Assembly: GCA_900472675.1 (NCBI GenBank) | Contig: UCJA01000005.1 | Span: 1 to 64,000, forward strand | DNA length: 64,000 nucleotides | Reading direction: 5' to 3' | From: Hyphomicrobiales bacterium | Lineage (GTDB): Bacteria; Pseudomonadota; Alphaproteobacteria; Rhizobiales; Rhizobiaceae | In this document: positions 1 to 64,000 of the stretch, one piece after another | Layout: every line of letters begins with the position of its first letter | Position numbering within the stretch: position 1 is the stretch's first letter | Position numbers and translations under genes: made by a program | The notes under the pieces: model-generated | What the model saw: only the letters and a program-made list of their open reading frames with translations | What the model was told of the DNA's origin: nothing | The model's database searches: none

Positions 1-18
1 CCCCCTCAAGGGGAGGGT
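1..18. repeat. Partial intergenic palindromic repeat
   Basis: The window opens with a C-run, a TCAA loop and a G-run (CCCC-TCAA-GGGG followed by AGGG). This is the same type of GC-rich hairpin as the one at 461-499, on the other side of the DUF559 gene. Rhizobial genomes carry many such short intergenic palindromes. It is cut by the window edge, so its full extent is unknown. Confidence 0.45.
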
Positions 19-67
19 GATCGTGGCTGCAGCCGGAATGCGCTGAAATCTCCCGCGGAGGGTGGCG

Positions 68-514
68 ATGGTCGAGAAAAAGCCTTCAAAAATTGCGCGC
101 TTCAAAATAGCCAACGCGCGAAGACTGAGAAAGGACAGTACGGACGCAGAGGTGAAGCTTTGGCGCATCCCGATCGAGGGGACGCATTTCCGCCGTCAGG
201 TTCCGATCGGTCGCTATTTCGCTGATTTCGCGTGCCATCAGATCGGACTGATCATCGAGCTCGATGGCATCCAGCATGCGGAGGATAAGGCGCGGCGCTA
301 TGACGAGGAGCGCACCGTTTTTCTTGCCGGACAGGGCTATCATGTGATCCGCTTCTGGAATCATGAGGTCCTGGAGGAGCTGGAAGCGGTGCTCGATACG
401 ATATTTGCCGTTGTGCAGCAGCGCCTAACTTTGCTAGCAGGGGCACAAGATTTTCACCCCACCCCGGACCTGCGGTCCGACCCTCCCCGCAAAGGGGAGA
501 GTGAGGAAGAATGA
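68..514 (+). CDS. DUF559 domain endonuclease-like protein
   Basis: A 148-residue protein of the DUF559 family, a PD-(D/E)XK/Vsr-like nuclease fold of unproven cellular role. The core [19 protein letters not shown], then [11 protein letters not shown], is diagnostic and holds the acidic metal-binding positions. ATG at 68 is preferred over GTG at 62 because GGAGG at 56-60 lies 7 nt before 68. Odd points: the segment between AEVKLW and FRRQ is about four residues shorter than I recall for the family (normally LWxxLR before the I/M-P-x-EG), and the last 17 or so residues are encoded by a palindromic intergenic repeat (461-499). Activity may therefore be impaired. It ends 1 nt before glyS. Confidence 0.85.
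461..499. repeat. Intergenic palindromic repeat (two hairpins)
   Basis: Two adjacent hairpins: GGACC-TGC-GGTCC (466-478) and CTCCCC-GCAAA-GGGGAG (483-499), preceded by a CCCACCCC run. The second matches the style of the element at 1-18. The repeat encodes the C-terminus of the DUF559 protein and stops just before the glyS ribosome binding site (AGGAAG at 504-509). Confidence 0.6.
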
Positions 515-515
515 C

Positions 516-2828
516 ATGCCCGATCTGCTGCTCGAACTCCGTTCGGAGGAAATTCCCGCCCGCATGCAGCGCAAGGCGGCCGGCGATCTGAAGAAGCTGC
601 TGACCGACGCGCTGGTGGAAGCGGGCCTCACCTATGAGGGCGCCCGTGAATACTGGACGCCGCGCCGCCTGACGCTCGATATCCGCGGCTTGAATGCACG
701 CTCTGCCGATCAGCGCGAAGAGATCAAGGGTCCCTCCACCAAGGCGCCGGAACAGGCGGTCCAGGGCTTTCTGCGCAAGGCGGGCCTGTCGTCCGTGTCG
801 GAAGCCCAGGTGGTGAACGATCCGAAGAAGGGTGATTTCTACGTCGCCGTGCTGGCCCGCCCGGGTCGTGCCGCGGAAGATATCATTGCCGAGGTCATGC
901 CCGGCATCATCCGCAATTTTCCCTGGCCGAAACCCATGCGCTGGGGCGCCGCCTCCATGCCCAAGGGTGCCGCCTATGCCGGCATCGAGGGCCGTGGCTC
1001 CGAAAGCCTGCGCTGGGTACGCCCGCTGCAGTCGATCGTCTGCGTCTTCGGCCCCGAGCACGACGAAACCCAGGTCATTCCCTTCGAGATCGATGGTCTG
1101 GTAGCCGGTAACGTCACCTATGGTCACCGCTTCCATGCGCCGCAGCCGATCACCGTGCGCCGGTTCGACGATTATGCTGCGAGCCTCGAAAAGGCGAAGG
1201 TCATGCTGGATGCAGACCGCCGCAAGGACGTGATCCTGCACGATGCCCGCGATCTCGCCTTCGCCAACGGTCTCGATCTCGTCGAGGATGAGGGCCTGCT
1301 GGAAGAAGTGTCCGGCCTGGTCGAATGGCCGCATGTGCTAATGGGTGCCTTCGAGGAAGCCTATCTCGAAATCCCGGCGGAGATCATCCGCCTGACCATC
1401 AAGACCAACCAGAAGTGCTTCGTCACCCGCCCGCAGGGTGCCGGAGAAGGGCACGAAGCGACCCTGTCCAATCGCTTTATCCTGGTATCCAATATCGACG
1501 CCAAGGACGGCGGCCAGGAGATCGTCCACGGCAATGGCAAGGTTGTCCGTGCCCGCCTGTCCGATGCCCGGCATTTCTGGACCCGTGACCAGGGCAACCT
1601 GCCGGACCTCGGCACGCTCGAAGCGTCAGCCACGGCTTTCAACCTGGATCTGGGCAAGCCGCTCGACCAGCGCATGGCCAAGCTCGACGCGCTGAACGTC
1701 ACCTTCCACGCCAAGCTCGGCACGCAGGGACAGCGCGTTACCCGCATCCGCACGCTGGCAGCCAAGCTTGCAGCGGTGGTCGGTGCAGATCCGGTGCTGG
1801 TCGATCGGGCCGTCGTGCTGGCCAAGGCCGACCTGCGCACCGAAGCCGTTGGCGAATTTCCGGAACTCCAGGGCCTGATGGGCCGCCGCTACGCGCTGCT
1901 CCAAGGCGAAGACGCGTCTGTCGCCGCCGCCATCGAGGATCACTGGAAGCCCAATGGTCCGTCCGACCGCCTGCCCGAGGACAAGGTCGGCCTCACCGTT
2001 GCACTTGCCGATAAGCTGGACACGCTGATCGGCTTCTGGGCGATCGACGAAAAGCCGACCGGCTCCAAGGATCCCTATGCGCTGCGCCGTGCAGCGCTCG
2101 GCGTCGTGCGTATCCTGCTGGAACGCAAGGTACGGCTGAACCTTCTCAAGATTTTCACCCAGGCGCTTCCGACGATCACCGCGGGCAAGGGCGGCAGCGA
2201 TCGCTCCGCCGGGCCGAAGGGCTCGGAACGCGAGCTGGCGGAGGCGCTGGAAGAAAACAGCTACATCAACGAAACCTCGCCGCCGGTCGCCGTCGAGCCG
2301 GAGATCGCCGCCGATCTCCTGTCCTTCTTCCACGATCGCCTGAAGGTCTACCTGCGCGATCTCGGTGCCCGCCACGATATCATCGACGCCGTGCTGACGC
2401 CGGATGCGGACGACCTCTGGCTGATCGCGCGTCGCGCCGAGGCCCTGACAGCCTTCGTCAGCTCGGAAGATGGCAAGAACCTGCTGGCCGGCACCAAGCG
2501 CGCCGTGCAACTGCTGGCCGCTGAGGAAAAGAAGGGCACGGTCGTCGCTGATGGCGTCGCCGAGGAACTGCTGAAGGTTGATGCCGAAAAGGCGCTCTGG
2601 GCGGCTATCGCCACCGCATCGAGCGAAGCCTCCGAAGCGATCGGTCGGGAAGACTTCCGCTCCGCCATGGAAGCCTTGTCGAAGCTGCGCGCACCGGTCG
2701 ATCGTTTCTTCGAGGACGTACTGGTCAATGACGAGGACGTGGTGATCCGCGCCAATCGCTTGGCACTCCTGAAGGCGATCCGCGAAGCAACCGGCACGGT
2801 CGCGGACTTCTCGAAGATCAGCGGCTAA
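516..2828 (+). CDS. glyS: Glycine--tRNA ligase beta subunit
   Basis: Beta chain of the tetrameric alpha2beta2 glycyl-tRNA synthetase; it binds tRNA-Gly while GlyQ forms the adenylate. 770 residues, somewhat longer than the E. coli form (about 690). It begins [18 protein letters not shown], the family's conserved N-terminus, followed by the HD-like core and a C-terminal DALR-type anticodon-binding region. A Gly/Ser/Glu-rich linker (about residues 552-585) before the C-terminal domain accounts for part of the extra length. The ATG at 516 has AGGAAG 6 nt upstream; an in-frame GTG at 501 lies inside the repeat. glyQ is not in the window and is expected upstream of position 1, with the DUF559 gene lying between. 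Confidence 0.96.
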
Positions 2829-2895
2829 GAGGCGCACGCCGGAACAGGCAATTGAGAGCCTGAGCGGCAGCCGCCGCACACGGGACGGTTGATTG

Positions 2896-2917
2896 ATGGT
2901 GACGTATGTGTTACCAT
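2896..2917. promoter_or_regulatory. Candidate autoregulatory operator of the TA pair
   Basis: An inverted repeat ATGGTGAC-(6 nt)-GTTACCAT with 7 of 8 arm positions complementary. It lies 5 nt before the toxin ATG. Toxin-antitoxin operons are usually repressed by their antitoxin through such a dyad, so I infer an operator; binding is not shown. Confidence 0.45.
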
Positions 2918-2922
2918 TGATC

Positions 2923-3243
2923 ATGAACGTCGTTGAATATCTTGACCCGGATGGAACGAGCCCGTTCGGGCGTTGGTTCGCGACGGTCGAGTCGCGCGCG
3001 GCCTCCAAGGTGGTCATTGCTATCGCGCGGATGGGACAGGGCAATCTATCGAATGCAAAATCCGTCGGCTCCGGCGTGCTTGAATACCGGATCGACTATG
3101 GTCCGGGCTATCGGGTTTATTTCGGTCGGGACGGTGATCAGCTTGTCGTCTTGCTGATCGGCGGCACAAAGCAACGCCAACAGCGCGACATCAGTGCGGC
3201 AAAGAGCTATTGGCAGGCTTACAAAGCTCGGAAAGGAAGCTGA
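2923..3243 (+). CDS. RelE/ParE-superfamily toxin (addiction module killer type)
   Basis: A 106-residue protein of the putative addiction-module killer family within the RelE/ParE/HigB group, which mostly cleave ribosome-bound mRNA or poison gyrase. Key signs: KVVIAIARMGQGN, EYRIDYGPGYRVYF and the VVLLIGGTKQRQQRDI tail, the standard order of this subfamily. The ATG at 2923 was chosen because homologs begin a few residues before the first strand; an upstream in-frame start at 2893 would add ten unrelated residues. The antitoxin gene begins 1 nt after the stop. Probably autoregulated through the dyad at 2896-2917. Target not deducible from sequence. Confidence 0.9.
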   Translation: MNVVEYLDPDGTSPFGRWFATVESRAASKVVIAIARMGQGNLSNAKSVGSGVLEYRIDYGPGYRVYFGRDGDQLVVLLIGGTKQRQQRDISAAKSYWQAYKARKGS

Positions 3244-3244
3244 T

Positions 3245-3559
3245 TTGGCCCTGACACGTGAATTCAAGGATACAGTGAAGGCGCGGATTGATCAGGATCC
3301 TTCGTTTCGCGCAGCCCTGCTGCCTGATGCCGTCGAGCTTCTCCTGGAAGGAGACGTCGAGACCGGCAAGAGCGTTCTGCGGGACTTCATCAACGCGACG
3401 ATCGGCTTCGAGGCCTTGGCTGTGGAGGTCGGCATGCCCGCCAAAAGCCTGATGCGTATGTTTGGGCCCAAGGGCAATCCGCGAGCTGACAATCTTTTCA
3501 ATGTGATCCGGCAATTGCAGGAAAGTTCCGGCATTCACCTGGCCGTCGCTGCGGCCTGA
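3245..3559 (+). CDS. HigA/HI1420-type addiction module antidote protein
   Basis: A 104-residue antitoxin of the TIGR02684-like family, partner of the preceding toxin. The protein begins MALTREFKDTVKARI, has VLRDFINATIGFEALA and then the helix-turn-helix MPAKSLMRMFGPKGNP, which is diagnostic. The start is a TTG at 3245, supported by AAAGGAAG ending 5 nt upstream inside the toxin C-terminus; using the upstream ATG at 3194 would place 17 unconserved residues in front. Order toxin-then-antitoxin is usual for this subfamily. Both genes look intact. Confidence 0.88.
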   Translation: MALTREFKDTVKARIDQDPSFRAALLPDAVELLLEGDVETGKSVLRDFINATIGFEALAVEVGMPAKSLMRMFGPKGNPRADNLFNVIRQLQESSGIHLAVAAA

Positions 3560-3666
3560 GATCCGCCTTTAAACAGGGCGATCGCTGCGGCTAAACCCCA
3601 ACCACAAACAGAAACCGCCGGATCTTGCGACCCGACGGCTCCTCCGTCCCCACGGTTAAGGGTGTG

Positions 3667-5505
3667 TCAGCCGGCCCGGCGCATGGGCTGTGCCGTGTGG
3701 TGCAGGTCCGCTGCCGAAGCGCCGGTGTCGCTCACGCGGAAGCTGCGGATCAGGTCGAGCAGCTCGTCCGTATCGGCGGCAAGCGCCTCGGCCGAAGCGG
3801 TGGTCTCTTCTGCCATCGCCGCATTGTGCTGCGTGGCCGCATCCAGCTGGTTGAGCGAGGACGAGATGGAGCGCAGCGTCGTATCCTGCTCCGAAGCGGA
3901 ATGGGCGATCTTTTCCACGATGTCGCTGGCCGCATGCACCTGCACGGAAATCCGCTTCAGCGCCTCGCCGGCTTCGCCAACCAGCCGCACGCCGTTCTGC
4001 ACCTGGCCGGAAGACCGGGAAATCTGGTCCTTGATCTCCTTGGCGGCAGCGGCTGAACGCTGGGCAAGTTCGCGTACTTCCTGGGCAACAACCGCAAAAC
4101 CCTTGCCAGATTCGCCCGCGCGGGCTGCCTCGACGCCAGCGTTCAGCGCCAGGAGGTTGGTCTGGAAGGCGATCTCGTCGATCACGCCGATGATCTTTGT
4201 GATCTCCCCGGAGGAATGCTCGATGCCGCCCATGGCCTGGATTGCCTCGGCAACGATCTTGTCCGAGCGCACCGCCTCGGTGCTGACGGAAGTGACTCGC
4301 TGGGCCGCTTCATGGGCGCCCTCGGCCGTCTGGCGCACGGCGACGGCAAGCTCATCAAGCGCAGCGGAGGTTTCTTCGAGATTGGCGGCCTGGCGTTCCG
4401 TACGCTGTGACAGCTCGTTGGACGCCCGCCGGATCTCTTCCTTGGAGCCGCCGATGTCGAGGCCCTTCGAATTGACACGGCTCATGGCGACTTCCAGGTG
4501 CGAGATCGCCTCGTTGAAGTTGTGGCGAAGTCCGTCGTAGCGCTGGCCGAGATCGCTGCAGCGCACAGTCAGATCGCCCGTCGCCAGCACTTCCAGCGCC
4601 TCGCCGATGGTCGAGACCACATGCGCCTGGGCTTCCGCTTCCTGCTGCTGCAGGCCGACGTTGCGCTGGCGCTCGCTTTCGATGGCAAGCTTCTGCTGTT
4701 CCTCGCGCTCCGCCATGGCGTGGCGCTCGCGGATCTTTTCCTGCAGCGCCTGGGTGGCCTTGGCCATCATACCCACTTCGTTGGACATTTCCGTATGCGG
4801 GATCGTGGTGGTCACGTCCTCGTTCGCCACGGCGCCGAGCGCGGTGTGAACGGCGGCCAGCGGCCGGGTGATGTTGCGGATCAGCAATGTTGCGGCCGCC
4901 ATGGCAAGAACCAGCACCACGGCGCCGATGGCCAGCGCATTCAGCACCATGCCGCGAACCTGGGCGTGCAGGTCGTCCACATAGACGCCCGTGGCCAGCA
5001 CGATCTTCCAGGGTTCGAAGGCCTTGGCATAGGATGTCTTGGAATACTCCCCATCCGGCAGGCCGGGCTTGCTGGAGCTGTAGTAATCGACGATGCCGCC
5101 GCCGGCGCGGCCAAGCGCCACCATGTCGTCGCGGAACATCTTGCCCTTCGAATCCGGCTTGCCCTTGCTCTTTTCGCCGACCTTCTTGGGATCCGGGTGC
5201 AGGCGCATCGTCACGTCGTAGTCGTAGGCAAACAGGTAGCCGTCCGGGGTGAACTTCATCGCAGCGACGGCGGCAAAGGCTTGGCTCTCCGCTTCCTCAT
5301 GGGTGAGTTCGCCCTTTGCTTCGCGCTGCTCGAAGCTTTTCAGGATGCCGAGGCCGGACTCGACCTGCGTCCGCAGCATTCCATACCGCTCGCTGTAGAT
5401 GGCGTCCGTCGATGCCCGCAGCTCGAAATAGGTCACGGCTGCAAAACCGAGCAGTAGAGCCGTCACCAGCAGCACCAGTTGGTGCGAAATCTTGAGGTTC
5501 TTCAT
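3667..5505 (-). CDS. Methyl-accepting chemotaxis protein with Cache sensor
   Basis: 612-residue transmembrane chemoreceptor. Order: TM1 (about 8-28), a periplasmic single Cache-type domain (about 35-190; FTPDGYLFAYDYD and EPWKIVLATGVYVDDL are typical sCache motifs), TM2 (about 195-220), one HAMP (LIRNITRPL) and a second HAMP-like stretch, then the signalling hairpin with EIAFQTNLLALNAGVEAARA and GFAVVAQEVRELAQRSA. Such Cache domains often bind small organic acids, but the ligand is not deducible. No C-terminal CheR/CheB pentapeptide is visible. Start ATG at 5505 precedes the first TM; the ORF runs on upstream without a conserved segment. Single-gene unit, far from any che genes in view. Confidence 0.95.
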   Translation of the reverse strand: MKNLKISHQLVLLVTALLLGFAAVTYFELRASTDAIYSERYGMLRTQVESGLGILKSFEQREAKGELTHEEAESQAFAAVAAMKFTPDGYLFAYDYDVTMRLHPDPKKVGEKSKGKPDSKGKMFRDDMVALGRAGGGIVDYYSSSKPGLPDGEYSKTSYAKAFEPWKIVLATGVYVDDLHAQVRGMVLNALAIGAVVLVLAMAAATLLIRNITRPLAAVHTALGAVANEDVTTTIPHTEMSNEVGMMAKATQALQEKIRERHAMAEREEQQKLAIESERQRNVGLQQQEAEAQAHVVSTIGEALEVLATGDLTVRCSDLGQRYDGLRHNFNEAISHLEVAMSRVNSKGLDIGGSKEEIRRASNELSQRTERQAANLEETSAALDELAVAVRQTAEGAHEAAQRVTSVSTEAVRSDKIVAEAIQAMGGIEHSSGEITKIIGVIDEIAFQTNLLALNAGVEAARAGESGKGFAVVAQEVRELAQRSAAAAKEIKDQISRSSGQVQNGVRLVGEAGEALKRISVQVHAASDIVEKIAHSASEQDTTLRSISSSLNQLDAATQHNAAMAEETTASAEALAADTDELLDLIRSFRVSDTGASAADLHHTAQPMRRAG

Positions 5506-5812
5506 GGTCGACTCACGTATAGCCAGCCGAAATCTCCCGAGGTGGGAGTCGGAGCGGGACGGTTTCGCTAGGGAGGGCTTCATGCACAAGACGAAGTGCT
5601 GCATCGCACCCGTCCAAATTGCTTCATGGCTTTAAAGAAAACTTTAATGAAGCGTGGCAGCCGCTGTAAAAGCCGCTCGAGAATCTACCTGTTACTTTTA
5701 GGGGAGGCAGCAATCTGCATCTTTAAAGGAAAATGCTGCCGGAGACATGCAAGCGACGCCAGTTCAGGCTCAGATAGTCAGAGCGGCTGTTTGCAGGCTC
5801 CGATCCGAGAGC
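5506..5812. other. Intergenic region upstream of the chemoreceptor
   Basis: About 300 bp without a credible gene. It is AT-rich around 5630-5720 compared with its surroundings, as expected for the chemoreceptor promoter. It holds a small inverted repeat CTCCC-GAGGT-GGGAG (5534-5548) in the probable leader. The short plus-strand ORF at 5596-5841 lacks a ribosome binding site and resembles nothing I know. Confidence 0.5.
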
Positions 5813-6313
5813 TTATCGGACGTCGCGCAGTCGCAGGTTGAACTGCTCCAGCGGCAGGGCTGCGCCGCTTGCGGAAGCCATGGTCGGCTCGCCGGCAACG
5901 GCACTGGTGGTTGCCGAAAGATCGACGCCGTCGGAGGGCGGTGCAGGGGGAACGGCGGGCGTGGCGCTGCTGTCGGGCTCGGATGGCTGCACGCCGGCAA
6001 GGCTGGAGCTGCCCTTTTCCCAATCCTGCAGTTTGTTGACAATGACGACGGGCGAGCCGCCGAGCCAGGATTCGGTGCGGAACCGCTTCTTCTCGCCGCC
6101 GATGTCGAGCACTTCCGTTCGCTGGGTTCCGGACTGCAGGCTGGGCACGTGATAGGTCGAGCTATCTTTTGGCGGCGTCGGCGCGGGGCAGTCGTCGCAA
6201 CGGCTGTGAACCACGCTCGGAACAACGTCCGGCGTTCCGCCAAGATTGGTGATGGAGGCGCTGAATGCGGGCGCGCCCGAAAGGGCGATCGCGAGTGTCA
6301 GGACGAGACGCAT
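5813..6313 (-). CDS. HPE1-like secreted protein (hypothetical)
   Basis: 166 residues with an N-terminal signal peptide (MRLVLTLAIALSGAPAFSA, cleavage near residue 19). The segment RCDDCPAP, then GTQRTEVLDIGGEKKRFRTESWLGGSPVVIV, matches the short Rhizobiaceae family labelled 'plant virulence effector HPE1-like' as I recall it. The two cysteines of CDDC could form a periplasmic disulfide. The C-terminal third is a low-complexity Pro/Ser/Ala tail. Function unknown; the effector label reflects family naming only. It lies just downstream of purD in the same orientation, 114 nt away, and may share its transcript. Confidence 0.65.
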   Translation of the reverse strand: MRLVLTLAIALSGAPAFSASITNLGGTPDVVPSVVHSRCDDCPAPTPPKDSSTYHVPSLQSGTQRTEVLDIGGEKKRFRTESWLGGSPVVIVNKLQDWEKGSSSLAGVQPSEPDSSATPAVPPAPPSDGVDLSATTSAVAGEPTMASASGAALPLEQFNLRLRDVR

Positions 6314-6427
6314 AAACGGTTACTCCACGGCTTCCCGCCAAGGCTAACCGCGCTTCGTTTCTATCCCGTCAGGAGAATTGGTAAATTTTGAACCAACTGC
6401 GGCAGAAATGCCTTCGCGGCACACCTT

Positions 6428-7699
6428 TCAGCGCTGTTCGCGCGCCACCGCCTGCCAGCCGATGTCGCTGCGGCAGAAACCGTTCTCCCAGTCCACCTTC
6501 GCTGCAAGCCGGTAGGCACTGGCCTGCGCCTCCGCCACGCTTGAGCCCGTCGCGGTGACGTTGAGCACGCGACCGCCTGTCGCGACCAGCTGTCCGTCCC
6601 GAAGTGCCGTCCCTGCATGGAAGATCTTTTCGCCGTCACCCGCTGGTGGCAACGTCCCGATGGGCGTGCCCTTCTCGTAGGTGCCGGGATAGCCCTTGGC
6701 GGCCATCACCACCGTCAGCGCCACGTCGTCGCTCCACTCGGCTGAGACCTGGTCCAGCGTGGCGGTCGCCGCAGCATGCAGAAGCTCCAGGAGGTCGCTC
6801 TTCAGTCGCATCATCAGCACCTGGCACTCCGGGTCGCCGAAGCGGACATTGTATTCGATGAGCTCAGGCCCCTTGGCGGTGATCATCAACCCGGCAAAGA
6901 ACACGCCGCTGAACGGGTATCCGCTGTCGGCCATGCCCCGGATGGTGGGCTCGATGATTTCCTTCATGGTCCGCTCGACCATTTCGGGCGTCATCACCGG
7001 TGCCGGCGAATAGGCGCCCATGCCGCCGGTGTTGGGCCCCGTATCACCATCGCCGACCCGCTTATGGTCCTGCGCGGTGGCCAGCGCCAGCGCGGTGCGC
7101 CCGTCGGACAGGCAGAAGAAGCTCGCCTCCTCGCCGTCAAGAAAGGCTTCCACTACCACCTCGGCACCAGCAGAACCAAAAGCTCCGTCGAAGCAGTCGT
7201 CGATGGCGACAAGCGCCTCGTGAACGGTCATCGCCACGGTTACGCCCTTGCCGGCAGCCAGTCCGTCGGCTTTGACGACGATCGGCGCACCCTCGCGCTC
7301 CACATAGGCCTTCGCTTCGGCTGCATTGGAAAAGCGGCGATAGGCGCCGGTCGGAATGTCGTAGCGGGCGCAGAGATCCTTGGTGAAACCTTTGGAGCCC
7401 TCGAGTTGGGCGGCCGCAGCCGATGGCCCGAACACGGTGACGCCGGCGGCCCGCAGCGTATCAGCAAGCCCGGCGACCAGCGGCGCCTCGGGACCGACCA
7501 CCACCAGATCGATGCTCTCGTCGCGACAGAAGGCAACCACGGCCGCCTGGTCTTCCGCATCGAGCTCGATCAGTTGTGCATGCTCGGCAATGCCCGGGTT
7601 GCCCGGCGAGGCAAACAACGTGGTAAGGCGCGGCGACTGCGCGAGTTTCCATGCCAGCGCGTGCTCGCGTCCACCGGAACCGATCAGGAGAACTTTCAT
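6428..7699 (-). CDS. purD: Phosphoribosylamine--glycine ligase
   Basis: GAR synthetase, second step of purine biosynthesis (phosphoribosylamine + glycine + ATP). 423 residues, the normal length. It begins [19 protein letters not shown], the family signature; the ATP-grasp domain follows with [14 protein letters not shown], a [13 protein letters not shown] strand and the metal-site segment [13 protein letters not shown]. Start ATG at 7699 matches the conserved N-terminus; the upstream in-frame extension to 7756 is not conserved. Monocistronic or followed by the HPE1-like gene. Confidence 0.97.
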
Positions 7700-7792
7700 G
7701 TGCCGCCCCGCAATTAAGATCCCTCGGCGGTTAAGGCGAGAGGCGGCGAAGGTCAAGGGCGCAAGCGCAGCAGTGACCTCCGCCGAGCCATT

Positions 7793-8014
7793 CTAAGCGT
7801 CCGTACCGCGGATCTCACGGGAAAGAATTTCCTCGCGGCGGATCTTCAGGGTTGCTTCGAAGATCATCTTGTTACGGTAGGCGAGGAAGGGCACGGGTGC
7901 ATTGTCCAGGCTGGCATTTCGGATCTTGTCTCCGAGATAACCGATCGCGGCATCCAGTTCTTCAGAACCCACCGCGTCGTCCTCTGCCAGCATACGGGCG
8001 ATCTTGATAGGCAT
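7793..8014 (-). CDS. Small conserved hypothetical protein
   Basis: 73 residues, charged, mostly predicted helical, no signal peptide or membrane segment. It begins MPIKIARMLAEDDAVGSEELDAAI. Translation is well supported: GGAGGT lies 4 nt before the ATG. It starts about 220 nt from the divergent tex gene and ends 93 nt before the purD start in the same direction. I do not recognise a named family. Confidence 0.6.
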   Translation of the reverse strand: MPIKIARMLAEDDAVGSEELDAAIGYLGDKIRNASLDNAPVPFLAYRNKMIFEATLKIRREEILSREIRGTDA

Positions 8015-8236
8015 TCATACCTCCATTCGGGCCGAATCATCCGGCCTGCCCATTATAGATGGCCGTCCGAACGCGAGAAGCAGTCACTAATTTTCCACCG
8101 TTGTGCGGTTAACGAGGCGTAACATGCAGTCCCGCTCCGGCACATGGGCAGCCAAGCCTGTGTACCGGGATGATGCGCTGTTGTCTTGCCACGAAGTTTG
8201 TCTATGGTCGCGCCTCCCATTCGAAACGAGGTTCCC

Positions 8237-10546
8237 ATGGCCGCCGATACCCGCTCGATTGCCGTCCTGATTGCATCCGAGATCAATGCCCGACCCGACC
8301 AGGTGGTCGCGGCGGTCGGCCTCCTCGACGAGGGCTCCACGGTGCCCTTCATTGCGCGCTACCGCAAGGAAGTGACGGGCGGGCTCGACGATACACAGCT
8401 GCGCAATCTGGCCGAGCGGCTGGTCTATCTGCGCGAGCTGGAAGCGCGCCGCGCCGCGATCGCCGACACCATCGTCGGCCAGGGCAAGATGACCGACGAG
8501 CTGGCCGCGAAAATCGGCAAGGCGACCACCAAGGCGGAGCTGGAAGACCTCTATCTGCCCTACAAGACCAAGCGCCGGACCCGCGCCGAGATTGCCCGTG
8601 AACGCGGTCTCGGTCCGCTGGCCGAAGCAATCTGGGCCGATCGCACGGCAGATCCCGCAGCATTGGCGCCGGCCTACGTGGTGGGCGAGGTGGCCGACGT
8701 GAAGGCGGCGCTGGAAGGCGCCCGCGACATCGTGGCCGAAGCCATCTCCGAAAATGCCGATCTTCTCGGCAAGCTGCGCCAGCACATGCGCACCGGTGCC
8801 GTGCTGAAGGCAAGGGTGGTGGACGGCAAGCAGGAGCCGGGGGCAAAGTTCGCCGACTATTTCGACCACACTGAACGCTGGTCCGCCGTGCCCGGCCACC
8901 GGGCGTTAGCCATGCTGCGCGGCTGGAACGAGGAGTTCCTGACGCTCGCCATCGAGGTCGATGCCGATGATACCTCTCCGGTGAAGCCGGCCCAGCGCAT
9001 CATCGCGACGGCCTTCGATATCCGCGACAAGGGGGCAGCCGATCGCTGGCTGCTCGAGGTTGCCGGCTGGACCTGGCGCGTCAAGCTGTCTGTCTCCCTC
9101 TCGCTCGACCTGATGCGGGAAATGCGCGAGCGCGCCGAGGAAGACGCCATCAACGTCTTTGCCCGCAACCTCAAGGACCTGCTGCTCGCCGCTCCCGCCG
9201 GCTCCCGCTCCACCATGGGGCTCGATCCGGGCATCCGCACCGGCGTCAAGGTCGCGATCGTCGACGGCACCGGCAAGCTTCTCGAAACGACCACCGTCTA
9301 TCCCTTCCCGCCTAGAAACGACGTGCGCGGCACCCAGGCGGAACTTGCGGCCCTGGTGCGCAAGCACAATGTCGAGCTGATCTCGATCGGCAACGGTACC
9401 GGCAGCCGCGAAACCGAAAAGCTGGTGGCCGATATGCTGGCGAGCCTGCCGGCCTCTGCCTCAGGCACCAAGCCCACCAAGGTGATCGTTTCGGAAGCCG
9501 GCGCATCCATCTACTCGGCTTCTGAAACCGCAGCGCTGGAGTTCCCGGGTCTCGACGTCTCTTTGCGCGGCGCCGTTTCCATCGCTCGCCGCCTGCAGGA
9601 TCCGCTCGCCGAACTGGTCAAGATTGAGCCGAAGTCGATTGGCGTCGGCCAGTACCAGCACGACGTGGACCAGAACAAGCTGTCGCGCTCGCTCGACGCC
9701 GTGGTTGAGGACGCCGTCAACGCGGTGGGGGTGGATCTCAACACCGCATCGGCGCCGCTCCTGTCGCGCGTATCAGGGCTCAGCCGCGCGATCGCCGAGG
9801 CGATCGTCGTTCACCGCGACCAGAACGGTCCCTTCCAGAGCCGCCGGGAACTGCTGAAAGTGGCGCGCCTCGGCAACCGCACCTTCGAACAGGCGGCCGG
9901 CTTCCTGCGCATCCGCAACGGCAAGGAGCCGCTCGATTCCTCGGCGGTGCATCCGGAAGCCTATGGCGTGGCAAAGAAGATCGTCGCTGCCTGCGGTCGC
10001 GACCTGCGCACCCTGATGGGCGACAGTGCTGCACTGAAGGCGCTCGATCCGCGCCAGTTCATCGACGAGACCTTTGGTCTGCCCACCGTCAAGGACATCA
10101 TCGCCGAGCTGGAGAAGCCGGGCCGCGACCCGCGCCCGAGCTTCAAGACCGCAACCTTTGCAGACGGTATCGATGAGATCGGCGACCTGAAGCCCGGCAT
10201 GCAGCTCGAAGGAACGGTCACCAATGTGGCGGCCTTCGGGGCTTTCGTGGATATCGGCGTCCATCAGGATGGCCTGGTCCACGTGTCCCAGCTGGCAGAC
10301 CGCTTCGTCAAGGATCCCTATGAGGTGGTGAAGGCCGGCGATGTGGTGAAGGTCCGGGTGGTCGAGGTCGACGTGAAGCGCAAGCGCATTGCCCTCACCA
10401 TGCGCAAGGATGGTGGCGAGGCACCGCCGCCGCCGCGCAACGGAGATCGGCTGAAGCCGGCCAACCAGAAGTTCGTCAACACCGAAAAACCTTCGAGCCA
10501 GGGTGCCTTCGGAGCAGCGCTCGCCGAGGCCATGAAAAAGCGTTAG
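8237..10546 (+). CDS. tex: RNA-binding transcriptional accessory protein Tex
   Basis: 769 residues, standard Tex/YhgF length. Order: N-terminal Tex helical domain ([16 protein letters not shown] near residue 45), YqgF/RuvC-like domain around 330-450 ([21 protein letters not shown]), helix-hairpin-helix repeats around 495-560 ([19 protein letters not shown]) and a C-terminal S1 RNA-binding domain ([20 protein letters not shown]). Tex proteins bind nucleic acid and affect transcription or RNA turnover; the precise role in rhizobia is not set. ATG at 8237 sits behind a GAGG at -10 and begins [16 protein letters not shown], the conserved N-terminus. Confidence 0.95.
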
Positions 10547-10583
10547 GCGCCACGCCGCGAGCCGCTGATACTTTGTCAGGTCT

Positions 10584-10608
10584 GTCTGTTCGACAGGAGG
10601 CTTTTTTG
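10584..10608 (+). terminator. Possible tex terminator
   Basis: A short stem CTGTC-TGTTC-GACAG followed by GAGGC and a six-T run, about 40 nt after the tex stop. The stem is only five base pairs, so this is a weak call. Confidence 0.35.
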
Positions 10609-10649
10609 TGTCATTTTCACGACGCAAGCCCTCTTGAAAAACCAGTGGG

Positions 10650-10677
10650 AAGGATTAATCCTTATCAATTGATAAGG
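10650..10677. promoter_or_regulatory. Two overlapping perfect palindromes upstream of cfa
   Basis: AAGGATTAATCCTT (10650-10663) and CCTTATCAATTGATAAGG (10660-10677) are both perfect palindromes and share the CCTT at 10660-10663. They end 26 nt before the cyclopropane synthase ATG. They could be a double operator, or alternative mRNA hairpins competing for the shared CCTT. No regulator gene is adjacent. The half-sites do not fit the FNR/FixK box (TTGAT-N4-ATCAA). Confidence 0.55.
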
Positions 10678-10703
10678 CAGCCTTAGTATTCGGCGGTGAG
10701 TCC

Positions 10704-11960
10704 ATGACCTCGTCCCTTCACGCGCTTTTCAGCAAGATCATCAAAGTCGGGAGATTGACTGTCCGAGGTTCGGGCGGTGAAACGCACTATGGCGGCGGGG
10801 GCGGGCGCAGCGTCACTCTGCGGTTCACCGACGAGGCGGCCGAACGAGCACTGGTCCGGGACCCACAGCTGAAGCTCGGCGAACTCTACATGGATGGCCG
10901 CATGCTGGTGGAAGAGGGCGACATCTACGAGTTCCTGGCGCTCGTGAAGGACAACACGCTGATCGAGGGCCTGAACCTCAGCATGATCGTCCATGCCGTT
11001 GCACGGCTCGTCGCATCGCAGTTCCGCAACCGCGTGCCGATCAATCACAACCGCCGCAACGTGGCCCATCACTACGACCTCGACGAGCGGCTTTTTGGGC
11101 TCTTCCTCGACGAGGACTGGCAGTATTCCTGCGCCTATTTCAATCCGCCCGGGATTTCGCTCGACGAGGCGCAGATCGCCAAGAAGCGCCACATCGTCGC
11201 CAAGCTGCTGGCCGAGCCCGGGCAGCGGGCGCTGGAAATCGGCTCCGGCTGGGGCGGCATGGCCATGTACCTGGCGGAATCCTCCAGCGTCGACGTGACC
11301 GGGATCACGCTCTCGACCGAGCAGCTGAAGATCTCCCGCGAGCGAGCCGCCCGGCGGGGACTGGCCCATAGCGTGCGCTTCGAGCTGCAGGATTATTACA
11401 ATCTGCCGACTGCGCGCAAATACGACCGTATCGTCTCCGTCGGCATGTTCGAGCATGTCGGCCGTCTCAACTACCGCCGGTTCTTCAACAAGGTGAACGA
11501 TGTGCTCGCCGAGGATGGCGTGATGGTGCTGCATTCGATCGGCCAGCCCTATCCAGCCTTCTACAACAATCCCTGGATGGAGAAGTACATCTTCCCCGGC
11601 GGCTATATTCCCTCGATTGCCGAGGTCGTGCCCTTCATCGAGAAGGCGGGCCTGCTGGTCTCCGATATCGAGATCCTGCCCATGCACTACGCCTATACGC
11701 TGCGCCACTGGCGGCAGCGCTTCATGGCCAACCGCGATAAGGCAGCGGCGATCTACGACGAGCGCTTCGTGCGGATGTGGGAATTCTATCTGGCCGGGTC
11801 CGAAATGGCCTTCACCCACGAGGCCTTTCACATCTTCCAGATACAGATCGTCAAGAAGCGCACCGCGGTGCCCGACAACCGCAATTACATCTACGAGCGC
11901 GAGGCGGAATTGAAGGCTTTCGAGCAGAGCCGGATCCCGCTCGACCGTATCGCCGTGTAA
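10704..11960 (+). CDS. cfa: Cyclopropane-fatty-acyl-phospholipid synthase
   Basis: 418-residue S-adenosylmethionine-dependent enzyme that methylenates unsaturated acyl chains of membrane phospholipids. Signs: an N-terminal lipid-binding domain, NHNRRNVAHHYDLDERLF, the active-site segment QYSCAYFNP, the SAM loop LEIGSGWGGMAMYLA, VGMFEHVG and the C-terminal HAYTLRHW-like segment (YAYTLRHWRQRF). Length is close to E. coli Cfa (382) plus a short N-terminal extension. The ATG at 10704 follows a palindromic leader (10650-10677), so expression is probably regulated. Rhizobia carry more than one cfa gene, so the symbol is by family only. Confidence 0.93.
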   Translation: MTSSLHALFSKIIKVGRLTVRGSGGETHYGGGGGRSVTLRFTDEAAERALVRDPQLKLGELYMDGRMLVEEGDIYEFLALVKDNTLIEGLNLSMIVHAVARLVASQFRNRVPINHNRRNVAHHYDLDERLFGLFLDEDWQYSCAYFNPPGISLDEAQIAKKRHIVAKLLAEPGQRALEIGSGWGGMAMYLAESSSVDVTGITLSTEQLKISRERAARRGLAHSVRFELQDYYNLPTARKYDRIVSVGMFEHVGRLNYRRFFNKVNDVLAEDGVMVLHSIGQPYPAFYNNPWMEKYIFPGGYIPSIAEVVPFIEKAGLLVSDIEILPMHYAYTLRHWRQRFMANRDKAAAIYDERFVRMWEFYLAGSEMAFTHEAFHIFQIQIVKKRTAVPDNRNYIYEREAELKAFEQSRIPLDRIAV

Positions 11961-12033
11961 GTGCCATCTGGCCGCAAGTATCAAGGCTGCGGCTTGCTTG
12001 ACCGCGGGCTCGCAACGGCTCTAGAACTCGGGC

Positions 12034-12984
12034 ATGAGCAAGAGTGAGCATGTCAACGGCCGCGTCTCCGACGCACCATCGGATAACTTCGTCTATCGCC
12101 TGCTGCCGCCGGCCGCCTGGCCCTATGCGCAACTGGCCCGTTGGGACCGTCCGATCGGCTGGCAGCTGCTGATGTGGCCCTGTTTCTGGTCGGCAGCCCT
12201 TGCCGCAAATGCGGGTTCTGACCAGCCGAACTTCTCCTTCGGCCTCTTGCTGTTCCACCTGGTGCTGTTCTTCATCGGCTCGGTCGCCATGCGCGGCGCC
12301 GGTTGCACCTACAACGACCTGATCGACCACGACATCGACATGGAAGTGGCGCGCACCCGGTCGCGGCCCTTGCCCTCGGGTCGCGTCTCGCGCACCCAGG
12401 CCAAGGTCTTCCTGGTTCTCCAGGCGCTGGCGGGGCTGCTCGTCCTCCTCCAGTTCAACGGCTTTGCGATCTTCCTCGGCATCGCGTCGTTGGCGACGGT
12501 CGCCATCTATCCCTTTGCCAAGCGCTTCACCGACTGGCCGCAGTTCTTCCTCGGCCTCGCCTTCTCCTGGGGGGCACTGATGGGCTGGGCCGCGACTTTC
12601 GGGACCTTGTACTGGGCGCCGGTCTTTCTCTATGCGGCAGCGGTCGCCTGGACCATCGGCTACGACACGATCTACGCCTACCAGGACAAGGAGGACGACG
12701 AACTGATCGGCGTCCGCTCCACTGCGCTGCGGTTCGGCGACAATCCCACGCCCTGGCTGTTCGGCCTTTATGGGCTGGCGCTGCTGCTTCTGGTCTTCGC
12801 CTTCATTGCCGCCGACGCCGGCGTCCTTGCCTATCTCGGCCTGGTTGCCGCCGCGCTCCAGTTCGGCTGGCAGATCCTCGTCCTCGATATCGCCAATGCC
12901 GACCAGTGCCTGAAGCTGTTCAAGCTCAACACCCGCGTCGGCGCCACCATCTTTCTCGGACTGTTCCTGTCGGCGCTGCTGTAA
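12034..12984 (+). CDS. ubiA: 4-hydroxybenzoate polyprenyltransferase
   Basis: 316-residue integral membrane prenyltransferase of ubiquinone synthesis; attaches the polyprenyl chain to 4-hydroxybenzoate. Both Mg-diphosphate motifs are present: NDLIDHDIDMEVARTRSRPL (about 92-111) and YDTIYAYQDKEDD (about 210-222). Eight or nine membrane helices are visible. The gene is followed 6 nt after its stop by a strong bidirectional hairpin (12990-13012). It lies 73 nt downstream of cfa, so co-transcription is possible, but there is no evidence of coupling. Confidence 0.96.
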   Translation: MSKSEHVNGRVSDAPSDNFVYRLLPPAAWPYAQLARWDRPIGWQLLMWPCFWSAALAANAGSDQPNFSFGLLLFHLVLFFIGSVAMRGAGCTYNDLIDHDIDMEVARTRSRPLPSGRVSRTQAKVFLVLQALAGLLVLLQFNGFAIFLGIASLATVAIYPFAKRFTDWPQFFLGLAFSWGALMGWAATFGTLYWAPVFLYAAAVAWTIGYDTIYAYQDKEDDELIGVRSTALRFGDNPTPWLFGLYGLALLLLVFAFIAADAGVLAYLGLVAAALQFGWQILVLDIANADQCLKLFKLNTRVGATIFLGLFLSALL

Positions 12985-12989
12985 CGGAA

Positions 12990-13012
12990 AAGCCCGGCTG
13001 GTGGCCGGGCTT
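12990..13012. terminator. Bidirectional terminator hairpin
   Basis: Perfect 9-bp stem AAGCCCGGC-TGGTG-GCCGGGCTT between the convergent ubiA and DUF6101 genes. Read on the minus strand it is followed by a TTTT run, so it best fits the DUF6101 terminator and can also serve ubiA. Confidence 0.75.
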
Positions 13013-13048
13013 CATCGCAGTGACTGAAAGAATAGGCGGGCGCTGATC

Positions 13049-13615
13049 CTATCGCCGTGCGATGATTTCCTTGCCTTCGATCTTCATGGCGACACCCAGC
13101 TTGCCGGTGGTGCGGCGAACCAGGAACCGCGGCCGGCGTTCCGCGAAATAGGAGTGGCGGCGGCGCTGCTTGACGGCATTGGTGCGAACTTCGCCCAGGT
13201 GGTTTTCCAGCGGACGGGCAACGCCGTCGGCTTCCACCATCAGCATGGGGATGCGGAAGGCTTCCGACCACGAACGCCAGTCAGCGGCAATGTCGCAAAG
13301 GTCATGAGCGACCAGCAGCGGAATGCAAAGGTCGGCATCGTCGTGATGCAGTTCGAGAGTGACGGTAACTTCGCCGTCGCCATGATCGATGGCGCGGGCT
13401 GCAACGCCCTTGAAGGCGCGGGCCGGAAGCGCGAAGGAGAGCGGCAGGCCGCTTTCCGGCAGGATCTTGCGAAGAACTGCGCCACGCTTGTCGATGGTGA
13501 TCGTTACATCTCCTGAGGTCTCGTGCAGCGAGTACGTGACATGCTGCGGAAAACGAGACGGATCGATCCTGAATGTCGATCCTGCCCAGACGGGCTTCAG
13601 AACGGTATTTGTCAT
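13049..13615 (-). CDS. DUF6101 family protein
   Basis: 188-residue protein of a family known to me only from alphaproteobacteria, mainly Rhizobiales. No signal peptide or membrane segment. Typical stretches: FRIDPSRFPQHVTY near the N-terminus, LPARAFKGVAARAI in the middle, and a basic C-terminal third (VKQRRRHSYFAERRPRFLVRRTTG). The basic tail could bind nucleic acid or an anionic partner, but function is unknown. ATG at 13615. Converges on ubiA and shares its terminator. Confidence 0.85.
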   Translation of the reverse strand: MTNTVLKPVWAGSTFRIDPSRFPQHVTYSLHETSGDVTITIDKRGAVLRKILPESGLPLSFALPARAFKGVAARAIDHGDGEVTVTLELHHDDADLCIPLLVAHDLCDIAADWRSWSEAFRIPMLMVEADGVARPLENHLGEVRTNAVKQRRRHSYFAERRPRFLVRRTTGKLGVAMKIEGKEIIARR

Positions 13616-13938
13616 CGGTTACTACCCTTGTTTTACCTGAGAGCCGTTGCCGGATTTCTCTGCGGGACTTTTGTCCTCTGAGGACCAAGGATAGGGCGCC
13701 CCCCTTCGAGAGCGCTTAAAAATCGCGGTTAAGGAAGGCTTGCCTCGGTGAATGGTTACTGAATTCGCTTGGCAATTGGGTTTCCGGGACATGAAGACCG
13801 GCAAATCCCGGTATGGCGCAGGGCTGCCTCAAGCGTCCAAAACGGGATATCTGCGACGCGGGCAGAAGGGCCTTTCCGTAGGTAAAAACCCTTATAAGCC
13901 ATTGCTTTTAAGCCAGGGCAGGGACCTGGCGTGCGGCC
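13616..13938. other. Intergenic region upstream of DUF6101
   Basis: About 320 bp with no credible gene. It holds a 13-nt dyad GTCCTC-T-GAGGAC (13673-13685) 57 nt before the DUF6101 start, which could be an operator or a leader hairpin. The rest, toward the ModE-like gene end, shows nothing I can name. Confidence 0.45.
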
Positions 13939-14325
13939 CTATCGGACGGGCGGAGCCTTGCTGTCTTCAGGGCGGAATCCGGGCTCCGTCTGACTGCTGA
14001 GCCAGTCCAGATCGGCACAAATAGCCTGGTTAGCGATCTCTTCCATGCGGCGATATCGCGCCAGCAACTCTGCGCCAAAAGGGGTCAGGCCGGCACCGCC
14101 CCCACTTTTTCCGCCATGCCGGGTAAAGATCGAGGGCTCGCGGAACATGCCGTTGATCTCGTTGCTGAGAAGCCAGGCGCGTCGATAGGACATATCCATG
14201 GCAGCCCCCGCCGCCCGGATGGACCCATGCTGGGCGATGAGCTCCAGCAGCTGCGCCTTGCCGGGCCCCAGGCGTGCGCCATTGTCGAGATCGATACGGA
14301 TCGTCGTCCTGAGCGGCGCGCTCAC
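13939..14325 (-). CDS. ModE-like winged-helix DNA-binding protein
   Basis: 128 residues containing the N-terminal winged helix of ModE/LysR-type regulators: LGPGKAQLLELIAQHGSIRAAGAAMDMSYRRAW is the classic ModE N-domain (residues about 18-50), followed by the wing segment GGKSGGGAGLTPFGAELL. The molybdate-binding TOBE (MOP) half of full ModE is absent, so it cannot sense molybdate in the usual way. The start is a GTG at 14325 that overlaps the upstream oxidase stop (GTGA), implying translational coupling. Last gene of a sua5-oxidase-regulator operon. Target genes unknown. Confidence 0.85.
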   Translation of the reverse strand: MSAPLRTTIRIDLDNGARLGPGKAQLLELIAQHGSIRAAGAAMDMSYRRAWLLSNEINGMFREPSIFTRHGGKSGGGAGLTPFGAELLARYRRMEEIANQAICADLDWLSSQTEPGFRPEDSKAPPVR

Positions 14326-15767
14326 GGCAGCGCCACCACCTTGCCGGGGTTCATGATGCCGGCGGGATCGAAGGCCTGCTTGATGCGGTACATCAGCGCC
14401 ATTTCGATCGGCGAGCGGATCTGCGCCAGTTCGTCCCGCTTCAGCTGGCCGATGCCATGCTCCGCCGAAATCGATCCGCCGGCGGCAAGTACGATGGCAT
14501 GCACGATGCCGTTGATCTCCCGCCAGCGGGCAAGGAAGGCCGGCTTGTCACCCGCCATGTCGTCGCTCAGCGGCTGGGAGATGTTGTAATGGATGTTACC
14601 GTCGCCGAGGTGGCCGAAGGCGCAGATGCGGGCACCCGGCATCGCCGAAGTGACGGCCCGGGCAGCCTCCTCCATGAAGGCCGGGATCTTCGACACCGGC
14701 ACGGAGACATCGTGCTTGATCGAACCGCCTTCCGGCTTTTGCGCGTCCGACATGCTTTCGCGCATGTGCCACAGCGCCTGTTCCTGGGCGACGGAGGAGG
14801 CAATCACCGCGTCCTGCACCAGCCCCGCCTCGAAGCCCTGCTCGAGCAGCGACTGCACCATGACCTCCGCAGTCTCCGCCTTGTCGGAGGTGGAGATGTC
14901 GATCAGCACGTACCACGGATACGGCGCCGGCAGGGGATCGCGCACGCCGGCAATATGCCGCGTGGTGAACTCGACCCCGAGCCGCGGCATGAGCTCGAAC
15001 CCCGTCAGTGCGCCACCGCAAAGGTTGGAAGCCTTTTCGAACAGATGTAGCGCGTCCTCAGGCGAGCTTATGCCGGCGAACGCGACCTGGTGTCCCGCCG
15101 GGCGCGGAAACAGCTTCAAGACCGCTGCGGTGATCACCCCGAGCGTGCCCTCCGCCCCGATAAAGAGGTCGCGCAGGTCATAGCCCGTATTGTCCTTCTT
15201 CAGCCGCCGCAGCCCGTTCCAGATCTCGCCGGTGGGCAGCACCACCTCCAGCCCCAGGCACAGCTGGCGCATGTTGCCATAGGCGAGCACCGCCGTGCCG
15301 CCCGCATTGGTGGACAGATTGCCGCCGATCCGGCACGACCCCTCAGACCCCAGCGACAGCGGAAACAGCCGGTTTACCGCTTCGGCGGCCTTCTGCACGT
15401 CGGCCAGAATGGCGCCACCCTCTGCCACCAGCACATTGGCGACCGGGTCCACGTCGAGAATGCGGTTCATCCGCTCCAGCGACAGGATGATGTCGCCGCC
15501 GGTCTCGCGCGGCGTCTGCCCGCCCACAAGCCCGGTATTGCCTGTCTGCGGCACGATCGGTGTGCCGGTCTGGCTGGCAAGCGTCATGATCGCCGCCACC
15601 TCCTGCGTCGAACTGGGCTTCAGCAAAAGCGGAGAGCGTCCATGGTAGAGCCCGCGGTTCTCCACCAGACGCGGTGCAAGATCCGCTGCCTCGCGCAGCA
15701 CGTGGCCTTCGCCGACGATCTGGGTAAAACGGTCGAGAAGGTCCGGCTTCGGCAGTGATGCATCCAT
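14322..15767 (-). CDS. FAD-binding 2-hydroxyacid dehydrogenase (GlcD/D2HGDH type)
   Basis: 481-residue flavoenzyme: PCMH-type FAD domain (about 45-225; PIVPQTGNTGLVGGQ binds the pyrophosphate, then GSEGSCRIGGNLSTNAGG) and FAD-oxidase C-terminal domain (FGHLGDGNIHYNIS and AEHGIGQLKRDEL, with the metal/substrate histidines). Such enzymes oxidise D-2-hydroxyglutarate, D-lactate or glycolate. I favour the D-2-hydroxyglutarate or D-lactate group, but the substrate cannot be fixed from sequence. ATG at 15767 has AAGGAGA 6 nt upstream. 25 nt after sua5, and coupled to the ModE-like gene. Confidence 0.92.
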   Translation of the reverse strand: MDASLPKPDLLDRFTQIVGEGHVLREAADLAPRLVENRGLYHGRSPLLLKPSSTQEVAAIMTLASQTGTPIVPQTGNTGLVGGQTPRETGGDIILSLERMNRILDVDPVANVLVAEGGAILADVQKAAEAVNRLFPLSLGSEGSCRIGGNLSTNAGGTAVLAYGNMRQLCLGLEVVLPTGEIWNGLRRLKKDNTGYDLRDLFIGAEGTLGVITAAVLKLFPRPAGHQVAFAGISSPEDALHLFEKASNLCGGALTGFELMPRLGVEFTTRHIAGVRDPLPAPYPWYVLIDISTSDKAETAEVMVQSLLEQGFEAGLVQDAVIASSVAQEQALWHMRESMSDAQKPEGGSIKHDVSVPVSKIPAFMEEAARAVTSAMPGARICAFGHLGDGNIHYNISQPLSDDMAGDKPAFLARWREINGIVHAIVLAAGGSISAEHGIGQLKRDELAQIRSPIEMALMYRIKQAFDPAGIMNPGKVVALP

Positions 15768-15792
15768 CGCCAATTCTCCTTGTGCGGCTTTT

Positions 15793-16770
15793 TCAGTCTC
15801 GCGGCGCAGCGGCCCGCGCCAGCCGGTCGTTGATGGCCTCGCCGAGACCGTGGTTGGGAACAGTGCCGACGGCAATCATGGCGGCTCCGCTCGCATCCGC
15901 CTGCTTCAGCATGTCGAACAGGTTGGCCGCCGCTTCGGCAAGATCGCCCGACGGGCTGAGATCGAACACTGCTGCCGTCCGCTCGGTTCCCGCCTGCGGT
16001 TCTCCGCCAAAGCGGATCAGTGCCTCTCCCTCGGCAACCTCGGTCGCATCGAGCCGAAGTGCCGCTCCCGGCGCATAATGGGAGGCAAGCATGCCCGGCG
16101 CTTCGATGGTGGCCGATGGACCGGCCGGCCGCGTCACGGCAATACCGGTCACGGCCTCGATCTCGTCCGCTGAAATTCCGCCCGGGCGCAACAGCAGGAT
16201 CGTGCCGCCCTCCACCCGCAGGATGGTCGATTCCACACCGACCATCGAAGCGCCGCCGTCTAGGATCAATCTAAGCTTCTCGCCCAGGTCATCTGCCACA
16301 TGGCGCGCGCTTGTGGGGCTGATCTTGCCCGACGTATTGGCGCTCGGTGCTGCCAGCGGCCGGTCGAAAGCGCGGATGATCTGCCCGGCAAACCCCTGGG
16401 GCACCCGGATGCCGACGGTCTCCAGCCCGGCGGTCGCCAGCGCATGGATGCCGGATCCTTCCCGCAACGGCAGGATCAGCGTCAGCGGCCCCGGCCAGAA
16501 CGCATCGGCGAGCTTCAGCGACAGCGCGTCGAAATGCGCATAGCGCTCTGCCATCGCCCGGTCCGCCATATGGCAGATCAGCGGGTTGAAGCGGGGGCGT
16601 CCCTTGGTCTCGTAGATGCGGGTAATCGCTGCGGGATTGGTGGCGTCTGCCGCAAGCCCGTAGACCGTCTCGGTGGGAATGGCCACGGGAAACCCGTCGC
16701 GCAGCACCTGGAGAGCCTCCGTCAGCGCGCCGTCCGGATCAAGCGTGATGTCGATGATCTTTGCCGTCAT
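15793..16770 (-). CDS. L-threonylcarbamoyladenylate synthase (Sua5 type)
   Basis: 325 residues: N-terminal YrdC domain (about 10-205; PTETVYGLAADATNP, KGRPRFNPLICHM, HYAPGAALRLD later marks the linker) plus a C-terminal Sua5 domain. It makes threonylcarbamoyl-AMP from threonine, bicarbonate and ATP for the t6A37 modification of ANN-decoding tRNAs. The two-domain form is the Sua5/YwlC type rather than short TsaC. First gene of a three-gene minus-strand operon with the FAD oxidase and the ModE-like regulator. Confidence 0.95.
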   Translation of the reverse strand: MTAKIIDITLDPDGALTEALQVLRDGFPVAIPTETVYGLAADATNPAAITRIYETKGRPRFNPLICHMADRAMAERYAHFDALSLKLADAFWPGPLTLILPLREGSGIHALATAGLETVGIRVPQGFAGQIIRAFDRPLAAPSANTSGKISPTSARHVADDLGEKLRLILDGGASMVGVESTILRVEGGTILLLRPGGISADEIEAVTGIAVTRPAGPSATIEAPGMLASHYAPGAALRLDATEVAEGEALIRFGGEPQAGTERTAAVFDLSPSGDLAEAAANLFDMLKQADASGAAMIAVGTVPNHGLGEAINDRLARAAAPRD

Positions 16771-16803
16771 GTCCGTTCGTGCATAGCGCGGACACGCCCG
16801 TCT

Positions 16804-17418
16804 TCAAAGCGATTTGATGATCGCCCGCACGGCCTGGTCGGGGGCGCCAAGCATCAGCACGTTCTTCATCGCCTGCTTCGGATCGCTGGTCTTGAACAGC
16901 AGCCCGTTCCGGCGCACGCGCCGCGAAATCTGCAGAGGCTGCCCGGGTTCGCCCTCGAGAGCTACAGCGAAATACATCCGGCCATAGCTGGCATTGATGT
17001 GTTCGAAGAACACCTCCTCTTCGCCGATGTCGGAAAAGAAGTTGGCGATGTAGAAGGACCAGCTCAGCTTGGCATGTTCCGCAAAAGCAGTCTTGGCCGC
17101 CGTCACATGGCAGTAGCCCAGGTGCGGTCTGTTCTCGAGCGTCCGGTGGAACACGATCTTGGGGAACTGGATGGCGCGGTGGACGCTGTTGATCCGGGTG
17201 CAGGTAATATCGCCCGCCGCTTCCAGCATTTCGCCGGTGCGCCTGGCAACCTCGTCGTAGCTGAGATAACGGCGTTCTTCGGAATTCCAGATCGGCTTTG
17301 CGCGGGTAATCCGCCCGGTGCGTAGGAATTCCGAATGCGCCGGTGCCTTCGTCGGCGTAGTTGCCGGCTGGGGTTGCCTTTTGGCGTCGTAGTAGCGGAG
17401 TTTTCCCGTCGTCGACAT
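16804..17418 (-). CDS. Conserved hypothetical protein
   Basis: 204 residues, cytosolic by appearance, with no motif I recognise. The first 40 residues are Pro/Thr/Lys-rich and probably disordered. The rest looks folded (YLSYDEVARRTGEMLEAAG, then LSWSFYIANFFSD). GC and codon use match its neighbours, so it looks resident. It ends 33 nt upstream of the sua5 start in the same orientation and may be the first gene of that operon. Confidence 0.7.
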   Translation of the reverse strand: MSTTGKLRYYDAKRQPQPATTPTKAPAHSEFLRTGRITRAKPIWNSEERRYLSYDEVARRTGEMLEAAGDITCTRINSVHRAIQFPKIVFHRTLENRPHLGYCHVTAAKTAFAEHAKLSWSFYIANFFSDIGEEEVFFEHINASYGRMYFAVALEGEPGQPLQISRRVRRNGLLFKTSDPKQAMKNVLMLGAPDQAVRAIIKSL

Positions 17419-17507
17419 GGCCTGGTCCTCGGATCGGGTAATTCTACCGCAGCACGCTTAACAAGCGGTTTCCCTGTCGTTTGCGCAACGGCAAGGAAAC
17501 GGCGGTT

Positions 17508-17590
17508 TCAACCGCGCCGGGCTGCCTCGATCGCCGCCACATCGATCTTCTTTATGGTCATCATCGCGTCGAAGGCCCGCTTGGCTTCCT
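17508..17590 (-). pseudogene. Remnant of a VOC (PhnB/glyoxalase-like) gene
   Basis: The last 25 or so codons before a TGA read EAKRAFDAMMTIKKIDVAAI then EAARRG. This is the conserved C-terminus of VOC-family proteins annotated as 3-demethylubiquinone-9 3-methyltransferase-like. Upstream sequence in this and the other frames does not continue the family (no domain body), so the gene has been deleted apart from its tail. Identification rests on about 25 residues. Confidence 0.5.
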
Positions 17591-17807
17591 GGCCATGATG
17601 CAACTCCTCCTTTTTCTCCGGAAGGATAAAGTATGTCGTGCCAAAGCGAGGCGTGATCATGATGACGCGCGAGCGGAATTCGCGGCGCAAAGTAACGCGG
17701 CGGGTGGGCTGCTGAAATAGGCGAGGGAGGATTTGCGCGTGCGTGAAAACCCATCGGGGGTCAAACGGACAATGGCGCCTGCGTCGGAACGCTGTCTGGA
17801 GGGTGTC

Positions 17808-17860
17808 GCCGGACCGGCTCCCCTGCGGGGCTGGTCCGGCGGAATAGTCGGTTTACCGAC
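17808..17860. terminator. Paired hairpins downstream of the cold shock gene
   Basis: GTCGGT-TT-ACCGAC (17847-17860) and a longer stem GCCGGACC...GGTCCGGC (17808-17840) lie 9-60 nt after the csp stop (minus strand). No clear T-run follows on the minus strand, so rho-independent termination is uncertain; 3' mRNA stabilisation is the other option. Confidence 0.4.
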
Positions 17861-17868
17861 CGGTCGCC

Positions 17869-18072
17869 TTAGAGCGAACGGACGTTTTCTGCCTTGGACT
17901 TGCCGGTTTTCCGGTCCTGGCCCAGGTCGTAGGAGACCTTCTGGCCGTCGCGGAGCGATCCCGAACCCTGCAACGCTGACACATGGACGAAAACGTCTTG
18001 GCCTCCGTCCTCGGGCGTGATGAAGCCAAAGCCTTTGTCTTGGTTAAAGAATTTTACTGTGCCGGTTGCCAT
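17869..18072 (-). CDS. Cold shock domain protein
   Basis: 67 residues, a single CSD OB-fold: [20 protein letters not shown] contains RNP1 (KGFGFI) and DVFVHVSAL is RNP2. Single-stranded nucleic acid chaperone. ATG at 18072 by family N-terminus. About 166 nt separate it from the upstream methyltransferase, consistent with the long leader of csp mRNAs. A second csp gene lies at 35667-35876. Confidence 0.95.
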
Positions 18073-18238
18073 TTCATCCTCGTTGTCAGGCGGCCTTCGT
18101 GCCGCGGGAGCAAGCATAACAGCAGCGGAAATCTGCTGCAACTCCGTCTGCTCTTGAAGCAGATGCTTTCAATAAAGGCAATCCGCCAGAAGTGGAAGGT
18201 TGCTGGTTTCCTTTGAGGCAACCGGCCTCCTCTTCATC

Positions 18239-19039
18239 TCAGGCAACTGTGCCGCGGCACGCCCAGGCGACGCTGACGAAGGATCGTGGTCCATCGCTTG
18301 CGCCGGCGAGATAGGCGTCGCGCACCGCCTCCTGGATGCCCGCCTGTTCGGCGATGTCGAGCGTCGAGACATAGCCGCCGAGCGGCCCTTCGCCAGAACC
18401 GATCGGCGCCCAGAGGTCGTTGAAGTCCGAATAGGTCATGCGGATTGCTAGCTCTGCCTCCGTGACGCCCCGAAGACCCGCATTGGTGAAGGCCTTTCGC
18501 ATCTCGCCCGGCTGCACCATCGGCTGAAAGCAGTAGCGGTTGCGCAAGCGGCGGCCGCTTTCGCTGAGCGCCGCGATCGTGTCGAGCACCATGCGCATGC
18601 TGGGCATTCCGCCGTAGTGATCCCAGACGGCGGCCGCGACCACGCCGCCCGGCCGCACCACACGTCGCATTTCATCGACCGCCTTTGTCGCCTCGGGCAC
18701 GAAGTGCAGCACCAGCAGCGCCAGCGCGCGATCGAAGCTCTTGTCGTCATAGGGCAGGGCGGTCGCGTCACCCTGGCAGATCCTGATGCGCGGATCGTGA
18801 TTTCGCCGGCCTGCGGCCTCGACGAAGATCGGCGAATGGTCGATCGCAGCAACCGCCGAGAGGTCCGCGGCGTCGACCAGCGCAAAGGTCAGGCTTCCCG
18901 TGCCGCAGCCGACGTCGAGGATTGTCTCGCCCGCCGCCAGCCCCGCAAAATCGATGAAAAGAGGCGCGAGCTTCCCGCTCCATCGCCCCATCAAATGCTC
19001 GTATCCGTCTGCCTTCTGGACGTTAAAGCTGGATGTCAT
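18239..19039 (-). CDS. Class I SAM-dependent methyltransferase
   Basis: 266 residues with the Rossmann methyltransferase motifs: ILDVGCGTGSLTFAL (motif I, about 40-54), GDATALPYDDKSFDRALALLVL (motifs II/III) and VVRPGGVVAAAVWD. It resembles the UbiE/Methyltransf_11 group, but the substrate is unknown. ATG at 19039 precedes FNVQKADGYEHLMGRWS, which is the usual N-terminus of the group; the ORF is open for 86 codons upstream without similarity. Same strand as, and 103 nt downstream of, the DUF2252 gene. Confidence 0.88.
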   Translation of the reverse strand: MTSSFNVQKADGYEHLMGRWSGKLAPLFIDFAGLAAGETILDVGCGTGSLTFALVDAADLSAVAAIDHSPIFVEAAGRRNHDPRIRICQGDATALPYDDKSFDRALALLVLHFVPEATKAVDEMRRVVRPGGVVAAAVWDHYGGMPSMRMVLDTIAALSESGRRLRNRYCFQPMVQPGEMRKAFTNAGLRGVTEAELAIRMTYSDFNDLWAPIGSGEGPLGGYVSTLDIAEQAGIQEAVRDAYLAGASDGPRSFVSVAWACRGTVA

Positions 19040-19142
19040 GGAAGCCTCCCCCGGCTGGCGCCGATGGTAGACCTCACTGGGCCGTTTGCAAGGCCCATGC
19101 CCTGTCCAGCCGCCCATTTGCGGCCGCAACCAGGCCCCCTGA

Positions 19143-20354
19143 TCAGGCGGCGTTTTCTGCAAACGCATACCGGCGGCAATGCTGCAGGTAGGCAGCCTCG
19201 TGCAGCGCGACCAGATCGACAACGCTGTTCCATAGCCAGGAGGGCGCGTCGAGCGCACGGGACCGGTCGAGCTGCAGTTCTGCGAGCCACGACGCACGTT
19301 CTGCCATGCTCATCTGCCGTGCATGCGCAACGCCGACTACATGCGCGAGAAACTCCGCAACGCTCAACGCCTCGTCCCGTGTGAGGGTATCAATTTCCAG
19401 CTTCAGGTCCTGCGGCAGGAGTTCGCGCAGGAATACGGATTTGCCAAGGAAGCTGGCGCTCACCATCCGGCCTCCAAGGAAGGGCGAGACGTGCCGCGCA
19501 CCCGTGACGACCCGTTCGCCGTTGTCGTTCATCATGGCGGCGTTCGGCGAATGCGGAGCTGCCGCCTTGATCGCCTCCTTGATGTCGATCAGGCAATGGG
19601 TCGCAGACCTGCCGCGCCCGACCTTGACCAGCACCGCGATGCGCAGCCGGCCAAGCGAGCTGCAGCCTTTGCGCCAGTAGGCGGCATCGACCACCTTCAC
19701 GTGGTCATGCTCCCCAGGCTGTCGCAGCATGGTCACCAGATGGCGGACCTTCTCGGTCTCAAATAGCGCGTCCACCTCCGCACGCTCTTCCGGCGTCAGC
19801 GGCCAGAAGCGTGATCCAAGGGGGATGACCGGCTTGATGCCTTCGATCCGCTCGTCCGCCAGATGCTTCCAGGAGCGGCGGGATGCCTCGCGCATCACAA
19901 GCTTGACCGTCTTCGGCACCGGCACTGCCTCGTCTCCCGCCTCATGCGCCGCACCGGGCACAAAGGCTGCGCCGTAGCCGTCCATGATCCGCTCCAGCAT
20001 CAGCGCGGTGGTCACGCCCGGAAGATCGGAACTGCGGGCAGCCATGGCCAGAGAAAGGGCGAGACGCACAAGATCATGCGCGGGATTGCCGATCACGGTC
20101 TGGTCAAGGTCGCGGATCTGGACGGCAAGGGCGCCGGTCCGGCTCGCCACGGGCCCGAGATTGCCCACGTGGCAATCCCCACAGATCCACACGTCGGGCC
20201 CCTCCGGCAGGGGGCTGCGCTTGGAATTTTCGAGCCATTCGTAGAAGCGGACTGTGCTTCCCCTGACATAGGCATGCGCGGAAGCGGCCATCTTTCGGTT
20301 TCGCTCGGCGATCAGGTGCTTCATCCGGTCGGCTGGCGGAACGGTATGCATCAT
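19143..20354 (-). CDS. DUF2252 family protein
   Basis: 403 residues. DUF2252 proteins have a kinase-like fold distantly related to aminoglycoside phosphotransferases. Visible motifs: RKMAASAHAYVRGSTVRFYEWL, VWICGDCHVGNLGP (catalytic-loop-like, with the HxxN) and VQIRDLDQTVIGNPAHDLVRL (DxD metal-like). Substrate unknown. The ATG at 20354 is one of two adjacent ATGs (20354, 20351) and no strong ribosome site is seen; an upstream in-frame ORF to 20423 is not conserved. Single gene or leader of a DUF2252-methyltransferase pair. Confidence 0.85.
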   Translation of the reverse strand: MMHTVPPADRMKHLIAERNRKMAASAHAYVRGSTVRFYEWLENSKRSPLPEGPDVWICGDCHVGNLGPVASRTGALAVQIRDLDQTVIGNPAHDLVRLALSLAMAARSSDLPGVTTALMLERIMDGYGAAFVPGAAHEAGDEAVPVPKTVKLVMREASRRSWKHLADERIEGIKPVIPLGSRFWPLTPEERAEVDALFETEKVRHLVTMLRQPGEHDHVKVVDAAYWRKGCSSLGRLRIAVLVKVGRGRSATHCLIDIKEAIKAAAPHSPNAAMMNDNGERVVTGARHVSPFLGGRMVSASFLGKSVFLRELLPQDLKLEIDTLTRDEALSVAEFLAHVVGVAHARQMSMAERASWLAELQLDRSRALDAPSWLWNSVVDLVALHEAAYLQHCRRYAFAENAA

Positions 20355-20485
20355 GGAAGAGATAATCCTGGGGAGGGTCCAGCAATGACCTGCCGGTACA
20401 CGGGAAAATGATCGAGATCGCAAAGCGTTCCCGCACCGATACCCTCAGCCCGAAAGACCGACAAGCTTCAAGGCCAGACTGTCAG

Positions 20486-20905
20486 TCAGGCGACCTGGTA
20501 TTTTTCCGGGGCAAGCACGAGGCTCGCCGGCGGCTGCAGCGCTTGATCTCCCTCCACCACGGCGGTCAGGTATTCTAGCGCGTTCTTCATGCCGTTCATC
20601 GTATAGGGCTTCTCGATAGCACCCAGCGCGCCTGCGAAGTCGGGCGGCAGCTTCTTGATATTGCCGCTGACGAACACATAGGGCACGCCGTTGCCGGCGA
20701 GATCGCGGCCGACGTCGATGCCGGTCGGTCCATCCACCAGATGGATGTCGACAAAGGCGAAGTCCGGTTGCGTGGACTGCATCAGATCACGTGCCTGGGC
20801 ACTGCTCAGCGCAACGCCGACAACCTCATGGCCGGCGATCTCCACTTCGCTCTCCAGTTCGAGAGCCAGCAGCGCCTCGTCTTCCACGATCAGGACTTTC
20901 ATCAT
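20486..20905 (-). CDS. Single-domain response regulator
   Basis: 139 residues, a receiver domain with no output domain. Acidic pocket VEDE (residues 7-10), phospho-acceptor Asp53 in [11 protein letters not shown], and Lys in IEKPYTM. The start overlaps the stop of the LOV kinase (ATGATG over TGA), so the two are translated together. This resembles the partner regulators of HWE/HisKA_2 kinases, which pass signals by phosphotransfer or by competing for a PhyR-type regulator. C-terminal 20 residues are a variable tail. Confidence 0.93.
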
Positions 20906-22026
20906 TCATGCTCCAGGGGGTTTTCGATCGGCAGCGTCACGTCCACGGTCGTCCGCCGGCCGTCTACGGTTTTGGTGAGAGTAGCGCCCAGCTGGCGCAC
21001 GGACGCCTCCAGGATCATGCGACCGATTTCAGCGCTTTCGCTATCCACCACCACGGGATCGGATGTGTCTTCAACGCGGATCAGGAAGCGGTCTTCGAGC
21101 TTCTTGACGACGAGGTTGATCTTTCCACCGCCGTCGCTCAGGCCGCGCCGGGTGGCGTCGCCCACAAGCTCGTTGACGATCAGAGACAGCGGCGATGCTT
21201 TGACCGCCGGCACAAACACCGGCGACAGGTCGATCGTCATGTGAATGTCGTCGCGCTTGATGGCGTTCACCAGGTCGGCCACCAGCTCCCGGGCGAAATC
21301 GGCAATGTCGAACTTCGACACGTCGTCCAGGGTAAAGAGCTTCCGCTGCACCGTACTCAGCGCCTCGACGCGGTTGAGCGTGGACATCAGTACCTGCTTT
21401 TGCCCCTCGTCTTTCGTCTGCCGCGCCTGCAGCTTGATGATGGAGGCGATCGTCAAAAGGTTGTTCTTCACCCGGTGGTCGACCTCGTGCACCAGCAGGC
21501 TGCGGGCCGAAAGCGCCGTGCGCAGGTCGGCCATATGCTTGGCCACATCCTTTTCCGCCTGGTGCCGGGCCGCAGCAAGCGAGGCTTCGCGGCTCTTGAC
21601 GGTGGTAAAGTCAAGCTGCGAGGCAAAGAAATAGACGATACTGCCGGCATCGTCGCGCACAGGGCTGAGGAACAGCGCGTTCCAGAAGGTGGAACCGTCC
21701 TTGCGGTAGTTGAGGATGTCGACGGCAATATCCGTGCCGGCAGCAATCGCCTCCCGCAGGCGCGCCACGGTCTCACGGTCGGTCTCAGCGCCCTGCAGAA
21801 ACCGGCAGTTGCGGCCGATCACGTCTTCGTTGCTATAGCCGGTCATCTTCTCGAAGGCGGCATTACAAAAGATGATCGGATTGTCCGGCTGCTTTGGATC
21901 GGTCACGATCATCGGCATGCGCGTCGCCTTGAAGGCCGCTGCGAAAGGGTCTTCGCGCACATGGGCGGCAACAAGGCGATCACCCGCGTCACGGGCATCC
22001 GTCTGATGTTGGTCGCGGGAGGGCAT
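20902..22026 (-). CDS. LOV-domain blue-light sensor histidine kinase
   Basis: 374 residues. N-terminal LOV/PAS domain (about 28-140) carries the flavin-adduct motif GRNCRFLQG with Cys74, then [19 protein letters not shown], as in bacterial LOV-HKs. A coiled linker (about 145-175) leads to a HisKA_2/HWE-type dimerisation segment, [11 protein letters not shown], with His184. The ATPase domain looks degenerate: the N-box reads [11 protein letters not shown], lacking the second Asn, and the G1 region reads [11 protein letters not shown] without the usual glycines. Coupled by 4 nt to the response regulator. A GAGGAA ribosome site lies 5 nt before the ATG, and a possible EcfG promoter is upstream. 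Confidence 0.93.
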
Positions 22027-22055
22027 GGGCGTTCCTCATTCGTCAAGCAAGCGAA

Positions 22056-22080
22056 AATGAAGACGGAACCGTTTGGTTCC
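22056..22080 (-). promoter_or_regulatory. Candidate EcfG-type promoter / inverted repeat
   Basis: On the minus strand GGAAC (22080-22076), a 16-nt gap and CATT (22059-22056) resemble the alphaproteobacterial general-stress sigma promoter GGAAC-N16/17-cGTT, with one mismatch in the -10. The implied start would be about 25 nt before the LOV kinase ATG. The same bases form a perfect inverted repeat GGAACC-GTTT-GGTTCC (22065-22080), so an operator is the rival reading. Confidence 0.3.
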
Positions 22081-22225
22081 TCTTTGTAAAGTAGCTTCCG
22101 CTGCTTTTACCCGTGGCCTAGGGACGAGGGGTGCCTGGTTGAACGCGCGTGGGTTGAGTCGGACGGCGCTGCCGTCCGGCCGAGGTGGAGCCGATCCGAA
22201 AGGCGCCCGCCTGGTCGTGCTTGGC

Positions 22226-23140
22226 TCAGTCGTGCCGGGAAAGAAAGGCTGAAACGGTGGACAGGCACAGCGCCTTTTCTTCCACGTGAGGCATATGGCT
22301 GGAGTGCTCGAACACCACCCATTCGCTGCCCGCAACCCTGTCCACATAGGGCTTCACCACCAGGGGCGTCGCCTCGTCATACCGGCCGGAAATCACCAGC
22401 GTTGGTGCTGTGATGCGTGGCAGCCGGTCCTCGATCGTCCAGTCCTTCATGGTGCCGATCACATGAAATTCCGTCGGACCGTTCATGTGGCGATAGACGG
22501 TATTGTCTTCGTCCATGGCGTCGAAGGTGCGCGCCACTTCCGGCGGCCAAGGCACGACACGGCACACATGCCGGTCGTAAAATACCCGCGAGGCGGCGAT
22601 GTAGTCCGGATCGGTGATCGTTCCCGCCTCTTCATGCGCAAGCAGCGTATCCTGCACCTCCTGCGGCAGTTCCGCCCGCAGCCGGTTGGCTTCCGCGACC
22701 CAGGTATGCATGTTGGCGGGCGAATTGGCGATCACCAGCGCCTTCAGTCCCGGTGGCTGGCGAACCGCGTGTTCGGCTCCCAGCATGCCGCCCCAGGATT
22801 GGCCGAGAAAGGCGTAGCGGTCGGCGATGCCCAGGTGGGCAAGCAGCGCGTCGAGTTCCTCGAGGAAGAGGGCGGGGGTCCAGAAGTCCGGCCCCTTGTC
22901 GGGCAGCCGGGTCGATCGCCCGTTGCCAAGCTGGTCGTAGTGGATGACGGCCCGGCCATCCAGTTCCGTGATGCCCTTGAAGCTGTCCACATAGTCGTGC
23001 GTGCAGCCGGGCCCGCCATGCGCGACCACCAGCGGCAGCTTGTCGCCATCCAGCGTGCCGGTGATGCGGTACCAGGTTCGGTAGTCGCGAAACGGAAGAT
23101 AGGCGTCCATCACGGGAATTGCGGCCACGAGCGTCTCCAT
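22226..23140 (-). CDS. Proline iminopeptidase-like alpha/beta hydrolase
   Basis: 304 residues. Alpha/beta-hydrolase of the proline iminopeptidase/amino acid amidase group. Oxyanion loop [13 protein letters not shown] (HGGPG), nucleophile elbow [11 protein letters not shown] (Ser in GxSxGG), acid in [10 protein letters not shown] and catalytic His in EHSSHMPH. Family members release N-terminal residues from small peptides or amides. ATG at 23140; 52 nt downstream of the LuxR solo in the same orientation, probably co-transcribed. It is about 40% similar by eye to the second hydrolase at 24102-24992, so the two are paralogs on either side of the regulator. Confidence 0.9.
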
Positions 23141-23192
23141 CTTAACGGCAGGTCCGCAAACCATAGCCACGCCCAAACGACGGCGGCAGCTA

Positions 23193-23975
23193 TTACAAGT
23201 GATAGGATGGGCGCGGGTCGAGCAGCCGGTAATGCACGGCCCGAACCACGGCCTGGGTCCGGTTGCGGGCGCCGAGCTTGCGGGCCGCGGCGTTGAGATG
23301 CATCACCACCGTCGGCACCGAGCGCTGGATGATCCGCGAGATCTCCTTGGCCGACAGCCCTTCCGCGGAATGGCGCAGGCACTCCCGCTCCCTTGCGGTG
23401 AGGCGGATCTTGCCGAAGCAGAGCGCGTCGGCGTCAAACAGCGGATAGGCGGCCTCGTGGAACACATGCGCCAAAAGGTTGAAATCGGCGATGCGGCTGA
23501 GGGCATGCGCCTCGAACGCCTTGTCGGTGCCGAACCTTATGCCGGTGACGGTGGCAAAATCGCCGCGCGGCATGTGCACCGGCACGGTCACGCCGGCCGA
23601 CATGTCGCGGTCGCGCAGGTACCGGGTCACGGGCGCCGTATCGTCGCTCATGAACCGGCCGATCGGGCTGTCCGCGCAGGTGTCGTAGTTCCACAGGAAG
23701 GGTGAGCTGGTGCGCAGTGCAGCCTGCTGCACCGGGTCGATGCGAAAATAGCCCCGGTCGAACCAGTATTCCCGCATGTCCTCGGAGATATTGCGCAGCT
23801 TCAGCAACGACGGCACGATGATCTCGCCATCCAGATCGAAGGGCACCGGCGTGTAATCATAGATCAGCGCATCGAAGCCGAGCGCCTTGATCGCCTCGAA
23901 CCCCTGGTCGATCCGGCCCTCCAGCGTCTCATGGACGCAGAACTGTCGTCTGATCGCGCCGATCTCATCAAGCAT
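23193..23975 (-). CDS. LuxR-family solo regulator, PipR/OryR type
   Basis: 260 residues: N-terminal autoinducer-binding domain (about 10-175) and C-terminal GerE helix-turn-helix ([20 protein letters not shown], about 193-245). Aligned on TraR with a constant offset of 10, D70, P71 and W85 are kept (Asp80, Pro81, Trp95), but W57 and Y61 are Met67 and Trp71 in [10 protein letters not shown]. That Trp-to-Met, Tyr-to-Trp pair is the hallmark of plant-associated LuxR solos (OryR, XccR, PsoR, NesR, PipR), which answer plant compounds rather than AHLs. No luxI is in the window. ATG at 23975 has GGAG 6 nt upstream; TTG at 23978 is less likely. Confidence 0.93.
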
Positions 23976-24019
23976 CAAAGGCTCCGTCGGAAAGATTTTC
24001 CCAACCTATCACTAATAAT

Positions 24020-24040
24020 AGCTGGCAAAGATCGCCGGCT
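24020..24040. promoter_or_regulatory. Imperfect inverted repeat in the luxR-pip divergent region
   Basis: AGCTGGC-(7 nt)-GCCGGCT, 6 of 7 arm positions complementary, between the divergent LuxR-solo and hydrolase genes. Its 21-bp span is close to a lux box (about 18-20 bp). Candidate regulator site only. Confidence 0.35.
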
Positions 24041-24058
24041 GCGGTAAAAATTTAGCCA

Positions 24059-24075
24059 TGCCCAGATATTGGGCA
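24059..24075. promoter_or_regulatory. Candidate lux-box-like operator upstream of pip
   Basis: A perfect inverted repeat TGCCCA-GATAT-TGGGCA (17 bp), ending 26 nt before the ATG of the divergent hydrolase. XccR and OryR activate neighbouring pip genes through lux-box-like palindromes in the pip promoter, so this is the best candidate site for the LuxR solo. Confidence 0.5.
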
Positions 24076-24101
24076 AGGGAAATCTTTTGCCGGAGCGGCC
24101 C

Positions 24102-24992
24102 ATGTGGCGTGAACTGCAGCCTGACGCGCGACATGAGGTCGAGGTCGATGGCTACAAGGTAGTGGCCTACTCCTTCGGCACCGGCTCGGAAACGGTGCTT
24201 TGTCTCAACGGCGGCCCCGGATTGCCCTGTGATTATCTCCGCGAGGCCCATTCCTGTCTGGTCGACCAGGGCTACCGCGTCGTCGCCTTCGATCAGCTCG
24301 GCACCGGTGCCTCCGATCGCCCGAATGATCGGGCGCTGTGGACCATCGGCCGCTATGTCGAGGAAACGGAAACGGTGCGCAAGGCGCTCGGCCTTGGCAA
24401 GGTGCACATGCTCGGCCACTCCTGGGGCGGCTGGCTGGCAATCGATTATGCGCTGACCTACCCGGAAAACCTGCACACGCTGATCCTCGAAGACACCGTC
24501 GCGGACATGCCGCATCTCGTCTCCGAGCTGGAGCGGCTGCGGGCAGCGCTGGGGCCGGAAACCGTGGCCATGATGCAAAAGCATGAGGCGCAGGGCACCT
24601 ACGATCATCCCGAATACCAGGCAGCGGTCACCATCCTCAACTACCGTCATGTCTGTCGCCTGCCCGAGTGGCCGGCCCCGGTCCGCCGCTCGCTCGATGA
24701 TTGGAACATGGGTCCCTACGAGACCATGCAGGGTCCGAACGAATTCCTCTACATCGGCAACCTGAAGGACTGGAACCGCATCCCGGATCTGCCGCGGGTG
24801 ACCCTGCCGGTGCTGATCACCACGGGAGAGCATGACGAACTGACGCCCGCCTGTGCCCTTCGCATGAAGCTTGCCCTGCCGAATGCGGAGCTCAAGGTTT
24901 TTGCCAACGCCAGCCACATGCCCTTCTACGAAAACCCGCAGGCCTATTACCCGGCCCTTCTCGATTTCCTCTCGCGGCATCGGGCCGGCTGA
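24102..24992 (+). CDS. Proline iminopeptidase-like alpha/beta hydrolase
   Basis: 296 residues. Second hydrolase of the locus, divergent from the LuxR solo. Motifs: CLNGGPGLPCDY (oxyanion loop, NGGPG), GHSWGGWLAIDY (Ser nucleophile), TTGEHDELTP (acid) and ANASHMPFYE (His). ATG at 24102 follows GGAG with 6 nt spacing; an in-frame start at 24069 would put translation inside the palindrome at 24059-24075. It lies 51 nt ahead of the ABC transporter genes in the same direction, so it likely heads the operon 24102-31559. Likely acts on a peptide or amide imported by that transporter. Confidence 0.92.
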   Translation: MWRELQPDARHEVEVDGYKVVAYSFGTGSETVLCLNGGPGLPCDYLREAHSCLVDQGYRVVAFDQLGTGASDRPNDRALWTIGRYVEETETVRKALGLGKVHMLGHSWGGWLAIDYALTYPENLHTLILEDTVADMPHLVSELERLRAALGPETVAMMQKHEAQGTYDHPEYQAAVTILNYRHVCRLPEWPAPVRRSLDDWNMGPYETMQGPNEFLYIGNLKDWNRIPDLPRVTLPVLITTGEHDELTPACALRMKLALPNAELKVFANASHMPFYENPQAYYPALLDFLSRHRAG

Positions 24993-25043
24993 TGCAGGGG
25001 AGGACTATCGCACAAGGGACAACACGAGAGGGCGGGCGGCCAC

Positions 25044-25982
25044 ATGCATCGCTATAGGTTCATCCTCACCCGGCCGTTCCAGTTCCTCCCGGTCCTGTTC
25101 GGCATCAGCGTCATTACTTTCATCCTCGTCCGGCTGATCCCCGGCGATCCGGCCCGCAATATCCTCGGCACCCGCGCAACCCCGGCCGCACTCGCCAACA
25201 TCCGGGCCCAGTACGGCCTCGACCAGCCCGTCTGGCTGCAGTATTTCTACTTCCTCAAGAACCTTGCGAACGGCGAGATGGGCAAGTCGATCCTCTACAA
25301 GATCGACGTCCTGCAACTGATCGGCACCCGTATCGAGCCCACCATCGCGCTGGTGCTGACAAGCGTCGTCCTGTCGATCCTGATCGCCGTACCCATGGCG
25401 GCCATCGCCGCGCGCAATGCCGGACGCGCGCCGGATCATGCGGTGCGCATCGTCTCCACTTTCGGCATCGGCCTTCCGCCCTTCTGGCTGGGCCTCATGC
25501 TGATCATCCTGTTCAGCGTCCAACTGGGTGTCTTGCCGGTCTCCGGCTATGGGTCGACCTTTGGCGACAAGCTCTCGCACCTCGTCCTGCCCAGCCTCAC
25601 CGTTGCCCTGTCTCTCTCGACAGTGCTGACCCGCAGCCTGCGCTCGGCCATGATCGAGCAGCTGAAATCCGATGTCGCGACGGCCGCCCGCGCCCGCGGC
25701 ATGCCGGAAAGCATCGTCTTCTGGCGCCATGTGGTGCCGAACTCCCTCGTGCCCACCATCAACCTTCTCGCCGTCAACATCGGCTGGCTGATCGGCGGCA
25801 CGGTCGTCGTGGAAACCGTGTTTGCGCTTCCCGGCATGGGCCAGCTGCTGGTGCGGGCGATCTTTTCGAGGGACTACATGGTCGTCCAGGGCGTCGCCAT
25901 GACCTTTGCCTGCGCCACCGTGCTCGTCAATTTTCTGGCCGACATTGTCACCGTCGCCGTCGACCCGAGGGTGAAGCTATGA
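25044..25982 (+). CDS. Dipeptide/oligopeptide-type ABC transporter permease (DppB-like)
   Basis: 312 residues, six transmembrane helices, BPD-type inner membrane component. N-terminal signature (GISVITFILVRLIPGDPARNIL, split by a Pro-Gly) and the EAA loop AARARGMPESIVFWRHVVPNS (about 213-233), which docks on the ATPase. First transporter gene of the pip operon; its stop overlaps the next permease start by 4 nt. Family substrates include peptides, opines, nickel and glutathione. Confidence 0.95.
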   Translation: MHRYRFILTRPFQFLPVLFGISVITFILVRLIPGDPARNILGTRATPAALANIRAQYGLDQPVWLQYFYFLKNLANGEMGKSILYKIDVLQLIGTRIEPTIALVLTSVVLSILIAVPMAAIAARNAGRAPDHAVRIVSTFGIGLPPFWLGLMLIILFSVQLGVLPVSGYGSTFGDKLSHLVLPSLTVALSLSTVLTRSLRSAMIEQLKSDVATAARARGMPESIVFWRHVVPNSLVPTINLLAVNIGWLIGGTVVVETVFALPGMGQLLVRAIFSRDYMVVQGVAMTFACATVLVNFLADIVTVAVDPRVKL

Positions 25983-26830
25983 GCGTCGAGACCATCTCTC
26001 CCGCACCCATCGTCCGCCGGCGTCTCCTCCCACGGCGCCTGACGCTTGTGGTCGGTGCCGGCATCCTGCTGGTCTTTCTCGTCCTGGCGCTCACTGCTCC
26101 GCTGGTCGCGCCTTATGACCCCATCTACCAGAATGCCGAGGTGCGGCTGCAGCCGCCCTCGCTTGCCCACCTGTTCGGCACGGACAACTTCGGCCGCGAT
26201 ATCCTTTCCCGCGTCATCTGGGGTGCCAGGATCGATCTCCAGATCGCGGTCATCGGCGTCCTCTTCCCCTTCCTGATCGGCACCACGGTCGGCACGGTCG
26301 CGGGCTTCTTCGGCGGCGTGGTCGATGCGGCCTTCATGCGCCTCGTCGATATCATCCTGGCCTTTCCCTTTCTGGTGCTGATGCTCTCCATTATCGCGAT
26401 CCTCGGGCCCGGGCTCGGCAGCTTCTACATCGCCATGGCGCTGGTCGGCTGGGTCTCCTATGCGCGGCTCATCCGCGCCCAGATGCTGGTGCTGAAGAGC
26501 AGCGACTATGCGGTCGCCGCCGTCAGCCTCGGCTTCAGCCGCACCCGCATCATGTTCCGCCATCTCCTGCCCAACGCCATTGCCGGCTCCATCGTCTTTT
26601 CCATGTCGGATGCGACGCTGGTGCTGCTGAGCGGTGCTGCGGTCAGCTATCTCGGGCTCGGGGTCCAGCCACCGCTTGCCGAATGGGGCGTCATGGTCGC
26701 TGAGGGCCAAAGCTTCATCACCACCGGCTGGTGGATCGCAGTCTTCCCGGGCCTCTCCATCGTCACCCTCGCCTTCGGTTTCAGCCTGCTGGGCGATGCC
26801 CTGGGTGAGCTTCTGGGAGTGCACGAATGA
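25979..26830 (+). CDS. Dipeptide/oligopeptide-type ABC transporter permease (DppC-like)
   Basis: 283 residues, second permease subunit. Conserved DppC features: PLVAPYDPIYQN and HLFGTDNFGRDILSRVIWGAR after the first helix, FMRLVDIILAFPFLVL, and the EAA loop AAVSLGFSRTRIMFRHLLPN. Overlaps both neighbours by 4 nt (ATGA), so the three transporter genes are translationally coupled. Confidence 0.95.
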   Translation: MSVETISPAPIVRRRLLPRRLTLVVGAGILLVFLVLALTAPLVAPYDPIYQNAEVRLQPPSLAHLFGTDNFGRDILSRVIWGARIDLQIAVIGVLFPFLIGTTVGTVAGFFGGVVDAAFMRLVDIILAFPFLVLMLSIIAILGPGLGSFYIAMALVGWVSYARLIRAQMLVLKSSDYAVAAVSLGFSRTRIMFRHLLPNAIAGSIVFSMSDATLVLLSGAAVSYLGLGVQPPLAEWGVMVAEGQSFITTGWWIAVFPGLSIVTLAFGFSLLGDALGELLGVHE

Positions 26831-28548
26831 GCGGCACCCTGCTTTCGGTTCGCGATTTGACGCTCACGGTCCAGGGGGAGGGCGGCCCCCGCACGCTGAT
26901 CGACAACGTCGCCTTCGATCTCCGCGAGGGCGAAATCCTTGGACTTGTCGGTGAAAGCGGCTCCGGCAAGAGCCTTCTCTGCCGTTCGCTGGTCCGGCTC
27001 CTGCCGTCGTTGCTGATCCGCATGGAGAGCGGCGCGATCCACCTTCAGGGACGCGACCTGGCGACGATCAGCGATGCGGAGATGCTCAAGGTCCGCGGCG
27101 GCGAGATCGGCATGATCTTCCAGAACCCGACCAGCCACCTCGATCCTGTCATGCGCATCGGAGACCAGATCGCCGAAGGTATCCGCTATCACCAGCGGCT
27201 GGGGGCAGGCCCGGCCCGCGCCGCTGCCGTGGAGATCCTTGCCCAGGTCGGGTTTCCCGATCCGAAGCGCCAGTACGACAGCTATCCGCATGAGTTCTCC
27301 GGCGGCATGCGCCAGCGCGCCATGATCGGCGTGGCGCTCTCCTGCGACCCGAAGATCCTGATTGCCGACGAGCCGACCACAGCGCTCGACGTCACCATCC
27401 AGGCGCAGATCCTGACGCTGCTGATGGACATCCGCGACAAGCGCGGCCTGTCGATCATCCTCATCACCCACGATCTCGGCATCGTCGCCCAGACCTGCGA
27501 CCGGATCGCAGTAATGCGCGCCGGCAGGCTGCTGGAACAGGGGCCGAAGCGCCAGATCCTGTCCAATCCGAAAGATCCCTATACGATCAACCTGATCAGC
27601 AGCCATCCCTCCATGCCTGAGGGCACGGCGGCGGCGATGTTCGTTCCCGCCGAAGCGCCGGTTGCCGGCCTGCCGAGGGTAAAGCCGCTTCTGGAGATCG
27701 ACGATCTGCATGTGCGCTTCAGAACCGGCGGCAGCCTGTTCAAGGGCGGCGCCAAGACCATCAGTGCCGTCGCAGGCGTCAGCCTGCAGGTTATGCCCGG
27801 CGAAACCGTCGGCATCGTCGGGGAAAGCGGTTCGGGCAAGAGCACGCTCGCGCGCGCCATCCTTGGGCTAAACGAAATCTCCTCAGGTCATGTCTCCTTT
27901 GACGGCGTCGATCTGGCCCAGCAGCGCGGGGCGGGCCTCGCCAAGCTGCGGCGCGAAGCGGCCATGGTCTTCCAGGATCCCTACAACGCGCTCAACCCGC
28001 GGCTCACCATCGGCCAGACGCTGGCCGAGGTGCTGAAGGTGCAGGGCAAGTGTCCCCCGTCCGCCATCCGCGCCCGCGTCGAGGAACTGCTGGATCTCGT
28101 CGGCCTGGAACGGGAGTTCGCCACGCGCAAGCCGCGCAGCATGAGTGGCGGCCAGTGCCAGCGCGCCGGCATCGCCCGGGCGCTTGCGGTCGATCCGAAG
28201 CTGATCATCGCGGACGAATGCGTCGCCGCCCTCGACGTGACGATCCAGGCGCAGATCATCGCGCTGTTCCGTCAACTCACCGAGACGATGAACCTGACGC
28301 TGCTGTTCATTGCCCACGATCTCGCCATCGTACGCAACCTCTGCGAACGGGTGATCGTCATGTATCGCGGCGAAATCGTCGAGCAGGGCCGCTCCGAGGA
28401 GATCTTCGCGCGCCCGCAGCATGCCTATACCGCGGCGCTGATTGCCGCCATTCCCGACATCGACCCGGACAGGCCGCTTTTGAGCCGACCAGCACCCCGC
28501 TGCGACCTGCTCCCGATGCCGGTCCTACCTGCCGAGACAATGCCCTGA
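26827..28548 (+). CDS. Fused two-domain ABC transporter ATPase (DppD-DppF-like)
   Basis: 573 residues containing two complete nucleotide-binding domains in one chain. First: Walker [12 protein letters not shown], signature [11 protein letters not shown], Walker [14 protein letters not shown]. Second (from about 295): [13 protein letters not shown], signature [12 protein letters not shown], Walker [14 protein letters not shown], where the usual Pro-Thr after ADE is Cys-Val. Each NBD ends with the oligopeptide-family C-terminal segment. Powers the DppB/DppC-like channel. Fused ATPases of this type are common in rhizobial peptide transporters. Confidence 0.95.
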
Positions 28549-28599
28549 CAATCAAAGCCATAACACTTCAACGCTACGACAAAAAAAGGGAACAGCACG

Positions 28600-30114
28600 A
28601 TGATCACCAAGTGGAAATCCGTCGGACTTGCCGCACTTCTCGCCGGTCTGACACTCACCGCAAGCTATGCCGAAGCCGCCGGCGTCCTCACCATCGGCCG
28701 CCGCGAGGACTCGACCACCTTCGACCCCATCAAGACGGCGCAGAACATCGACAACTGGGTCTTCTCAAACGTCTATGACGTGCTGATCCGCGTCGATAAG
28801 GCCGGCACCAAGCTGGAGCCCGGCCTTGCCGAAAGCTGGTCCACCTCGGAAGATGGCCTCACCTACGTCCTCAAGATCCGTGATGCGAAGTTTTCAGACG
28901 GCTCGCCGCTGACGGCCGAAGATGCAGCCTACAGCCTGCTGCGCGTTCGCGACGATGCCGGTTCGCTCTGGAGCGATAGCTACAAGGTTATCGATACGGC
29001 AGTCGCCACCGACCCGCGGACGCTGACCATCAAGCTCAAGAACCCCTCGGCACCCTTCCTGTCGACGCTGGCGCTGCCCAATGCCTCCGTCATCTCCAAG
29101 GCCGGCATGGAATCGCTTGGACCGGAGGCCTACGCCGAAAAGCCGATCGCCTCGGGCGCCTTCACGGTCGATGAATGGCGCCGCGGCGATCGCGTCATCC
29201 TCAATAAGAATCCCAATTTCTGGCAGGCGGAGCGGGTCAAGCTCGATGGCGTCGAATGGATCTCGGTTCCGGACGATAACACCCGCATGCTGAACGTCCA
29301 GGCCGGCCAGCTCGATGCGGCCATCTTCGTGCCCTTCTCGCGGGTCGCCGAGCTGAAGAAGGATGCCAACCTCTCCGTGCTGACCGATCCCTCGACCCGT
29401 GAGGATCATCTCCTGATCAACCACGCCCATGGTGATCTCGGCAAGAAGGAGGTGCGTATGGCGCTGGATATGGCGATCGACAAGAAGGCGATCGTCGATG
29501 CCGTGACCTTCGGGGCGGGCACCGTCGCCAACTCCTATATCCCCAAGGGCGCTCTCTATTATTATGCGGACAATCTGCAGCGCCCCTATGATCCGGAAGG
29601 CGCCAAAAAGCTGCTGGCCGACGCCGGCGTATCGAACCTGACGCTGAACTATCTCATCCGCGCCGGCGACGAGGTAGACGAGCAGACCGCGGTCCTCGTG
29701 CAGCAGCAGCTCGCCAAGGCCGGCATCACCGCCAACCTGCAGAAGGTCGATCCCAGCCAGGAATGGGACATGGTCGTTGCCGGCGAATACGACATCTCGG
29801 TCAACTACTGGACCAACGACATCCTCGACCCGGACCAGAAGACCACCTTCGTTCTGGGCCACGATTCCAACAACAACTACTCGACCAACTACAAGAACGA
29901 TGCCGTCAAGGATCTGGTCGCCAAGGCCCGGCTGGAGCTCGACCCCAAGAAGCGTGAAGCCATGTATGTCGAGCTGCAGAAGATGGCCAAGGCCGATGTG
30001 AACTGGATCGACCTCTACTACAGCCCCTACATCAATGTCTCCCGCAAGAACGTCGAGGGTTTCTACCAGAACCCGCTCGGCCGCTTCTTCCTGGAAGACA
30101 CCGTCAAGAACTGA
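28600..30114 (+). CDS. Family 5 periplasmic solute-binding protein
   Basis: 504 residues with a Sec signal peptide (KWKSVGLAALLAGLTLTASY, cleavage after AEA near 26). SBP_bac_5 features: TFDPIKTAQNIDNWVFSNVYD, LEPGLAESWSTSEDGLTYVLKI and KEVRMALDMAIDKKAIVDAV. Periplasmic receptor of the transporter encoded just upstream. The family binds peptides, opines, nickel and other small molecules; the ligand is not deducible, but the neighbouring amidase and peptidases point to a small amide or peptide. GGGA ribosome site at about -10. Followed by a strong hairpin (30139-30168). Confidence 0.95.
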   Translation: MITKWKSVGLAALLAGLTLTASYAEAAGVLTIGRREDSTTFDPIKTAQNIDNWVFSNVYDVLIRVDKAGTKLEPGLAESWSTSEDGLTYVLKIRDAKFSDGSPLTAEDAAYSLLRVRDDAGSLWSDSYKVIDTAVATDPRTLTIKLKNPSAPFLSTLALPNASVISKAGMESLGPEAYAEKPIASGAFTVDEWRRGDRVILNKNPNFWQAERVKLDGVEWISVPDDNTRMLNVQAGQLDAAIFVPFSRVAELKKDANLSVLTDPSTREDHLLINHAHGDLGKKEVRMALDMAIDKKAIVDAVTFGAGTVANSYIPKGALYYYADNLQRPYDPEGAKKLLADAGVSNLTLNYLIRAGDEVDEQTAVLVQQQLAKAGITANLQKVDPSQEWDMVVAGEYDISVNYWTNDILDPDQKTTFVLGHDSNNNYSTNYKNDAVKDLVAKARLELDPKKREAMYVELQKMAKADVNWIDLYYSPYINVSRKNVEGFYQNPLGRFFLEDTVKN

Positions 30115-30138
30115 CCGGATAGCCCGGACATGACGATC

Positions 30139-30168
30139 ATGCCTCGCCGCAACCAAGCGGCGGGGCAT
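30139..30168 (+). terminator. Intercistronic hairpin after the binding-protein gene
   Basis: 12-bp stem ATGCCTCGCCGC-AACCAA-GCGGCGGGGCAT with one T-G wobble. No T-run follows, so it is more likely an mRNA-stabilising or partial-attenuation element, as often found after binding-protein genes, allowing less of the amidase downstream. Confidence 0.6.
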
Positions 30169-30191
30169 TCTGGTAACCGGAGGAGAGAACC

Positions 30192-31559
30192 ATGACGCCC
30201 GACGAGATTGCATTCATGAGCGTCACGGAGCTCGGCCGGGCCTATCGGGACGGTTCCTTGTCGCCGGTGGACGTGGTTCGATTAAGCTTGCAGCGGATGG
30301 ATGCGCTGGAGCCCGCACTCAATGCCGTGGCAGGTCGTCTCGACGAGAGCGCGCTTGCGCAGGCGCAGCAGGCAGCGGCAGAGCTGCGTGTCGGCATCGA
30401 TCGTGGACCCCTGCATGGCATCCCGGTCGCCATCAAGGACCTGATCGAGGTCAAGGGCGCACCGACCGGCTTCGGCAGCAAGGTGCGGCCGCCGGCCATC
30501 GCCACTGAGGACGCAGTCCTCGTGCAGAACCTGCGTGAAGCGGGCGCCATCATTCTTTGCAAGGCAAACCTGCTGGAATATGCCTATGGCATCGCCCATC
30601 CGGATGTGGGCCAGACCAACAACCCCCACGATGTCGGCCGCACCTCCGGCGGCTCGAGCGGCGGCTCCGCGGCGCTGGTTGCGGCGGGCATCGTACCGCT
30701 CGCCGTCGGTACGGACACGGGCGGCTCGATCCGCATCCCCGCCTCCTACTGCGGCGTCGTCGGCCTGAAACCCACCTTCGGACTGGTCTCGCTGGAAGGC
30801 GTCTTTCCGCTCTCCTGGAGCCTCGACCATGCGGGGCCGCTGGCGCGCAGCGTCGAGGATGCAGCGCTGCTTTTGGCCGGGATGACGGGAGCACACACAG
30901 CTTTGCCGCAAGGCTCGCTAGCCGGTCTGCGGATCGGTGCTGTGAGCTTCCAGTGCGAAAGCCCCGAGCTGACGGACGCCGTTGCCGCCAATCTCGCCCG
31001 ATCGCTGGAGCGGCTCGCACAGGCGGGAGCGACGATCACGCGGGTCGAGATCCCCGAGCTTGCGCTCGCCAATGCGCAGCTGCGTCGCATCATCCTGCCG
31101 GAAGCCTCCGTCATCCATTCGCAGCTTCATGCGGAAAACCCGGCCGGCTATGCGCCGCGCACCCGCGCGCAGGTCGAGGCCGGCTTTAACGCGAATGCCG
31201 TCGACTATATCCGCGCCAGGAATTTTCAGCTCAGCCTGCGCGGGGCCGTCGAGGCAGCCTTCGCGGAGGTCGATGTGCTGCTGGGCCCGAGCGTGCCTTT
31301 TCCGGCGCCGGTCGAAGATCCGGAATTCACGGAGGATGGCGAGGAGGGCGAGATGCTGTCGAGCGGTTTTGCCAACATGACCGGGCAGCCGTCGCTCAGC
31401 CTGCCGTCCGGCATGGATGGCCACTTGCCTCTGGGGCTGCAACTGACCGGGCCGATGGGTAGAGACGACGCACTCCTGCAGGCCGCCCGTGCCATCGAGG
31501 CGGTTCTGGATGAGGCCGTCCGTCCCGTCTTTCCTGCCGGGATTGAAGCGGCAGGGTAA
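30192..31559 (+). CDS. Amidase signature family hydrolase
   Basis: 455 residues with the full Ser-cisSer-Lys triad of amidase signature enzymes: Lys82 in [11 protein letters not shown], cis-Ser about 155-156 in [18 protein letters not shown] and nucleophile Ser179 in [13 protein letters not shown]. Hydrolyses a linear amide; family members include GatA, indoleacetamide hydrolase and 6-aminohexanoate amidase, and the substrate cannot be told apart here. No gatB/gatC nearby, so it is not the tRNA amidotransferase. ATG at 30192 follows GGAGGAGAG. Last gene of the pip-transporter operon, cytosolic, positioned to cleave an imported amide. Confidence 0.93.
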
Positions 31560-31657
31560 TCGGCTGGCGGCGTTACGATGGTACCGTGCCGTCAGGAGCG
31601 AATATTTTTCATTCGACACCCCTAAATTGATAAATTCCAGTATTTCCCGTTAGGGTT

Positions 31658-31667
31658 TGGTTAACCA
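31658..31667. promoter_or_regulatory. Palindrome in the flagellin upstream region
   Basis: A perfect 10-bp palindrome TGGTTAACCA lies 134 nt before the flagellin start, in an AT-rich stretch (31600-31665) that stands out from the surrounding GC. It may belong to the flagellin promoter. The TTAACCA half resembles a CtrA half-site but a second half at the right spacing is absent. Confidence 0.3.
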
Positions 31668-31801
31668 CCGGCGGCAAAAATGGCATTTACTCGACCCGCC
31701 CGTTTCTACGCCCGCCCGTCTTTTCACCCGTCTCATTTTTGTCCCGCTCGCCCCCGAGCCTTACGTCCGCAAGCCATACCGCTGCGGCCATCGAGAGTAT
31801 G

Positions 31802-33511
31802 ATGACCAGCATACTGACCAATATTGCCAGCATGGCCGCCCTGCAGACCCTGCGTTCCGTCGGCACCTCCCTTGCAAAGACACAGGACGAAGTGAGCTCC
31901 GGTCTGCGCGTCGGCAGGGCTGCCGACGGTGTCGCCTACTGGTCCATCTCCACCACCATGCGTTCGGACAACAAGGCGATCGGCAGCGCTCGCGACGCCA
32001 TGCAGGTGGGCGCGGCGAAGACGGACGTCGGCTACGCCGCCACCACGGCGATTATCGATGTCCTGAACGAGTTCAAGGCAAAGCTGGTCACGGCCAAGGA
32101 GAGCAGCTCCGATCCGGCCAAGATCCAGCAGGAACTGAGCGACCTCAACGGTCAGGCAGAGGCGGTGGTGAAGTCCGCCAGCTTCGCCGGCATCAACTGG
32201 CTGAAGACGTCGGCGCCGCAGCACATCAACGACACCAACGACCTCAACGATACGGTCGTCTCCGGCTTCGTGCGCGCCTCCAACGGCAGCGTCAGCGTCT
32301 CGACCATCCAGGTCGACCTGCGCACCACGAGCATGCTCAATACGGGCGGCGGCGGCATTCTGCAGAAGGACGATCCGGATTACTACATGCCGGTGAGGGG
32401 CCCTTCCCTAGATACCTTCCGCCACAATGGCCACGAGGATCATGGCTTCAAGGGCCCGGTCACCTTCGACGCGACCTCGTCGGTCACCTTCGACCTGACA
32501 GTCGATGCCAGCGATATGGACGCGGGCGACACCTATGCGGGCGTCACGGTGGACAAATCGGTGGTCGATGCGGCGCTCGGAACCACGGACGGCGTCATCA
32601 AAGATGTGGCGGCCTTGCGCCAGGTTCTCCAGCAGGCGTTTGATAACGCAGGCGCCGGCAGTGCCGCCAATGTCTACGGCACCTGGTCGACCGCTGCCTC
32701 GTCCGCCACCCGCTACGAAATCCAGTCGCTGGACACCTCGTCCCATGCGGGTTCGAGTATCTCTTTGTCCAACATTGCGTCCACGCTGGATCCGTTGATC
32801 TCCGAGCGGCTGCTGGGCCTCGACACCACGCCGGGGCTCAATCACGACAACCTGCTTCCGCATGCCACCATGAGCTTCACGCAGCCTTTCAAGGTCATGG
32901 TGGATGCCACGATTTCCTTCGATCTCTCGGTAGCAGGTGCTGCGCAGACAACCTATGTCATCGACCGCGCGGCGGTGGATGCGGCGCTTGGAACCAGCGA
33001 CGGCATGATCAACAATGCGACCGATCTGGCAACAGTCGTGGAGTACACGGCTTCCGGTTCCGGCATGCAGGCCGATGTGAGCGGCAACAGCATCACCTTC
33101 AGGGCGGATCAGTCCGTCTATCCGGGCTACGGCACGAAGGCGGTGGAGTTCAACATGAGCAGCCTGAGGCCGAACCCGCCGTTCGCACTGCGGTTCGATC
33201 TGGCGGAGATCGACATCACGTCGAACGCCTTCACCGTTGATGAGTATCTCGATGGCGTCGAGCATATGCTCGGCCAGGCAACCACCAGTGCGGCCACCAT
33301 GGGGTCGATCCAGCAGGCGCTCGATCTTGAGGAAGAGTATGCCGGTAAGCTCAGCGATTCCCTCGACAGCGGCATTAGCCGGCTGGTGGACGCTGATATG
33401 GAAAACGCGTCTGCGAGGCTCGCTGCCCTGCAGACGCAGCAGCAGCTGGCAGTGCAGGCGCTGCAGATCGCCAATACGAGCAGCAGCAGCCTCATGACGC
33501 TGTTCCAGTAG
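31802..33511 (+). CDS. Flagellin with enlarged, duplicated central region
   Basis: 569 residues, clearly longer than the 320-430 usual for rhizobial flagellins. The N-terminal D0/D1 region (MTSILTNIASMAALQTLRSV, SSGLRVGRAADGVAYWSIST, MRSDNKAIGSARDAMQVG) and the C-terminal D0 region (ALQTQQQLAVQALQIANTSS, LMTLFQ) are canonical, so it should assemble in a filament. The middle contains two related modules: about 222-282 (VVDAALGTTDGVIKD) and about 367-416 (AVDAALGTSDGMINN). The two are still alike at DNA level. Start ATG at 31802 matches family; ATG at 31799 is also possible. Orphan location, no other flagellar gene in the window. Confidence 0.93.
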   Translation: MTSILTNIASMAALQTLRSVGTSLAKTQDEVSSGLRVGRAADGVAYWSISTTMRSDNKAIGSARDAMQVGAAKTDVGYAATTAIIDVLNEFKAKLVTAKESSSDPAKIQQELSDLNGQAEAVVKSASFAGINWLKTSAPQHINDTNDLNDTVVSGFVRASNGSVSVSTIQVDLRTTSMLNTGGGGILQKDDPDYYMPVRGPSLDTFRHNGHEDHGFKGPVTFDATSSVTFDLTVDASDMDAGDTYAGVTVDKSVVDAALGTTDGVIKDVAALRQVLQQAFDNAGAGSAANVYGTWSTAASSATRYEIQSLDTSSHAGSSISLSNIASTLDPLISERLLGLDTTPGLNHDNLLPHATMSFTQPFKVMVDATISFDLSVAGAAQTTYVIDRAAVDAALGTSDGMINNATDLATVVEYTASGSGMQADVSGNSITFRADQSVYPGYGTKAVEFNMSSLRPNPPFALRFDLAEIDITSNAFTVDEYLDGVEHMLGQATTSAATMGSIQQALDLEEEYAGKLSDSLDSGISRLVDADMENASARLAALQTQQQLAVQALQIANTSSSSLMTLFQ

Positions 33512-33580
33512 GAATTTAGCGTCGATTCACCCAAGCCAGCCGCGCCGTCATGCGGACCGCGGCGGCTCTGGGTAAGCCGA

Positions 33581-33910
33581 TTACTTGTGCTTCAGCAGCC
33601 ACATCTTGCCGGCCATGGTGATGCCATGGGCGGATTCTTCCGGCGCGACGTCCTCGTTCAGGGCCTTCAGCAGGCCGTGGTTACGAAGCTCGGTCACGGT
33701 GGTCGTGGTCAAAAACTTGACCTTCAGCGGGCGCTCCTTGAAGCGGTCCGTGCGTGCGTAGGTGATGACCGCATTGAGATGGGTCCACCGCTTGGCTTCC
33801 TGCGGATACAGGTCGCCGTCCTTGGCGAGCTTAAGGCCCCGGATCTGGGTTGGCGTCAGGGGCATCGACATCGTCGCCGGGTCGGTGGCGGTCCTTGCAG
33901 TCATGTTCAC
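33581..33910 (-). CDS. Small conserved hypothetical protein
   Basis: 109 residues, soluble, no motif I can name. Middle part IRGLKLAKDGDLYPQEAKRW looks folded and basic; the first 18 residues are probably flexible. A GTG at 33910 with AAGGA 8 nt upstream is preferred over the ATG at 33904, which would sit 14 nt from the site. Stands alone between the flagellin and desaturase genes. Confidence 0.6.
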   Translation of the reverse strand: MNMTARTATDPATMSMPLTPTQIRGLKLAKDGDLYPQEAKRWTHLNAVITYARTDRFKERPLKVKFLTTTTVTELRNHGLLKALNEDVAPEESAHGITMAGKMWLLKHK

Positions 33911-33984
33911 TTTGTTTGTCCTTGGATAAGCAGGGTTCGTCCTGCGAAAGTCGGGGCCGGCAATCGGATACTGCCGGCACGTGG

Positions 33985-35025
33985 TTAGCGGAGGGCGCCT
34001 GTTCGTCTGGCGTCGCGGAAGGAAACAAGCCGGCAGGCCTGTTCATCCCACAGAACCAGTCTGACGCAACGAAGGCTGTCCATCAATGTGATACGGCCAA
34101 TGCCTGCCAGTTCCGGATGGTCGCGCAAAACCTCCGGCAGTCTGTAGTAGGGGATCCGGCTTGCCAGGTGGTGCACGTGATGGATACCGATATTGCCGGT
34201 CAGCCAACGCAGCACCAGAGGCAGGTCGTAGTGGGAGGCACCGTGAAGTGCCGCCTCCGGAAATTCCCATTCCTCGTCTTTCGACCAGTGGGTGTCTTCG
34301 AATTGATGCTGCACGTAGAACAGCCAGACACCGGCAGCGGCGGCCAGCAGAACGACGGGCAGATGCACGAGCAGGAACGGGACGATCCCGACAGCCCAGA
34401 TCAGAAGGGCAGCCATCACCACGACCGCAAGATTGGTCGCCATGGTGGAAACCCAGGGCAGGGCGCCGGACTTCATCATGCCGAACGGCAGGCGGTGCTT
34501 GATCAGGAACAGCCAAGCCGGACCAACGCCGAACATAATCAGCGGATGCCGGTACAGCCGGTAGCCGAGGCGACCGCGCCAGGACAGCGCCGCATATTCA
34601 GCGATCGTCAGCGTCGTAATGTCGCCGACGCCGCGTTCGTCGAGATTGCCGGCGGAAGCATGGTGTTCGGCATGCGCCCGACGCCAGTAGTCGTAAGGCG
34701 TCAGGGTCAGCACGCCGAGGCTGCGTCCCGTCCAGGTGTCGAGACGACGCTGGGCGAAGAAAGAGCCATGGCCACAATCGTGCTGGATCATGAACAGCCG
34801 CAGCAAGAAGGCTGCGGCAGGCAGAATCAGGATGATACCAGGCCAGAAACCCTGTGCGGCTGAGATGGAAGCGCCGGCCCAGAAGGCAGCGAAAGGGATC
34901 AGCGTCACGAGAAGCTCGAACACGCTGCGGCCCTGACGCGGCTGCCGGTATTTCGCAAGTATCTTGAGCCAGGCACCGGCGGTGTCGTTGTAGGGCGGCT
35001 CAAGGGCTTGGGCATGCGCAGTCAT
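33985..35025 (-). CDS. Membrane fatty acid desaturase
   Basis: 346 residues of the acyl-lipid/acyl-CoA desaturase superfamily. Three histidine clusters bind the di-iron centre: HDCGHGS (about 91-97), HAEHHA (about 127-132) and HHVHH (about 277-281). Four to six hydrophobic helices. Length and boxes fit plant/bacterial omega-type desaturases more than stearoyl-CoA types. ATG at 35025 is taken as start: the upstream 21 codons are not conserved. The acyl chain and position attacked are unknown. May cooperate with the membrane-lipid enzyme encoded by cfa, but they are 23 kb apart. Confidence 0.93.
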   Translation of the reverse strand: MTAHAQALEPPYNDTAGAWLKILAKYRQPRQGRSVFELLVTLIPFAAFWAGASISAAQGFWPGIILILPAAAFLLRLFMIQHDCGHGSFFAQRRLDTWTGRSLGVLTLTPYDYWRRAHAEHHASAGNLDERGVGDITTLTIAEYAALSWRGRLGYRLYRHPLIMFGVGPAWLFLIKHRLPFGMMKSGALPWVSTMATNLAVVVMAALLIWAVGIVPFLLVHLPVVLLAAAAGVWLFYVQHQFEDTHWSKDEEWEFPEAALHGASHYDLPLVLRWLTGNIGIHHVHHLASRIPYYRLPEVLRDHPELAGIGRITLMDSLRCVRLVLWDEQACRLVSFRDARRTGALR

Positions 35026-35102
35026 GGATATCGATCCCTTTCCGGCCGCAATGTGAGCGGCACCGAAGCGGGCTAATCCGCGCTCCAAACTAACTTCAGG
35101 CT

Positions 35103-35483
35103 TCAGCCCTGACGCGCCTTGCGGGCGGCATAGCGGCGATCGCGTTCAGCCTTGCGGGCGGCTTCATCGGCCACCACGCGCGACACGCGATCGTTGATTT
35201 CAGCCTGTCGGGCTTCTGCCTCGGCCTTGTCCTGCTCTTCAGCGGCGGCGGCGGCTTCTGCGGCTTCCCGCATTTCGCGCTCGGCTTCGGCAGTCTTCAG
35301 CGCTTCGCGCTCGGCACGGCGTGCCTCACGAGCTGCTGCGACGGCCTCGCGGGCAGCCAGGCGTTCCTGCATCTCAGGATCCGTGGCTTTAGGCGCGGAG
35401 GCAAAGCGTTTCAAAAGCTCCCGCTTGGCAGCGTCCGCGGTCTTGCGTCGCTCGGCAAAGCTATTGTCGTCTGGGTGTCTCAA
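35103..35483 (-). CDS. DUF6481 family protein
   Basis: 126 residues, strikingly charged and Ala-rich: from about 35 to the end it is an unbroken Ala/Glu/Arg/Lys heptad-like helix (REAVAAAREARRAEREALKT and similar), ending ARKAERDRRYAARKARQG. The start MRHPDDNSFAERRKTADAAK is the recognisable family segment. Probably a long coiled coil. Function unknown. It lies 77 nt ahead of the desaturase in the same orientation. Confidence 0.8.
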   Translation of the reverse strand: MRHPDDNSFAERRKTADAAKRELLKRFASAPKATDPEMQERLAAREAVAAAREARRAEREALKTAEAEREMREAAEAAAAAEEQDKAEAEARQAEINDRVSRVVADEAARKAERDRRYAARKARQG

Positions 35484-35583
35484 ATTTTGGTCCTCATCCG
35501 ATTTCGGGCGTCGCTTCAGGAGGCGATCTAGGCCTCACCGGACGCCTCGGAGATGGCGGTGGGGCTATATGCCCAAATGGAAA

Positions 35584-35607
35584 AAGGCCAGACATCCGCC
35601 TGGCCTT
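35584..35607 (-). terminator. Rho-independent terminator of the second cold shock gene
   Basis: 8-bp perfect stem AAGGCCAG-(8 nt)-CTGGCCTT; on the minus strand it runs into a TTTTT tract. It lies 60 nt after the csp stop. Confidence 0.85.
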
Positions 35608-35666
35608 CGAAATGCTTTTGCCGCGCCATGCCAGTACGTCCGTGGCTATGGGCAGGCTGAAAAGCT

Positions 35667-35876
35667 TTAAGCAGCCTGGAGCTGGCCGGCGGACATCTTG
35701 CCCGACTTGCGGTCCTGCTCAAGCTGGAAGCTGAGCTTCTGGCCTTCAACGATCGAGCTCATGCCGGCGCGTTCAACAGCCGAGATGTGAACGAATACGT
35801 CGGCGCTGCCGTCGTCAGGCTGAATGAAGCCGAAGCCCTTGGTGGCGTTGAACCATTTTACTGTGCCAGTGGTCAT
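35667..35876 (-). CDS. Cold shock domain protein
   Basis: 69 residues, single [23 protein letters not shown] with RNP1 KGFGFI and [14 protein letters not shown] with RNP2. Closer to the CspA-type of rhizobia than the copy at 17869-18072 (KWFN against KFFN, and a longer second half). Long leader upstream, with a likely promoter at 36016-36044, and a clear terminator at 35584-35607: a monocistronic unit. Confidence 0.96.
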
Positions 35877-36193
35877 AACGAACCCTTTCTTAGCAGAGGT
35901 TTATATACCGTCGTGCGACGCACGTCGGCTGTTTCGACTTTTGAGAGGGGAAGTTCGTCAAGTGGCGCGAGGCGCAGCAAAAACAACTATCGGCAAACAA
36001 AGTATCGATGGGATGGTGATACACGGCGGGGGCGGGCTCGTCAACCATTTGTTTGGAAAAAATTCATGATATACTACCTGGACGTGCATTAAAAGGTGTC
36101 TGCGCGGGCGCCCGAAGGCGGGCATCAGGGACGTTTAACGCCGTCGCCACAACTGTCCCGCAGAGGCGGAAGCGATTGTTATCGCTTCCGAAA
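35877..36193. other. Intergenic region carrying the csp leader
   Basis: About 317 bp between the csp start and the end of the hybrid kinase gene. It contains the predicted csp promoter and about 130 nt of untranslated leader, as usual for cold-shock mRNAs with thermosensitive folding. The plus-strand ORF 35787-36092 is antisense to csp and has no family likeness. Confidence 0.5.
36016..36044 (-). promoter_or_regulatory. Predicted csp promoter
   Basis: Minus strand TTGACG (36044-36039), 17-nt spacer, TATCAC (36021-36016). Five of six and four of six matches to the sigma-70 consensus. Implies a leader of about 130 nt before the csp start at 35876. Confidence 0.45.
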
Positions 36194-38230
36194 TTAGGAG
36201 GCGGCAAGCAGCGCGATCTGCGCGGCAAGCTGCTGCTGGCTATAGGGCTTGCTGAGACGTGGCAGCTCCATCCCCTTGCCGGGCGGAAGATCCGCGTAAC
36301 CGGTCGCAACCAGGATCGGAAGCGCCGGGCGCATCACGAGAACCGCATCCGCAAGCTCGCCGCCGTTCATGCGCGGCATCGAAAAGTCGGTGATCATCAT
36401 GTCGAGCGGCGTTCCCGCCTCGATAACCGCCAGCGCATCGGCGGGCGTGTTGGTTTCGATCACCGTGTGGCCGAGGTCCTCCAGCATGTCTACGGTGTTC
36501 ATGGCGATCAGCACGTCGTCGTCGACCACCAGGATCACCAGGGGCCGGCTCGGCGAAGAAGCAGGTTCGAGCTTCGGCGCGGCCACTTCCTCGCGGATCT
36601 CCGTTGCAGGCAGCCAGATTTCCGCTGAAGTGCCCGCGCCCGGTTTGCTCCGCAGCTTGAGCGCGCCGCCCAGCTGTTCCGCCAGGCCGTGGATCATCGA
36701 AAGCCCGAGACCGGTTCCCTTGCCGAGTTCCTTGGTCGAAAAGAACGGATCGATCGCCCGGGCAAGGGTCACCTCGTCCATGCCCGTTCCCGTATCGGTG
36801 ACGCTCAGACAGACATAACGTCCGCGCTCGATGGCCTCGGAGGGTTGCGTCTCGTTGACCGCACGCAGGCTGATGGTGATCCGCCCGCCATCGGGCATCG
36901 CGTCGCGGGCATTGACGGCGAGGTTGAGGAGAGCCAGTTCCACCTGGTTGGTGTCGGCGAGCACGGGCGGCACCGTCTCCGGAAAATCCGTGACGACGGT
37001 GATGGTGGAGCCGACCGACCGCGTCAGGAGGTCGAGCATGCCGGTAATCAGCGTCTGCAGGTCGGTCGGCTTGACCTCCAGTGCCTGTTGCCGCGCAAAG
37101 GCCAGCAGCCTCTGTGTCAGCGAGGCGCCACGCCGGGCGCCCTCGATCGCGCCGCCGATCAGCCGCGCTGTCTTCGGATCGTCGGCGACCCGTTTCTCGG
37201 CGAGCTCGAGATTGCCGAGAACGGCCATCAGCAGGTTGTTGAAGTCGTGCGCCACGCCGCCGGTCAGCTGTCCGAGCGCCTCCAGCTTCTGCGATTGGCG
37301 CAGCCTCTGCTCGGCCTTTTCCCGCTGCCCGACTTCCGCCAGCAGCCGCTCATGCGCTTCGCGCAGCTCGCGCGTTCGCTCCTCGACCCGCTGTTCCAGC
37401 GCATCGTTCATGCTTTTGAGGGCGGTTTCCGTATGCTTGCGGTCGGTGATGTCCGAGGCAACACCGATCAGCCGCAGGGCCCGGCCACGGCGGTCGCGCA
37501 CGATGCGGCCGCGGATCTCGGCCCAGTGCAGCGAGGCGTCTGGCCAGATCGTCCGGTATTCGATGTCGTAGTCGGCACCCGTCTCCAGCGTGCGCGCCAC
37601 CGCCTCCTGGACGTTTGCGCGGTCCAGCGGATAGATCGCATCCATCAGGTCGTCATAGGAGAAGGGGTCATCGGGCCTGCGCCCGAAAACACCCTTGCAG
37701 ACGTCCGAGGCGGTGAGCGTCCAGGATGCGACGTCCAGCTCCCATGAGCCGAGGCGACCGGCGATCAGCGCCGTCTTCAGCCGCAGTTCGCTTTCGTTCA
37801 GCGCCTCGATACTGGCGCGGGCCTGGTACTGGCGCAGCCGTCCAGCGCGTGCGGTCTGCACCAGGCTGACGAAGGTGGTCGGATGGAAAGGTCGCTCGAG
37901 GAAGGAGACGTTGCCGAGCAGCCGCACCAACCGGGCCGCCGCCGGGTTCTGCTCCGGCCCCGCATTGCGATGCGCCAGCACCACGAACGGAAGGTCCGAC
38001 CAGGCTGGCTGCGTCGAGGTCCAGGCATGGAGCGCCTTCACATCCTCATGGCGCAGCGGCTCTTCGGTCACCACCGCAAACAGCAGTTCCGACGACAGCG
38101 ACTGGACGAACTGGTCGAAGCTTGTGGCCGTGCGCGACGGAATGCCCGCCTGCTGCAACAGGCTGGCCGCGACCTGGGCGTCGCGTCCCTGCGGGGCATA
38201 GATCAGCGCATGGGCAACCGCTTCAGGAAT
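36194..38230 (-). CDS. Hybrid sensor histidine kinase/response regulator
   Basis: 678 residues if translation begins at ATT 38230. Order: N-terminal pseudo-receiver-like region (about 5-125), PAS fold with PAC (about 150-260; ADYDIEYRTIWPDASLHWAE), coiled coil (265-310), HisKA with GGVAHDFNNLL, HATPase (VELALLNLAVNARDAMPDGG; TDTGTGMDEV; GTGLGLSMIHGL) and a C-terminal receiver with ITDFSMPRMNG. Cytosolic. Start: the strictly standard start is TTG at 38158, but the frame is open upstream and reads PEAVAHALIYAPQGRDAQVA, which completes the first strand of the pseudo-receiver; a GGGAG lies 8 nt before ATT 38230. Overlaps the KaiC-like gene end by 8 nt. Confidence 0.88.
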   Translation of the reverse strand: MPEAVAHALIYAPQGRDAQVAASLLQQAGIPSRTATSFDQFVQSLSSELLFAVVTEEPLRHEDVKALHAWTSTQPAWSDLPFVVLAHRNAGPEQNPAAARLVRLLGNVSFLERPFHPTTFVSLVQTARAGRLRQYQARASIEALNESELRLKTALIAGRLGSWELDVASWTLTASDVCKGVFGRRPDDPFSYDDLMDAIYPLDRANVQEAVARTLETGADYDIEYRTIWPDASLHWAEIRGRIVRDRRGRALRLIGVASDITDRKHTETALKSMNDALEQRVEERTRELREAHERLLAEVGQREKAEQRLRQSQKLEALGQLTGGVAHDFNNLLMAVLGNLELAEKRVADDPKTARLIGGAIEGARRGASLTQRLLAFARQQALEVKPTDLQTLITGMLDLLTRSVGSTITVVTDFPETVPPVLADTNQVELALLNLAVNARDAMPDGGRITISLRAVNETQPSEAIERGRYVCLSVTDTGTGMDEVTLARAIDPFFSTKELGKGTGLGLSMIHGLAEQLGGALKLRSKPGAGTSAEIWLPATEIREEVAAPKLEPASSPSRPLVILVVDDDVLIAMNTVDMLEDLGHTVIETNTPADALAVIEAGTPLDMMITDFSMPRMNGGELADAVLVMRPALPILVATGYADLPPGKGMELPRLSKPYSQQQLAAQIALLAAS

Positions 38231-39719
38231 TGGTCTGGCTCCCGCCCTTTAACAGGGGTGTCTCGCCGGTAAAGGTCGGAACGCCCCTTAACACGCCCTG
38301 GAAGTTCGAAAGCGGCGCGCCCACGTGCAGGCCCTCGTTGGAGATGACGAACTCGCGGATCGTGTCCTCGTGGGAGCCGGTACGCTTCTTGATGACGGAG
38401 ACCGCGCGCCGCACCTGGCCCTGCGCCTCGAAATAGCGCAGCAGCACCACGGTGTCGGCAAGGTAGGTCACGTCGACCGGCGATTTCATGTCGCCGACCA
38501 GGCCATGCTGCGCCACAGTCAGGAAGGTGCTGGCACCCTGCCGGTTGAGATACTGCAGCAGCTCGTGCATGTGCAGGATGAGCGCATTCTCCTGCGGCAT
38601 TGCGGCCTGGTAGCCGTTGATGCTGTCGAGCAGCACGGTCTTCACCTGGGAAAAGTCCACGCGCTGCCGCACCCGATGGGCGAACTCTCCCGGAGACAGT
38701 TCGGAGGCATCCACCTGCTCGATATAGAGGTTGCCGTCGTCGCGCATCTTCTGCAGGTCGATACCAAGCGGCTTGAGGCGGTTGAACAGCAGCCCAAGCT
38801 CTTCGTCGAACAGGAAGATCGCCGCCTTTTCACCCCGGGCGATAGCGGAGACCACGAAACTGATGCCGAACAGGCTCTTGCCAGTGCCGGCGGGACCGAT
38901 CACCAGCGTGCTGGAGCCGCGCTCCACGCCGCCGCCCAGCAGCGCGTCCAGCTCCCGGTTGCCGCTCTGCACCAGGCTGCGCTCGAACTGCGTCCGGTGC
39001 TCGATGGCGCGCAGCCGCGGGAAGACGACCACGCCGCCGGTGCGGATGGCGAAGTCGTGGAAACCGCCGCGGTAGGAGCGTCCCCGATATTTGACGATCT
39101 TCAGGCGCCGACGCTCTGCCCCGTAGTCAGGCGACAGTTCCTCCAGGTGAATGACCCCGTGCACGACGCTGTGCACCGTCTTGTCCTGGCTCTCGGCCGT
39201 CAGGTCGTCCAGCATCAGCACGGTCGACTTCTGCCGCGAAAAATAGTGTTTCAGCGCCAGCAACTGGCGGCGATAGCGCAGCGAGCTCTGCGCGAGCAGG
39301 CGGATTTCCGAAAGACTGTCGAGCACCACGCGGTCAGGCCGTATGCGCTCGAAGGTCTCGAAGATCATCTTCGTGGTTTCGCCCAGCTCAAGGTCTGACG
39401 AGTAGAGAAGGCTCTGCTGGTGGCTGGCGTCGAGCAGGCTCTCCGGCGGCACCAGTTCGAACACCTCGACGTTGCCGCCGATCTCCAGCCCGTGCGAGGC
39501 AGCGCCTTCACGCAGCTCGTTTTCGGTCTCCGACAGGGTGATGTAGAGCCCGCGTTCGCCGCGCGCGGCCCCTTCCAGCAGGAACTGCAGCGCGATCGTC
39601 GTCTTGCCGGTCCCGGGGCTTCCTTCCAGCAGAAACACATGCCCGCGAGAAAGGCCGCCGTTCAGGATGTCGTCCAGGCCCTGCACGCCCATCCGCGCCG
39701 TGTCATCAAGTTCAGCCAC
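38223..39719 (-). CDS. KaiC-like double-domain ATPase
   Basis: 498 residues with two RecA/KaiC domains: Walker A GSPGTGKTTIALQFL (about 33-47) and GPAGTGKSLFGISFV (about 273-287). The CI catalytic glutamate pair of clock KaiC is Ser-Glu here (LSETEN); the CII pair is Asp-Glu-Glu (LFDEEL). At the clock phosphorylation sites, T426/S431/T432 align with Ser/Thr/Tyr in KSPVDVTYLADTV, as in non-clock KaiC relatives. No kaiA or kaiB in view. Start GTG 39719. Coupled to the downstream hybrid kinase, which suggests a KaiC-kinase signalling pair as reported for stress or diurnal responses in some alphaproteobacteria. Confidence 0.93.
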   Translation of the reverse strand: MAELDDTARMGVQGLDDILNGGLSRGHVFLLEGSPGTGKTTIALQFLLEGAARGERGLYITLSETENELREGAASHGLEIGGNVEVFELVPPESLLDASHQQSLLYSSDLELGETTKMIFETFERIRPDRVVLDSLSEIRLLAQSSLRYRRQLLALKHYFSRQKSTVLMLDDLTAESQDKTVHSVVHGVIHLEELSPDYGAERRRLKIVKYRGRSYRGGFHDFAIRTGGVVVFPRLRAIEHRTQFERSLVQSGNRELDALLGGGVERGSSTLVIGPAGTGKSLFGISFVVSAIARGEKAAIFLFDEELGLLFNRLKPLGIDLQKMRDDGNLYIEQVDASELSPGEFAHRVRQRVDFSQVKTVLLDSINGYQAAMPQENALILHMHELLQYLNRQGASTFLTVAQHGLVGDMKSPVDVTYLADTVVLLRYFEAQGQVRRAVSVIKKRTGSHEDTIREFVISNEGLHVGAPLSNFQGVLRGVPTFTGETPLLKGGSQTNS

Positions 39720-39981
39720 TTACACCAGCTCACGTTAGAGATACGGGGGTGATCTATGCCAAATTGTCCGTTTGGGAAGTGCGTCCCCGCACAAAGGTCT
39801 GTGCGTCCAACGATCCTGGAAGCGTGATCTGCGGGTGTGACGGAGGTCTCGGCTCTTGAAAGCCGCACGGACCTCCCCAAATCTACGCCGACCCGCTGGT
39901 CCGGGCCCCTCTGGCGACAACTTGGCACTGTCGCGATGTCGGACCATTTTCGACATTGCAGCCCAACTGGAGGAAGATTGC

Positions 39982-40293
39982 GTGATCTCCGAAATATTCG
40001 CCTGGCTTTTTGCTCTCTTCGTCGTCGATCCGCTCAATGCGGAATTGCGTGAACGCGTCCAGGCAGCCAATCTGCCCGCCGAGACGCTTCAGCAATCCCG
40101 GCAGTGCGTCAGCACCCACGGCCCCGCCCTCATGCAAAAGGCCGGCAATGACCCCATCTGGGCAACCGGCACGGCGTTTGGCGTCGTCACCGGCTTCGTG
40201 TCGCCCACGCAGCTGTTCGATGCCAAGGATCCCAACTGCGCGGCACTGGTCCGGATCTTCCAGACATCAGCCGGGGATGACGAAGGGGTGTGA
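39982..40293 (+). CDS. Small membrane-anchored or secreted hypothetical protein
   Basis: 103 residues; the first 16 (MISEIFAWLFALFVVD) are a hydrophobic helix, either an uncleaved anchor or a signal peptide. The remainder has two cysteines (QQSRQCVS, DPNCAALV) spaced for a disulfide. GTG at 39982 is well supported by GGAGGA 7 nt upstream. Overlaps or abuts the DUF4334 gene (stop 40293, next ATG 40296). No family recognised. Confidence 0.65.
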   Translation: MISEIFAWLFALFVVDPLNAELRERVQAANLPAETLQQSRQCVSTHGPALMQKAGNDPIWATGTAFGVVTGFVSPTQLFDAKDPNCAALVRIFQTSAGDDEGV

Positions 40294-40295
40294 CG

Positions 40296-40808
40296 ATGGT
40301 GACCGGTTTGCAGGCCGAAAAGACCCGCTGGTTCGCCACGTTGGAGCCGGTTGCGCCGGACGACATGGTCGGTCTGTGGCAGGGGGTTGGCATCCCCTCT
40401 GGTCATCCGCTGGATGGCGTGCTCGAAAACCTGCAGTGGTTCGGCAAGCGTTTTCACGCCGACATGCGCGCCGATGCGCTGCTTTTCCAGTCGCGCTCTG
40501 GTCGCCTCGTGCCGGTTGAGCCGGCGTTCATGCCGATCCGGCTGGTCCTGAAGCTGGCTGGCTTGGGCAGGACCGCACCCGCCCGAAACCTGTTCCAGCA
40601 GATGGAAAGGACCCTGCGCGCACGGGGCACGACCGCATCGCTCCGAGCCGAGACGCTGGACGGGGTCGAGACGGCGGCCATGGTCTACGACCGGCAGCCG
40701 ATCACCGATTATTTTCGCAGGATCGATGCCGATACGGTGGCCGGCATGATGTGCGTGTCCGGTGATGCCCGCCGGTATTTCTTCCAGCTGCAACGGCTCA
40801 CCGGGTGA
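40296..40808 (+). CDS. DUF4334 (GXWXG) domain protein
   Basis: 170 residues. N-terminal GXWXG segment (DDMVGLWQGVGIPSGHPLDGVLENLQWFGKRF) and C-terminal DUF4334 part (AAMVYDRQPITDYFRRIDADTVAGMM). Likely a beta-barrel lipocalin-like fold; function unknown. GAAGGGG 7 nt before the ATG at 40296 supports this start; a GTG at 40290 overlaps the previous stop. Forms a two-gene unit with the preceding small protein and converges on the GNAT gene. Confidence 0.88.
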   Translation: MVTGLQAEKTRWFATLEPVAPDDMVGLWQGVGIPSGHPLDGVLENLQWFGKRFHADMRADALLFQSRSGRLVPVEPAFMPIRLVLKLAGLGRTAPARNLFQQMERTLRARGTTASLRAETLDGVETAAMVYDRQPITDYFRRIDADTVAGMMCVSGDARRYFFQLQRLTG

Positions 40809-40815
40809 GGGCGGT

Positions 40816-41361
40816 TCAAGCGGGCTGAAGCTTACTCACTGCAAGCGTCTGCTCCCATTCCCCGCGCAGCAGGCCCATCATCGCCGTATCCCATCGCTCA
40901 TTGCCCGCCTTGGCCGATGACCGCCTGACGCCCTCATGCACGAAGCCGAGTGCTACATAGGTGCGGATTGCTGCCTGGTTCCAGGTAAACACATTGAGCT
41001 CCATCCGCTCCACGGCCTCTTCCGCGAAGGCATGCGCCAGGACCAGCCGCAGCATCGGCACCGCCAGCCTTTGCCCCCGCTTGTCCGGCGCAATCCCGAC
41101 CCGCGCGATCCGACCGATGCCGTTCTGCCAGTCGAGCACCAGCTGCACATGCCCGACCAACGCACCATCCCCATCTTCCACCATCCAGCAAAGCCGCGCG
41201 GGCTTGGGCCCCAGCCCCTCGGAGAGCATCTGGTCCAGCTGCGTCGCATCGAGCGGGTAGGTCAGCCCCCAGCCGCCCCACTGGATGAGATCCTTTTCGG
41301 TGCCGAACCAGCTGCACAAAAGGTCGTAGTGCTCTGGCGTAAACGGGATCAGCTGCAGCAT
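40816..41361 (-). CDS. GNAT family N-acetyltransferase
   Basis: 181 residues, RimJ/RimL-type GNAT. Acetyl-CoA-binding region IARVGIAPDKRGQRLAVPML (motif A with the R/Q-x-x-G/A loop as RGQRLAV), LNVFTWNQAAIRTYVALGFV (motif B, typical NxxAxxxYxxxGF) and YHDLLC-like start (EHYDLLCSWFGTE). Acceptor unknown: could be a protein N-terminus, an amine or an antibiotic. Ends 7 nt from the convergent DUF4334 gene. Confidence 0.92.
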   Translation of the reverse strand: MLQLIPFTPEHYDLLCSWFGTEKDLIQWGGWGLTYPLDATQLDQMLSEGLGPKPARLCWMVEDGDGALVGHVQLVLDWQNGIGRIARVGIAPDKRGQRLAVPMLRLVLAHAFAEEAVERMELNVFTWNQAAIRTYVALGFVHEGVRRSSAKAGNERWDTAMMGLLRGEWEQTLAVSKLQPA

Positions 41362-41610
41362 GGCGTCGTTCGGTCCTTCAGCATCGTGCAGGGGAGGGCG
41401 AGGGCGGGGCGTTACATATCCTTAGAGCCAGCTTCACCGGACTGCCAGACCGAATGCCGGACCCCTTGCAGACCTTTTGAAAACAAGGGCGAAGCGCTTG
41501 GCCGACAGAGTTTTTTGCCCGTTTGATTCCGTCGTCGTCAATGCGGCTGCCGATGTCGCAATGTCACCTATGCGACAGGAAGAGCCAATGCTTATATCGC
41601 AGCAAGCTCA
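41362..41610. other. Upstream region of the cobalamin riboswitch
   Basis: About 250 bp between the GNAT start and the riboswitch. It should contain the promoter of the riboswitch-Rieske transcript and that of the GNAT gene. I see no convincing -35/-10 pair and no ORF of note. Confidence 0.45.
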
Positions 41611-41798
41611 AGGTGCCGCCTCGCTAGGGAGGGTGGAGAATTGGGAAGCCGGCAAGCCTTGCGGCTAACCGGCGCTGCCCCCGCAACGGTGGTGGAGTGC
41701 AAAGCATGGCGGGAGCCACTGGGCAGGGCCGGAACGGCCGCCTGGGAAGGTGCCATGTCGTCCCGAAAGGACAGCTCCTGAGCCCGGAAACCAGCCTT
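41611..41798 (+). ncRNA. Cobalamin (adenosylcobalamin-type) riboswitch
   Basis: Conserved elements appear in the right order: AGGTGCC (41611-41617), GAATTGGGAAGCCGG (41638-41652), GCTGCCCCCGCAACGGT (41674-41690), GGAGTGCAAAGC, GCCACTGGGCAG (41715-41726), TGGGAAGG (41743-41750), and the B12 box AGCCCGGAAACCAGCC (41781-41796). It is about 108 nt ahead of the Rieske oxygenase start on the same strand, with nothing between. By family rule, cobalamin binding lowers expression of the downstream gene. The mode (initiation or termination) is not clear; the segment 41799-41906 has no obvious terminator T-run. Confidence 0.93.
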
Positions 41799-41906
41799 GA
41801 ACGAGATTTCGACCGATCGCGGCGGGCGTTCGGAGCGTGCGCTGCCGGCCATGACGCCGCAACGCATCTCCATGTCCTTCGCTCCAGGCTTTGATGAGGA
41901 AGGCAT

Positions 41907-43151
41907 ATGGATATTCATAATCAGGTTCTGCGGCAGCTGAAAAACCGCCGCGAAGGTTTCAGTCTCGAACAACCCTTTTACATCGACCGGGATTATTACC
42001 AGCTCGACCTCGAAATGATCTGGTACCGCGACTGGCTGTTCATCGGCCACGATTGCGAGATCCCCAAGCCCGGCAACTATGTGACGCAGCAGATCGGCGA
42101 CTATCCGGTCCTCGTGATCCGCAGCCGCGATGGCGAAATCCGCGCCTTCCACAACACCTGCCGCCACCGCGGCCACCGGGTCTGCACCAAGGACAGCGGC
42201 TCGGCCGTGCGCCTTGTCTGTCCCTACCACCAGTGGACCTACCAGCACGACGGTTCCTTGATGTCGGCGCGGCACATGGGCGAGAATTTCGACAAGGGCC
42301 AGTACGGCTTGAAGCCCGTGCATTGCCGCACCGTCGCCGGTTACATCTTCATCTGCCTGGCCAAGGAGGCACCCGACTTCGCCCCCGTCGAGGCCATGCT
42401 GCTGCCCTACATGGCCCCGCACCGCCTGTCGGAGGCCAAGATTGCCCACCAGAACACCATCATCGAAAAGGGCAACTGGAAGCTCGTCTGGGAAAACAAC
42501 CGCGAATGCTACCATTGCGCCGGCAACCACCCGGAACTCTGCCGCACCTATCCGGAAGCACCGACCGCCACCGGCGTCCAGGGCGCCGGCGACGATCCCT
42601 TCATTGCCGAGCACTGGCAGCGCTGCGAGGCGGCCGGCCTGCCCAGCACCTTCACCATGTCGACCGACGGCCAGTACCGCGTCGCCCGCATGCCGCTGAT
42701 CGAGGATGCGGAAAGCTACACCATGACCGGCAAGCGTGCCGTCGGCCGCCCGCTGTCCGATGACGTGCAGATCCCCCAGATCGGCACCATGCTGCTGTTC
42801 CATTATCCCTCCACCTGGAACCACCTGCTCGGCGACCACGCGATTTCCTTCCGCGTCACCCCGATCGGGCCGGAGGAAACCGCCGTCACCACCAAGTGGA
42901 TGGTCCACAAGGATGCGGTAGAAGGCGTGGATTATACGATCGAGGAACTGACCCACGTCTGGGACATGACCAACGACCAGGACCGGCAGATCGTCGAGGA
43001 AAACGCCTTTGGTATCCGTTCGCCTGCCTATGAGCCCGGTCCCTATTCGCCGGCTCACGAAGGTGGTGTCATGCAGTTCGTCGAATGGTACTCGAACTTC
43101 ATGATCAATCGTCTGCAGGGGGATCAGGCCAAGCTGTCGATCGTTGCCTGA
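41907..43151 (+). CDS. GbcA-like Rieske oxygenase alpha subunit, riboswitch-controlled
   Basis: 414 residues. Rieske centre: CRH (Cys85, His87) and CPYH (Cys105, His108). Mononuclear iron site: [15 protein letters not shown] with His203 and His208, and Glu200 at the bridging position, as in quaternary-amine oxygenases such as carnitine CntA. The body ([35 protein letters not shown]-like) is very like glycine betaine demethylase GbcA, so a betaine, stachydrine, carnitine or related N-methyl substrate is likely. No reductase (GbcB/CntB) is adjacent. ATG at 41907 follows GAGGAAGGC. Its leader is a cobalamin riboswitch, which is unexpected for this family. Confidence 0.92.
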
Positions 43152-43233
43152 CCGACCCTCGGGACTTTCGTCCCAGGAACCATACCCGGTGTATCCCGTT
43201 AGCCCCTTGATAACAAAAACGGGAAACACTCAT

Positions 43234-43701
43234 ATGATGTCTCTACGCCTTCGCCTCGCCACGGTCGCCACGGGCGTCGCCGTGACTTTTGCAAGCTTCA
43301 TGCCGGCTCAGGCTGCCATGCCGCTCCCGGCTGTTTCGCAGGTGTCGTCTGACGCCGGCGTCACCGACGTCCAGTATCGCCGCTACGACGAGCGCAACCG
43401 TTTTGAGCGTAACCGTTATGAGCGTCGCCACAACATGCGCGCAAACCGCAGCGGCTACTACAACGGCCACCGCGGCTACCGCGAACGTCGTCCGGGCTAC
43501 CGCCAGCACAACGGCATGTGGTTCCCGCTGGCAGCCTTTGGCGCCGGCGCCCTGATCGGTGGTGCAGTCGCCGCTGACCGCGGCCCGCGTGCCGGCAACC
43601 ACGTCGCATGGTGCGAAAGCCGTTACCGGACTTACCGCGCTTCCGACAACACCTATGTCGCAAGTGCTGGTGTTCGTCGCGCATGCGTCTCGCCTCGCTA
43701 A
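43234..43701 (+). CDS. BA14K family protein
   Basis: 155 residues. Signal peptide ([20 protein letters not shown], cleavage near PAQA-A), an Arg/Tyr/Asn-rich middle ([18 protein letters not shown]), a Gly/Ala hydrophobic segment [18 protein letters not shown] and the BA14K signature [19 protein letters not shown] with a paired Cys in RRACVSP. BA14K proteins of Brucella are immunoreactive lectin-like envelope proteins; role here unknown. First of a tandem pair; followed by a terminator. Start could also be the ATG at 43237. Confidence 0.9.
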
Positions 43702-43744
43702 GGCAAGGCTTTAAGCAATAAGGGCGTCCGCTAGCCGGGCGTCT

Positions 43745-43772
43745 GGGGTGTCTCCTCGGAGGCGCCCCTTTT
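43745..43772 (+). terminator. Terminator of the first BA14K gene
   Basis: Stem GGGGTGTCTCC / GGAGGCGCCCC (two T-G wobbles; the tip bases open to a small loop) followed by TTTT, 44 nt after the stop. Confidence 0.7.
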
Positions 43773-43905
43773 GCGTTAATGGCCGGTTCAGGAAGACGAT
43801 CCTAACGTTGGGCCATATTGCGAAAGACGTCCAGGCTCTCTTCCGCATCGCTATAGCTGCAATCCTGGGAAGTCGATTCCGTGTCAAAGGGATGGAGATC
43901 TCGTT

Positions 43906-44448
43906 ATGCCTCTGATGTTCAAGAAATTCGCCGTTGTCGCCGCTTCCTTTGCGGCCGTGCTTGGCACGATGGCGCCAGTCCAGGCCATGCCGCTGCCGGC
44001 ACCGGTCGTCACTGCGACCACAGCCCCCGACGTGACCAACGTCCAGTACTATCGTGACGATGGCCCACGCTACTACGGTCCCCGCCGTGGCAACTACGGG
44101 CCGCGCTACGGCAATTACGGGCCGCGCCCAGGCTACTACGGGCGCCCCGGCTATCACGGTGGATACCAGGGCTATCGCCAGCACCGCCCGGGTTATCGCT
44201 TCCACGATGGCTACTGGTTCCCGCTCGCAGCCTTCGGCGCCGGCGCGATCATCGGTGGCGCCATCGCAGCACCCCGCTACGTGGAGCCTGCGCCCGTCTA
44301 TCGTCCGGCCCCCGTCTATCGTGCGACTGGCCTGAACCCGCGCCACTACGAATATTGTGCCGCACGCTACCGGTCTTATGACGCAGCGTCGAACTCGTTC
44401 CAGCCCTACAACGGGCCGCGCCAGACCTGCGTATCGCCCTATTATTGA
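43906..44448 (+). CDS. BA14K family protein
   Basis: 180 residues; paralog of the upstream gene, with signal peptide ([19 protein letters not shown]), a Tyr/Gly/Pro/Arg repeat region ([20 protein letters not shown], then further YG-rich turns), [18 protein letters not shown], a short [12 protein letters not shown] repeat and the BA14K end [18 protein letters not shown] / RQTCVSPYY. Two cysteines as in the paralog. GGAG lies 8 nt before the ATG. Own terminator at 44469-44501. The shared body plus divergent middle indicates an old local duplication. Confidence 0.92.
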
Positions 44449-44468
44449 GGCGATCTGCCGTCAACGTG

Positions 44469-44501
44469 AAGCCACTCGCCGCAAGGCGGGTGGCTTTTTT
44501 T
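44469..44501 (+). terminator. Strong rho-independent terminator
   Basis: AAGCCACTCGCC-GCAA-GGCGGGTGGCTT, a 12-bp stem with one G-T wobble and a GNRA-type loop, followed by seven Ts. Terminates the second BA14K gene. Confidence 0.92.
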
Positions 44502-44510
44502 GTGAGAGAT

Positions 44511-45524
44511 CTAGAAGATCCCAGTCCGCCGCAGCAGTAGCCAGGCGACCAGCACCGAGACCGCCATGAAGCCCAGCGCATAGGCGGTGCCATGCGCCAT
44601 ATGGGCAAACGGCAGGCTTTCCGTATTCATCCCGAAAAAGCCGGTGACCAGCGAGGGTGGCAGCAGAAACGCTGTCATGATCGACAGGATGTAGAGATGC
44701 CGGTTGGTTTCAGACGATAGCTTGGAATCGATTTCCTCGTGCAGCAGCCGGGCCCGCTCTTGCAGCGCATAGACGTCGTGGTCCACCGCTTCCAGCCTGC
44801 CGATCAGCCGACCCGCGGCATCCTCGAAACCGGCGGGCATATCCTCGTCATCGGCAGCCGCAGCCCGCCGCATCAGGGTGAGCAGGGTCCGCAGGTGCCG
44901 GTGCAGCCGCACCACGGTCCGCCGCACCGGCGCCAGCCGGCGCCGCTCGTCCCGCGGCGCATTGTCATAGACATAGTCCTCGATCAGGTTGAGCTCTTCG
45001 GTGAATTCCATCACCAGAGTGATCATCGTGCGCTGAAACTCCGCCACCAGCGTCTCGAACAGGTCCACTGGTCGATGGTAGCGTACACCGTTCTTCTCCA
45101 CGGCAGACCGCATCCGGTCGACCGAGCGGAGCGGCTGCAGCCGCGTGGTGATGATGATCGTCTCGGACACGAAAAAGTGCAGCCAGCCGATGTCGCGCGT
45201 GTCGTTGTCGAAATCCCGCTGAAAATCCACCAGCGTGCCGTAGAGCGAATGCTCGTCCAGCGTCAGCGCTGCATGGGTATCATGCGTCGTGAGTGCCGCA
45301 ATGACCGGTGGCGGAAGATCCGGCAGCGTTTCGAGAAAAGGCCCGACCCGCGTGTCGGCGAGGTTGAGATGCAGCCACAGAAACCCATCGCCGCCTTGCA
45401 GATCTTCAGGCAAGGTCTCTGTCGGCAGCATCACGCAGGGCGTCGGACCTGGATGGAACCGGTAGGCCCAGACGAGACCGGGAATGGCAGGGGTCAGCGG
45501 GGCGAGCGACGCAGAATCAGACAT
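44511..45524 (-). CDS. CorA/ZntB-family divalent metal transporter
   Basis: 337 residues. N-terminal cytosolic alpha/beta domain and long helix, then two C-terminal membrane helices; the first ends in the pore-mouth motif GMN (VTGFFGMNTESLP). The sequence before it (HLYILSIMTAFLLPPSLV) and the start SLAPLTPAIPGLVWAYRF are of ZntB style rather than Mg-CorA, so zinc efflux/uptake or Mg/Co transport are both open. ATG at 45524 has AAGGAG upstream. Divergent from the acyl-CoA dehydrogenase gene. Confidence 0.92.
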   Translation of the reverse strand: MSDSASLAPLTPAIPGLVWAYRFHPGPTPCVMLPTETLPEDLQGGDGFLWLHLNLADTRVGPFLETLPDLPPPVIAALTTHDTHAALTLDEHSLYGTLVDFQRDFDNDTRDIGWLHFFVSETIIITTRLQPLRSVDRMRSAVEKNGVRYHRPVDLFETLVAEFQRTMITLVMEFTEELNLIEDYVYDNAPRDERRRLAPVRRTVVRLHRHLRTLLTLMRRAAAADDEDMPAGFEDAAGRLIGRLEAVDHDVYALQERARLLHEEIDSKLSSETNRHLYILSIMTAFLLPPSLVTGFFGMNTESLPFAHMAHGTAYALGFMAVSVLVAWLLLRRTGIF

Positions 45525-45623
45525 GATGGATGTCTCCTTATCGCGGCAATGTAACTCCAGTTCGACAGTTGGCACGAGCCCGCTTTGTTCGCCGTTTCCC
45601 GTGTCATGGCGAGAGCCTCCTCG

Positions 45624-45653
45624 TTGACAACCCCGTTTACGTTTACGTAAAAA
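45624..45653 (+). promoter_or_regulatory. Promoter of the acyl-CoA dehydrogenase operon
   Basis: Perfect -35 TTGACA (45624-45629), an 18-nt spacer and TAAAAA (45648-45653; 4 of 6 to the -10 consensus). The spacer contains most of the palindrome at 45636-45651. Confidence 0.5.
45636..45651. promoter_or_regulatory. MerR-type operator in the spacer
   Basis: Perfect inverted repeat TTTACGT-TT-ACGTAAA (16 bp). It lies between -35 and -10, the usual place for MerR-family regulators. It resembles, from memory, the LiuR motif of proteobacterial branched-chain amino acid and fatty acid catabolism. No merR/liuR gene is in the window. Confidence 0.6.
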
Positions 45654-45712
45654 GCGGAAGAGGAAAAATTGGGTGGCAAGTCGGGACCTGTCCACCGAAA
45701 GGGAGGAGCATC

Positions 45713-47518
45713 ATGTATCGCGCACCGGTGGAAGATATCGCCTTCACGCTGAAGCATGTGGCCGGTCTGGATGCCGCGCTGGAGATCGGCAGCTTTGGCG
45801 ATCTCTCGACCGATCTGGTCGATGCCATCCTGGAGGAGGCGGGTCGCTTCGCCAGCCAGGAGATGGCACCGCTCGGCGAGATCGGCGACCGGCAGGGCGC
45901 GCGTCTCGAGGACGGCAAGGTGACGACGCCCGACGGCTGGCCGGCGCTCTATAAGAGCTGGCGCGAGGGCGGCTGGAACGGCCTGACAGCGCGCGAAGAG
46001 TTCGGCGGCCAGAACCTGCCGCATATGCTGAACGTCGCGGCCCTTGAGATGTGGAACTCCGCATCCATGGCTTTTGCGCTCGCGCCGACCCTGACCATGG
46101 GCGCGATCGAGGCGGTGGCGACCCATGGCAGCGCGGCACTCAAGGCTACGTATCTGGAGAAGATGGTCTCCGGCGAATGGACCGGCACGATGAACCTGAC
46201 CGAGCCGCATGCGGGCTCCGATCTCGGCGTGCTGAAAAGCCGGGCCGAGCCGACCGGCGACGGCACCTACCGCATCTTCGGCCAGAAGATCTACATCACC
46301 TGGGGCGAGCACGACGCGGCCGACAACATCATTCACCTGGTCCTGGCGCGGCTTCCCGACGCCCCCGCCGGCACCCGCGGCATCTCGCTCTTCCTGGTGC
46401 CGAAACACCTCGTCAATGAGGATGGGTCGCTTGGCCCCCGCAACGACGTCTTCTGCCATTCCCTCGAACACAAGCTCGGCATCCATGGCTCGCCCACCTG
46501 CACCATGATCTATGGCGACGGCAAATTCGACGCCGACGGAACAGGCACCAAGGGCGCCATCGGTTACCTGGTCGGCGAGGAGAACAAGGGTCTCGCCTGC
46601 ATGTTCACCATGATGAACAATGCGCGCCTCGCGGTCGGCATCCAGGGCGTTGCGGTGGCGGAAGCCGCCACCCAGAAGGCCATCGCCTTTGCCCGCGACC
46701 GCACCCAGGGCAGGGCGCCCGAGTGGGCCGGCGCGACAAAGCGCGAGGGCATGAGCCCGATTATCGAGCATCCCGATGTCGCCCGTATGCTGCTGACCAT
46801 GAAGGCGCTGACGCAAGGCTCGCGCGCCATCTGCTATGCCTGCGCCCACGCCACCGACATGTCGCATCACACGGAAAGCGACGAGGCTCGCAACTGGGCG
46901 GAGCGCGCAGCCCTGCTGACCCCCATCGCCAAGTCATTTTCGACCGATGCAGGCGTCGATGTTGCCTCGCTGGGCATCCAGGTGCACGGCGGCATGGGCT
47001 TCATCGAGGAAACCGGTGCCGCCCGCTACCTGCGCGACGCCCGCATTGCACCGATCTACGAAGGCACCAACGGAATCCAGGCGATCGATCTCGTGCTGCG
47101 CAAGCTGCCGCTCTCCTCGGGCGGACAGGTCTCCGGCTTCATCGCCGAACTGCGTGAGATCGCCGCCCGCGTAAGAGCGTCCGGCAACGGGCAATTCGGC
47201 GAAACCGCGGTGAGACTGACGGCATCTCTGGATGATCTGGACGCGGCAACCACATGGCTGCTGCAGGCGCAGACCGAAGGCAGGACCGCCGAGGCGCTCG
47301 CCGGTGCCACGCCCTATCAGCGCCTGTTCGGACTGGCGCTGACCGGCGCCTATCTCGCCAAGGGTGCGCTGGTAGACGCGGGTGACGGACAGGGGGCAAA
47401 GCGCGTGGCGCTCTGCCGCTTCGCCGCTGAAAACATGCTCTCGGAAACCGCGGCCCTCAGGGATCAGGTGGTGTCGGGTGCGCCAAGCCTGCTCGCCGCC
47501 CATGCTGTGCTCGGCTGA
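45713..47518 (+). CDS. Acyl-CoA dehydrogenase (large, DmdC-like class)
   Basis: 601 residues, the long class with an extra C-terminal domain, as in DmdC/3-methylmercaptopropionyl-CoA dehydrogenases and FadE-like enzymes. FAD/substrate motifs: GTMNLTEPHAGSDLGVLKS, QKIYITWGEHD, GIQVHGGMGFIEETGAARY and the catalytic base region RIAPIYEGTNGIQAIDL (Glu of YEGTN). Oxidises an acyl-CoA to the enoyl-CoA. GGGAGGAG 4 nt before the ATG at 45713. First gene of a two-gene operon with an enoyl-CoA hydratase; a MerR-type operator sits in its promoter. Substrate chain not deducible. Confidence 0.94.
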   Translation: MYRAPVEDIAFTLKHVAGLDAALEIGSFGDLSTDLVDAILEEAGRFASQEMAPLGEIGDRQGARLEDGKVTTPDGWPALYKSWREGGWNGLTAREEFGGQNLPHMLNVAALEMWNSASMAFALAPTLTMGAIEAVATHGSAALKATYLEKMVSGEWTGTMNLTEPHAGSDLGVLKSRAEPTGDGTYRIFGQKIYITWGEHDAADNIIHLVLARLPDAPAGTRGISLFLVPKHLVNEDGSLGPRNDVFCHSLEHKLGIHGSPTCTMIYGDGKFDADGTGTKGAIGYLVGEENKGLACMFTMMNNARLAVGIQGVAVAEAATQKAIAFARDRTQGRAPEWAGATKREGMSPIIEHPDVARMLLTMKALTQGSRAICYACAHATDMSHHTESDEARNWAERAALLTPIAKSFSTDAGVDVASLGIQVHGGMGFIEETGAARYLRDARIAPIYEGTNGIQAIDLVLRKLPLSSGGQVSGFIAELREIAARVRASGNGQFGETAVRLTASLDDLDAATTWLLQAQTEGRTAEALAGATPYQRLFGLALTGAYLAKGALVDAGDGQGAKRVALCRFAAENMLSETAALRDQVVSGAPSLLAAHAVLG

Positions 47519-47529
47519 AGGAGACCGCC

Positions 47530-48288
47530 ATGAGCGACAGCCATATCCTCATCGAGCGCCCGGAGAACCACGTCGGCGTTCTCGTCATCCGCTTCAACCG
47601 GCCGGAAAAGAAGAACGCCATCACCTCTGCCATGTACCACCGCATGACGGCGGCCCTGAAAGAGGCCAACGCAGACGATGCGATCCGGGCCGTTGCCTTC
47701 CTCGGCACCGAGGGCTGCTTCTCGGCCGGCAATGACATGGCCGATTTTCTCGGATTTGCCCTCTCCGGCTCGGACGAAGTGCCTGCCGCGGCAAACTTCA
47801 TCAAGGCCCTGGCGCTTGCAGAAAAACCGCTCGTCTCTGGCGTCGACGGACTTGCGATCGGCATCGGCGCCACTCTGCATCTCCACTGCGATATGACCGT
47901 CGCTTCGCCCCGCAGCCTCTTCAAGACACCCTTTGTGGATCTAGCCCTGGTGCCGGAGGCGGCATCCAGCCTGCTGGCGCCCCGGATCATGGGCCACCAG
48001 CGCGCCTTTGCCATGCTCGTCGCCGGCGAGACCTTCTCCGCTGAAGCAGCCCTGCAGGCGGGTCTGATATGGAAGCTGGTCGCGCCGGAAGCGGTGGAGG
48101 CCGAAACGCTGGCCTTGGCGCGGAGCCTCGCCACAAAGCCGCCGCAGGCGCTGAAGATCGCTCGCGAACTGGTCCGCGGCCCGCGTGATGAGGTTCTGGC
48201 GCGCATGGATGAGGAACTGGTACATTTCTCCGCGCAGCTGAAAAGCGCCGAGGCGCAGGCGGCCTTCCAGGCTTTCATGCGCCGTTAA
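47530..48288 (+). CDS. Enoyl-CoA hydratase/isomerase (crotonase family)
   Basis: 252 residues. Crotonase fold: VLVIRFNRPEKKNAITSAMY, oxyanion-hole segments EGCFSAGNDMADF and LAIGIGATLHLHCDMTVAS, and LAPRIMGHQRAFAMLVAGET. One canonical catalytic Glu position reads VPEAAS (Glu present), the other is not clear, so hydratase or isomerase cannot be separated. 11 nt after the acyl-CoA dehydrogenase stop with AGGAG before its ATG, so it takes the product of that enzyme. Confidence 0.93.
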   Translation: MSDSHILIERPENHVGVLVIRFNRPEKKNAITSAMYHRMTAALKEANADDAIRAVAFLGTEGCFSAGNDMADFLGFALSGSDEVPAAANFIKALALAEKPLVSGVDGLAIGIGATLHLHCDMTVASPRSLFKTPFVDLALVPEAASSLLAPRIMGHQRAFAMLVAGETFSAEAALQAGLIWKLVAPEAVEAETLALARSLATKPPQALKIARELVRGPRDEVLARMDEELVHFSAQLKSAEAQAAFQAFMRR

Positions 48289-48386
48289 CCGCGCCCGCAA
48301 GGATCGCACGCTCATGTGCCGGCAGACCGCTTCCGCACAGGTGTGAAGAGGATTAGATCTCGTGGGAACAATGAGGAGGCATGTTT

Positions 48387-48686
48387 ATGCGCAACATCCT
48401 GACCGCGATCGCAATCACGCTGCTTTCAGCAGCAACCGCATCGGCCGAAACCCTGTCGACATTAGCGCCGATGAGCGTGATCCAGGTCCAGATGCAGGGC
48501 GGCGATAGCTTCACCCGGTCCAACCAGCGCCCGGTGCGTCCGTCGCGCTATGTCTGCGTCGTGCCGCCGCGTGAGAGCGACAACCGCAATCGTCCCTATG
48601 TCTGCCGCGCTCAGGAGGGCCGTGTCGGCGGCACCTGCCGTTGCGGCAACGTCACCGGCACCGGCCGCCTCGACCTCGACGACTGA
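48387..48686 (+). CDS. Small secreted Cys-rich hypothetical protein
   Basis: 99 residues with signal peptide (MRNILTAIAITLLSAATASA, cleavage near 20). Mature part is Arg/Pro-rich and has four cysteines in two groups (RYVCVVPP...PYVCRAQ and TCRCGNV), likely two disulfides. ATG at 48387 has AGGAGG 7 nt upstream; the ATG at 48381 lies too close. No named family. Converges on rlmD. Confidence 0.7.
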   Translation: MRNILTAIAITLLSAATASAETLSTLAPMSVIQVQMQGGDSFTRSNQRPVRPSRYVCVVPPRESDNRNRPYVCRAQEGRVGGTCRCGNVTGTGRLDLDD

Positions 48687-48696
48687 CGCGGAAAGC

Positions 48697-49941
48697 CTAC
48701 TTCTCCAGCAGCGCTACCGCTTCCACATGCGCCGACCACAGGAACTGGTCGACCGGCACCACGGTCTTGATCCTGTAGCCGCCGTCGACGAGGATGCGCA
48801 GGTCGCGCGCCAGTGTCGCCGGGTTGCAGCTCACGGCCGCGACATACTTGATGGACGAGCGGGCCACGTCCTTGGCAAGGATATCCGCACCCGCCCGCGG
48901 CGGATCGAACACCAGCCCGTCGAAGGCCTTCAGTTCCGAGGGCATCATCGGGCGGCGGTAGAGGTCGCGCTTCTCGACGGTCACCGGCTTCAGCCCGGGC
49001 GTGTTGCGGGCCGCATGGTCCAGCGCCTTCACCGACTTCTCGTCGCCCTCGACCGCATGCACCTTGGACTTGCGGGCGAGCCGCAGCGCAAATGTGCCCG
49101 ATCCGGCAAACAGGTCGATCACCTTCTTGGCCTTGGCAAGATGCGCCAGTACCAGATTGGACATGGCCTCTTCGGCCGGCACTGTTGCCTGCACGAAGGC
49201 GCCCGGCGGTGGCGAAACCTTGGTGCCGCCGAACTCGAGCACGGGACGCAGCTGCTCGATCACCACTTCGCCGTTGACCGAAAGACGGGCAACGCCGCGC
49301 AGGGAGAGAATGGTCTCGGTCGCCGCGCGCCGCTGCTTGTCGTTCAGCTCTTTCAGCCCCTCGGCCGCGATGTCGAGGCCGGACAGCGTCTCGAGCACGG
49401 CCAGCCGGAACGTGTCCGAACCCTGCGCCAGCGATTGGCCGACCGCGCGGATGGCGTCGAGACGACCGACGATCCCCGCCGAGGTGATGGGACATTCCTG
49501 GACGGAAAAGATGTGGTTTGTCTCCACCCGGTTGTAGCCGAGCAGGAATTCCTTTTCCGTCTGCTTCACCGAAAACACCACGCGCCGGCGCTCGCCGGGT
49601 CGGGCGATGAACAGCGGCGCAACCTCCGCCTCGAGCCCGCGCGATTTCAGCGCCTCGATCACCAGGTTGCGCTTGAAGGCATGGTAGGGCTCGTCTGCCA
49701 GGTGCTGCAGCACGCAGCCGCCGCACAGGTCCCGGTCGGGGCCGAAATGCCGGCAGGGCGGGTCGACCCGGTCCGGCGATGGCGAGGATGTGGACATCAC
49801 CGTGCCATGGTCGCCGTTGCGGGCGATGGCGACGGTTTCGCCCGGCAGCGCGTAAGGCACGTAGACGGGAATGCCATTGGCCTCGCCGATGCCATGTCCC
49901 TGGGCGCCAAGCCGCTCGATGGTAACGTTGACGGTGCTCAT
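48697..49941 (-). CDS. 23S rRNA (uracil-5-)-methyltransferase-type RNA methylase
   Basis: 414 residues of the TrmA/RlmC/RlmD (RumA) family. N-terminal TRAM domain (about 1-55), iron-sulfur cluster cysteines (PPCRHFGPDRDLCGGCVLQH and a later Cys in VQECPIT), SAM-binding VIDLFAGSGTFALRLA and the nucleophile segment AAVSCNPATLARDL. Methylates C5 of a uracil in rRNA, most likely 23S. Start ATG 49941 overlaps the tlyA stop by 4 nt, so the two RNA methylases are coupled. Confidence 0.93.
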   Translation of the reverse strand: MSTVNVTIERLGAQGHGIGEANGIPVYVPYALPGETVAIARNGDHGTVMSTSSPSPDRVDPPCRHFGPDRDLCGGCVLQHLADEPYHAFKRNLVIEALKSRGLEAEVAPLFIARPGERRRVVFSVKQTEKEFLLGYNRVETNHIFSVQECPITSAGIVGRLDAIRAVGQSLAQGSDTFRLAVLETLSGLDIAAEGLKELNDKQRRAATETILSLRGVARLSVNGEVVIEQLRPVLEFGGTKVSPPPGAFVQATVPAEEAMSNLVLAHLAKAKKVIDLFAGSGTFALRLARKSKVHAVEGDEKSVKALDHAARNTPGLKPVTVEKRDLYRRPMMPSELKAFDGLVFDPPRAGADILAKDVARSSIKYVAAVSCNPATLARDLRILVDGGYRIKTVVPVDQFLWSAHVEAVALLEK

Positions 49942-50693
49942 TCGGGCTTGTGTCCGGCCAGGAGGAATTCCTCGTTCCCGTCACCGCCGGCAATCGGGGA
50001 GGGGATCATGCCAAGGCTTGTCCAGCCCATGTCTTCGGTCAGCCAGCGCTCGAGCTCGGCGGCCACCGCCGGCGCGCTCTCGGGGTCCTTCAGGAGACCT
50101 GCCTTGCTGATTGCCTCGCGGCCGGCCTCGAACTGCGGCTTCACCAGAAGCACGCAATGCGCGCCGGGTTCCGCCTGCTCGAGCGCCGGCACCAGCGCCA
50201 GCTTCAGCGAGATGAAGGAGACGTCCGAAACCAGGAAGGTGAACGGCCGCTCTTCGTAGTCCTCAGGCTCCAGGTAGCGGGCGTTCAGCCCCTCCAGATT
50301 GGTCACCTGCGGATCGGCAAGCAAACGCGGATGCATCTGGTCGTGACCGACGTCGATCGCCGTCACATGCGCCGCTCCGCGCTTCAGCAGCGCTTCGGTA
50401 AAGCCGCCGGTGGAAGCGCCGATATCCATGCAATCCTGCCCTTCCGGGTCAAGCTTGAAATGGTCGAGCGCCGCAATCAGCTTCAGGGCTGCACGGGACA
50501 CATAATCCTGGGCCGGATCGTCGATGGTGATCACCGCGTCCATGGGAAAGGTGAGGCTCGGCTTGGTGACGACACGGCCGTTGACGGTCACGGTGCCGCG
50601 GGAAATGGCATCGCGCGCACGGGCACGGCTCGCCACGAGATCGAGCATCACCAGGATCTGGTCGAGGCGCTGTTGGGAAGAGGATGTGGACAT
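49938..50693 (-). CDS. tlyA: TlyA-family rRNA methyltransferase
   Basis: 251 residues: N-terminal S4 RNA-binding domain (RLDQILVMLDLVASRARARD, ISRGTVTVNGRVVTKP) and FtsJ-like methyltransferase domain (DCMDIGASTGGFTEALLKRG, FLVSDVSFISLKL, VLLVKPQFEAGR). TlyA 2'-O-methylates cytidines in 16S and/or 23S rRNA. ATG at 50693; an in-frame TTG at 50705 is less likely. Usually sits directly after dxs in rhizobia; here three unrelated genes and opposite-strand DNA separate them. Confidence 0.94.
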   Translation of the reverse strand: MSTSSSQQRLDQILVMLDLVASRARARDAISRGTVTVNGRVVTKPSLTFPMDAVITIDDPAQDYVSRAALKLIAALDHFKLDPEGQDCMDIGASTGGFTEALLKRGAAHVTAIDVGHDQMHPRLLADPQVTNLEGLNARYLEPEDYEERPFTFLVSDVSFISLKLALVPALEQAEPGAHCVLLVKPQFEAGREAISKAGLLKDPESAPAVAAELERWLTEDMGWTSLGMIPSPIAGGDGNEEFLLAGHKPE

Positions 50694-50807
50694 AAGCGCA
50701 GTCAATGCCGCTCTTTCGCCGGCGGCGCAAGCTTTTTGTCCCGGCCGCCGTCTTCACCCGGTCCGGACTCTGGATTAGGCTAAAGGGGTAAGGGACGGGG
50801 GAAACAC

Positions 50808-51800
50808 ATGCTGAGACTTTGTTTGGCCGGAGGGCTTCTGCTTGCGGCATCCTCTGCACTGGCCAATGACACCATGGCCGAACTCAAGACCGGCGGCCTG
50901 ATCTACGTCCAGACGACCGACGTGGCGATGGAAGAGGAAGCCCTCTCTATTTCCCGCAAGGAGGTGCTGGTCGACTATCTCTTCCGCAACACCGGCGACA
51001 AGACCGTGGACGCCGTCATTGCCTTTCCCATGCCCGATATCACCGGCGAGCCGGATTCCACCCTAGCGCTGGACGACACGGAAGCGGACAATTTCCTCGG
51101 CTTTTCCGTAACCCAGGAAGGCCGCCAGATCCGGTCGGAACTGCAGCAGCGGGTAACGGCAGTGGGTGTCGACCGCACGCAGGACCTGCGCGCCCTCCAG
51201 GTTCCGCTTCTGCCCTACAGCGAAAAGACGCTTGCGGCCCTCAAGGCGCTTCCCGATGCCGCCAAGGCGGAGCTTGTGTCCAAGGGCCTCGCCTACGTCG
51301 ATCGCTATGATGCCGGCAGGGGTTGGCAAGAAGACCTGCGTCCGGCCTGGACGCTGCATTCCACCTATTGGTGGAAGACCACCTTCCCGGCAGGCCAGCC
51401 GGTCCGCGTCAGCCATCGCTACAAGCCGAGCGTCGGCGGCACCGTGGCCATGACTTTCATCGATCAGGGCAAGCCCGGTTCGACCTACAAGGACTACGTG
51501 ACGCGCTACTGCATCGACGATGCTTTCATGAAAACGGCCGCAACGCTTGAAGCCGCAGCCGCCACCTCGGGACGCAACTATACCGAACGCTGGGTCTCCT
51601 ACATCCTCACCACCGGCGCCAACTGGGGCGGGACGATCGGCAAGTTCAAGCTGACGATCGAAAAGGGTGATCCGGCCGATTACGTCAGCTTCTGCGGTAA
51701 GGGCATTCGCAAGGTCGGCCCGACCACCTTCGAGATGACCGCGGACGATTTCACGCCCGCAAAAGACCTCGACATCCTCTATCTGACTGCGGGGGAATAG
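50808..51800 (+). CDS. DUF4424 family secreted protein
   Basis: 330 residues with signal peptide (MLRLCLAGGLLLAASSALAN). DUF4424 stretches: NDTMAELKTGGLIYVQTTDVAMEEE, LVDYLFRNTGDKTVDAVIAFPMPDI and STYWWKTTFPAGQPVRVSHRYKPSVGG, then YRYCIDD-like and WVSYILTTGANWGGTIGKFKL. Periplasmic or exported, mainly beta. Function unknown. Divergent from tlyA; ATG at 50808. Only a short gap to the AbrB-type antitoxin gene. Confidence 0.9.
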   Translation: MLRLCLAGGLLLAASSALANDTMAELKTGGLIYVQTTDVAMEEEALSISRKEVLVDYLFRNTGDKTVDAVIAFPMPDITGEPDSTLALDDTEADNFLGFSVTQEGRQIRSELQQRVTAVGVDRTQDLRALQVPLLPYSEKTLAALKALPDAAKAELVSKGLAYVDRYDAGRGWQEDLRPAWTLHSTYWWKTTFPAGQPVRVSHRYKPSVGGTVAMTFIDQGKPGSTYKDYVTRYCIDDAFMKTAATLEAAAATSGRNYTERWVSYILTTGANWGGTIGKFKLTIEKGDPADYVSFCGKGIRKVGPTTFEMTADDFTPAKDLDILYLTAGE

Positions 51801-51826
51801 TCGCGTATGATCAGAGGGCTGCGATC

Positions 51827-52057
51827 ATGCCGAAAATGACAATGAAGGGGCAGGTAACCATACCCAAGGCTGTGCGCAAACTGCTCGGCATCTTGCCCGG
51901 CAGCGAGGTCGAATTCCGGCGGGCGGCCGATGGCAACATTGTGCTGACAAGGGCCGACGAGAAGCCGCCAGCCAGTCGGTTCCAGCAGCTTCGCGGGCAT
52001 GCAGGAAAGGGTCTCGATACAGACGCCATCATGGCACTGACCCGCGGTGATGCGTGA
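51827..52057 (+). CDS. AbrB/MazE-type antitoxin (VapB-like)
   Basis: 76 residues. Swapped-hairpin DNA-binding domain: MTMKGQVTIPKAVRKLLGILPGSEVEF (residues 4-30), as in VapB/SpoVT-AbrB antitoxins; the C-terminal half would wrap a VapC toxin. Intact, with the toxin gene overlapping its stop by 4 nt (GTGA). Because the toxin gene is broken, this is now an orphan antitoxin that may still act as a repressor. Confidence 0.92.
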   Translation: MPKMTMKGQVTIPKAVRKLLGILPGSEVEFRRAADGNIVLTRADEKPPASRFQQLRGHAGKGLDTDAIMALTRGDA

Positions 52058-52458
52058 CACTTGTCGACACCAATATCCTGCTGGATCTGGTGACGAATGA
52101 TGCTGACTAGGCTGATTGGTCGATCGAGCAGCTTGAAGCGGCGAGCCTCACTGGCCCCTTGTTGATCAACGATATCGTCTATGCCAAGCTTGCTGTCCGC
52201 TACGATCGGATCGAGGAGCTCGATATGTTTGTCGAAGAGGCAGCACTTATCATGACGCCTTTTCCCCGATCTGCCCTGTTTCTGGCCGGCAAGGCGTTTG
52301 CGCAATATCGCCGGGCTGGGGGGTCGCGCACGGGCGTCATGCCGGATTTCCTGATCGGGGCGCAGGCCGCCGTCGAAAAAATACCACTGCTGACGCGCGA
52401 CGTCGGCCGATACCGGTCCTACTTCCCGACCGTCAAGCTTATCTCGCCCTCGCTATAA
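52054..52458 (+). pseudogene. Inactivated VapC toxin (PIN domain)
   Basis: Reads from GTG at 52054 as MTLVDTNILLDLVTNDAD, then an in-frame TAG at 52108-52110, then ADWSIEQLEAASLTGPLLIN to LTRDVGRYRSYF. The amber codon sits where homologs have an aromatic residue, so a TGG-to-TAG change is likely. Downstream, the conserved PIN glutamate of the xYAEL motif is Lys (VYAKL). Asp in VDTN, MPDFLIGAQAA and LTRDVGRY are kept. Two independent lesions mean no active RNase. Any protein from internal ATG 52159 would lack the first strand. Confidence 0.88.
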
Positions 52459-52498
52459 GGACATAACCTTGCTGTTACGGGGATCTGCGTCAACAGAT

Positions 52499-54418
52499 CT
52501 ACCCCGCCACGCCGACGCCGATGCGCGTCTTGCCCAGCGCGTCGAACACGGCAGACACGATGCCGGCGCGGTCGAGACCGGCCTTGCCGTACATGACATC
52601 GGGAGTTGCCTGGTCCATCCACACGTCCGGCAGAACCAGCGGGCGGATCTTCAGGCCCTGGTCGAGCAGGCCTTCCATGGCCATGAACTGCATGACATGG
52701 GCAGCAAACCCGCCGACGGCACCTTCCTCGATGGTGATCAGCACCTCGTGGTGGCGGGCGAGCTGGCGGATCAGGTCGTGGTCCAACGGCTTGGCAAAGC
52801 GGGCATCGGCAACCGTGGTCGAAAGCCCCGCGGCATCCAGGTCTTCGGCAGCGAGCAAACAGTCTTTTAGGCGCGTGCCGAACGACAGGATGGCGACTTT
52901 GGATCCCTGCTTGACGACCCGGCCCTTGCCGATCTCGAGAATCTGGCCGCGCTCGGGCAGCTCGATGCCGACCCCTTCGCCGCGCGGATAGCGGAACGAG
53001 ATCGGGCCCTCGTCATAGGCAGCAGCCGTGCGCACCATGTGTTTCAACTCCGCCTCGTCGGCAGCGGCCATCACCACCATGCCCGGCAGCGTCGCAAGGA
53101 AGGTCGTGTCGAATGAGCCCGCATGGGTCGGCCCGTCGGCACCGACGAAACCGGCGCGGTCGATCGGAAAGCGCACCGGCAGCTTCTGGATGGCGACGTC
53201 ATGCACCACCTGGTCGTAGCCGCGCTGCAGGAAGGTCGAATAGAGCGCGCAGAAGGGCCTGTAGCCCTCGGTCGCAAGCCCTGCCGCAAAGGTCACCGCA
53301 TGCTGCTCGGCAATCCCCACGTCAAACGTGCGCGACGGAAAGGTCTGCGACATCTTGTCGAGGCCGGTGCCGTCCGGCATGGCCGCGGTGATGGCGACGA
53401 TCTTGTCGTCTATTGCAGCTTCCTGCACCAGCGCATCACCAAACACGCTGGTGTAGCTCGGCGCATTCGGCTTTGCCTTCGCCTGCGCGCCGGTCACCAC
53501 GTCGAACTTGTTGACGCCATGGTACTTGTCGGCAGCAGCCTCGGCCGGCGGATAACCCTTGCCCTTCTGGGTGACCACATGGATGAGCACCGGGCCGCGC
53601 GCATTGTCGCGCACATTGCGCAGCACCGGCAGGAGGTGCTCGAACGAGTGACCGTCGATCGGGCCAATATGATAGAAGCCCATCTCCTCGAACATCGTGC
53701 CGCCGGTGACATAGCCGCGGGCATGCTCGACTGCGCGGGTGATGGCCCGGTCGATGGACTTGCCGAGATAGCCGGTCAGCTTCTTGCCCAGGTCGCGCAC
53801 GCCCATGTAGGTGCGACCCGACGCGAGACGCGCCAGATAGGCGCTCATCGCGCCAGTCGGCGGCGCAATCGACATGTCGTTGTCGTTGAGGATCACGATC
53901 AGCCGCGCGTCGAGCGCACCGGCATTGTTCAGCGCCTCATAGGCCATGCCGGCCGACATGGCGCCGTCGCCGATGACGGCAATCACGTTGCGGTTCGATT
54001 TCGACAGATCGGCCGCCACCGCCATGCCAAGGCCGGCCGAGATCGAGGTCGAGGAATGCGCGGCCCCGAACGGGTCGTATTCGCTTTCCGCCCGGCGCGT
54101 AAAGCCGGAAAGCCCGTCCTCCTGGCGCAGGGTGCGGATCCGTTCGCGACGGCCGGTCAGGATCTTGTGCGGATAGCACTGGTGTCCGACGTCGAAGATC
54201 AGCCGGTCGTCGGGGGTGTTGAACACCTTGTGGATGGCGATCGTCAGCTCGACGACGCCGAGCCCCGCACCCAGGTGGCCGCCGGTGCGCGAGACCGCAT
54301 CGATCATCTCGTCGCGCAGTTCACGGGCAAGCTGCGGAAGCTCGCGGTCGTCGACCTTGCGCAGGTCGGCAGGGATCTTGACCGTGTCGAGCAGCGGCGT
54401 CGCGGGGAAGGATGTCAC
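52499..54418 (-). CDS. dxs: 1-deoxy-D-xylulose-5-phosphate synthase
   Basis: 639 residues. Thiamine-diphosphate enzyme condensing pyruvate and glyceraldehyde 3-phosphate, entry step of the non-mevalonate isoprenoid pathway. Motifs: [52 protein letters not shown] (ThDP motif GDG...N), [34 protein letters not shown] and [18 protein letters not shown]. Start is a GTG at 54418, matching family N-termini (PATPLLDTV). Normally clusters with xseB and tlyA; here separated from both by insertions. Confidence 0.97.
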
Positions 54419-54517
54419 GGAGGCTGTGCCTTCTCTGTTCTTCTTACAGGCTTTTCTCACAAGATGAGAATGAAACAGGCTTTTTCAAGTTGTACGACCG
54501 CAGGTATCTAATCGATT

Positions 54518-55441
54518 CTAGCTGGCGGGCAAGGGTACAAACTCGTCTTCGTCGCCCGGGACGATGTCGAAACGACCGCTGCGCCACTCGTGTTTGGCCT
54601 GTTCTATACGCTCTTTCGATGACGAAACGAAGTTCCACCAGATGTAGCGTTTGGACGTCATGGCGGCGCCGCCAAACAGCATGACGTGGCAGCCGCTCTC
54701 GCCCGCTTCAAGCGTGATCTCGTCGCCCGCGCGAAACACCAGCAGCTGGTCGGCCGCAAACCGGTCTCCTGCCACGATAAGCGTGCCGGAGAGAATGTAG
54801 AGCGCCCGCTCCTCGTGACGGGCGGAAAACGGAAAGCGTTTTCCGGGGTCGAGCGAAAGATCCACATAGAGCGTGTCCGTGGGCGCCGAAACCGGCGAGG
54901 TCAGCCCTTCGAAGGCGCCGATCACCACCCGCCCGTGGGCGCCGTCCGCGTCGATCAGCGGCATCTCCTGCCGCGCCGTGTGGGCAAAGCTCGGGTCGGT
55001 CTCTTCAAGCCCGTCCGGCATCGCCAGCCATGTCTGCAGGCCCGACATCGAGAGCGGATGGCCGCGCAGGTTTTCGGGCGTCCGTTCCGAATGAACGATC
55101 CCGCGGCCGGCGGTCATTAGGTTGATGTCGCCGGGGCGGATCACCAGCTCGGTGCCGAGACTGTCGCGGTGCTTGATCTCGCCGTCGAACAGATAGGTGA
55201 CGGTCGAAAGCCCGATATGCGGATGCGGCTTGACGTCAAGCGCCTGGTCGGCGCGGAGCACCGCCGGCCCCATCCGGTCGAAGAAGATGAACGGGCCGAC
55301 AAGGCGTCTCTGGCGGCTGGGCAGCGCCCGCCGCACCGAAAATCCGCCGACATCGCTGGAGCGCGGAATGATCAGGTTTTCGATCGCGTCGCAGGCAAAA
55401 GCGTCGCCGGGGCTGGGGTCGGTGCCGGGAAAGAAGGACAT
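54518..55441 (-). CDS. Pirin family protein
   Basis: 307 residues, bicupin. Metal ligands in the N-terminal cupin: KPHPHIGLSTVTYLFDGEIKH (His-x-His plus later His) and TAGRGIVHSER. The C-terminal cupin is less conserved (YILSGTLIVAGDRF). Pirins are Fe-binding; several have quercetinase activity, others act as redox-linked regulators. ATG at 55441. It lies 10 nt downstream of the hepT stop on the same strand, though probably a separate function. Confidence 0.93.
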   Translation of the reverse strand: MSFFPGTDPSPGDAFACDAIENLIIPRSSDVGGFSVRRALPSRQRRLVGPFIFFDRMGPAVLRADQALDVKPHPHIGLSTVTYLFDGEIKHRDSLGTELVIRPGDINLMTAGRGIVHSERTPENLRGHPLSMSGLQTWLAMPDGLEETDPSFAHTARQEMPLIDADGAHGRVVIGAFEGLTSPVSAPTDTLYVDLSLDPGKRFPFSARHEERALYILSGTLIVAGDRFAADQLLVFRAGDEITLEAGESGCHVMLFGGAAMTSKRYIWWNFVSSSKERIEQAKHEWRSGRFDIVPGDEDEFVPLPAS

Positions 55442-55451
55442 GGCGCGCTTT

Positions 55452-55814
55452 CTAGAGCGTTTCTTGGTCGGCGGGGTAGCGGGAGAGAAAGGTTTCGAGA
55501 TCGGCCAGAAGTGGAGGCAGGTAATCCCGAATGATCGCCCACACGGCAGCATCCAGAAGGTCCGGATAATCATGACGCAGGATGTTGCCGAAGTTCCTGA
55601 TGCCGCGCCAGTTATGATCCGGGAGCAGTTCCTCGCCCAATGAGCCGATTTTGACTGCAGTCTCCGATAGCCGCGAAAGGCAGCGCTCAGACGCGTCCTT
55701 GACCAATTGGTTGCGCTGGTAGGCCGGAAAATCCATGCCTTTTGTGTAGTTCAGAATAGCGTGGCCGTTCTCGACTATCTCTCGAAAGCGGATGAGAGGG
55801 CGCTTAGTAGGCAA
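55452..55814 (-). CDS. HepT-like HEPN toxin (DUF86)
   Basis: 120 residues of the DUF86/HepT HEPN family. Typical: RPLIRFREIVENGHAILNYT, ASERCLSRLSETAVKIGSLG and the RNxxNxLRHxY segment RNFGNILRHDY, with the active-site Arg and His. Start is TTG at 55814, overlapping the mntA stop by 11 nt, as it places LPTKRPLIRF at the family N-terminus; AAGGG lies 9 nt before it. With MntA it forms a type VII toxin-antitoxin system in which the antitoxin AMPylates the toxin. Looks intact. Confidence 0.88.
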   Translation of the reverse strand: MPTKRPLIRFREIVENGHAILNYTKGMDFPAYQRNQLVKDASERCLSRLSETAVKIGSLGEELLPDHNWRGIRNFGNILRHDYPDLLDAAVWAIIRDYLPPLLADLETFLSRYPADQETL

Positions 55815-56115
55815 TCGCGCGATCCCTTTCAACGTTCCGCCGAAAGACTTCCTTCCCCAGCGGCTCGGACACAATATCAACGCTGGTTGCTCCGGTGATA
55901 CCGGCAATCAGCGAACGAAGGTCTTCGATTGCACTGAAATATCCGAAGCCCGATTGGATCACCGGTTCTGCGAATTTCACGAGAACATCGAGGTCCGAGT
56001 CTGCTGTTGCCTCCCCACGGGCAACAGAGCCAAAAATCGAGACATGCTCCGCGCCGGCGGCGCGCAGCTCCGTCTCGTGTTCTCTCAGCTTGGCGATCAC
56101 CAGATCCTTGTCCAT
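55804..56115 (-). CDS. MntA-like nucleotidyltransferase antitoxin
   Basis: 103 residues of the minimal nucleotidyltransferase family. The GS-x10-DxD signature is exact: FGSVARGEATADSDLDVLV (about 29-47). MntA enzymes add AMP to a tyrosine near the HepT active site and so neutralise it. ATG at 56115, chosen at the conserved N-terminus DLVIAKLREHETELRAAGA; a longer upstream ORF to 56313 overlaps the DUF1850 gene and is not conserved. Antitoxin gene precedes toxin gene. Confidence 0.92.
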   Translation of the reverse strand: MDKDLVIAKLREHETELRAAGAEHVSIFGSVARGEATADSDLDVLVKFAEPVIQSGFGYFSAIEDLRSLIAGITGATSVDIVSEPLGKEVFRRNVERDRAIAY

Positions 56116-56156
56116 ATCGGGAATATAATCGACCGGCGGCCTATGGTCGAGAGCCG

Positions 56157-56519
56157 TCAATCCGGGCACCTCTCCAGCACCACGTCCTCGCCGGCCTTGG
56201 TGCCGAGCTCCAGACAGCCGCCCGCATAGCAGAGCGTCCAGCCTCCCGGAGTCGTGCCGGAGGCGGCGAGCGACACTTGCGGCTGGGCCGCAAGCTTCGG
56301 GTGCCAGACCCACCAGCCCTCCTTCAACACCGCATCCGCGCCCGGCTCCATGCCGGCGCCCGAACTTTTGACGGCCGCCTGGCGCAGCTCAAGGCCAGAA
56401 GGCGTCACGGCCCAGTCTTCCCGCCATTCCGTCTTCTGTACCGAATGGGTCCAGCTGAGGCTAAACAGCGAGACAGTAAGCGCCTTGGCGATCCCTCCCG
56501 AGAGGATACAGAGCGCCAT
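56157..56519 (-). CDS. DUF1850 protein of a TRAP-TAXI system
   Basis: 120 residues. One N-terminal hydrophobic helix and the DUF1850 pattern LSWTHSVQKTEWREDWAV, then SSGAGMEPGADAVLKEGWWVW. These proteins occur almost only next to TAXI-type TRAP transporters and may be an accessory membrane or periplasmic subunit. The stop-start distance to the fused permease gene is 9 nt, so it is the third gene of that operon. Confidence 0.88.
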   Translation of the reverse strand: MALCILSGGIAKALTVSLFSLSWTHSVQKTEWREDWAVTPSGLELRQAAVKSSGAGMEPGADAVLKEGWWVWHPKLAAQPQVSLAASGTTPGGWTLCYAGGCLELGTKAGEDVVLERCPD

Positions 56520-56528
56520 GCCAGGCCC

Positions 56529-58637
56529 TCACGCCGGTGCAGGTTTGCGTTGCGAGGTCCGATGCCGCCACCAGTGCTGGCCCACCAGCACGGCACCCAT
56601 CACCCAGCCGAGTTCGTCGGTCCAGGGCAGGGCGGCAATCAGGCTCGCTCCGGCCGCAAAGGCGATCAGCCGCTCCCAGAGCGCCATCCGGGCGAACAGG
56701 AAGCCCACCACGGCCGTCCCCCACAGCCCGATCCCGAAGCAGGCCTTGAGGAACACATAGGCGACCTCCACCGGATAGCCCCAGACGGCAGCGATCGGTC
56801 CCGGATCCTGCAGCATCAGCGCTGGCGTGTAGACTGCCATGAAGGGCACCACGAAGCCGGCAGTCGCAAGCTTGGAAGCCTCCACCCCGATCTTCAGGCC
56901 TGAGGTTTTCGCCATGGGTGCGGCCGCAAAGGCGGCGAGCGCCACCGGCGGCGTCAGGTCCGCCATGATGCCGAAGTAGAACACGAACATGTGGCTGACG
57001 ATCAGCGGCACGCCGAGGTCGAGCAGGGCAGGTCCCGCCAGCGACGAGGTGATGATGTAGTTCGGGATGGTCGGGATGCCCATGCCGAGCACCAGGCAGG
57101 TCAGCATGGTCAGCACCAGCGACAGGAACAGGTGGTCCTCGCCGATCCGGATGATTGCGCCGATGAAGGTCGAGGCGATGCCGGTCAGCGTCAGCGTGCC
57201 GATCACGATGCCGACGATGGCGCAGGCGATGCCGACCGGCAGCGCATTCTTGGCGCCCTCGGCCATGGCGTCGCGGCAGATGGCAAGCGTTTCGCGACCG
57301 CCGTTCACGAACAGGCAGGCGATGATCAGCGTCAGGATCACGATCGCCAGAAGGTTGACGCCGAACTCCAGGAACGAGGCAGCAGCGACACCCAGCAGCA
57401 ACCAGAACACCACCCGGAAAGCGAACGGGCCGATGCGGGCGGCAAGCGGCATGCCGAGGATCAGCACCACAACCAGCGCCAGCCCCATGGTGCCGGCAAA
57501 GATCGGCGTATAGCCCGCAAACAAAAGGTAGACGAGGGCGGCGAGCGGCAGGATCAGCGGCCAGTGTTCGCGCACAGCCGCCCAGGGGTTGGGAAGCTCG
57601 GACTTCGCCATGCCCCGCAGGCCCGCCTTGCCGGCCTCCAGGAATACCATCCAGAAACAGGCGCCGAAGTAGAGGATGGCGGGGATGAGCGCCGCCTTGA
57701 CCACCGCCGCATAGGAGACGTTGAGCGTCTCGGCCATGATGAAGGCGACGGCACCCATCACCGGCGGCATGATCTGGCCGCCCATCGAGGAGGTCGCCTC
57801 CACCCCGCCCGCAAAAGCCGAGCGGAAGCCGAAGCGCTTCATCAGCGGGATGGTGAACTGGCCGGATGCCACCACGTTGGCGACGCCGGATCCGGAGATC
57901 GTCCCCATCAGTGCTGACGAGAGGACGCACACCTGCGCCGGACCGCCGCGCCAGGTCCCGACCAGGCCAAGCGCGAAATCGTTGAACAGGGTCAGCATGC
58001 CGGCCCGTTCCAGAAAGGCCGCAAAGACCACGAAGATGAAGATATAGGCGGCCGACACATAGATAGGCGTGCCGTAGATCCCCTCGGTCCCATAGGCGAA
58101 GGTCTCGATGATCTGCTCGACGCTATAGCCGCGATGCACGAAGGGGTCGGGCGCATACTGCCCGAAGAAACAGTAGGCGAGGAAGATGCCGGCGATGATC
58201 GTCAGCGGCAGGCCCATCAGCCGGCGTGCCGCCTCAAACACCAGCACGATCAGCAGCGCCCCCACGGCGAGGTCGGCCGTGGTCAGGAAATTGCTGCGTT
58301 GGATGATGTCCGTGTAGAACACCCAGTTGTAGAGGCCGGTGCTAAAGCCGATCAGCCCAAGCGCCCAGAACCAGGCCTTGGACGCCTTCGTCTTGGCAAC
58401 CAGGTTGCCGATCAGCACGAAGCCGAGCAGCAGCAGGAAGCCCACATGCATGGCCCGCACGATCTGGCTGGCGAGTGTGCCATAGGCAGCTGTCCACAGC
58501 TGGAACAGCGTGAAGGAAAACGCGATCCAGAAGGCGATGCGGCCGGTGATCCCTTCGCCGAAGCCGGCCGGCAGGCCCTCGATGGGCTCCTCGGCGGAAT
58601 GCGGGGGCGCCGGGGCGTGGCTTGCGGTGTTGGACAT
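56529..58637 (-). CDS. TRAP transporter fused permease (DctQM type)
   Basis: 702 residues with about 18-20 membrane helices. Small DctQ-like part at the N-terminus (about 30-130) fused to the large DctM-like part, as in the TAXI-TRAP subfamily. Family stretches: RRLMGLPLTIIAGIFLAYCFFG, GTISGSGVANVVASGQFTIP, VEATSSMGGQIMPPVMGAVAF and LGMGIPTIPNYIITSSLAGP. Works with the TAXI binding protein encoded just upstream; sodium-driven import. Substrates of this class include dicarboxylates, glutamate/glutamine and others; not deducible here. Confidence 0.95.
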   Translation of the reverse strand: MSNTASHAPAPPHSAEEPIEGLPAGFGEGITGRIAFWIAFSFTLFQLWTAAYGTLASQIVRAMHVGFLLLLGFVLIGNLVAKTKASKAWFWALGLIGFSTGLYNWVFYTDIIQRSNFLTTADLAVGALLIVLVFEAARRLMGLPLTIIAGIFLAYCFFGQYAPDPFVHRGYSVEQIIETFAYGTEGIYGTPIYVSAAYIFIFVVFAAFLERAGMLTLFNDFALGLVGTWRGGPAQVCVLSSALMGTISGSGVANVVASGQFTIPLMKRFGFRSAFAGGVEATSSMGGQIMPPVMGAVAFIMAETLNVSYAAVVKAALIPAILYFGACFWMVFLEAGKAGLRGMAKSELPNPWAAVREHWPLILPLAALVYLLFAGYTPIFAGTMGLALVVVLILGMPLAARIGPFAFRVVFWLLLGVAAASFLEFGVNLLAIVILTLIIACLFVNGGRETLAICRDAMAEGAKNALPVGIACAIVGIVIGTLTLTGIASTFIGAIIRIGEDHLFLSLVLTMLTCLVLGMGIPTIPNYIITSSLAGPALLDLGVPLIVSHMFVFYFGIMADLTPPVALAAFAAAPMAKTSGLKIGVEASKLATAGFVVPFMAVYTPALMLQDPGPIAAVWGYPVEVAYVFLKACFGIGLWGTAVVGFLFARMALWERLIAFAAGASLIAALPWTDELGWVMGAVLVGQHWWRHRTSQRKPAPA

Positions 58638-58666
58638 CGACTATTCCCAGATTTCCGGAGACAGAG

Positions 58667-58692
58667 CCGCTCCCAGGCGAGCCTGGAGGCGG
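58667..58692. terminator. Intercistronic hairpin between binding protein and permease
   Basis: Hairpin with CCGC / GCGG and CCAGGC / GCCTGG paired arms (two internal mismatches) in the 77-nt gap between the TAXI binding protein and the permease. No T-run, so it probably raises the mRNA level of the binding protein gene over the permease gene rather than ending the transcript. Confidence 0.5.
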
Positions 58693-58714
58693 ACTCCGTA
58701 AGGCATGTGAAGGC

Positions 58715-59674
58715 TTACTTCAGCAGCCCGATTTCCTTGTAGTAGCGCTCAGCGCCCGGATGCAGCGGCACCGGCATACCCTCGATCGCCTTCTTGGCAT
58801 CGATGCCCTTGGCGGCCGAATGGGCTGCCGCAAGCTTCGGAAGGTTGTCGAACAAAAGCTTGGTCATCTGGTAGGCGGTCTCGTCGGAAACGCCCGAATG
58901 GGTAATCAGGAAGTTGCCGACCGCGGCCGTCTCCACGTCGGCTGTCTGCCCTTCGTAGGTGCCGGCAGGGATCTTCACCGAGACGTAGGGCGCGCCGATC
59001 TTGGTCACTTCCGCAGCCGGAATGGCGACGACGTTGATCTTCATCGACGTGGCAAGGTCGCGGATGGAGGCGACGCCGAGGCCCGCCGATTGCAGCGTCG
59101 CATCGAGCTGGCGGTTCTTCATCAGTTCGACGGATTCCGCGAAGGGCAGGTATTCGGTCTTGCCGAGATCCTTATAGCTCATGCCGGACGCGGTGAAGAT
59201 GGCACGGGCGTTGAGCTCGGTACCCGATGCCGGCGCGCCAACCGACAGGCTCTTGCCCTTGAGATCGGCCAGCGTCTTCACGCCGGAATCGGCGCTCGCC
59301 ACCACCTGGATGTAGTTGGGATAGATGGCGGCGATGCCGCGCAGCTTGTCCAGCTTGCCGGGAAAGCCCGCTTCCTTATTGCCCTTCCAGGCCTCCTGCA
59401 CCGAATCCCCTAGCGAGAAGCCGATCTCGCCACGGCCGGCCTGCAACAGGTTGAGGTTTTCGACGGAGGCCTTGGTGGCCTGCACCTGGGTACGGGCACC
59501 CTTGATGCCTTGGCCATAGATCTCCCCAAGTGCCACGCCGAGCGGATAGTAGACGCCGGAGGTCCCCCCGGTCAGCACGTTGATGAACTCGGCAGCCTTG
59601 GCCCCGGTTGCTGCCAAAGCGGCCGAAACGACGATCCCCGCCGCGCACATCGATTTGATTTTGCTGTACTTCAC
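58715..59674 (-). CDS. TAXI-family TRAP solute-binding protein
   Basis: 319 residues with a signal peptide (KSMCAAGIVVSAALAATGAKA, cut by one residue at AA-E). TAXI signature: FINVLTGGTSGVYYPLGVALGEI. Also SVENLNLLQAGRGEIGFSLGDS, then TLADLKGKSLSVGAPASGTE. The GTG at 59674 is preferred over ATG 59695 because GGAGGAG lies 6 nt before it and the signal peptide is then of normal length. First gene of the TRAP-TAXI operon. Confidence 0.95.
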   Translation of the reverse strand: MKYSKIKSMCAAGIVVSAALAATGAKAAEFINVLTGGTSGVYYPLGVALGEIYGQGIKGARTQVQATKASVENLNLLQAGRGEIGFSLGDSVQEAWKGNKEAGFPGKLDKLRGIAAIYPNYIQVVASADSGVKTLADLKGKSLSVGAPASGTELNARAIFTASGMSYKDLGKTEYLPFAESVELMKNRQLDATLQSAGLGVASIRDLATSMKINVVAIPAAEVTKIGAPYVSVKIPAGTYEGQTADVETAAVGNFLITHSGVSDETAYQMTKLLFDNLPKLAAAHSAAKGIDAKKAIEGMPVPLHPGAERYYKEIGLLK

Positions 59675-59798
59675 AATCTGCTCCTCCCAAAGCAACCGTT
59701 CAGATAGCGGTCATCATGGGGAGCGACTTGGCAGGCGTCAAATGCTTAATGCCAAGTCTCAAGCATCGTTTGTACGACTTTGGTTGTAGGTGCTAGCC

Positions 59799-60065
59799 TC
59801 AGCCCGCGTCCAGCGGCTCGACGCCGGCAGGGTTGCCGGCGCGGTCGAGGCGGATCTTCTCGATGCGGTTTTCCGCCGCCGTCAGCAGCTTTTCGCAATG
59901 CTTCTTCAGCGCTTCGCCGCGCTCGTAGATGGCAATCGACTCGTCGAGCGCCACGTCGCCGCGCTCCAGCCGGGCCACGATGCTTTCCAGCTCCGCCACC
60001 GCCTTTTCGAAGGAATAGCCGCTCACGTCGCCCACGGTCTGGGTGCTATCGGTGCTCTCGGTCAT
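59799..60065 (-). CDS. xseB: Exodeoxyribonuclease VII small subunit
   Basis: 88 residues. Conserved core [20 protein letters not shown] and [20 protein letters not shown], forming the helical small subunit that wraps around XseA. Starts 3 nt after the histone-deacetylase-like gene, so the two are coupled. In rhizobia xseB is usually next to dxs; here a block of about 5.4 kb separates them. Confidence 0.95.
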
Positions 60066-60068
60066 TCC

Positions 60069-61001
60069 TCATCCTCTCATCAGTCTGCAGATATGCAGGC
60101 CGGCCGATTCCGCCAGGCCCTCCAGATCATAGCCGCCCTCGAGCAGGCTGACGACCCGGTTGTTGGCGTATTTCCCGGCAATTTCCATGACCCGCCCGGT
60201 CGCCCAGTCGAAGTCGTTGCCGACCAGGTTGATCTGCGCCAGCGGATCGCGGTGGTGAGCATCAAAGCCCGCGGAGATGATGATGAAGTCCGGGCGAAAA
60301 TTCTCGAGCGCCGGCAGTACCCGCGACCGGAAGGCCTCATGGAAATGCTCGCTGCCCGTATCGGGCGAAAGGGGCGCGTTGACGATATTGTTCTTGATGC
60401 CCGTCTCGTCCTTTGCGCCGGTGCCTGGGTAGAGCGGCATCTGGTGGGTCGAACAGAACAGCACGGAAGGGTCGTCGAAGAAGATGTCCTGCGTGCCGTT
60501 GCCGTGGTGCACGTCCCAGTCGACGATGGCGACCCGCTCGACGCCATAGGTCTTCTGCGCATGTCGGGCCGCAATCGCAGCATTGTTGAACAGGCAAAAA
60601 CCCATCGCCTTGTTGCGTTCCGCATGGTGCCCGGGCGGGCGGCTGGCGACGAAGGCATTGTCGACCTTGCCTGTCATCACGTCGTCGACGGCGGCCAGCG
60701 CCCCGCCGATCCCGGTCAGCGCCACCTGCAGGCTCTTCGGGCTCACATAGGTATCGGCCTCGATCTGCCGGATCGTCTCTTCCTCGGGGATCTCGCGCAT
60801 CACCGTGCGCAGGTGCTCCTCCGGGTGCGCCAGAAGCACGGCGTCCTCGTTGGCCTGTGGCGCCTGCTTGCGGTCGAGCTTCTCGAAATTCGGGTGCTGC
60901 AGAGCAATCGCCAGCGAGCGCAGCCGGTCGGCCCGCTCCGGATGGCCCGGCGGCGTGTTGTGTTCGAGGAAGATGTCGTGTTCGTAAAGGCGCGTGGTCA
61001 T
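60069..61001 (-). CDS. Histone deacetylase family (acetylpolyamine amidohydrolase-like) protein
   Basis: 310 residues of the class II/AcuC/Hdac-like family of zinc amidohydrolases. Zinc/active-site motifs: RPPGHHAERNKAMGFCLFNN (His-His charge relay), VAIVDWDVHHGNGTQDIFF (Asp and His metal ligands) and SAGFDAHHRDPLA (second Asp). Bacterial members deacetylate polyamines, lysine or acetoin-type substrates. ATG at 61001. Coupled to xseB; divergent from the thioesterase gene. Confidence 0.94.
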   Translation of the reverse strand: MTTRLYEHDIFLEHNTPPGHPERADRLRSLAIALQHPNFEKLDRKQAPQANEDAVLLAHPEEHLRTVMREIPEEETIRQIEADTYVSPKSLQVALTGIGGALAAVDDVMTGKVDNAFVASRPPGHHAERNKAMGFCLFNNAAIAARHAQKTYGVERVAIVDWDVHHGNGTQDIFFDDPSVLFCSTHQMPLYPGTGAKDETGIKNNIVNAPLSPDTGSEHFHEAFRSRVLPALENFRPDFIIISAGFDAHHRDPLAQINLVGNDFDWATGRVMEIAGKYANNRVVSLLEGGYDLEGLAESAGLHICRLMRG

Positions 61002-61143
61002 GGCGAGCGGCCTCGTAAAGGGGGCATCCGGGACGGTTGCCGTCGGACATGGCGCATACACCCGTGCTTTTCAAGCGTATGTGCTTGCTCTGACGGTTGT
61101 TTCGGCGGCGAGACTAGTTTTAAATCAAACGGCAGACCAGAGG

Positions 61144-61545
61144 ATGACAGTGGTAAGAGAGCCGAGCATAGGTCAGGAGTTCCGTGTTCCCTATCGCGAC
61201 GTGGACGTGAACGGCGAGATGTTCCGTGCTGCCTATGTGGTCAGGGCGGAGGAAGCGGTAACGGAATTCTGGCGCCGCCGCGAGCGGACGGACGATCCGC
61301 ACTTCAACGTCACCAAGGTCAGCTGCATCTTTCATGCGCCGCTGAAGCTCGGCGATCTCGTCCAGACCGCCGTTGCCGTCAGCAAGATCGGCGGCAAGAC
61401 GGCCGGCTTCATCGTCCACATGACCCGCGGCGATCAGCCGGTGGCGGAAGCCGAAGTGGTCTGGGGTGCCTGCGATGCGCATACCCGCGAACCGATCGCG
61501 CTGTCGGAAGACCTGCGCGACTGGCTCTACACGTTCCTGGACTAA
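61144..61545 (+). CDS. Hotdog-fold acyl-CoA thioesterase
   Basis: 133 residues of the 4HBT/YbgC-FadM group. RVPYRDVDVNGEMFRAAYVVRAEEA carries the YRDVDxNGxM active-site region (Asp where YbgC has its catalytic Asp), followed by FNVTKVSCIFHAPLKLGDLV. Hydrolyses acyl-CoA thioesters; chain length unknown. The start is ATG 61144 or GTG 61150; AGAGG ends directly before 61144 and 6 nt before 61150, so the GTG is also credible. Confidence 0.87.
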   Translation: MTVVREPSIGQEFRVPYRDVDVNGEMFRAAYVVRAEEAVTEFWRRRERTDDPHFNVTKVSCIFHAPLKLGDLVQTAVAVSKIGGKTAGFIVHMTRGDQPVAEAEVVWGACDAHTREPIALSEDLRDWLYTFLD

Positions 61546-61583
61546 GGCGGCCCCGGGTTACGGGACCGCGCAGGCTCCTGACG

Positions 61584-62159
61584 TCAGGCGCGTTCTGCGC
61601 CGCGTTCCGGCAAGAGCGGATAGCCGACGATGACCGCCCGCGCGGCCAGTGCCGCAATCAGGGCCTTCAGCACGTCGCCGGGGATAAAGGCGAGGTCTCC
61701 GATGAAGGCCTTGGGAATGCCGATGCCGGTCACCAAACCGAGATAGATGACGCCGAGCGCGTGATCGACGACGACGCCACCGGCGAGCGCCGCCAGGAAG
61801 AAGGCGGAGGTCTGCATGAGGCCGCTTTGCGACCGTTTGACAAACCGTTCGGAAAGAAAGCCGGTAACGATGGCGGCAAACAGGAAGCCGACGAGATAGC
61901 CCGCGGTGGGCGACGCAAACACGGCAAGACCGCCCCGTCCACCTGAAAGCACCGGCAGGCCGATTGCCACCAGCACCAGCAGCAGCAGCACCGCAAAACC
62001 GCCGCGCTTGGCGCCGAGCACCGTTCCTGCCAGCATCACGCCGAGCGACTGCGCGGTGATCGGCACCGGAATGAACCCCAGCATGACGGGCGGCACGACG
62101 CCGAGCGCGACGATGATGGCGGTAAACAGGGCAGCCAGGACAAGATCCCGTGTTGTCAT
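61584..62159 (-). CDS. bioY: Biotin ECF transporter S component BioY
   Basis: 191 residues, six helices. Substrate-specific biotin-binding subunit. Family pattern: VPPVMLGFIPVPITAQSLGVMLAG and the SGGRGGLAVFASPTAGYLVG segment that lines the biotin pocket. Last gene of bioMNY; ATG at 62159. Confidence 0.95.
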   Translation of the reverse strand: MTTRDLVLAALFTAIIVALGVVPPVMLGFIPVPITAQSLGVMLAGTVLGAKRGGFAVLLLLVLVAIGLPVLSGGRGGLAVFASPTAGYLVGFLFAAIVTGFLSERFVKRSQSGLMQTSAFFLAALAGGVVVDHALGVIYLGLVTGIGIPKAFIGDLAFIPGDVLKALIAALAARAVIVGYPLLPERGAERA

Positions 62160-62190
62160 GATGCGAAAATCCTCGATGCTTACAGAGGCG

Positions 62191-62796
62191 TCACTTCTGC
62201 CTTCGGATGCCGCGGGCGTCAATGGCGGCGGCAATCTCGTCGGCGTTCTTCAGGGTGAGGATCAGCAGTGGCACCGCGATGGTCAGCGGCTTCGGCTTAA
62301 ATCCCCGGGCGTGATGGGCATCGCGGATGGCATCGTAGCGGCTGAGCACCTCCGGCAGAAAGCGGATTACCAGCCCGACAGCAAGTCCGAGATCGGCAGC
62401 CCGCACCAGCCCGAGCCGTTCCAGCGGATAGGCGGCAGCTGTCAGTTCATCGATGAAATCTCCGGTCGTGGTGGTGGCCGTCACCGCGGCGGCGGCAAGC
62501 GCGAGCGCCGTCAGCCGGAACAACACTGCGGCGGCCTCGTCCCAGCCATTGAAGACCAGCGTAAACAGCGCAACCACCAGGATCGTCAGGCCCAGCATCC
62601 GCATGCGCACCCACGACTGCCGCCAGCCGATCCGCAGAGACAGGTAGAGCATTGCCGAGGCGATGGCAGCAAAGGCAAGCGGTACCGGCTGATAAATCAT
62701 AAACAGCGCAAGGCTCGACAGGCAGAGCCCGATCAGCTTCAGACGCGGCGACATAAGGTGCAGAAACGTGCCGCCTTCCACATAAAGCGCCTTCAT
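62191..62796 (-). CDS. bioN: ECF transporter T component BioN
   Basis: 201 residues, energy-coupling membrane subunit with four to six helices. The coupling-helix motifs are LPEVLSRYDAIRDAHHARGF (Ala-Arg-Gly, first) and an earlier similar segment; the C-terminus AIDARGIRRQK supplies the second Ala-Arg-Gly. These contact the ATPase. Overlaps the bioM stop by 4 nt. Confidence 0.93.
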   Translation of the reverse strand: MKALYVEGGTFLHLMSPRLKLIGLCLSSLALFMIYQPVPLAFAAIASAMLYLSLRIGWRQSWVRMRMLGLTILVVALFTLVFNGWDEAAAVLFRLTALALAAAAVTATTTTGDFIDELTAAAYPLERLGLVRAADLGLAVGLVIRFLPEVLSRYDAIRDAHHARGFKPKPLTIAVPLLILTLKNADEIAAAIDARGIRRQK

Positions 62797-63473
62797 GGCA
62801 GGGCGATCCCGCGGTAGCGGGCGATGACCTCGGCGGGCAACCCGTCACCCACAAGCCGACCCTCGTGAAACAGCAGCACCCGGTCGAAATCCGCGATCAG
62901 GTCGAGGTCGTGGCTCACCACCAGGACATGCTCGTTAAGCCCCTCGATGGTGTCTGCCACCAGCCGGCGGTTGCGCAGGTCGAGCTGGTTGGTGGGCTCG
63001 TCCATGATCAGGATGGGAGGCTCCGTCACCAGCACCGAGGCAAGTGCCGCGAGCTGCAGTTCGCCGCCCGACAGCTCGTGCGCCCGCCGCTCGCCAAGGT
63101 GCAGGATCCCGAGCCGTGACAGAACACGATCCACCAGGGCATTTATTTCGGGCTTGGGCAGCTTTCGCCCCTGCAGCCCGAGCGCGATATCCTCGCGCAG
63201 GACCGGCAGGATGATCTGGTTCTGCGGGTTCTGGAAGATGAAGCCGGTCTGCCCGCGGGCCTTGTCCGCATCGGCAACCGTATCGAAGCCGTTGACGGTA
63301 ACGCGGCCCGAAGCGGGCTTCACCAGCCCGTTGATCAGGCGCGCAAACGTGGTCTTGCCGGAACCGTTGAGGCCGACCACGCCGATCCGCCGTTCGCTGA
63401 GCGACAGGCTGAGCGCATGGAGAACCGTGCGCCCCTCGAAACGCGCCTCTGCCTCTTGAAACCGGATGTCCAC
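62793..63473 (-). CDS. bioM: ECF transporter ATPase BioM
   Basis: 226 residues. Walker A VGLNGSGKTTFARL, Q-loop FIFQNPQNQI, signature HELSGGELQLAALA, Walker B ILIMDEPTNQLDL and switch His in VVSHDLDLIADF. Start GTG at 63473 with GGAAGGG 6 nt upstream; the in-frame ATG at 63545 would add 24 unconserved residues. Energises BioY-BioN biotin uptake. First gene of the bioMNY operon, the order usual in rhizobia. Confidence 0.95.
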   Translation of the reverse strand: MDIRFQEAEARFEGRTVLHALSLSLSERRIGVVGLNGSGKTTFARLINGLVKPASGRVTVNGFDTVADADKARGQTGFIFQNPQNQIILPVLREDIALGLQGRKLPKPEINALVDRVLSRLGILHLGERRAHELSGGELQLAALASVLVTEPPILIMDEPTNQLDLRNRRLVADTIEGLNEHVLVVSHDLDLIADFDRVLLFHEGRLVGDGLPAEVIARYRGIALP

Positions 63474-63494
63474 GCCTGTCCCTTCCTTTGGCGC

Positions 63495-63504
63495 GTCTAT
63501 AGAC
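63495..63504. promoter_or_regulatory. Palindrome upstream of bioM
   Basis: A perfect 10-bp palindrome GTCTATAGAC 22 nt before the bioM start. Its centre TCTATAGA resembles, but does not match, the BioR biotin-repressor box of rhizobia (TTATCTATAA-like). Possible operator only. Confidence 0.3.
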
Positions 63505-63579
63505 TGGATGGCGAAAGAGGGGAATGCAGAACTGAAGGTGAACATTGCAACCGCAGCCGCGGCACCCTAGTCTGGTCTC

Positions 63580-64000
63580 ATGGCGATTCTCATCCCGAAC
63601 GAGCAGGCGCGGAAGATCTTCATCGAGCGGCAGCAGCTCTCGCAGCCGCCGGGTCGCGTCCTGTCGAAGCCGGGCCTGCTGCAACTGATCGACGATCTCG
63701 GCTTCGTGCAGGTGGATAGCATCGCCACCGTCGAGCGCGCCCATCACATGATCCTGTTTTCGCGCAGCCAGACTTACCGGCGCGAACACCTGACCACGCT
63801 GCTGGAAAAGGATCGCGATCTCTTCGAGCATTGGACGCATGACGCCTCGATCATCCCGGCGCGCTTCTTCCGCTACTGGAAGCACCGCTTCCGCCGCCGC
63901 GAGCCTGTGATCGCCGAGCGCTGGAAGAAGTGGCACGGCGAGGATTTCGACGCCGCCTTCGAGGAGACCTTCCGCCACATCGCCGAAAACGGTGCGATCA
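63580..64000 (+). CDS. YcaQ-family crosslink-repair DNA glycosylase (partial)
   Basis: 140 codons, cut by the window end. N-terminal winged-helix segment ARKIFIERQQLSQPPGRVLS, then GFVQVDSIATVERAHHMILF with the Q-x-D catalytic motif (QVD) of the YcaQ/AlkX interstrand-crosslink glycosylases, and FEHWTHDASIIPARFFRYW. ATG at 63580, divergent from bioM. It excises alkylated bases or unhooks DNA crosslinks; activity is by family only. Confidence 0.9.
   Translation, partial: MAILIPNEQARKIFIERQQLSQPPGRVLSKPGLLQLIDDLGFVQVDSIATVERAHHMILFSRSQTYRREHLTTLLEKDRDLFEHWTHDASIIPARFFRYWKHRFRRREPVIAERWKKWHGEDFDAAFEETFRHIAENGAI

Follow-up and report, generated by a model that had tools for sequence, protein, structure and literature searches.

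The locus at positions 22226 to 31559 of the window (the whole 64,000-nucleotide stretch analysed here, from contig UCJA01000005.1 of a Hyphomicrobiales bacterium of the Rhizobiaceae) raises the question of what a LuxR regulator, two hydrolases, a peptide-type importer and an amidase do together. Plant-associated bacteria probably use the Pip module to take up, detect and degrade a small molecule that comes from plants. The locus is such a Pip (PAB-LuxR) system, and its genes and candidate regulatory sites are as follows:

22226..23140, minus strand: pip1, pipA-type, an alpha/beta hydrolase of the proline iminopeptidase family (304 aa counted from the conserved start)
23188..23207, minus strand: pip box 2, a candidate LuxR site (TCCTATCACTTGTAATAGCT) overlapping the luxR stop codon
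23193..23975, minus strand: luxR, a PAB LuxR of the PipR/NesR/OryR type (260 aa; Autoind_bind, GerE)
24004..24023, plus strand: pip box 1, a candidate LuxR site (ACCTATCACTAATAATAGCT) in the divergent luxR/pip2 region
24102..24992, plus strand: pip2, aapA-type, the second proline iminopeptidase-family hydrolase (296 aa; TIGR01250)
25044..25982, plus strand: aapB-type ABC permease (BPD_transp_1; kin of Opp2B/NikB, with scores below those cut-offs)
25979..26830, plus strand: aapC-type ABC permease (BPD_transp_1, OppC_N; 4-nt overlap on either side)
26827..28548, plus strand: fused two-domain ABC ATPase (aapD plus aapE; two ABC_tran and two oligo_HPY stretches)
28600..30114, plus strand: aapF-type periplasmic binding protein (SBP_bac_5; phmmer match to AapF)
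30192..31559, plus strand: accessory amidase-signature enzyme (455 aa; PF01425)

All eight genes are present in the order and on the strands given in a preliminary description of this DNA, with pip1 and luxR on the minus strand and pip2, the two permeases, the ATPase, the binding protein and the amidase on the plus strand. The 4-nt overlaps reported there among the transporter genes hold between the permeases (25979-25982) and between the second permease and the ATPase (26827-26830), but gaps of 51 and 77 nt precede the binding protein and amidase genes respectively. The starts of pip1, luxR and pip2 were set by comparison with relatives and probably lie later than in the list of open reading frames. 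The pip1 frame reaches 23176 with a TTG, the conserved start in the relatives compared being at 23140, and the pip2 frame reaches 24069 with a TTG, while a conserved ATG region supports 24102.

The regulator contains an Autoind_bind domain (98.7 bits) and a GerE domain (49 bits), and its pocket residues are M57, W61, D70, P71, Q73 and W85 in TraR numbering. PAB LuxR proteins are defined by W57M and/or Y61W with D70, P71 and W85 retained (PMC3821632, in the text available), a pattern that the window protein carries with both substitutions. M57 was present in 113 and W61 in all of 115 distinct LuxR sequences (the window's included; matches L004, L005 and L006 were left out of this comparison), and Q follows DPV in 118 of 125 loci. 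W57 and Y61 are found in two further LuxR proteins of the genome (the remaining three matches were not reliably aligned). None of the eight locus genes is luxI-like, and PF00765 was without a match in the genome, as it was in the control genomes.

An adjacent pip gene and a 20-bp lux/pip box upstream of pip, which also mark PAB LuxR proteins, are both found, with conserved predicted boxes on both sides of luxR, itself flanked by two proteins that score above the curated TIGR01250 cut-off (168 bits). Pip1 scored 255 bits, with an additional match to Abhydrolase_1, and Pip2 273 bits; both exceed the cut-off of this proline iminopeptidase subfamily and stay below those of the equivalog models NF045945 and NF045948. 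The dN/dS of pip1 is 0.08-0.10. Judged by its sequence, the binding protein is orthologous to AapF (phmmer E 4e-236 to AapF 7kz8/7kz9, ungapped across 482 residues), and together with the dedicated importer it completes the Pip/Aap transport set. The PAB pocket, the flanking TIGR01250 hydrolases and the AapF orthology thus bear out the kinship with PipR suggested earlier.

The core of the locus is widely conserved. A scan found 137 relatives, the best 80 of which are the named relatives below. Among these best 80 of 137, luxR, both pip genes, the permeases and the binding protein gene keep the same order and orientation in 78, the exceptions being L076 (pip1 cut by the contig end) and L133 (luxR and pip2 only); conserved linkage across genomes, the test that the preliminary description had proposed for itself, is therefore passed by the core. 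The fused ATPase gave a single match of at least 70% coverage in 78 of the same 80, which removes it as a novelty; here L133, where no transporter was found, and L089, with a match split in two, are the exceptions, and the match is split in L080 too. DNA similarity to nine chosen relatives begins at or near the pip1 stop codon and runs to near the amidase stop codon in the six with an amidase, or at that of the binding protein gene in the three without.

Several described systems resemble the locus. In Pseudomonas GM79, pipR lies between the peptidase genes aapA and pipA, whose products were both purified and active, and adjoins the five-gene aapB-F transporter; an aapB mutant lost the response and peptidase mutants over-responded (PMC4981722, available text). 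The window shares with GM79 a luxR between peptidase genes, a five-part peptide-type importer and inverted repeats before both peptidase genes, but has fused ATPases, M57 in place of the W57 of PipR, and a terminal amidase. In Klebsiella michiganensis LDS17, koyR is flanked on either side by pip genes, each preceded by a lux-box-like repeat, and is accompanied by an ABC transporter cluster (PMC11064500, in part). Common to koyR and the window are an M57/W61 LuxR, two flanking pip genes with repeats and the transporter cluster; unlike in the window, no amidase is reported beside koyR in the accessible portion of that paper. Reviews tabulate the pip/transporter-nesR/oryR-pip arrangement (PMC10134790; PMC4338825). 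The two flanking pip paralogs, put forward at first as new, are thus already on record for GM79, for koyR and, as far as the available text goes, in these tables, besides being kept in 78 of the 80 named relatives. Closest in layout are Ensifer aridi LMR001 (L067) and Sinorhizobium meliloti 4H41 (L072), NesR-type loci with the same rhizobial order, a fused ATPase and a LuxR 79-80% identical, but without an amidase behind aapF.

We define here a 20-bp rhizobial pip box as a conserved block in an 88-locus alignment, one on either side of luxR. Measured from the box centres, box 2 precedes the probable pip1 start by 57.5 bp, and box 1 precedes the probable pip2 ATG by 88.5 bp and the luxR ATG by 38.5 bp; the GM79 repeats are centred at -71.5 (pipA) and -91.5 (aapA), against -57.5 and -88.5 here (PMC4981722, available text). 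Within 5 mismatches, box 2 was found in 109 and box 1 in 116 of 125 loci, compared with 27 of 625 random stretches, a sample from which true sites were not excluded. The reversed pattern gave one chance match and 100 shuffles of the window gave none. A third box within 2 mismatches was absent from the 5.4-Mb genome, a limit that more diverged sites would escape, and a wider PipR regulon was rejected on this result. With a box on each side of luxR and no third genomic copy at that limit, LuxR control of both flanking units is likely, as predicted from these sites.

We consider it fairly probable that the locus belongs to the rhizobial (NesR) branch of plant-responsive Pip systems, with an added amidase that most likely cleaves the imported ligand or a fragment of it. 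In the periplasm, the AapF-like protein would bind a small compound of plant origin, peptide-like or an amide, which the ABC transporter would carry into the cell. There, the PAB-type LuxR would bind the compound and activate, from the flanking pip boxes, two presumably co-transcribed units, namely pip1 to one side of luxR and pip2-transporter-(amidase) to the other. Degradation of the ligand by both Pip hydrolases would provide negative feedback, as in the model proposed for Pseudomonas GM79. Here and in a few of the relatives, the amidase would have been appended to the transporter operon, and it most likely hydrolyses an amide bond in the imported ligand or in one of its fragments. The earlier import-and-cleave reading stands in so far as the gene set for import plus hydrolysis is present; that the amidase acts on the inducer is a step that we infer.

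The same gene content, import plus hydrolysis, might instead serve mainly to take up small peptides or amides as nutrients, in an operon whose LuxR is only a substrate-responsive activator with no wider signalling. We regard this as unlikely, though a serious contender. The missing third box, by which no wider direct regulon is visible, agrees with it, but the search would overlook more diverged sites. Moreover, nesR deletion in E. aridi LMR001, whose locus is that of the window minus the amidase, lowers shoot weight and growth in 0.4 M NaCl and, on one of two hosts, nodule number (PMC8877191, available text).

The favoured reading, a plant-responsive Pip system, leaves the terminal amidase as the real variation of the locus. 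The enzyme matches PF01425 with 330.7 bits over profile positions 1-445, with motifs at 80-84, 153-159 and 173-181. Lys82, SGGSSGGS and GTDTGGSIR, which we take to have catalytic roles in the amidase signature family, are all present, and the motifs are intact in all nine copies inspected. A dN/dS of 0.12-0.17 indicates purifying selection, a rough value since dS is near 1. Assignment to a named type (AtzE, indoleacetamide hydrolase, GatA or allophanate hydrolase) was rejected: the best NCBIfam score, 286 bits for the AtzE family, falls short of the cut-off of 461, and the 25 models listed of 26 matching were all below cut-off. The best solved-structure match, 2dc0, is a probable amidase and uninformative on substrate.

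The amidase adjoins aapF in five of the 80 named relatives (best 80 of 137), or five of the 78 judgeable (L133 lacks the binding protein gene and L097 extends just 121 nt past it). Altogether, nine loci have an amidase behind aapF, all on the same strand, with 65-84 nt between aligned ends (53 nt by ORF start in L141, a distant locus with separate ATPases). No terminator-like site was seen between aapF and the amidase in the window. The complete locus including the amidase occurs on Rhizobium sp. WYJ-E13 and BG4 plasmids and in AFS048116, AFS079129, AFS066641, AFS000733 and R. lusitanum Opo-234, with amidases about 70-80% identical, on the same strand and at similar spacing. L103 retains a decayed remnant, so the amidase can be lost, and the Pip system does without it, as no amidase was found behind aapF in 73 of the 78 judgeable named relatives. 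The amidase at the operon's end, singled out in the preliminary description, is a genuine addition, accessory and confined to a small minority of loci. We found no description of a Pip-linked terminal amidase, and the word amidase is absent from the main text of the papers on these systems that were searched for it; the one mentioned in PMC11064500 is, in the part available, an unrelated indoleacetamide gene.

The origin of the amidase bears on its substrate. The genome also has a second peptide-type ABC cluster, GntR-creatininase-PanE-SDR-(M20) and SBP2-ABC-M32. The amidase may serve this cluster instead, since its presence goes with it: SBP2 occurs in 7 of 8 genomes with the amidase and 5 of 23 without (Fisher p 0.002), in a sample of the window genome, G316 and the genomes behind the named loci. 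Adding the three genomes in which amidase and SBP2 are already known as neighbours gives 10 of 11, which is circular. On this account, the amidase would be a hitch-hiker of the second cluster, parked behind aapF, and its substrate would enter via the other transporter, which we think doubtful, if only slightly less credible than simple nutrient uptake. Consistent with it, an amidase 57-61% identical ends the second-cluster operon in G037, G634 and G442 (loci L140, L176 and L177 share with the window this amidase and an importer of the peptide type, but their second cluster has a GntR regulator, no LuxR or pip genes, and an SBP2 about 34-35% identical to AapF). Furthermore, of the seven whole genomes in which an amidase is Pip-linked, six (G000, G771-G775) have the second cluster without an amidase of its own in the stretches seen, and the Pip-linked amidase of L243 directly adjoins the second cluster's M20 gene. 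However, the co-occurrence comes from related genomes with 24 hand-picked controls, and five genomes keep the second cluster without an amidase at E 1e-90 or better. SBP2 was not found in G316 (L141), where the amidase sits behind aapF. The two clusters share a contig or plasmid in the WYJ-E13, BG4, AFS and Opo-234 genomes, sometimes adjacently, but lie on different contigs in the window genome. Finally, strand and position behind aapF are alike in two Pip lineages whose AapF proteins are just 74% identical.

A single clade of the nine Pip-linked amidases was rejected (AU p 0.0002), a result that rests on the unlinked G798 and R. jaguaris copies nesting among them. A clade joining all ten Rhizobium-type copies to the G316 copy (AU p 0.137), or to the G037 copy (AU p 0.414), was not rejected, and the G316-G037 pairing in the best tree is weak. 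Two separate captures by Pip operons are thus not established, as a single older origin with losses was not rejected; they would have strengthened the amidase-Pip link. Tentatively, and with low confidence, one amidase lineage may move between the second import cluster and Pip operons, perhaps captured twice, adding a third ligand-destroying enzyme to Pip feedback. If so, the rhizobial Pip ligand would carry an amide bond akin to that of the second cluster's substrate, and the amidase would be a ready tool for identifying it. More generally, a recruited amidase with second-cluster relatives would narrow the ligand chemistry to an amide and is an enzyme that can be purified and screened directly, and the defined pip box makes two target promoters testable. 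Amidase and pip box aside, there is nothing unusual about the locus, and the system to which it belongs is widespread.

We found no natural ligand of rhizobial NesR-type regulators named in the available parts of the literature on them. HEHEAA, as for GM79 PipR, was considered, with the amidase splitting its amide bond to ethanolamine and N-hydroxyethylglycine. Judged from its name it is an N-hydroxyethyl amide, and the window AapF aligns without gaps to 7kz8/7kz9, the latter described as HEHEAA-bound in a figure legend (PMC11168924, text in part). However, PipR has W57/W61 and the window LuxR M57/W61, a review (PMC10134790) records no HEHEAA binding by a close homologue of AapF, and a search of the genome turned up no EutB, which would close that route of ethanolamine use. 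PsrR (M/W) was also unresponsive to HEHEAA, a weak point since rice root extract gave no response either (PMC7301841, available text). Non-binding by the homologue, the pocket difference and the missing EutB together make this reading improbable. An AHL-sensing LuxR solo, which the Autoind_bind domain might suggest, is the least credible alternative by far and was rejected on pocket residues 57 and 61, which are unlike those of AHL receptors (PMC3821632, available definition).

Two other sets of neighbouring genes were noted. Two distant amidases near other Pip loci, L034 and L135, are probably there by chance. An AmiC reading of the gene behind aapF in L033, L071, L073 and L076 was rejected, as the L033 copy matches Peripla_BP_5 and, below cut-off, a UrtA model.

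All eight genes named in the preliminary description are present in the window in the order and on the strands claimed (22226..31559): pip1 and luxR on the minus strand, and pip2, two permease genes, a fused ATPase gene, aapF and an amidase gene on the plus strand. Pfam and NCBIfam assign both hydrolases to the proline iminopeptidase family (TIGR01250, above cut-off), find an Autoind_bind domain in LuxR, and resolve the transporter into two permeases (BPD_transp_1), a double ABC ATPase bearing oligo_HPY ends and an SBP_bac_5 protein; the terminal gene is a PF01425 amidase. Comparison with relatives places the likely starts at 23140 (pip1), 23975 (luxR) and 24102 (pip2). The LuxR protein carries M57 and W61 together with D70, P71 and W85. 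Among PAB LuxR solos, position 57 is reported as M in 13 of 18 and W in 5, and position 61 as W in all 18 (PMC3821632); in 115 distinct LuxR sequences, the window's included, M57 occurs in 113 and W61 in every one. Two other LuxR proteins of the window genome have W57 and Y61, and three further matches aligned unreliably. The binding protein gives an ungapped 482-residue alignment (E 4e-236) with AapF (7kz8, 7kz9), the latter being the HEHEAA-bound form according to a figure legend (PMC11168924). The proposed kinship with the PipR system is thus borne out, and because of the PAB pattern and the AapF-like binding protein the locus is, as judged from sequence, a Pip system.

When 88 regions flanking luxR were aligned, a single block of 20 bp stood out as strongly conserved on each side of the gene, corresponding in the window to the following features:

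23188-23207, minus strand: pip box TCCTATCACTTGTAATAGCT, conserved block of the 88-region alignment, over the luxR stop codon
24004-24023, plus strand: pip box ACCTATCACTAATAATAGCT, conserved block of the 88-region alignment

The box centres precede pip1 by 57.5 bp and pip2 by 88.5 bp, and no match with up to 3 mismatches arose in 100 shuffles of the window. At 5 mismatches or fewer to the window pattern, the upstream box occurs in 116 and the downstream box in 109 of 125 loci, some of which duplicate one genome and most of which differ from the pattern at 2-3 places. No third box within 2 mismatches was found across the window genome (a backwards control pattern gave 1 match). The conserved boxes on either side make it likely that LuxR controls both flanking units, and this control would probably extend to the amidase if the operon runs through; no terminator-like site was found between aapF and the amidase gene in the window. 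At four loci with a diverged LuxR (L193-L196; 37-42%), luxR, pip and transporter genes all lie on the same strand, and the Rhizobium pip box is missing or only weakly matched.

Two flanking pip genes had been put forward as new; this arrangement was already published. In Pseudomonas GM79, as in the window, the luxR-type gene lies between two peptidase genes with the transporter beyond one of them: pipR is between aapA and pipA, both described as active aminopeptidases when purified, aapB-F sits beyond aapA, and putative boxes are centred at -71.5 (pipA) and -91.5 (aapA) (PMC4981722). Klebsiella koyR likewise has pip genes and lux-box-like repeats on either side, plus an ABC transporter cluster (PMC11064500), and reviews tabulate a pip/transporter-luxR-pip layout for NesR, OryR and others (PMC10134790, PMC4338825). 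Because these layouts match, two pip genes with a box before each are not new. No mention of an amidase was found in the main text of the open-access papers searched for the word; the amidase of PMC11064500 is described as an indoleacetamide-pathway gene located elsewhere.

One scan of genome contigs with the window LuxR yielded 137 relatives; conservation was assessed in the best 80. Linkage is conserved for the core, the amidase being accessory: luxR, both pip genes, the permeases and the binding protein gene keep order and orientation in 78 of these best 80, and the ATPase is a single stretch in 78, whereas the amidase adjoins aapF in 5 (L056, L059, L061, L063 and L100; 78 judgeable). Such a LuxR was detected in 25 of 247 genomes of the family sample, window's included, and in none of 3 congeners in that scan. 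The AapF transporter adjoins it in 20 of the 24 other loci and is absent there in four (L052-L055). Among the 20, six (L046-L051) encode the ATPases separately and gave no pip1 match, the contig of L050 ending there; at L046, L047 and L049 the transporter genes are preceded by a tandem pair of aapA-type pip genes. In the order sample, 25 of 397 genomes hold an AapF at E 1e-150 or better. In DNA comparisons with nine chosen relatives, similarity sets in at the pip1 stop codon or a short distance from it. It breaks off near the stop codon of the amidase gene in the six relatives that have one, and at that of aapF in the other three. In its genome the locus resembles a cassette.

Two plasmids, of Rhizobium sp. 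WYJ-E13 and of BG4, likewise have the amidase behind aapF, as does the less closely related genome G316 (AapF 74%, amidase 60%), giving nine Pip-linked loci with the window's. In all nine the two genes share a strand, with 65-84 nt between aligned ends (53 nt by ORF start in G316). On a Rhizobium jaguaris plasmid, no Pip gene lies within 12 kb on either side of a 69% identical amidase. Downstream scanning of 109 other AapF loci returned two second copies of amidase-positive loci, a degraded remnant in the expected position (L103) and a marginal match (L108). Because its presence requires at least seven changes on the 109-sequence AapF tree, three of them forced by starred branches, the amidase is, on this tree, a gene that comes and goes. 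Its dN/dS against six relatives (0.12-0.17) indicates constraint, aapF being tighter (0.07-0.09), with dS near 1. The amidase is real accessory variation on a known, well-conserved core. At four loci (L033, L071, L073, L076) a related gene occupies its place, the L033 copy being a Peripla_BP_5 (urea/amide-type) binding protein followed by another ABC importer.

Amidase matches at E 1e-90 or better are confined to 4 of 394 family and 9 of 397 order genomes, the window genome being in both. In three genomes (G037, G634, G442) the gene lies in a cluster with gntR, creatininase, PanE/ApbA, SDR and, in two of them, M20 genes, which diverges from the genes of a peptide-type importer that has a binding protein of its own, SBP2. 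This cluster is a second setting for the amidase, and an unexpected one. Another seven genomes (G057 and six of the order sample) carry an amidase 42-51% identical, next to which neither aapF nor an SBP2-cluster neighbour was seen. The SBP2 cluster is also present in six whole genomes whose amidase is Pip-linked (G000, G771-G775), where stretches of about 20 kb showed no amidase belonging to the cluster itself; in Rhizobium lusitanum Opo-234 the end of the Pip locus that carries aapF and the amidase abuts the M20 side of the cluster. SBP2 was present in 7 of 8 genomes with the amidase vs 5 of 23 without, among the window genome, G316 and the genomes behind named loci, but the Fisher p of 0.002 is a guide only, given the relatedness of the genomes and the choice of the 24 controls by hand. 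Adding three genomes where amidase and SBP2 are already known neighbours gives 10 of 11, a circular count. The gntR-creatininase-PanE-SDR-(M20) cluster with a divergent second peptide-type importer was seen at L239 (window genome, C21), L240, L242-L245, L247-L252, L140, L176 and L177, with the amidase inside it only at the last three and an M32 carboxypeptidase in Rhizobium-type genomes.

The locus is probably best explained as a plant-responsive Pip system with an added amidase acting on the imported ligand or a fragment of it. In GM79, induction is reported to need import, an aapB mutant giving no response to leaf macerate, and to be dampened by the peptidases, whose mutants respond more strongly (PMC4981722). 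With GM79 as the source of the import and peptidase evidence, we infer that an AapF-type transporter would import a plant-derived amide or small peptide, that LuxR would be activated at its two boxes, that the two Pip enzymes would hydrolyse the compound and that, in the window subgroup, the amidase would add further hydrolysis. One amidase lineage shared between SBP2-type clusters and Pip operons is at best a tentative reading, and that the amidase belongs functionally to the SBP2 cluster and is merely parked behind aapF seems unlikely. A single clade of the nine Pip-linked copies was rejected (AU p 0.0002), a value resting on unlinked G798 and R. jaguaris copies inside the Rhizobium group. 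Clades uniting all ten Rhizobium-type copies with the G316 copy (p 0.137), or the same ten with the cluster-linked G037 copy (p 0.414), were not rejected. Two gains are the fewest-change reading; one older gain followed by losses may also apply. Because a single capture is not rejected, the parked-gene reading weighs slightly more, the shared lineage less, and the added-amidase explanation is held slightly less firmly.

That the ligand is HEHEAA, an amide that would suit the amidase, is very improbable, since PipR of GM79 differs from the window LuxR at position 57, a close homologue of AapF reportedly fails to bind it (PMC10134790) and EutB was not found in the window genome; the lack of response to HEHEAA reported for PsrR (M/W) counts little, because plant extract gave none either (PMC7301841). 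In Ensifer aridi LMR001, whose locus, unlike the window's, has no amidase, nesR deletion is reported to reduce growth in 0.4 M NaCl as well as shoot weight and, on one of two hosts, the number of nodules (PMC8877191).

Directly beyond pip1 (20486-22026, minus strand) lie a PAS HisKA_2/HWE histidine kinase and then a response regulator; the NCRFLQG of its PAS domain, which we take to be a LOV-like motif, makes it possibly a blue-light sensor. Directly beyond the amidase (31739-33511, plus strand) is a flagellin-type protein, 590 aa long, in which both flagellin ends are present and enclose a long middle region.
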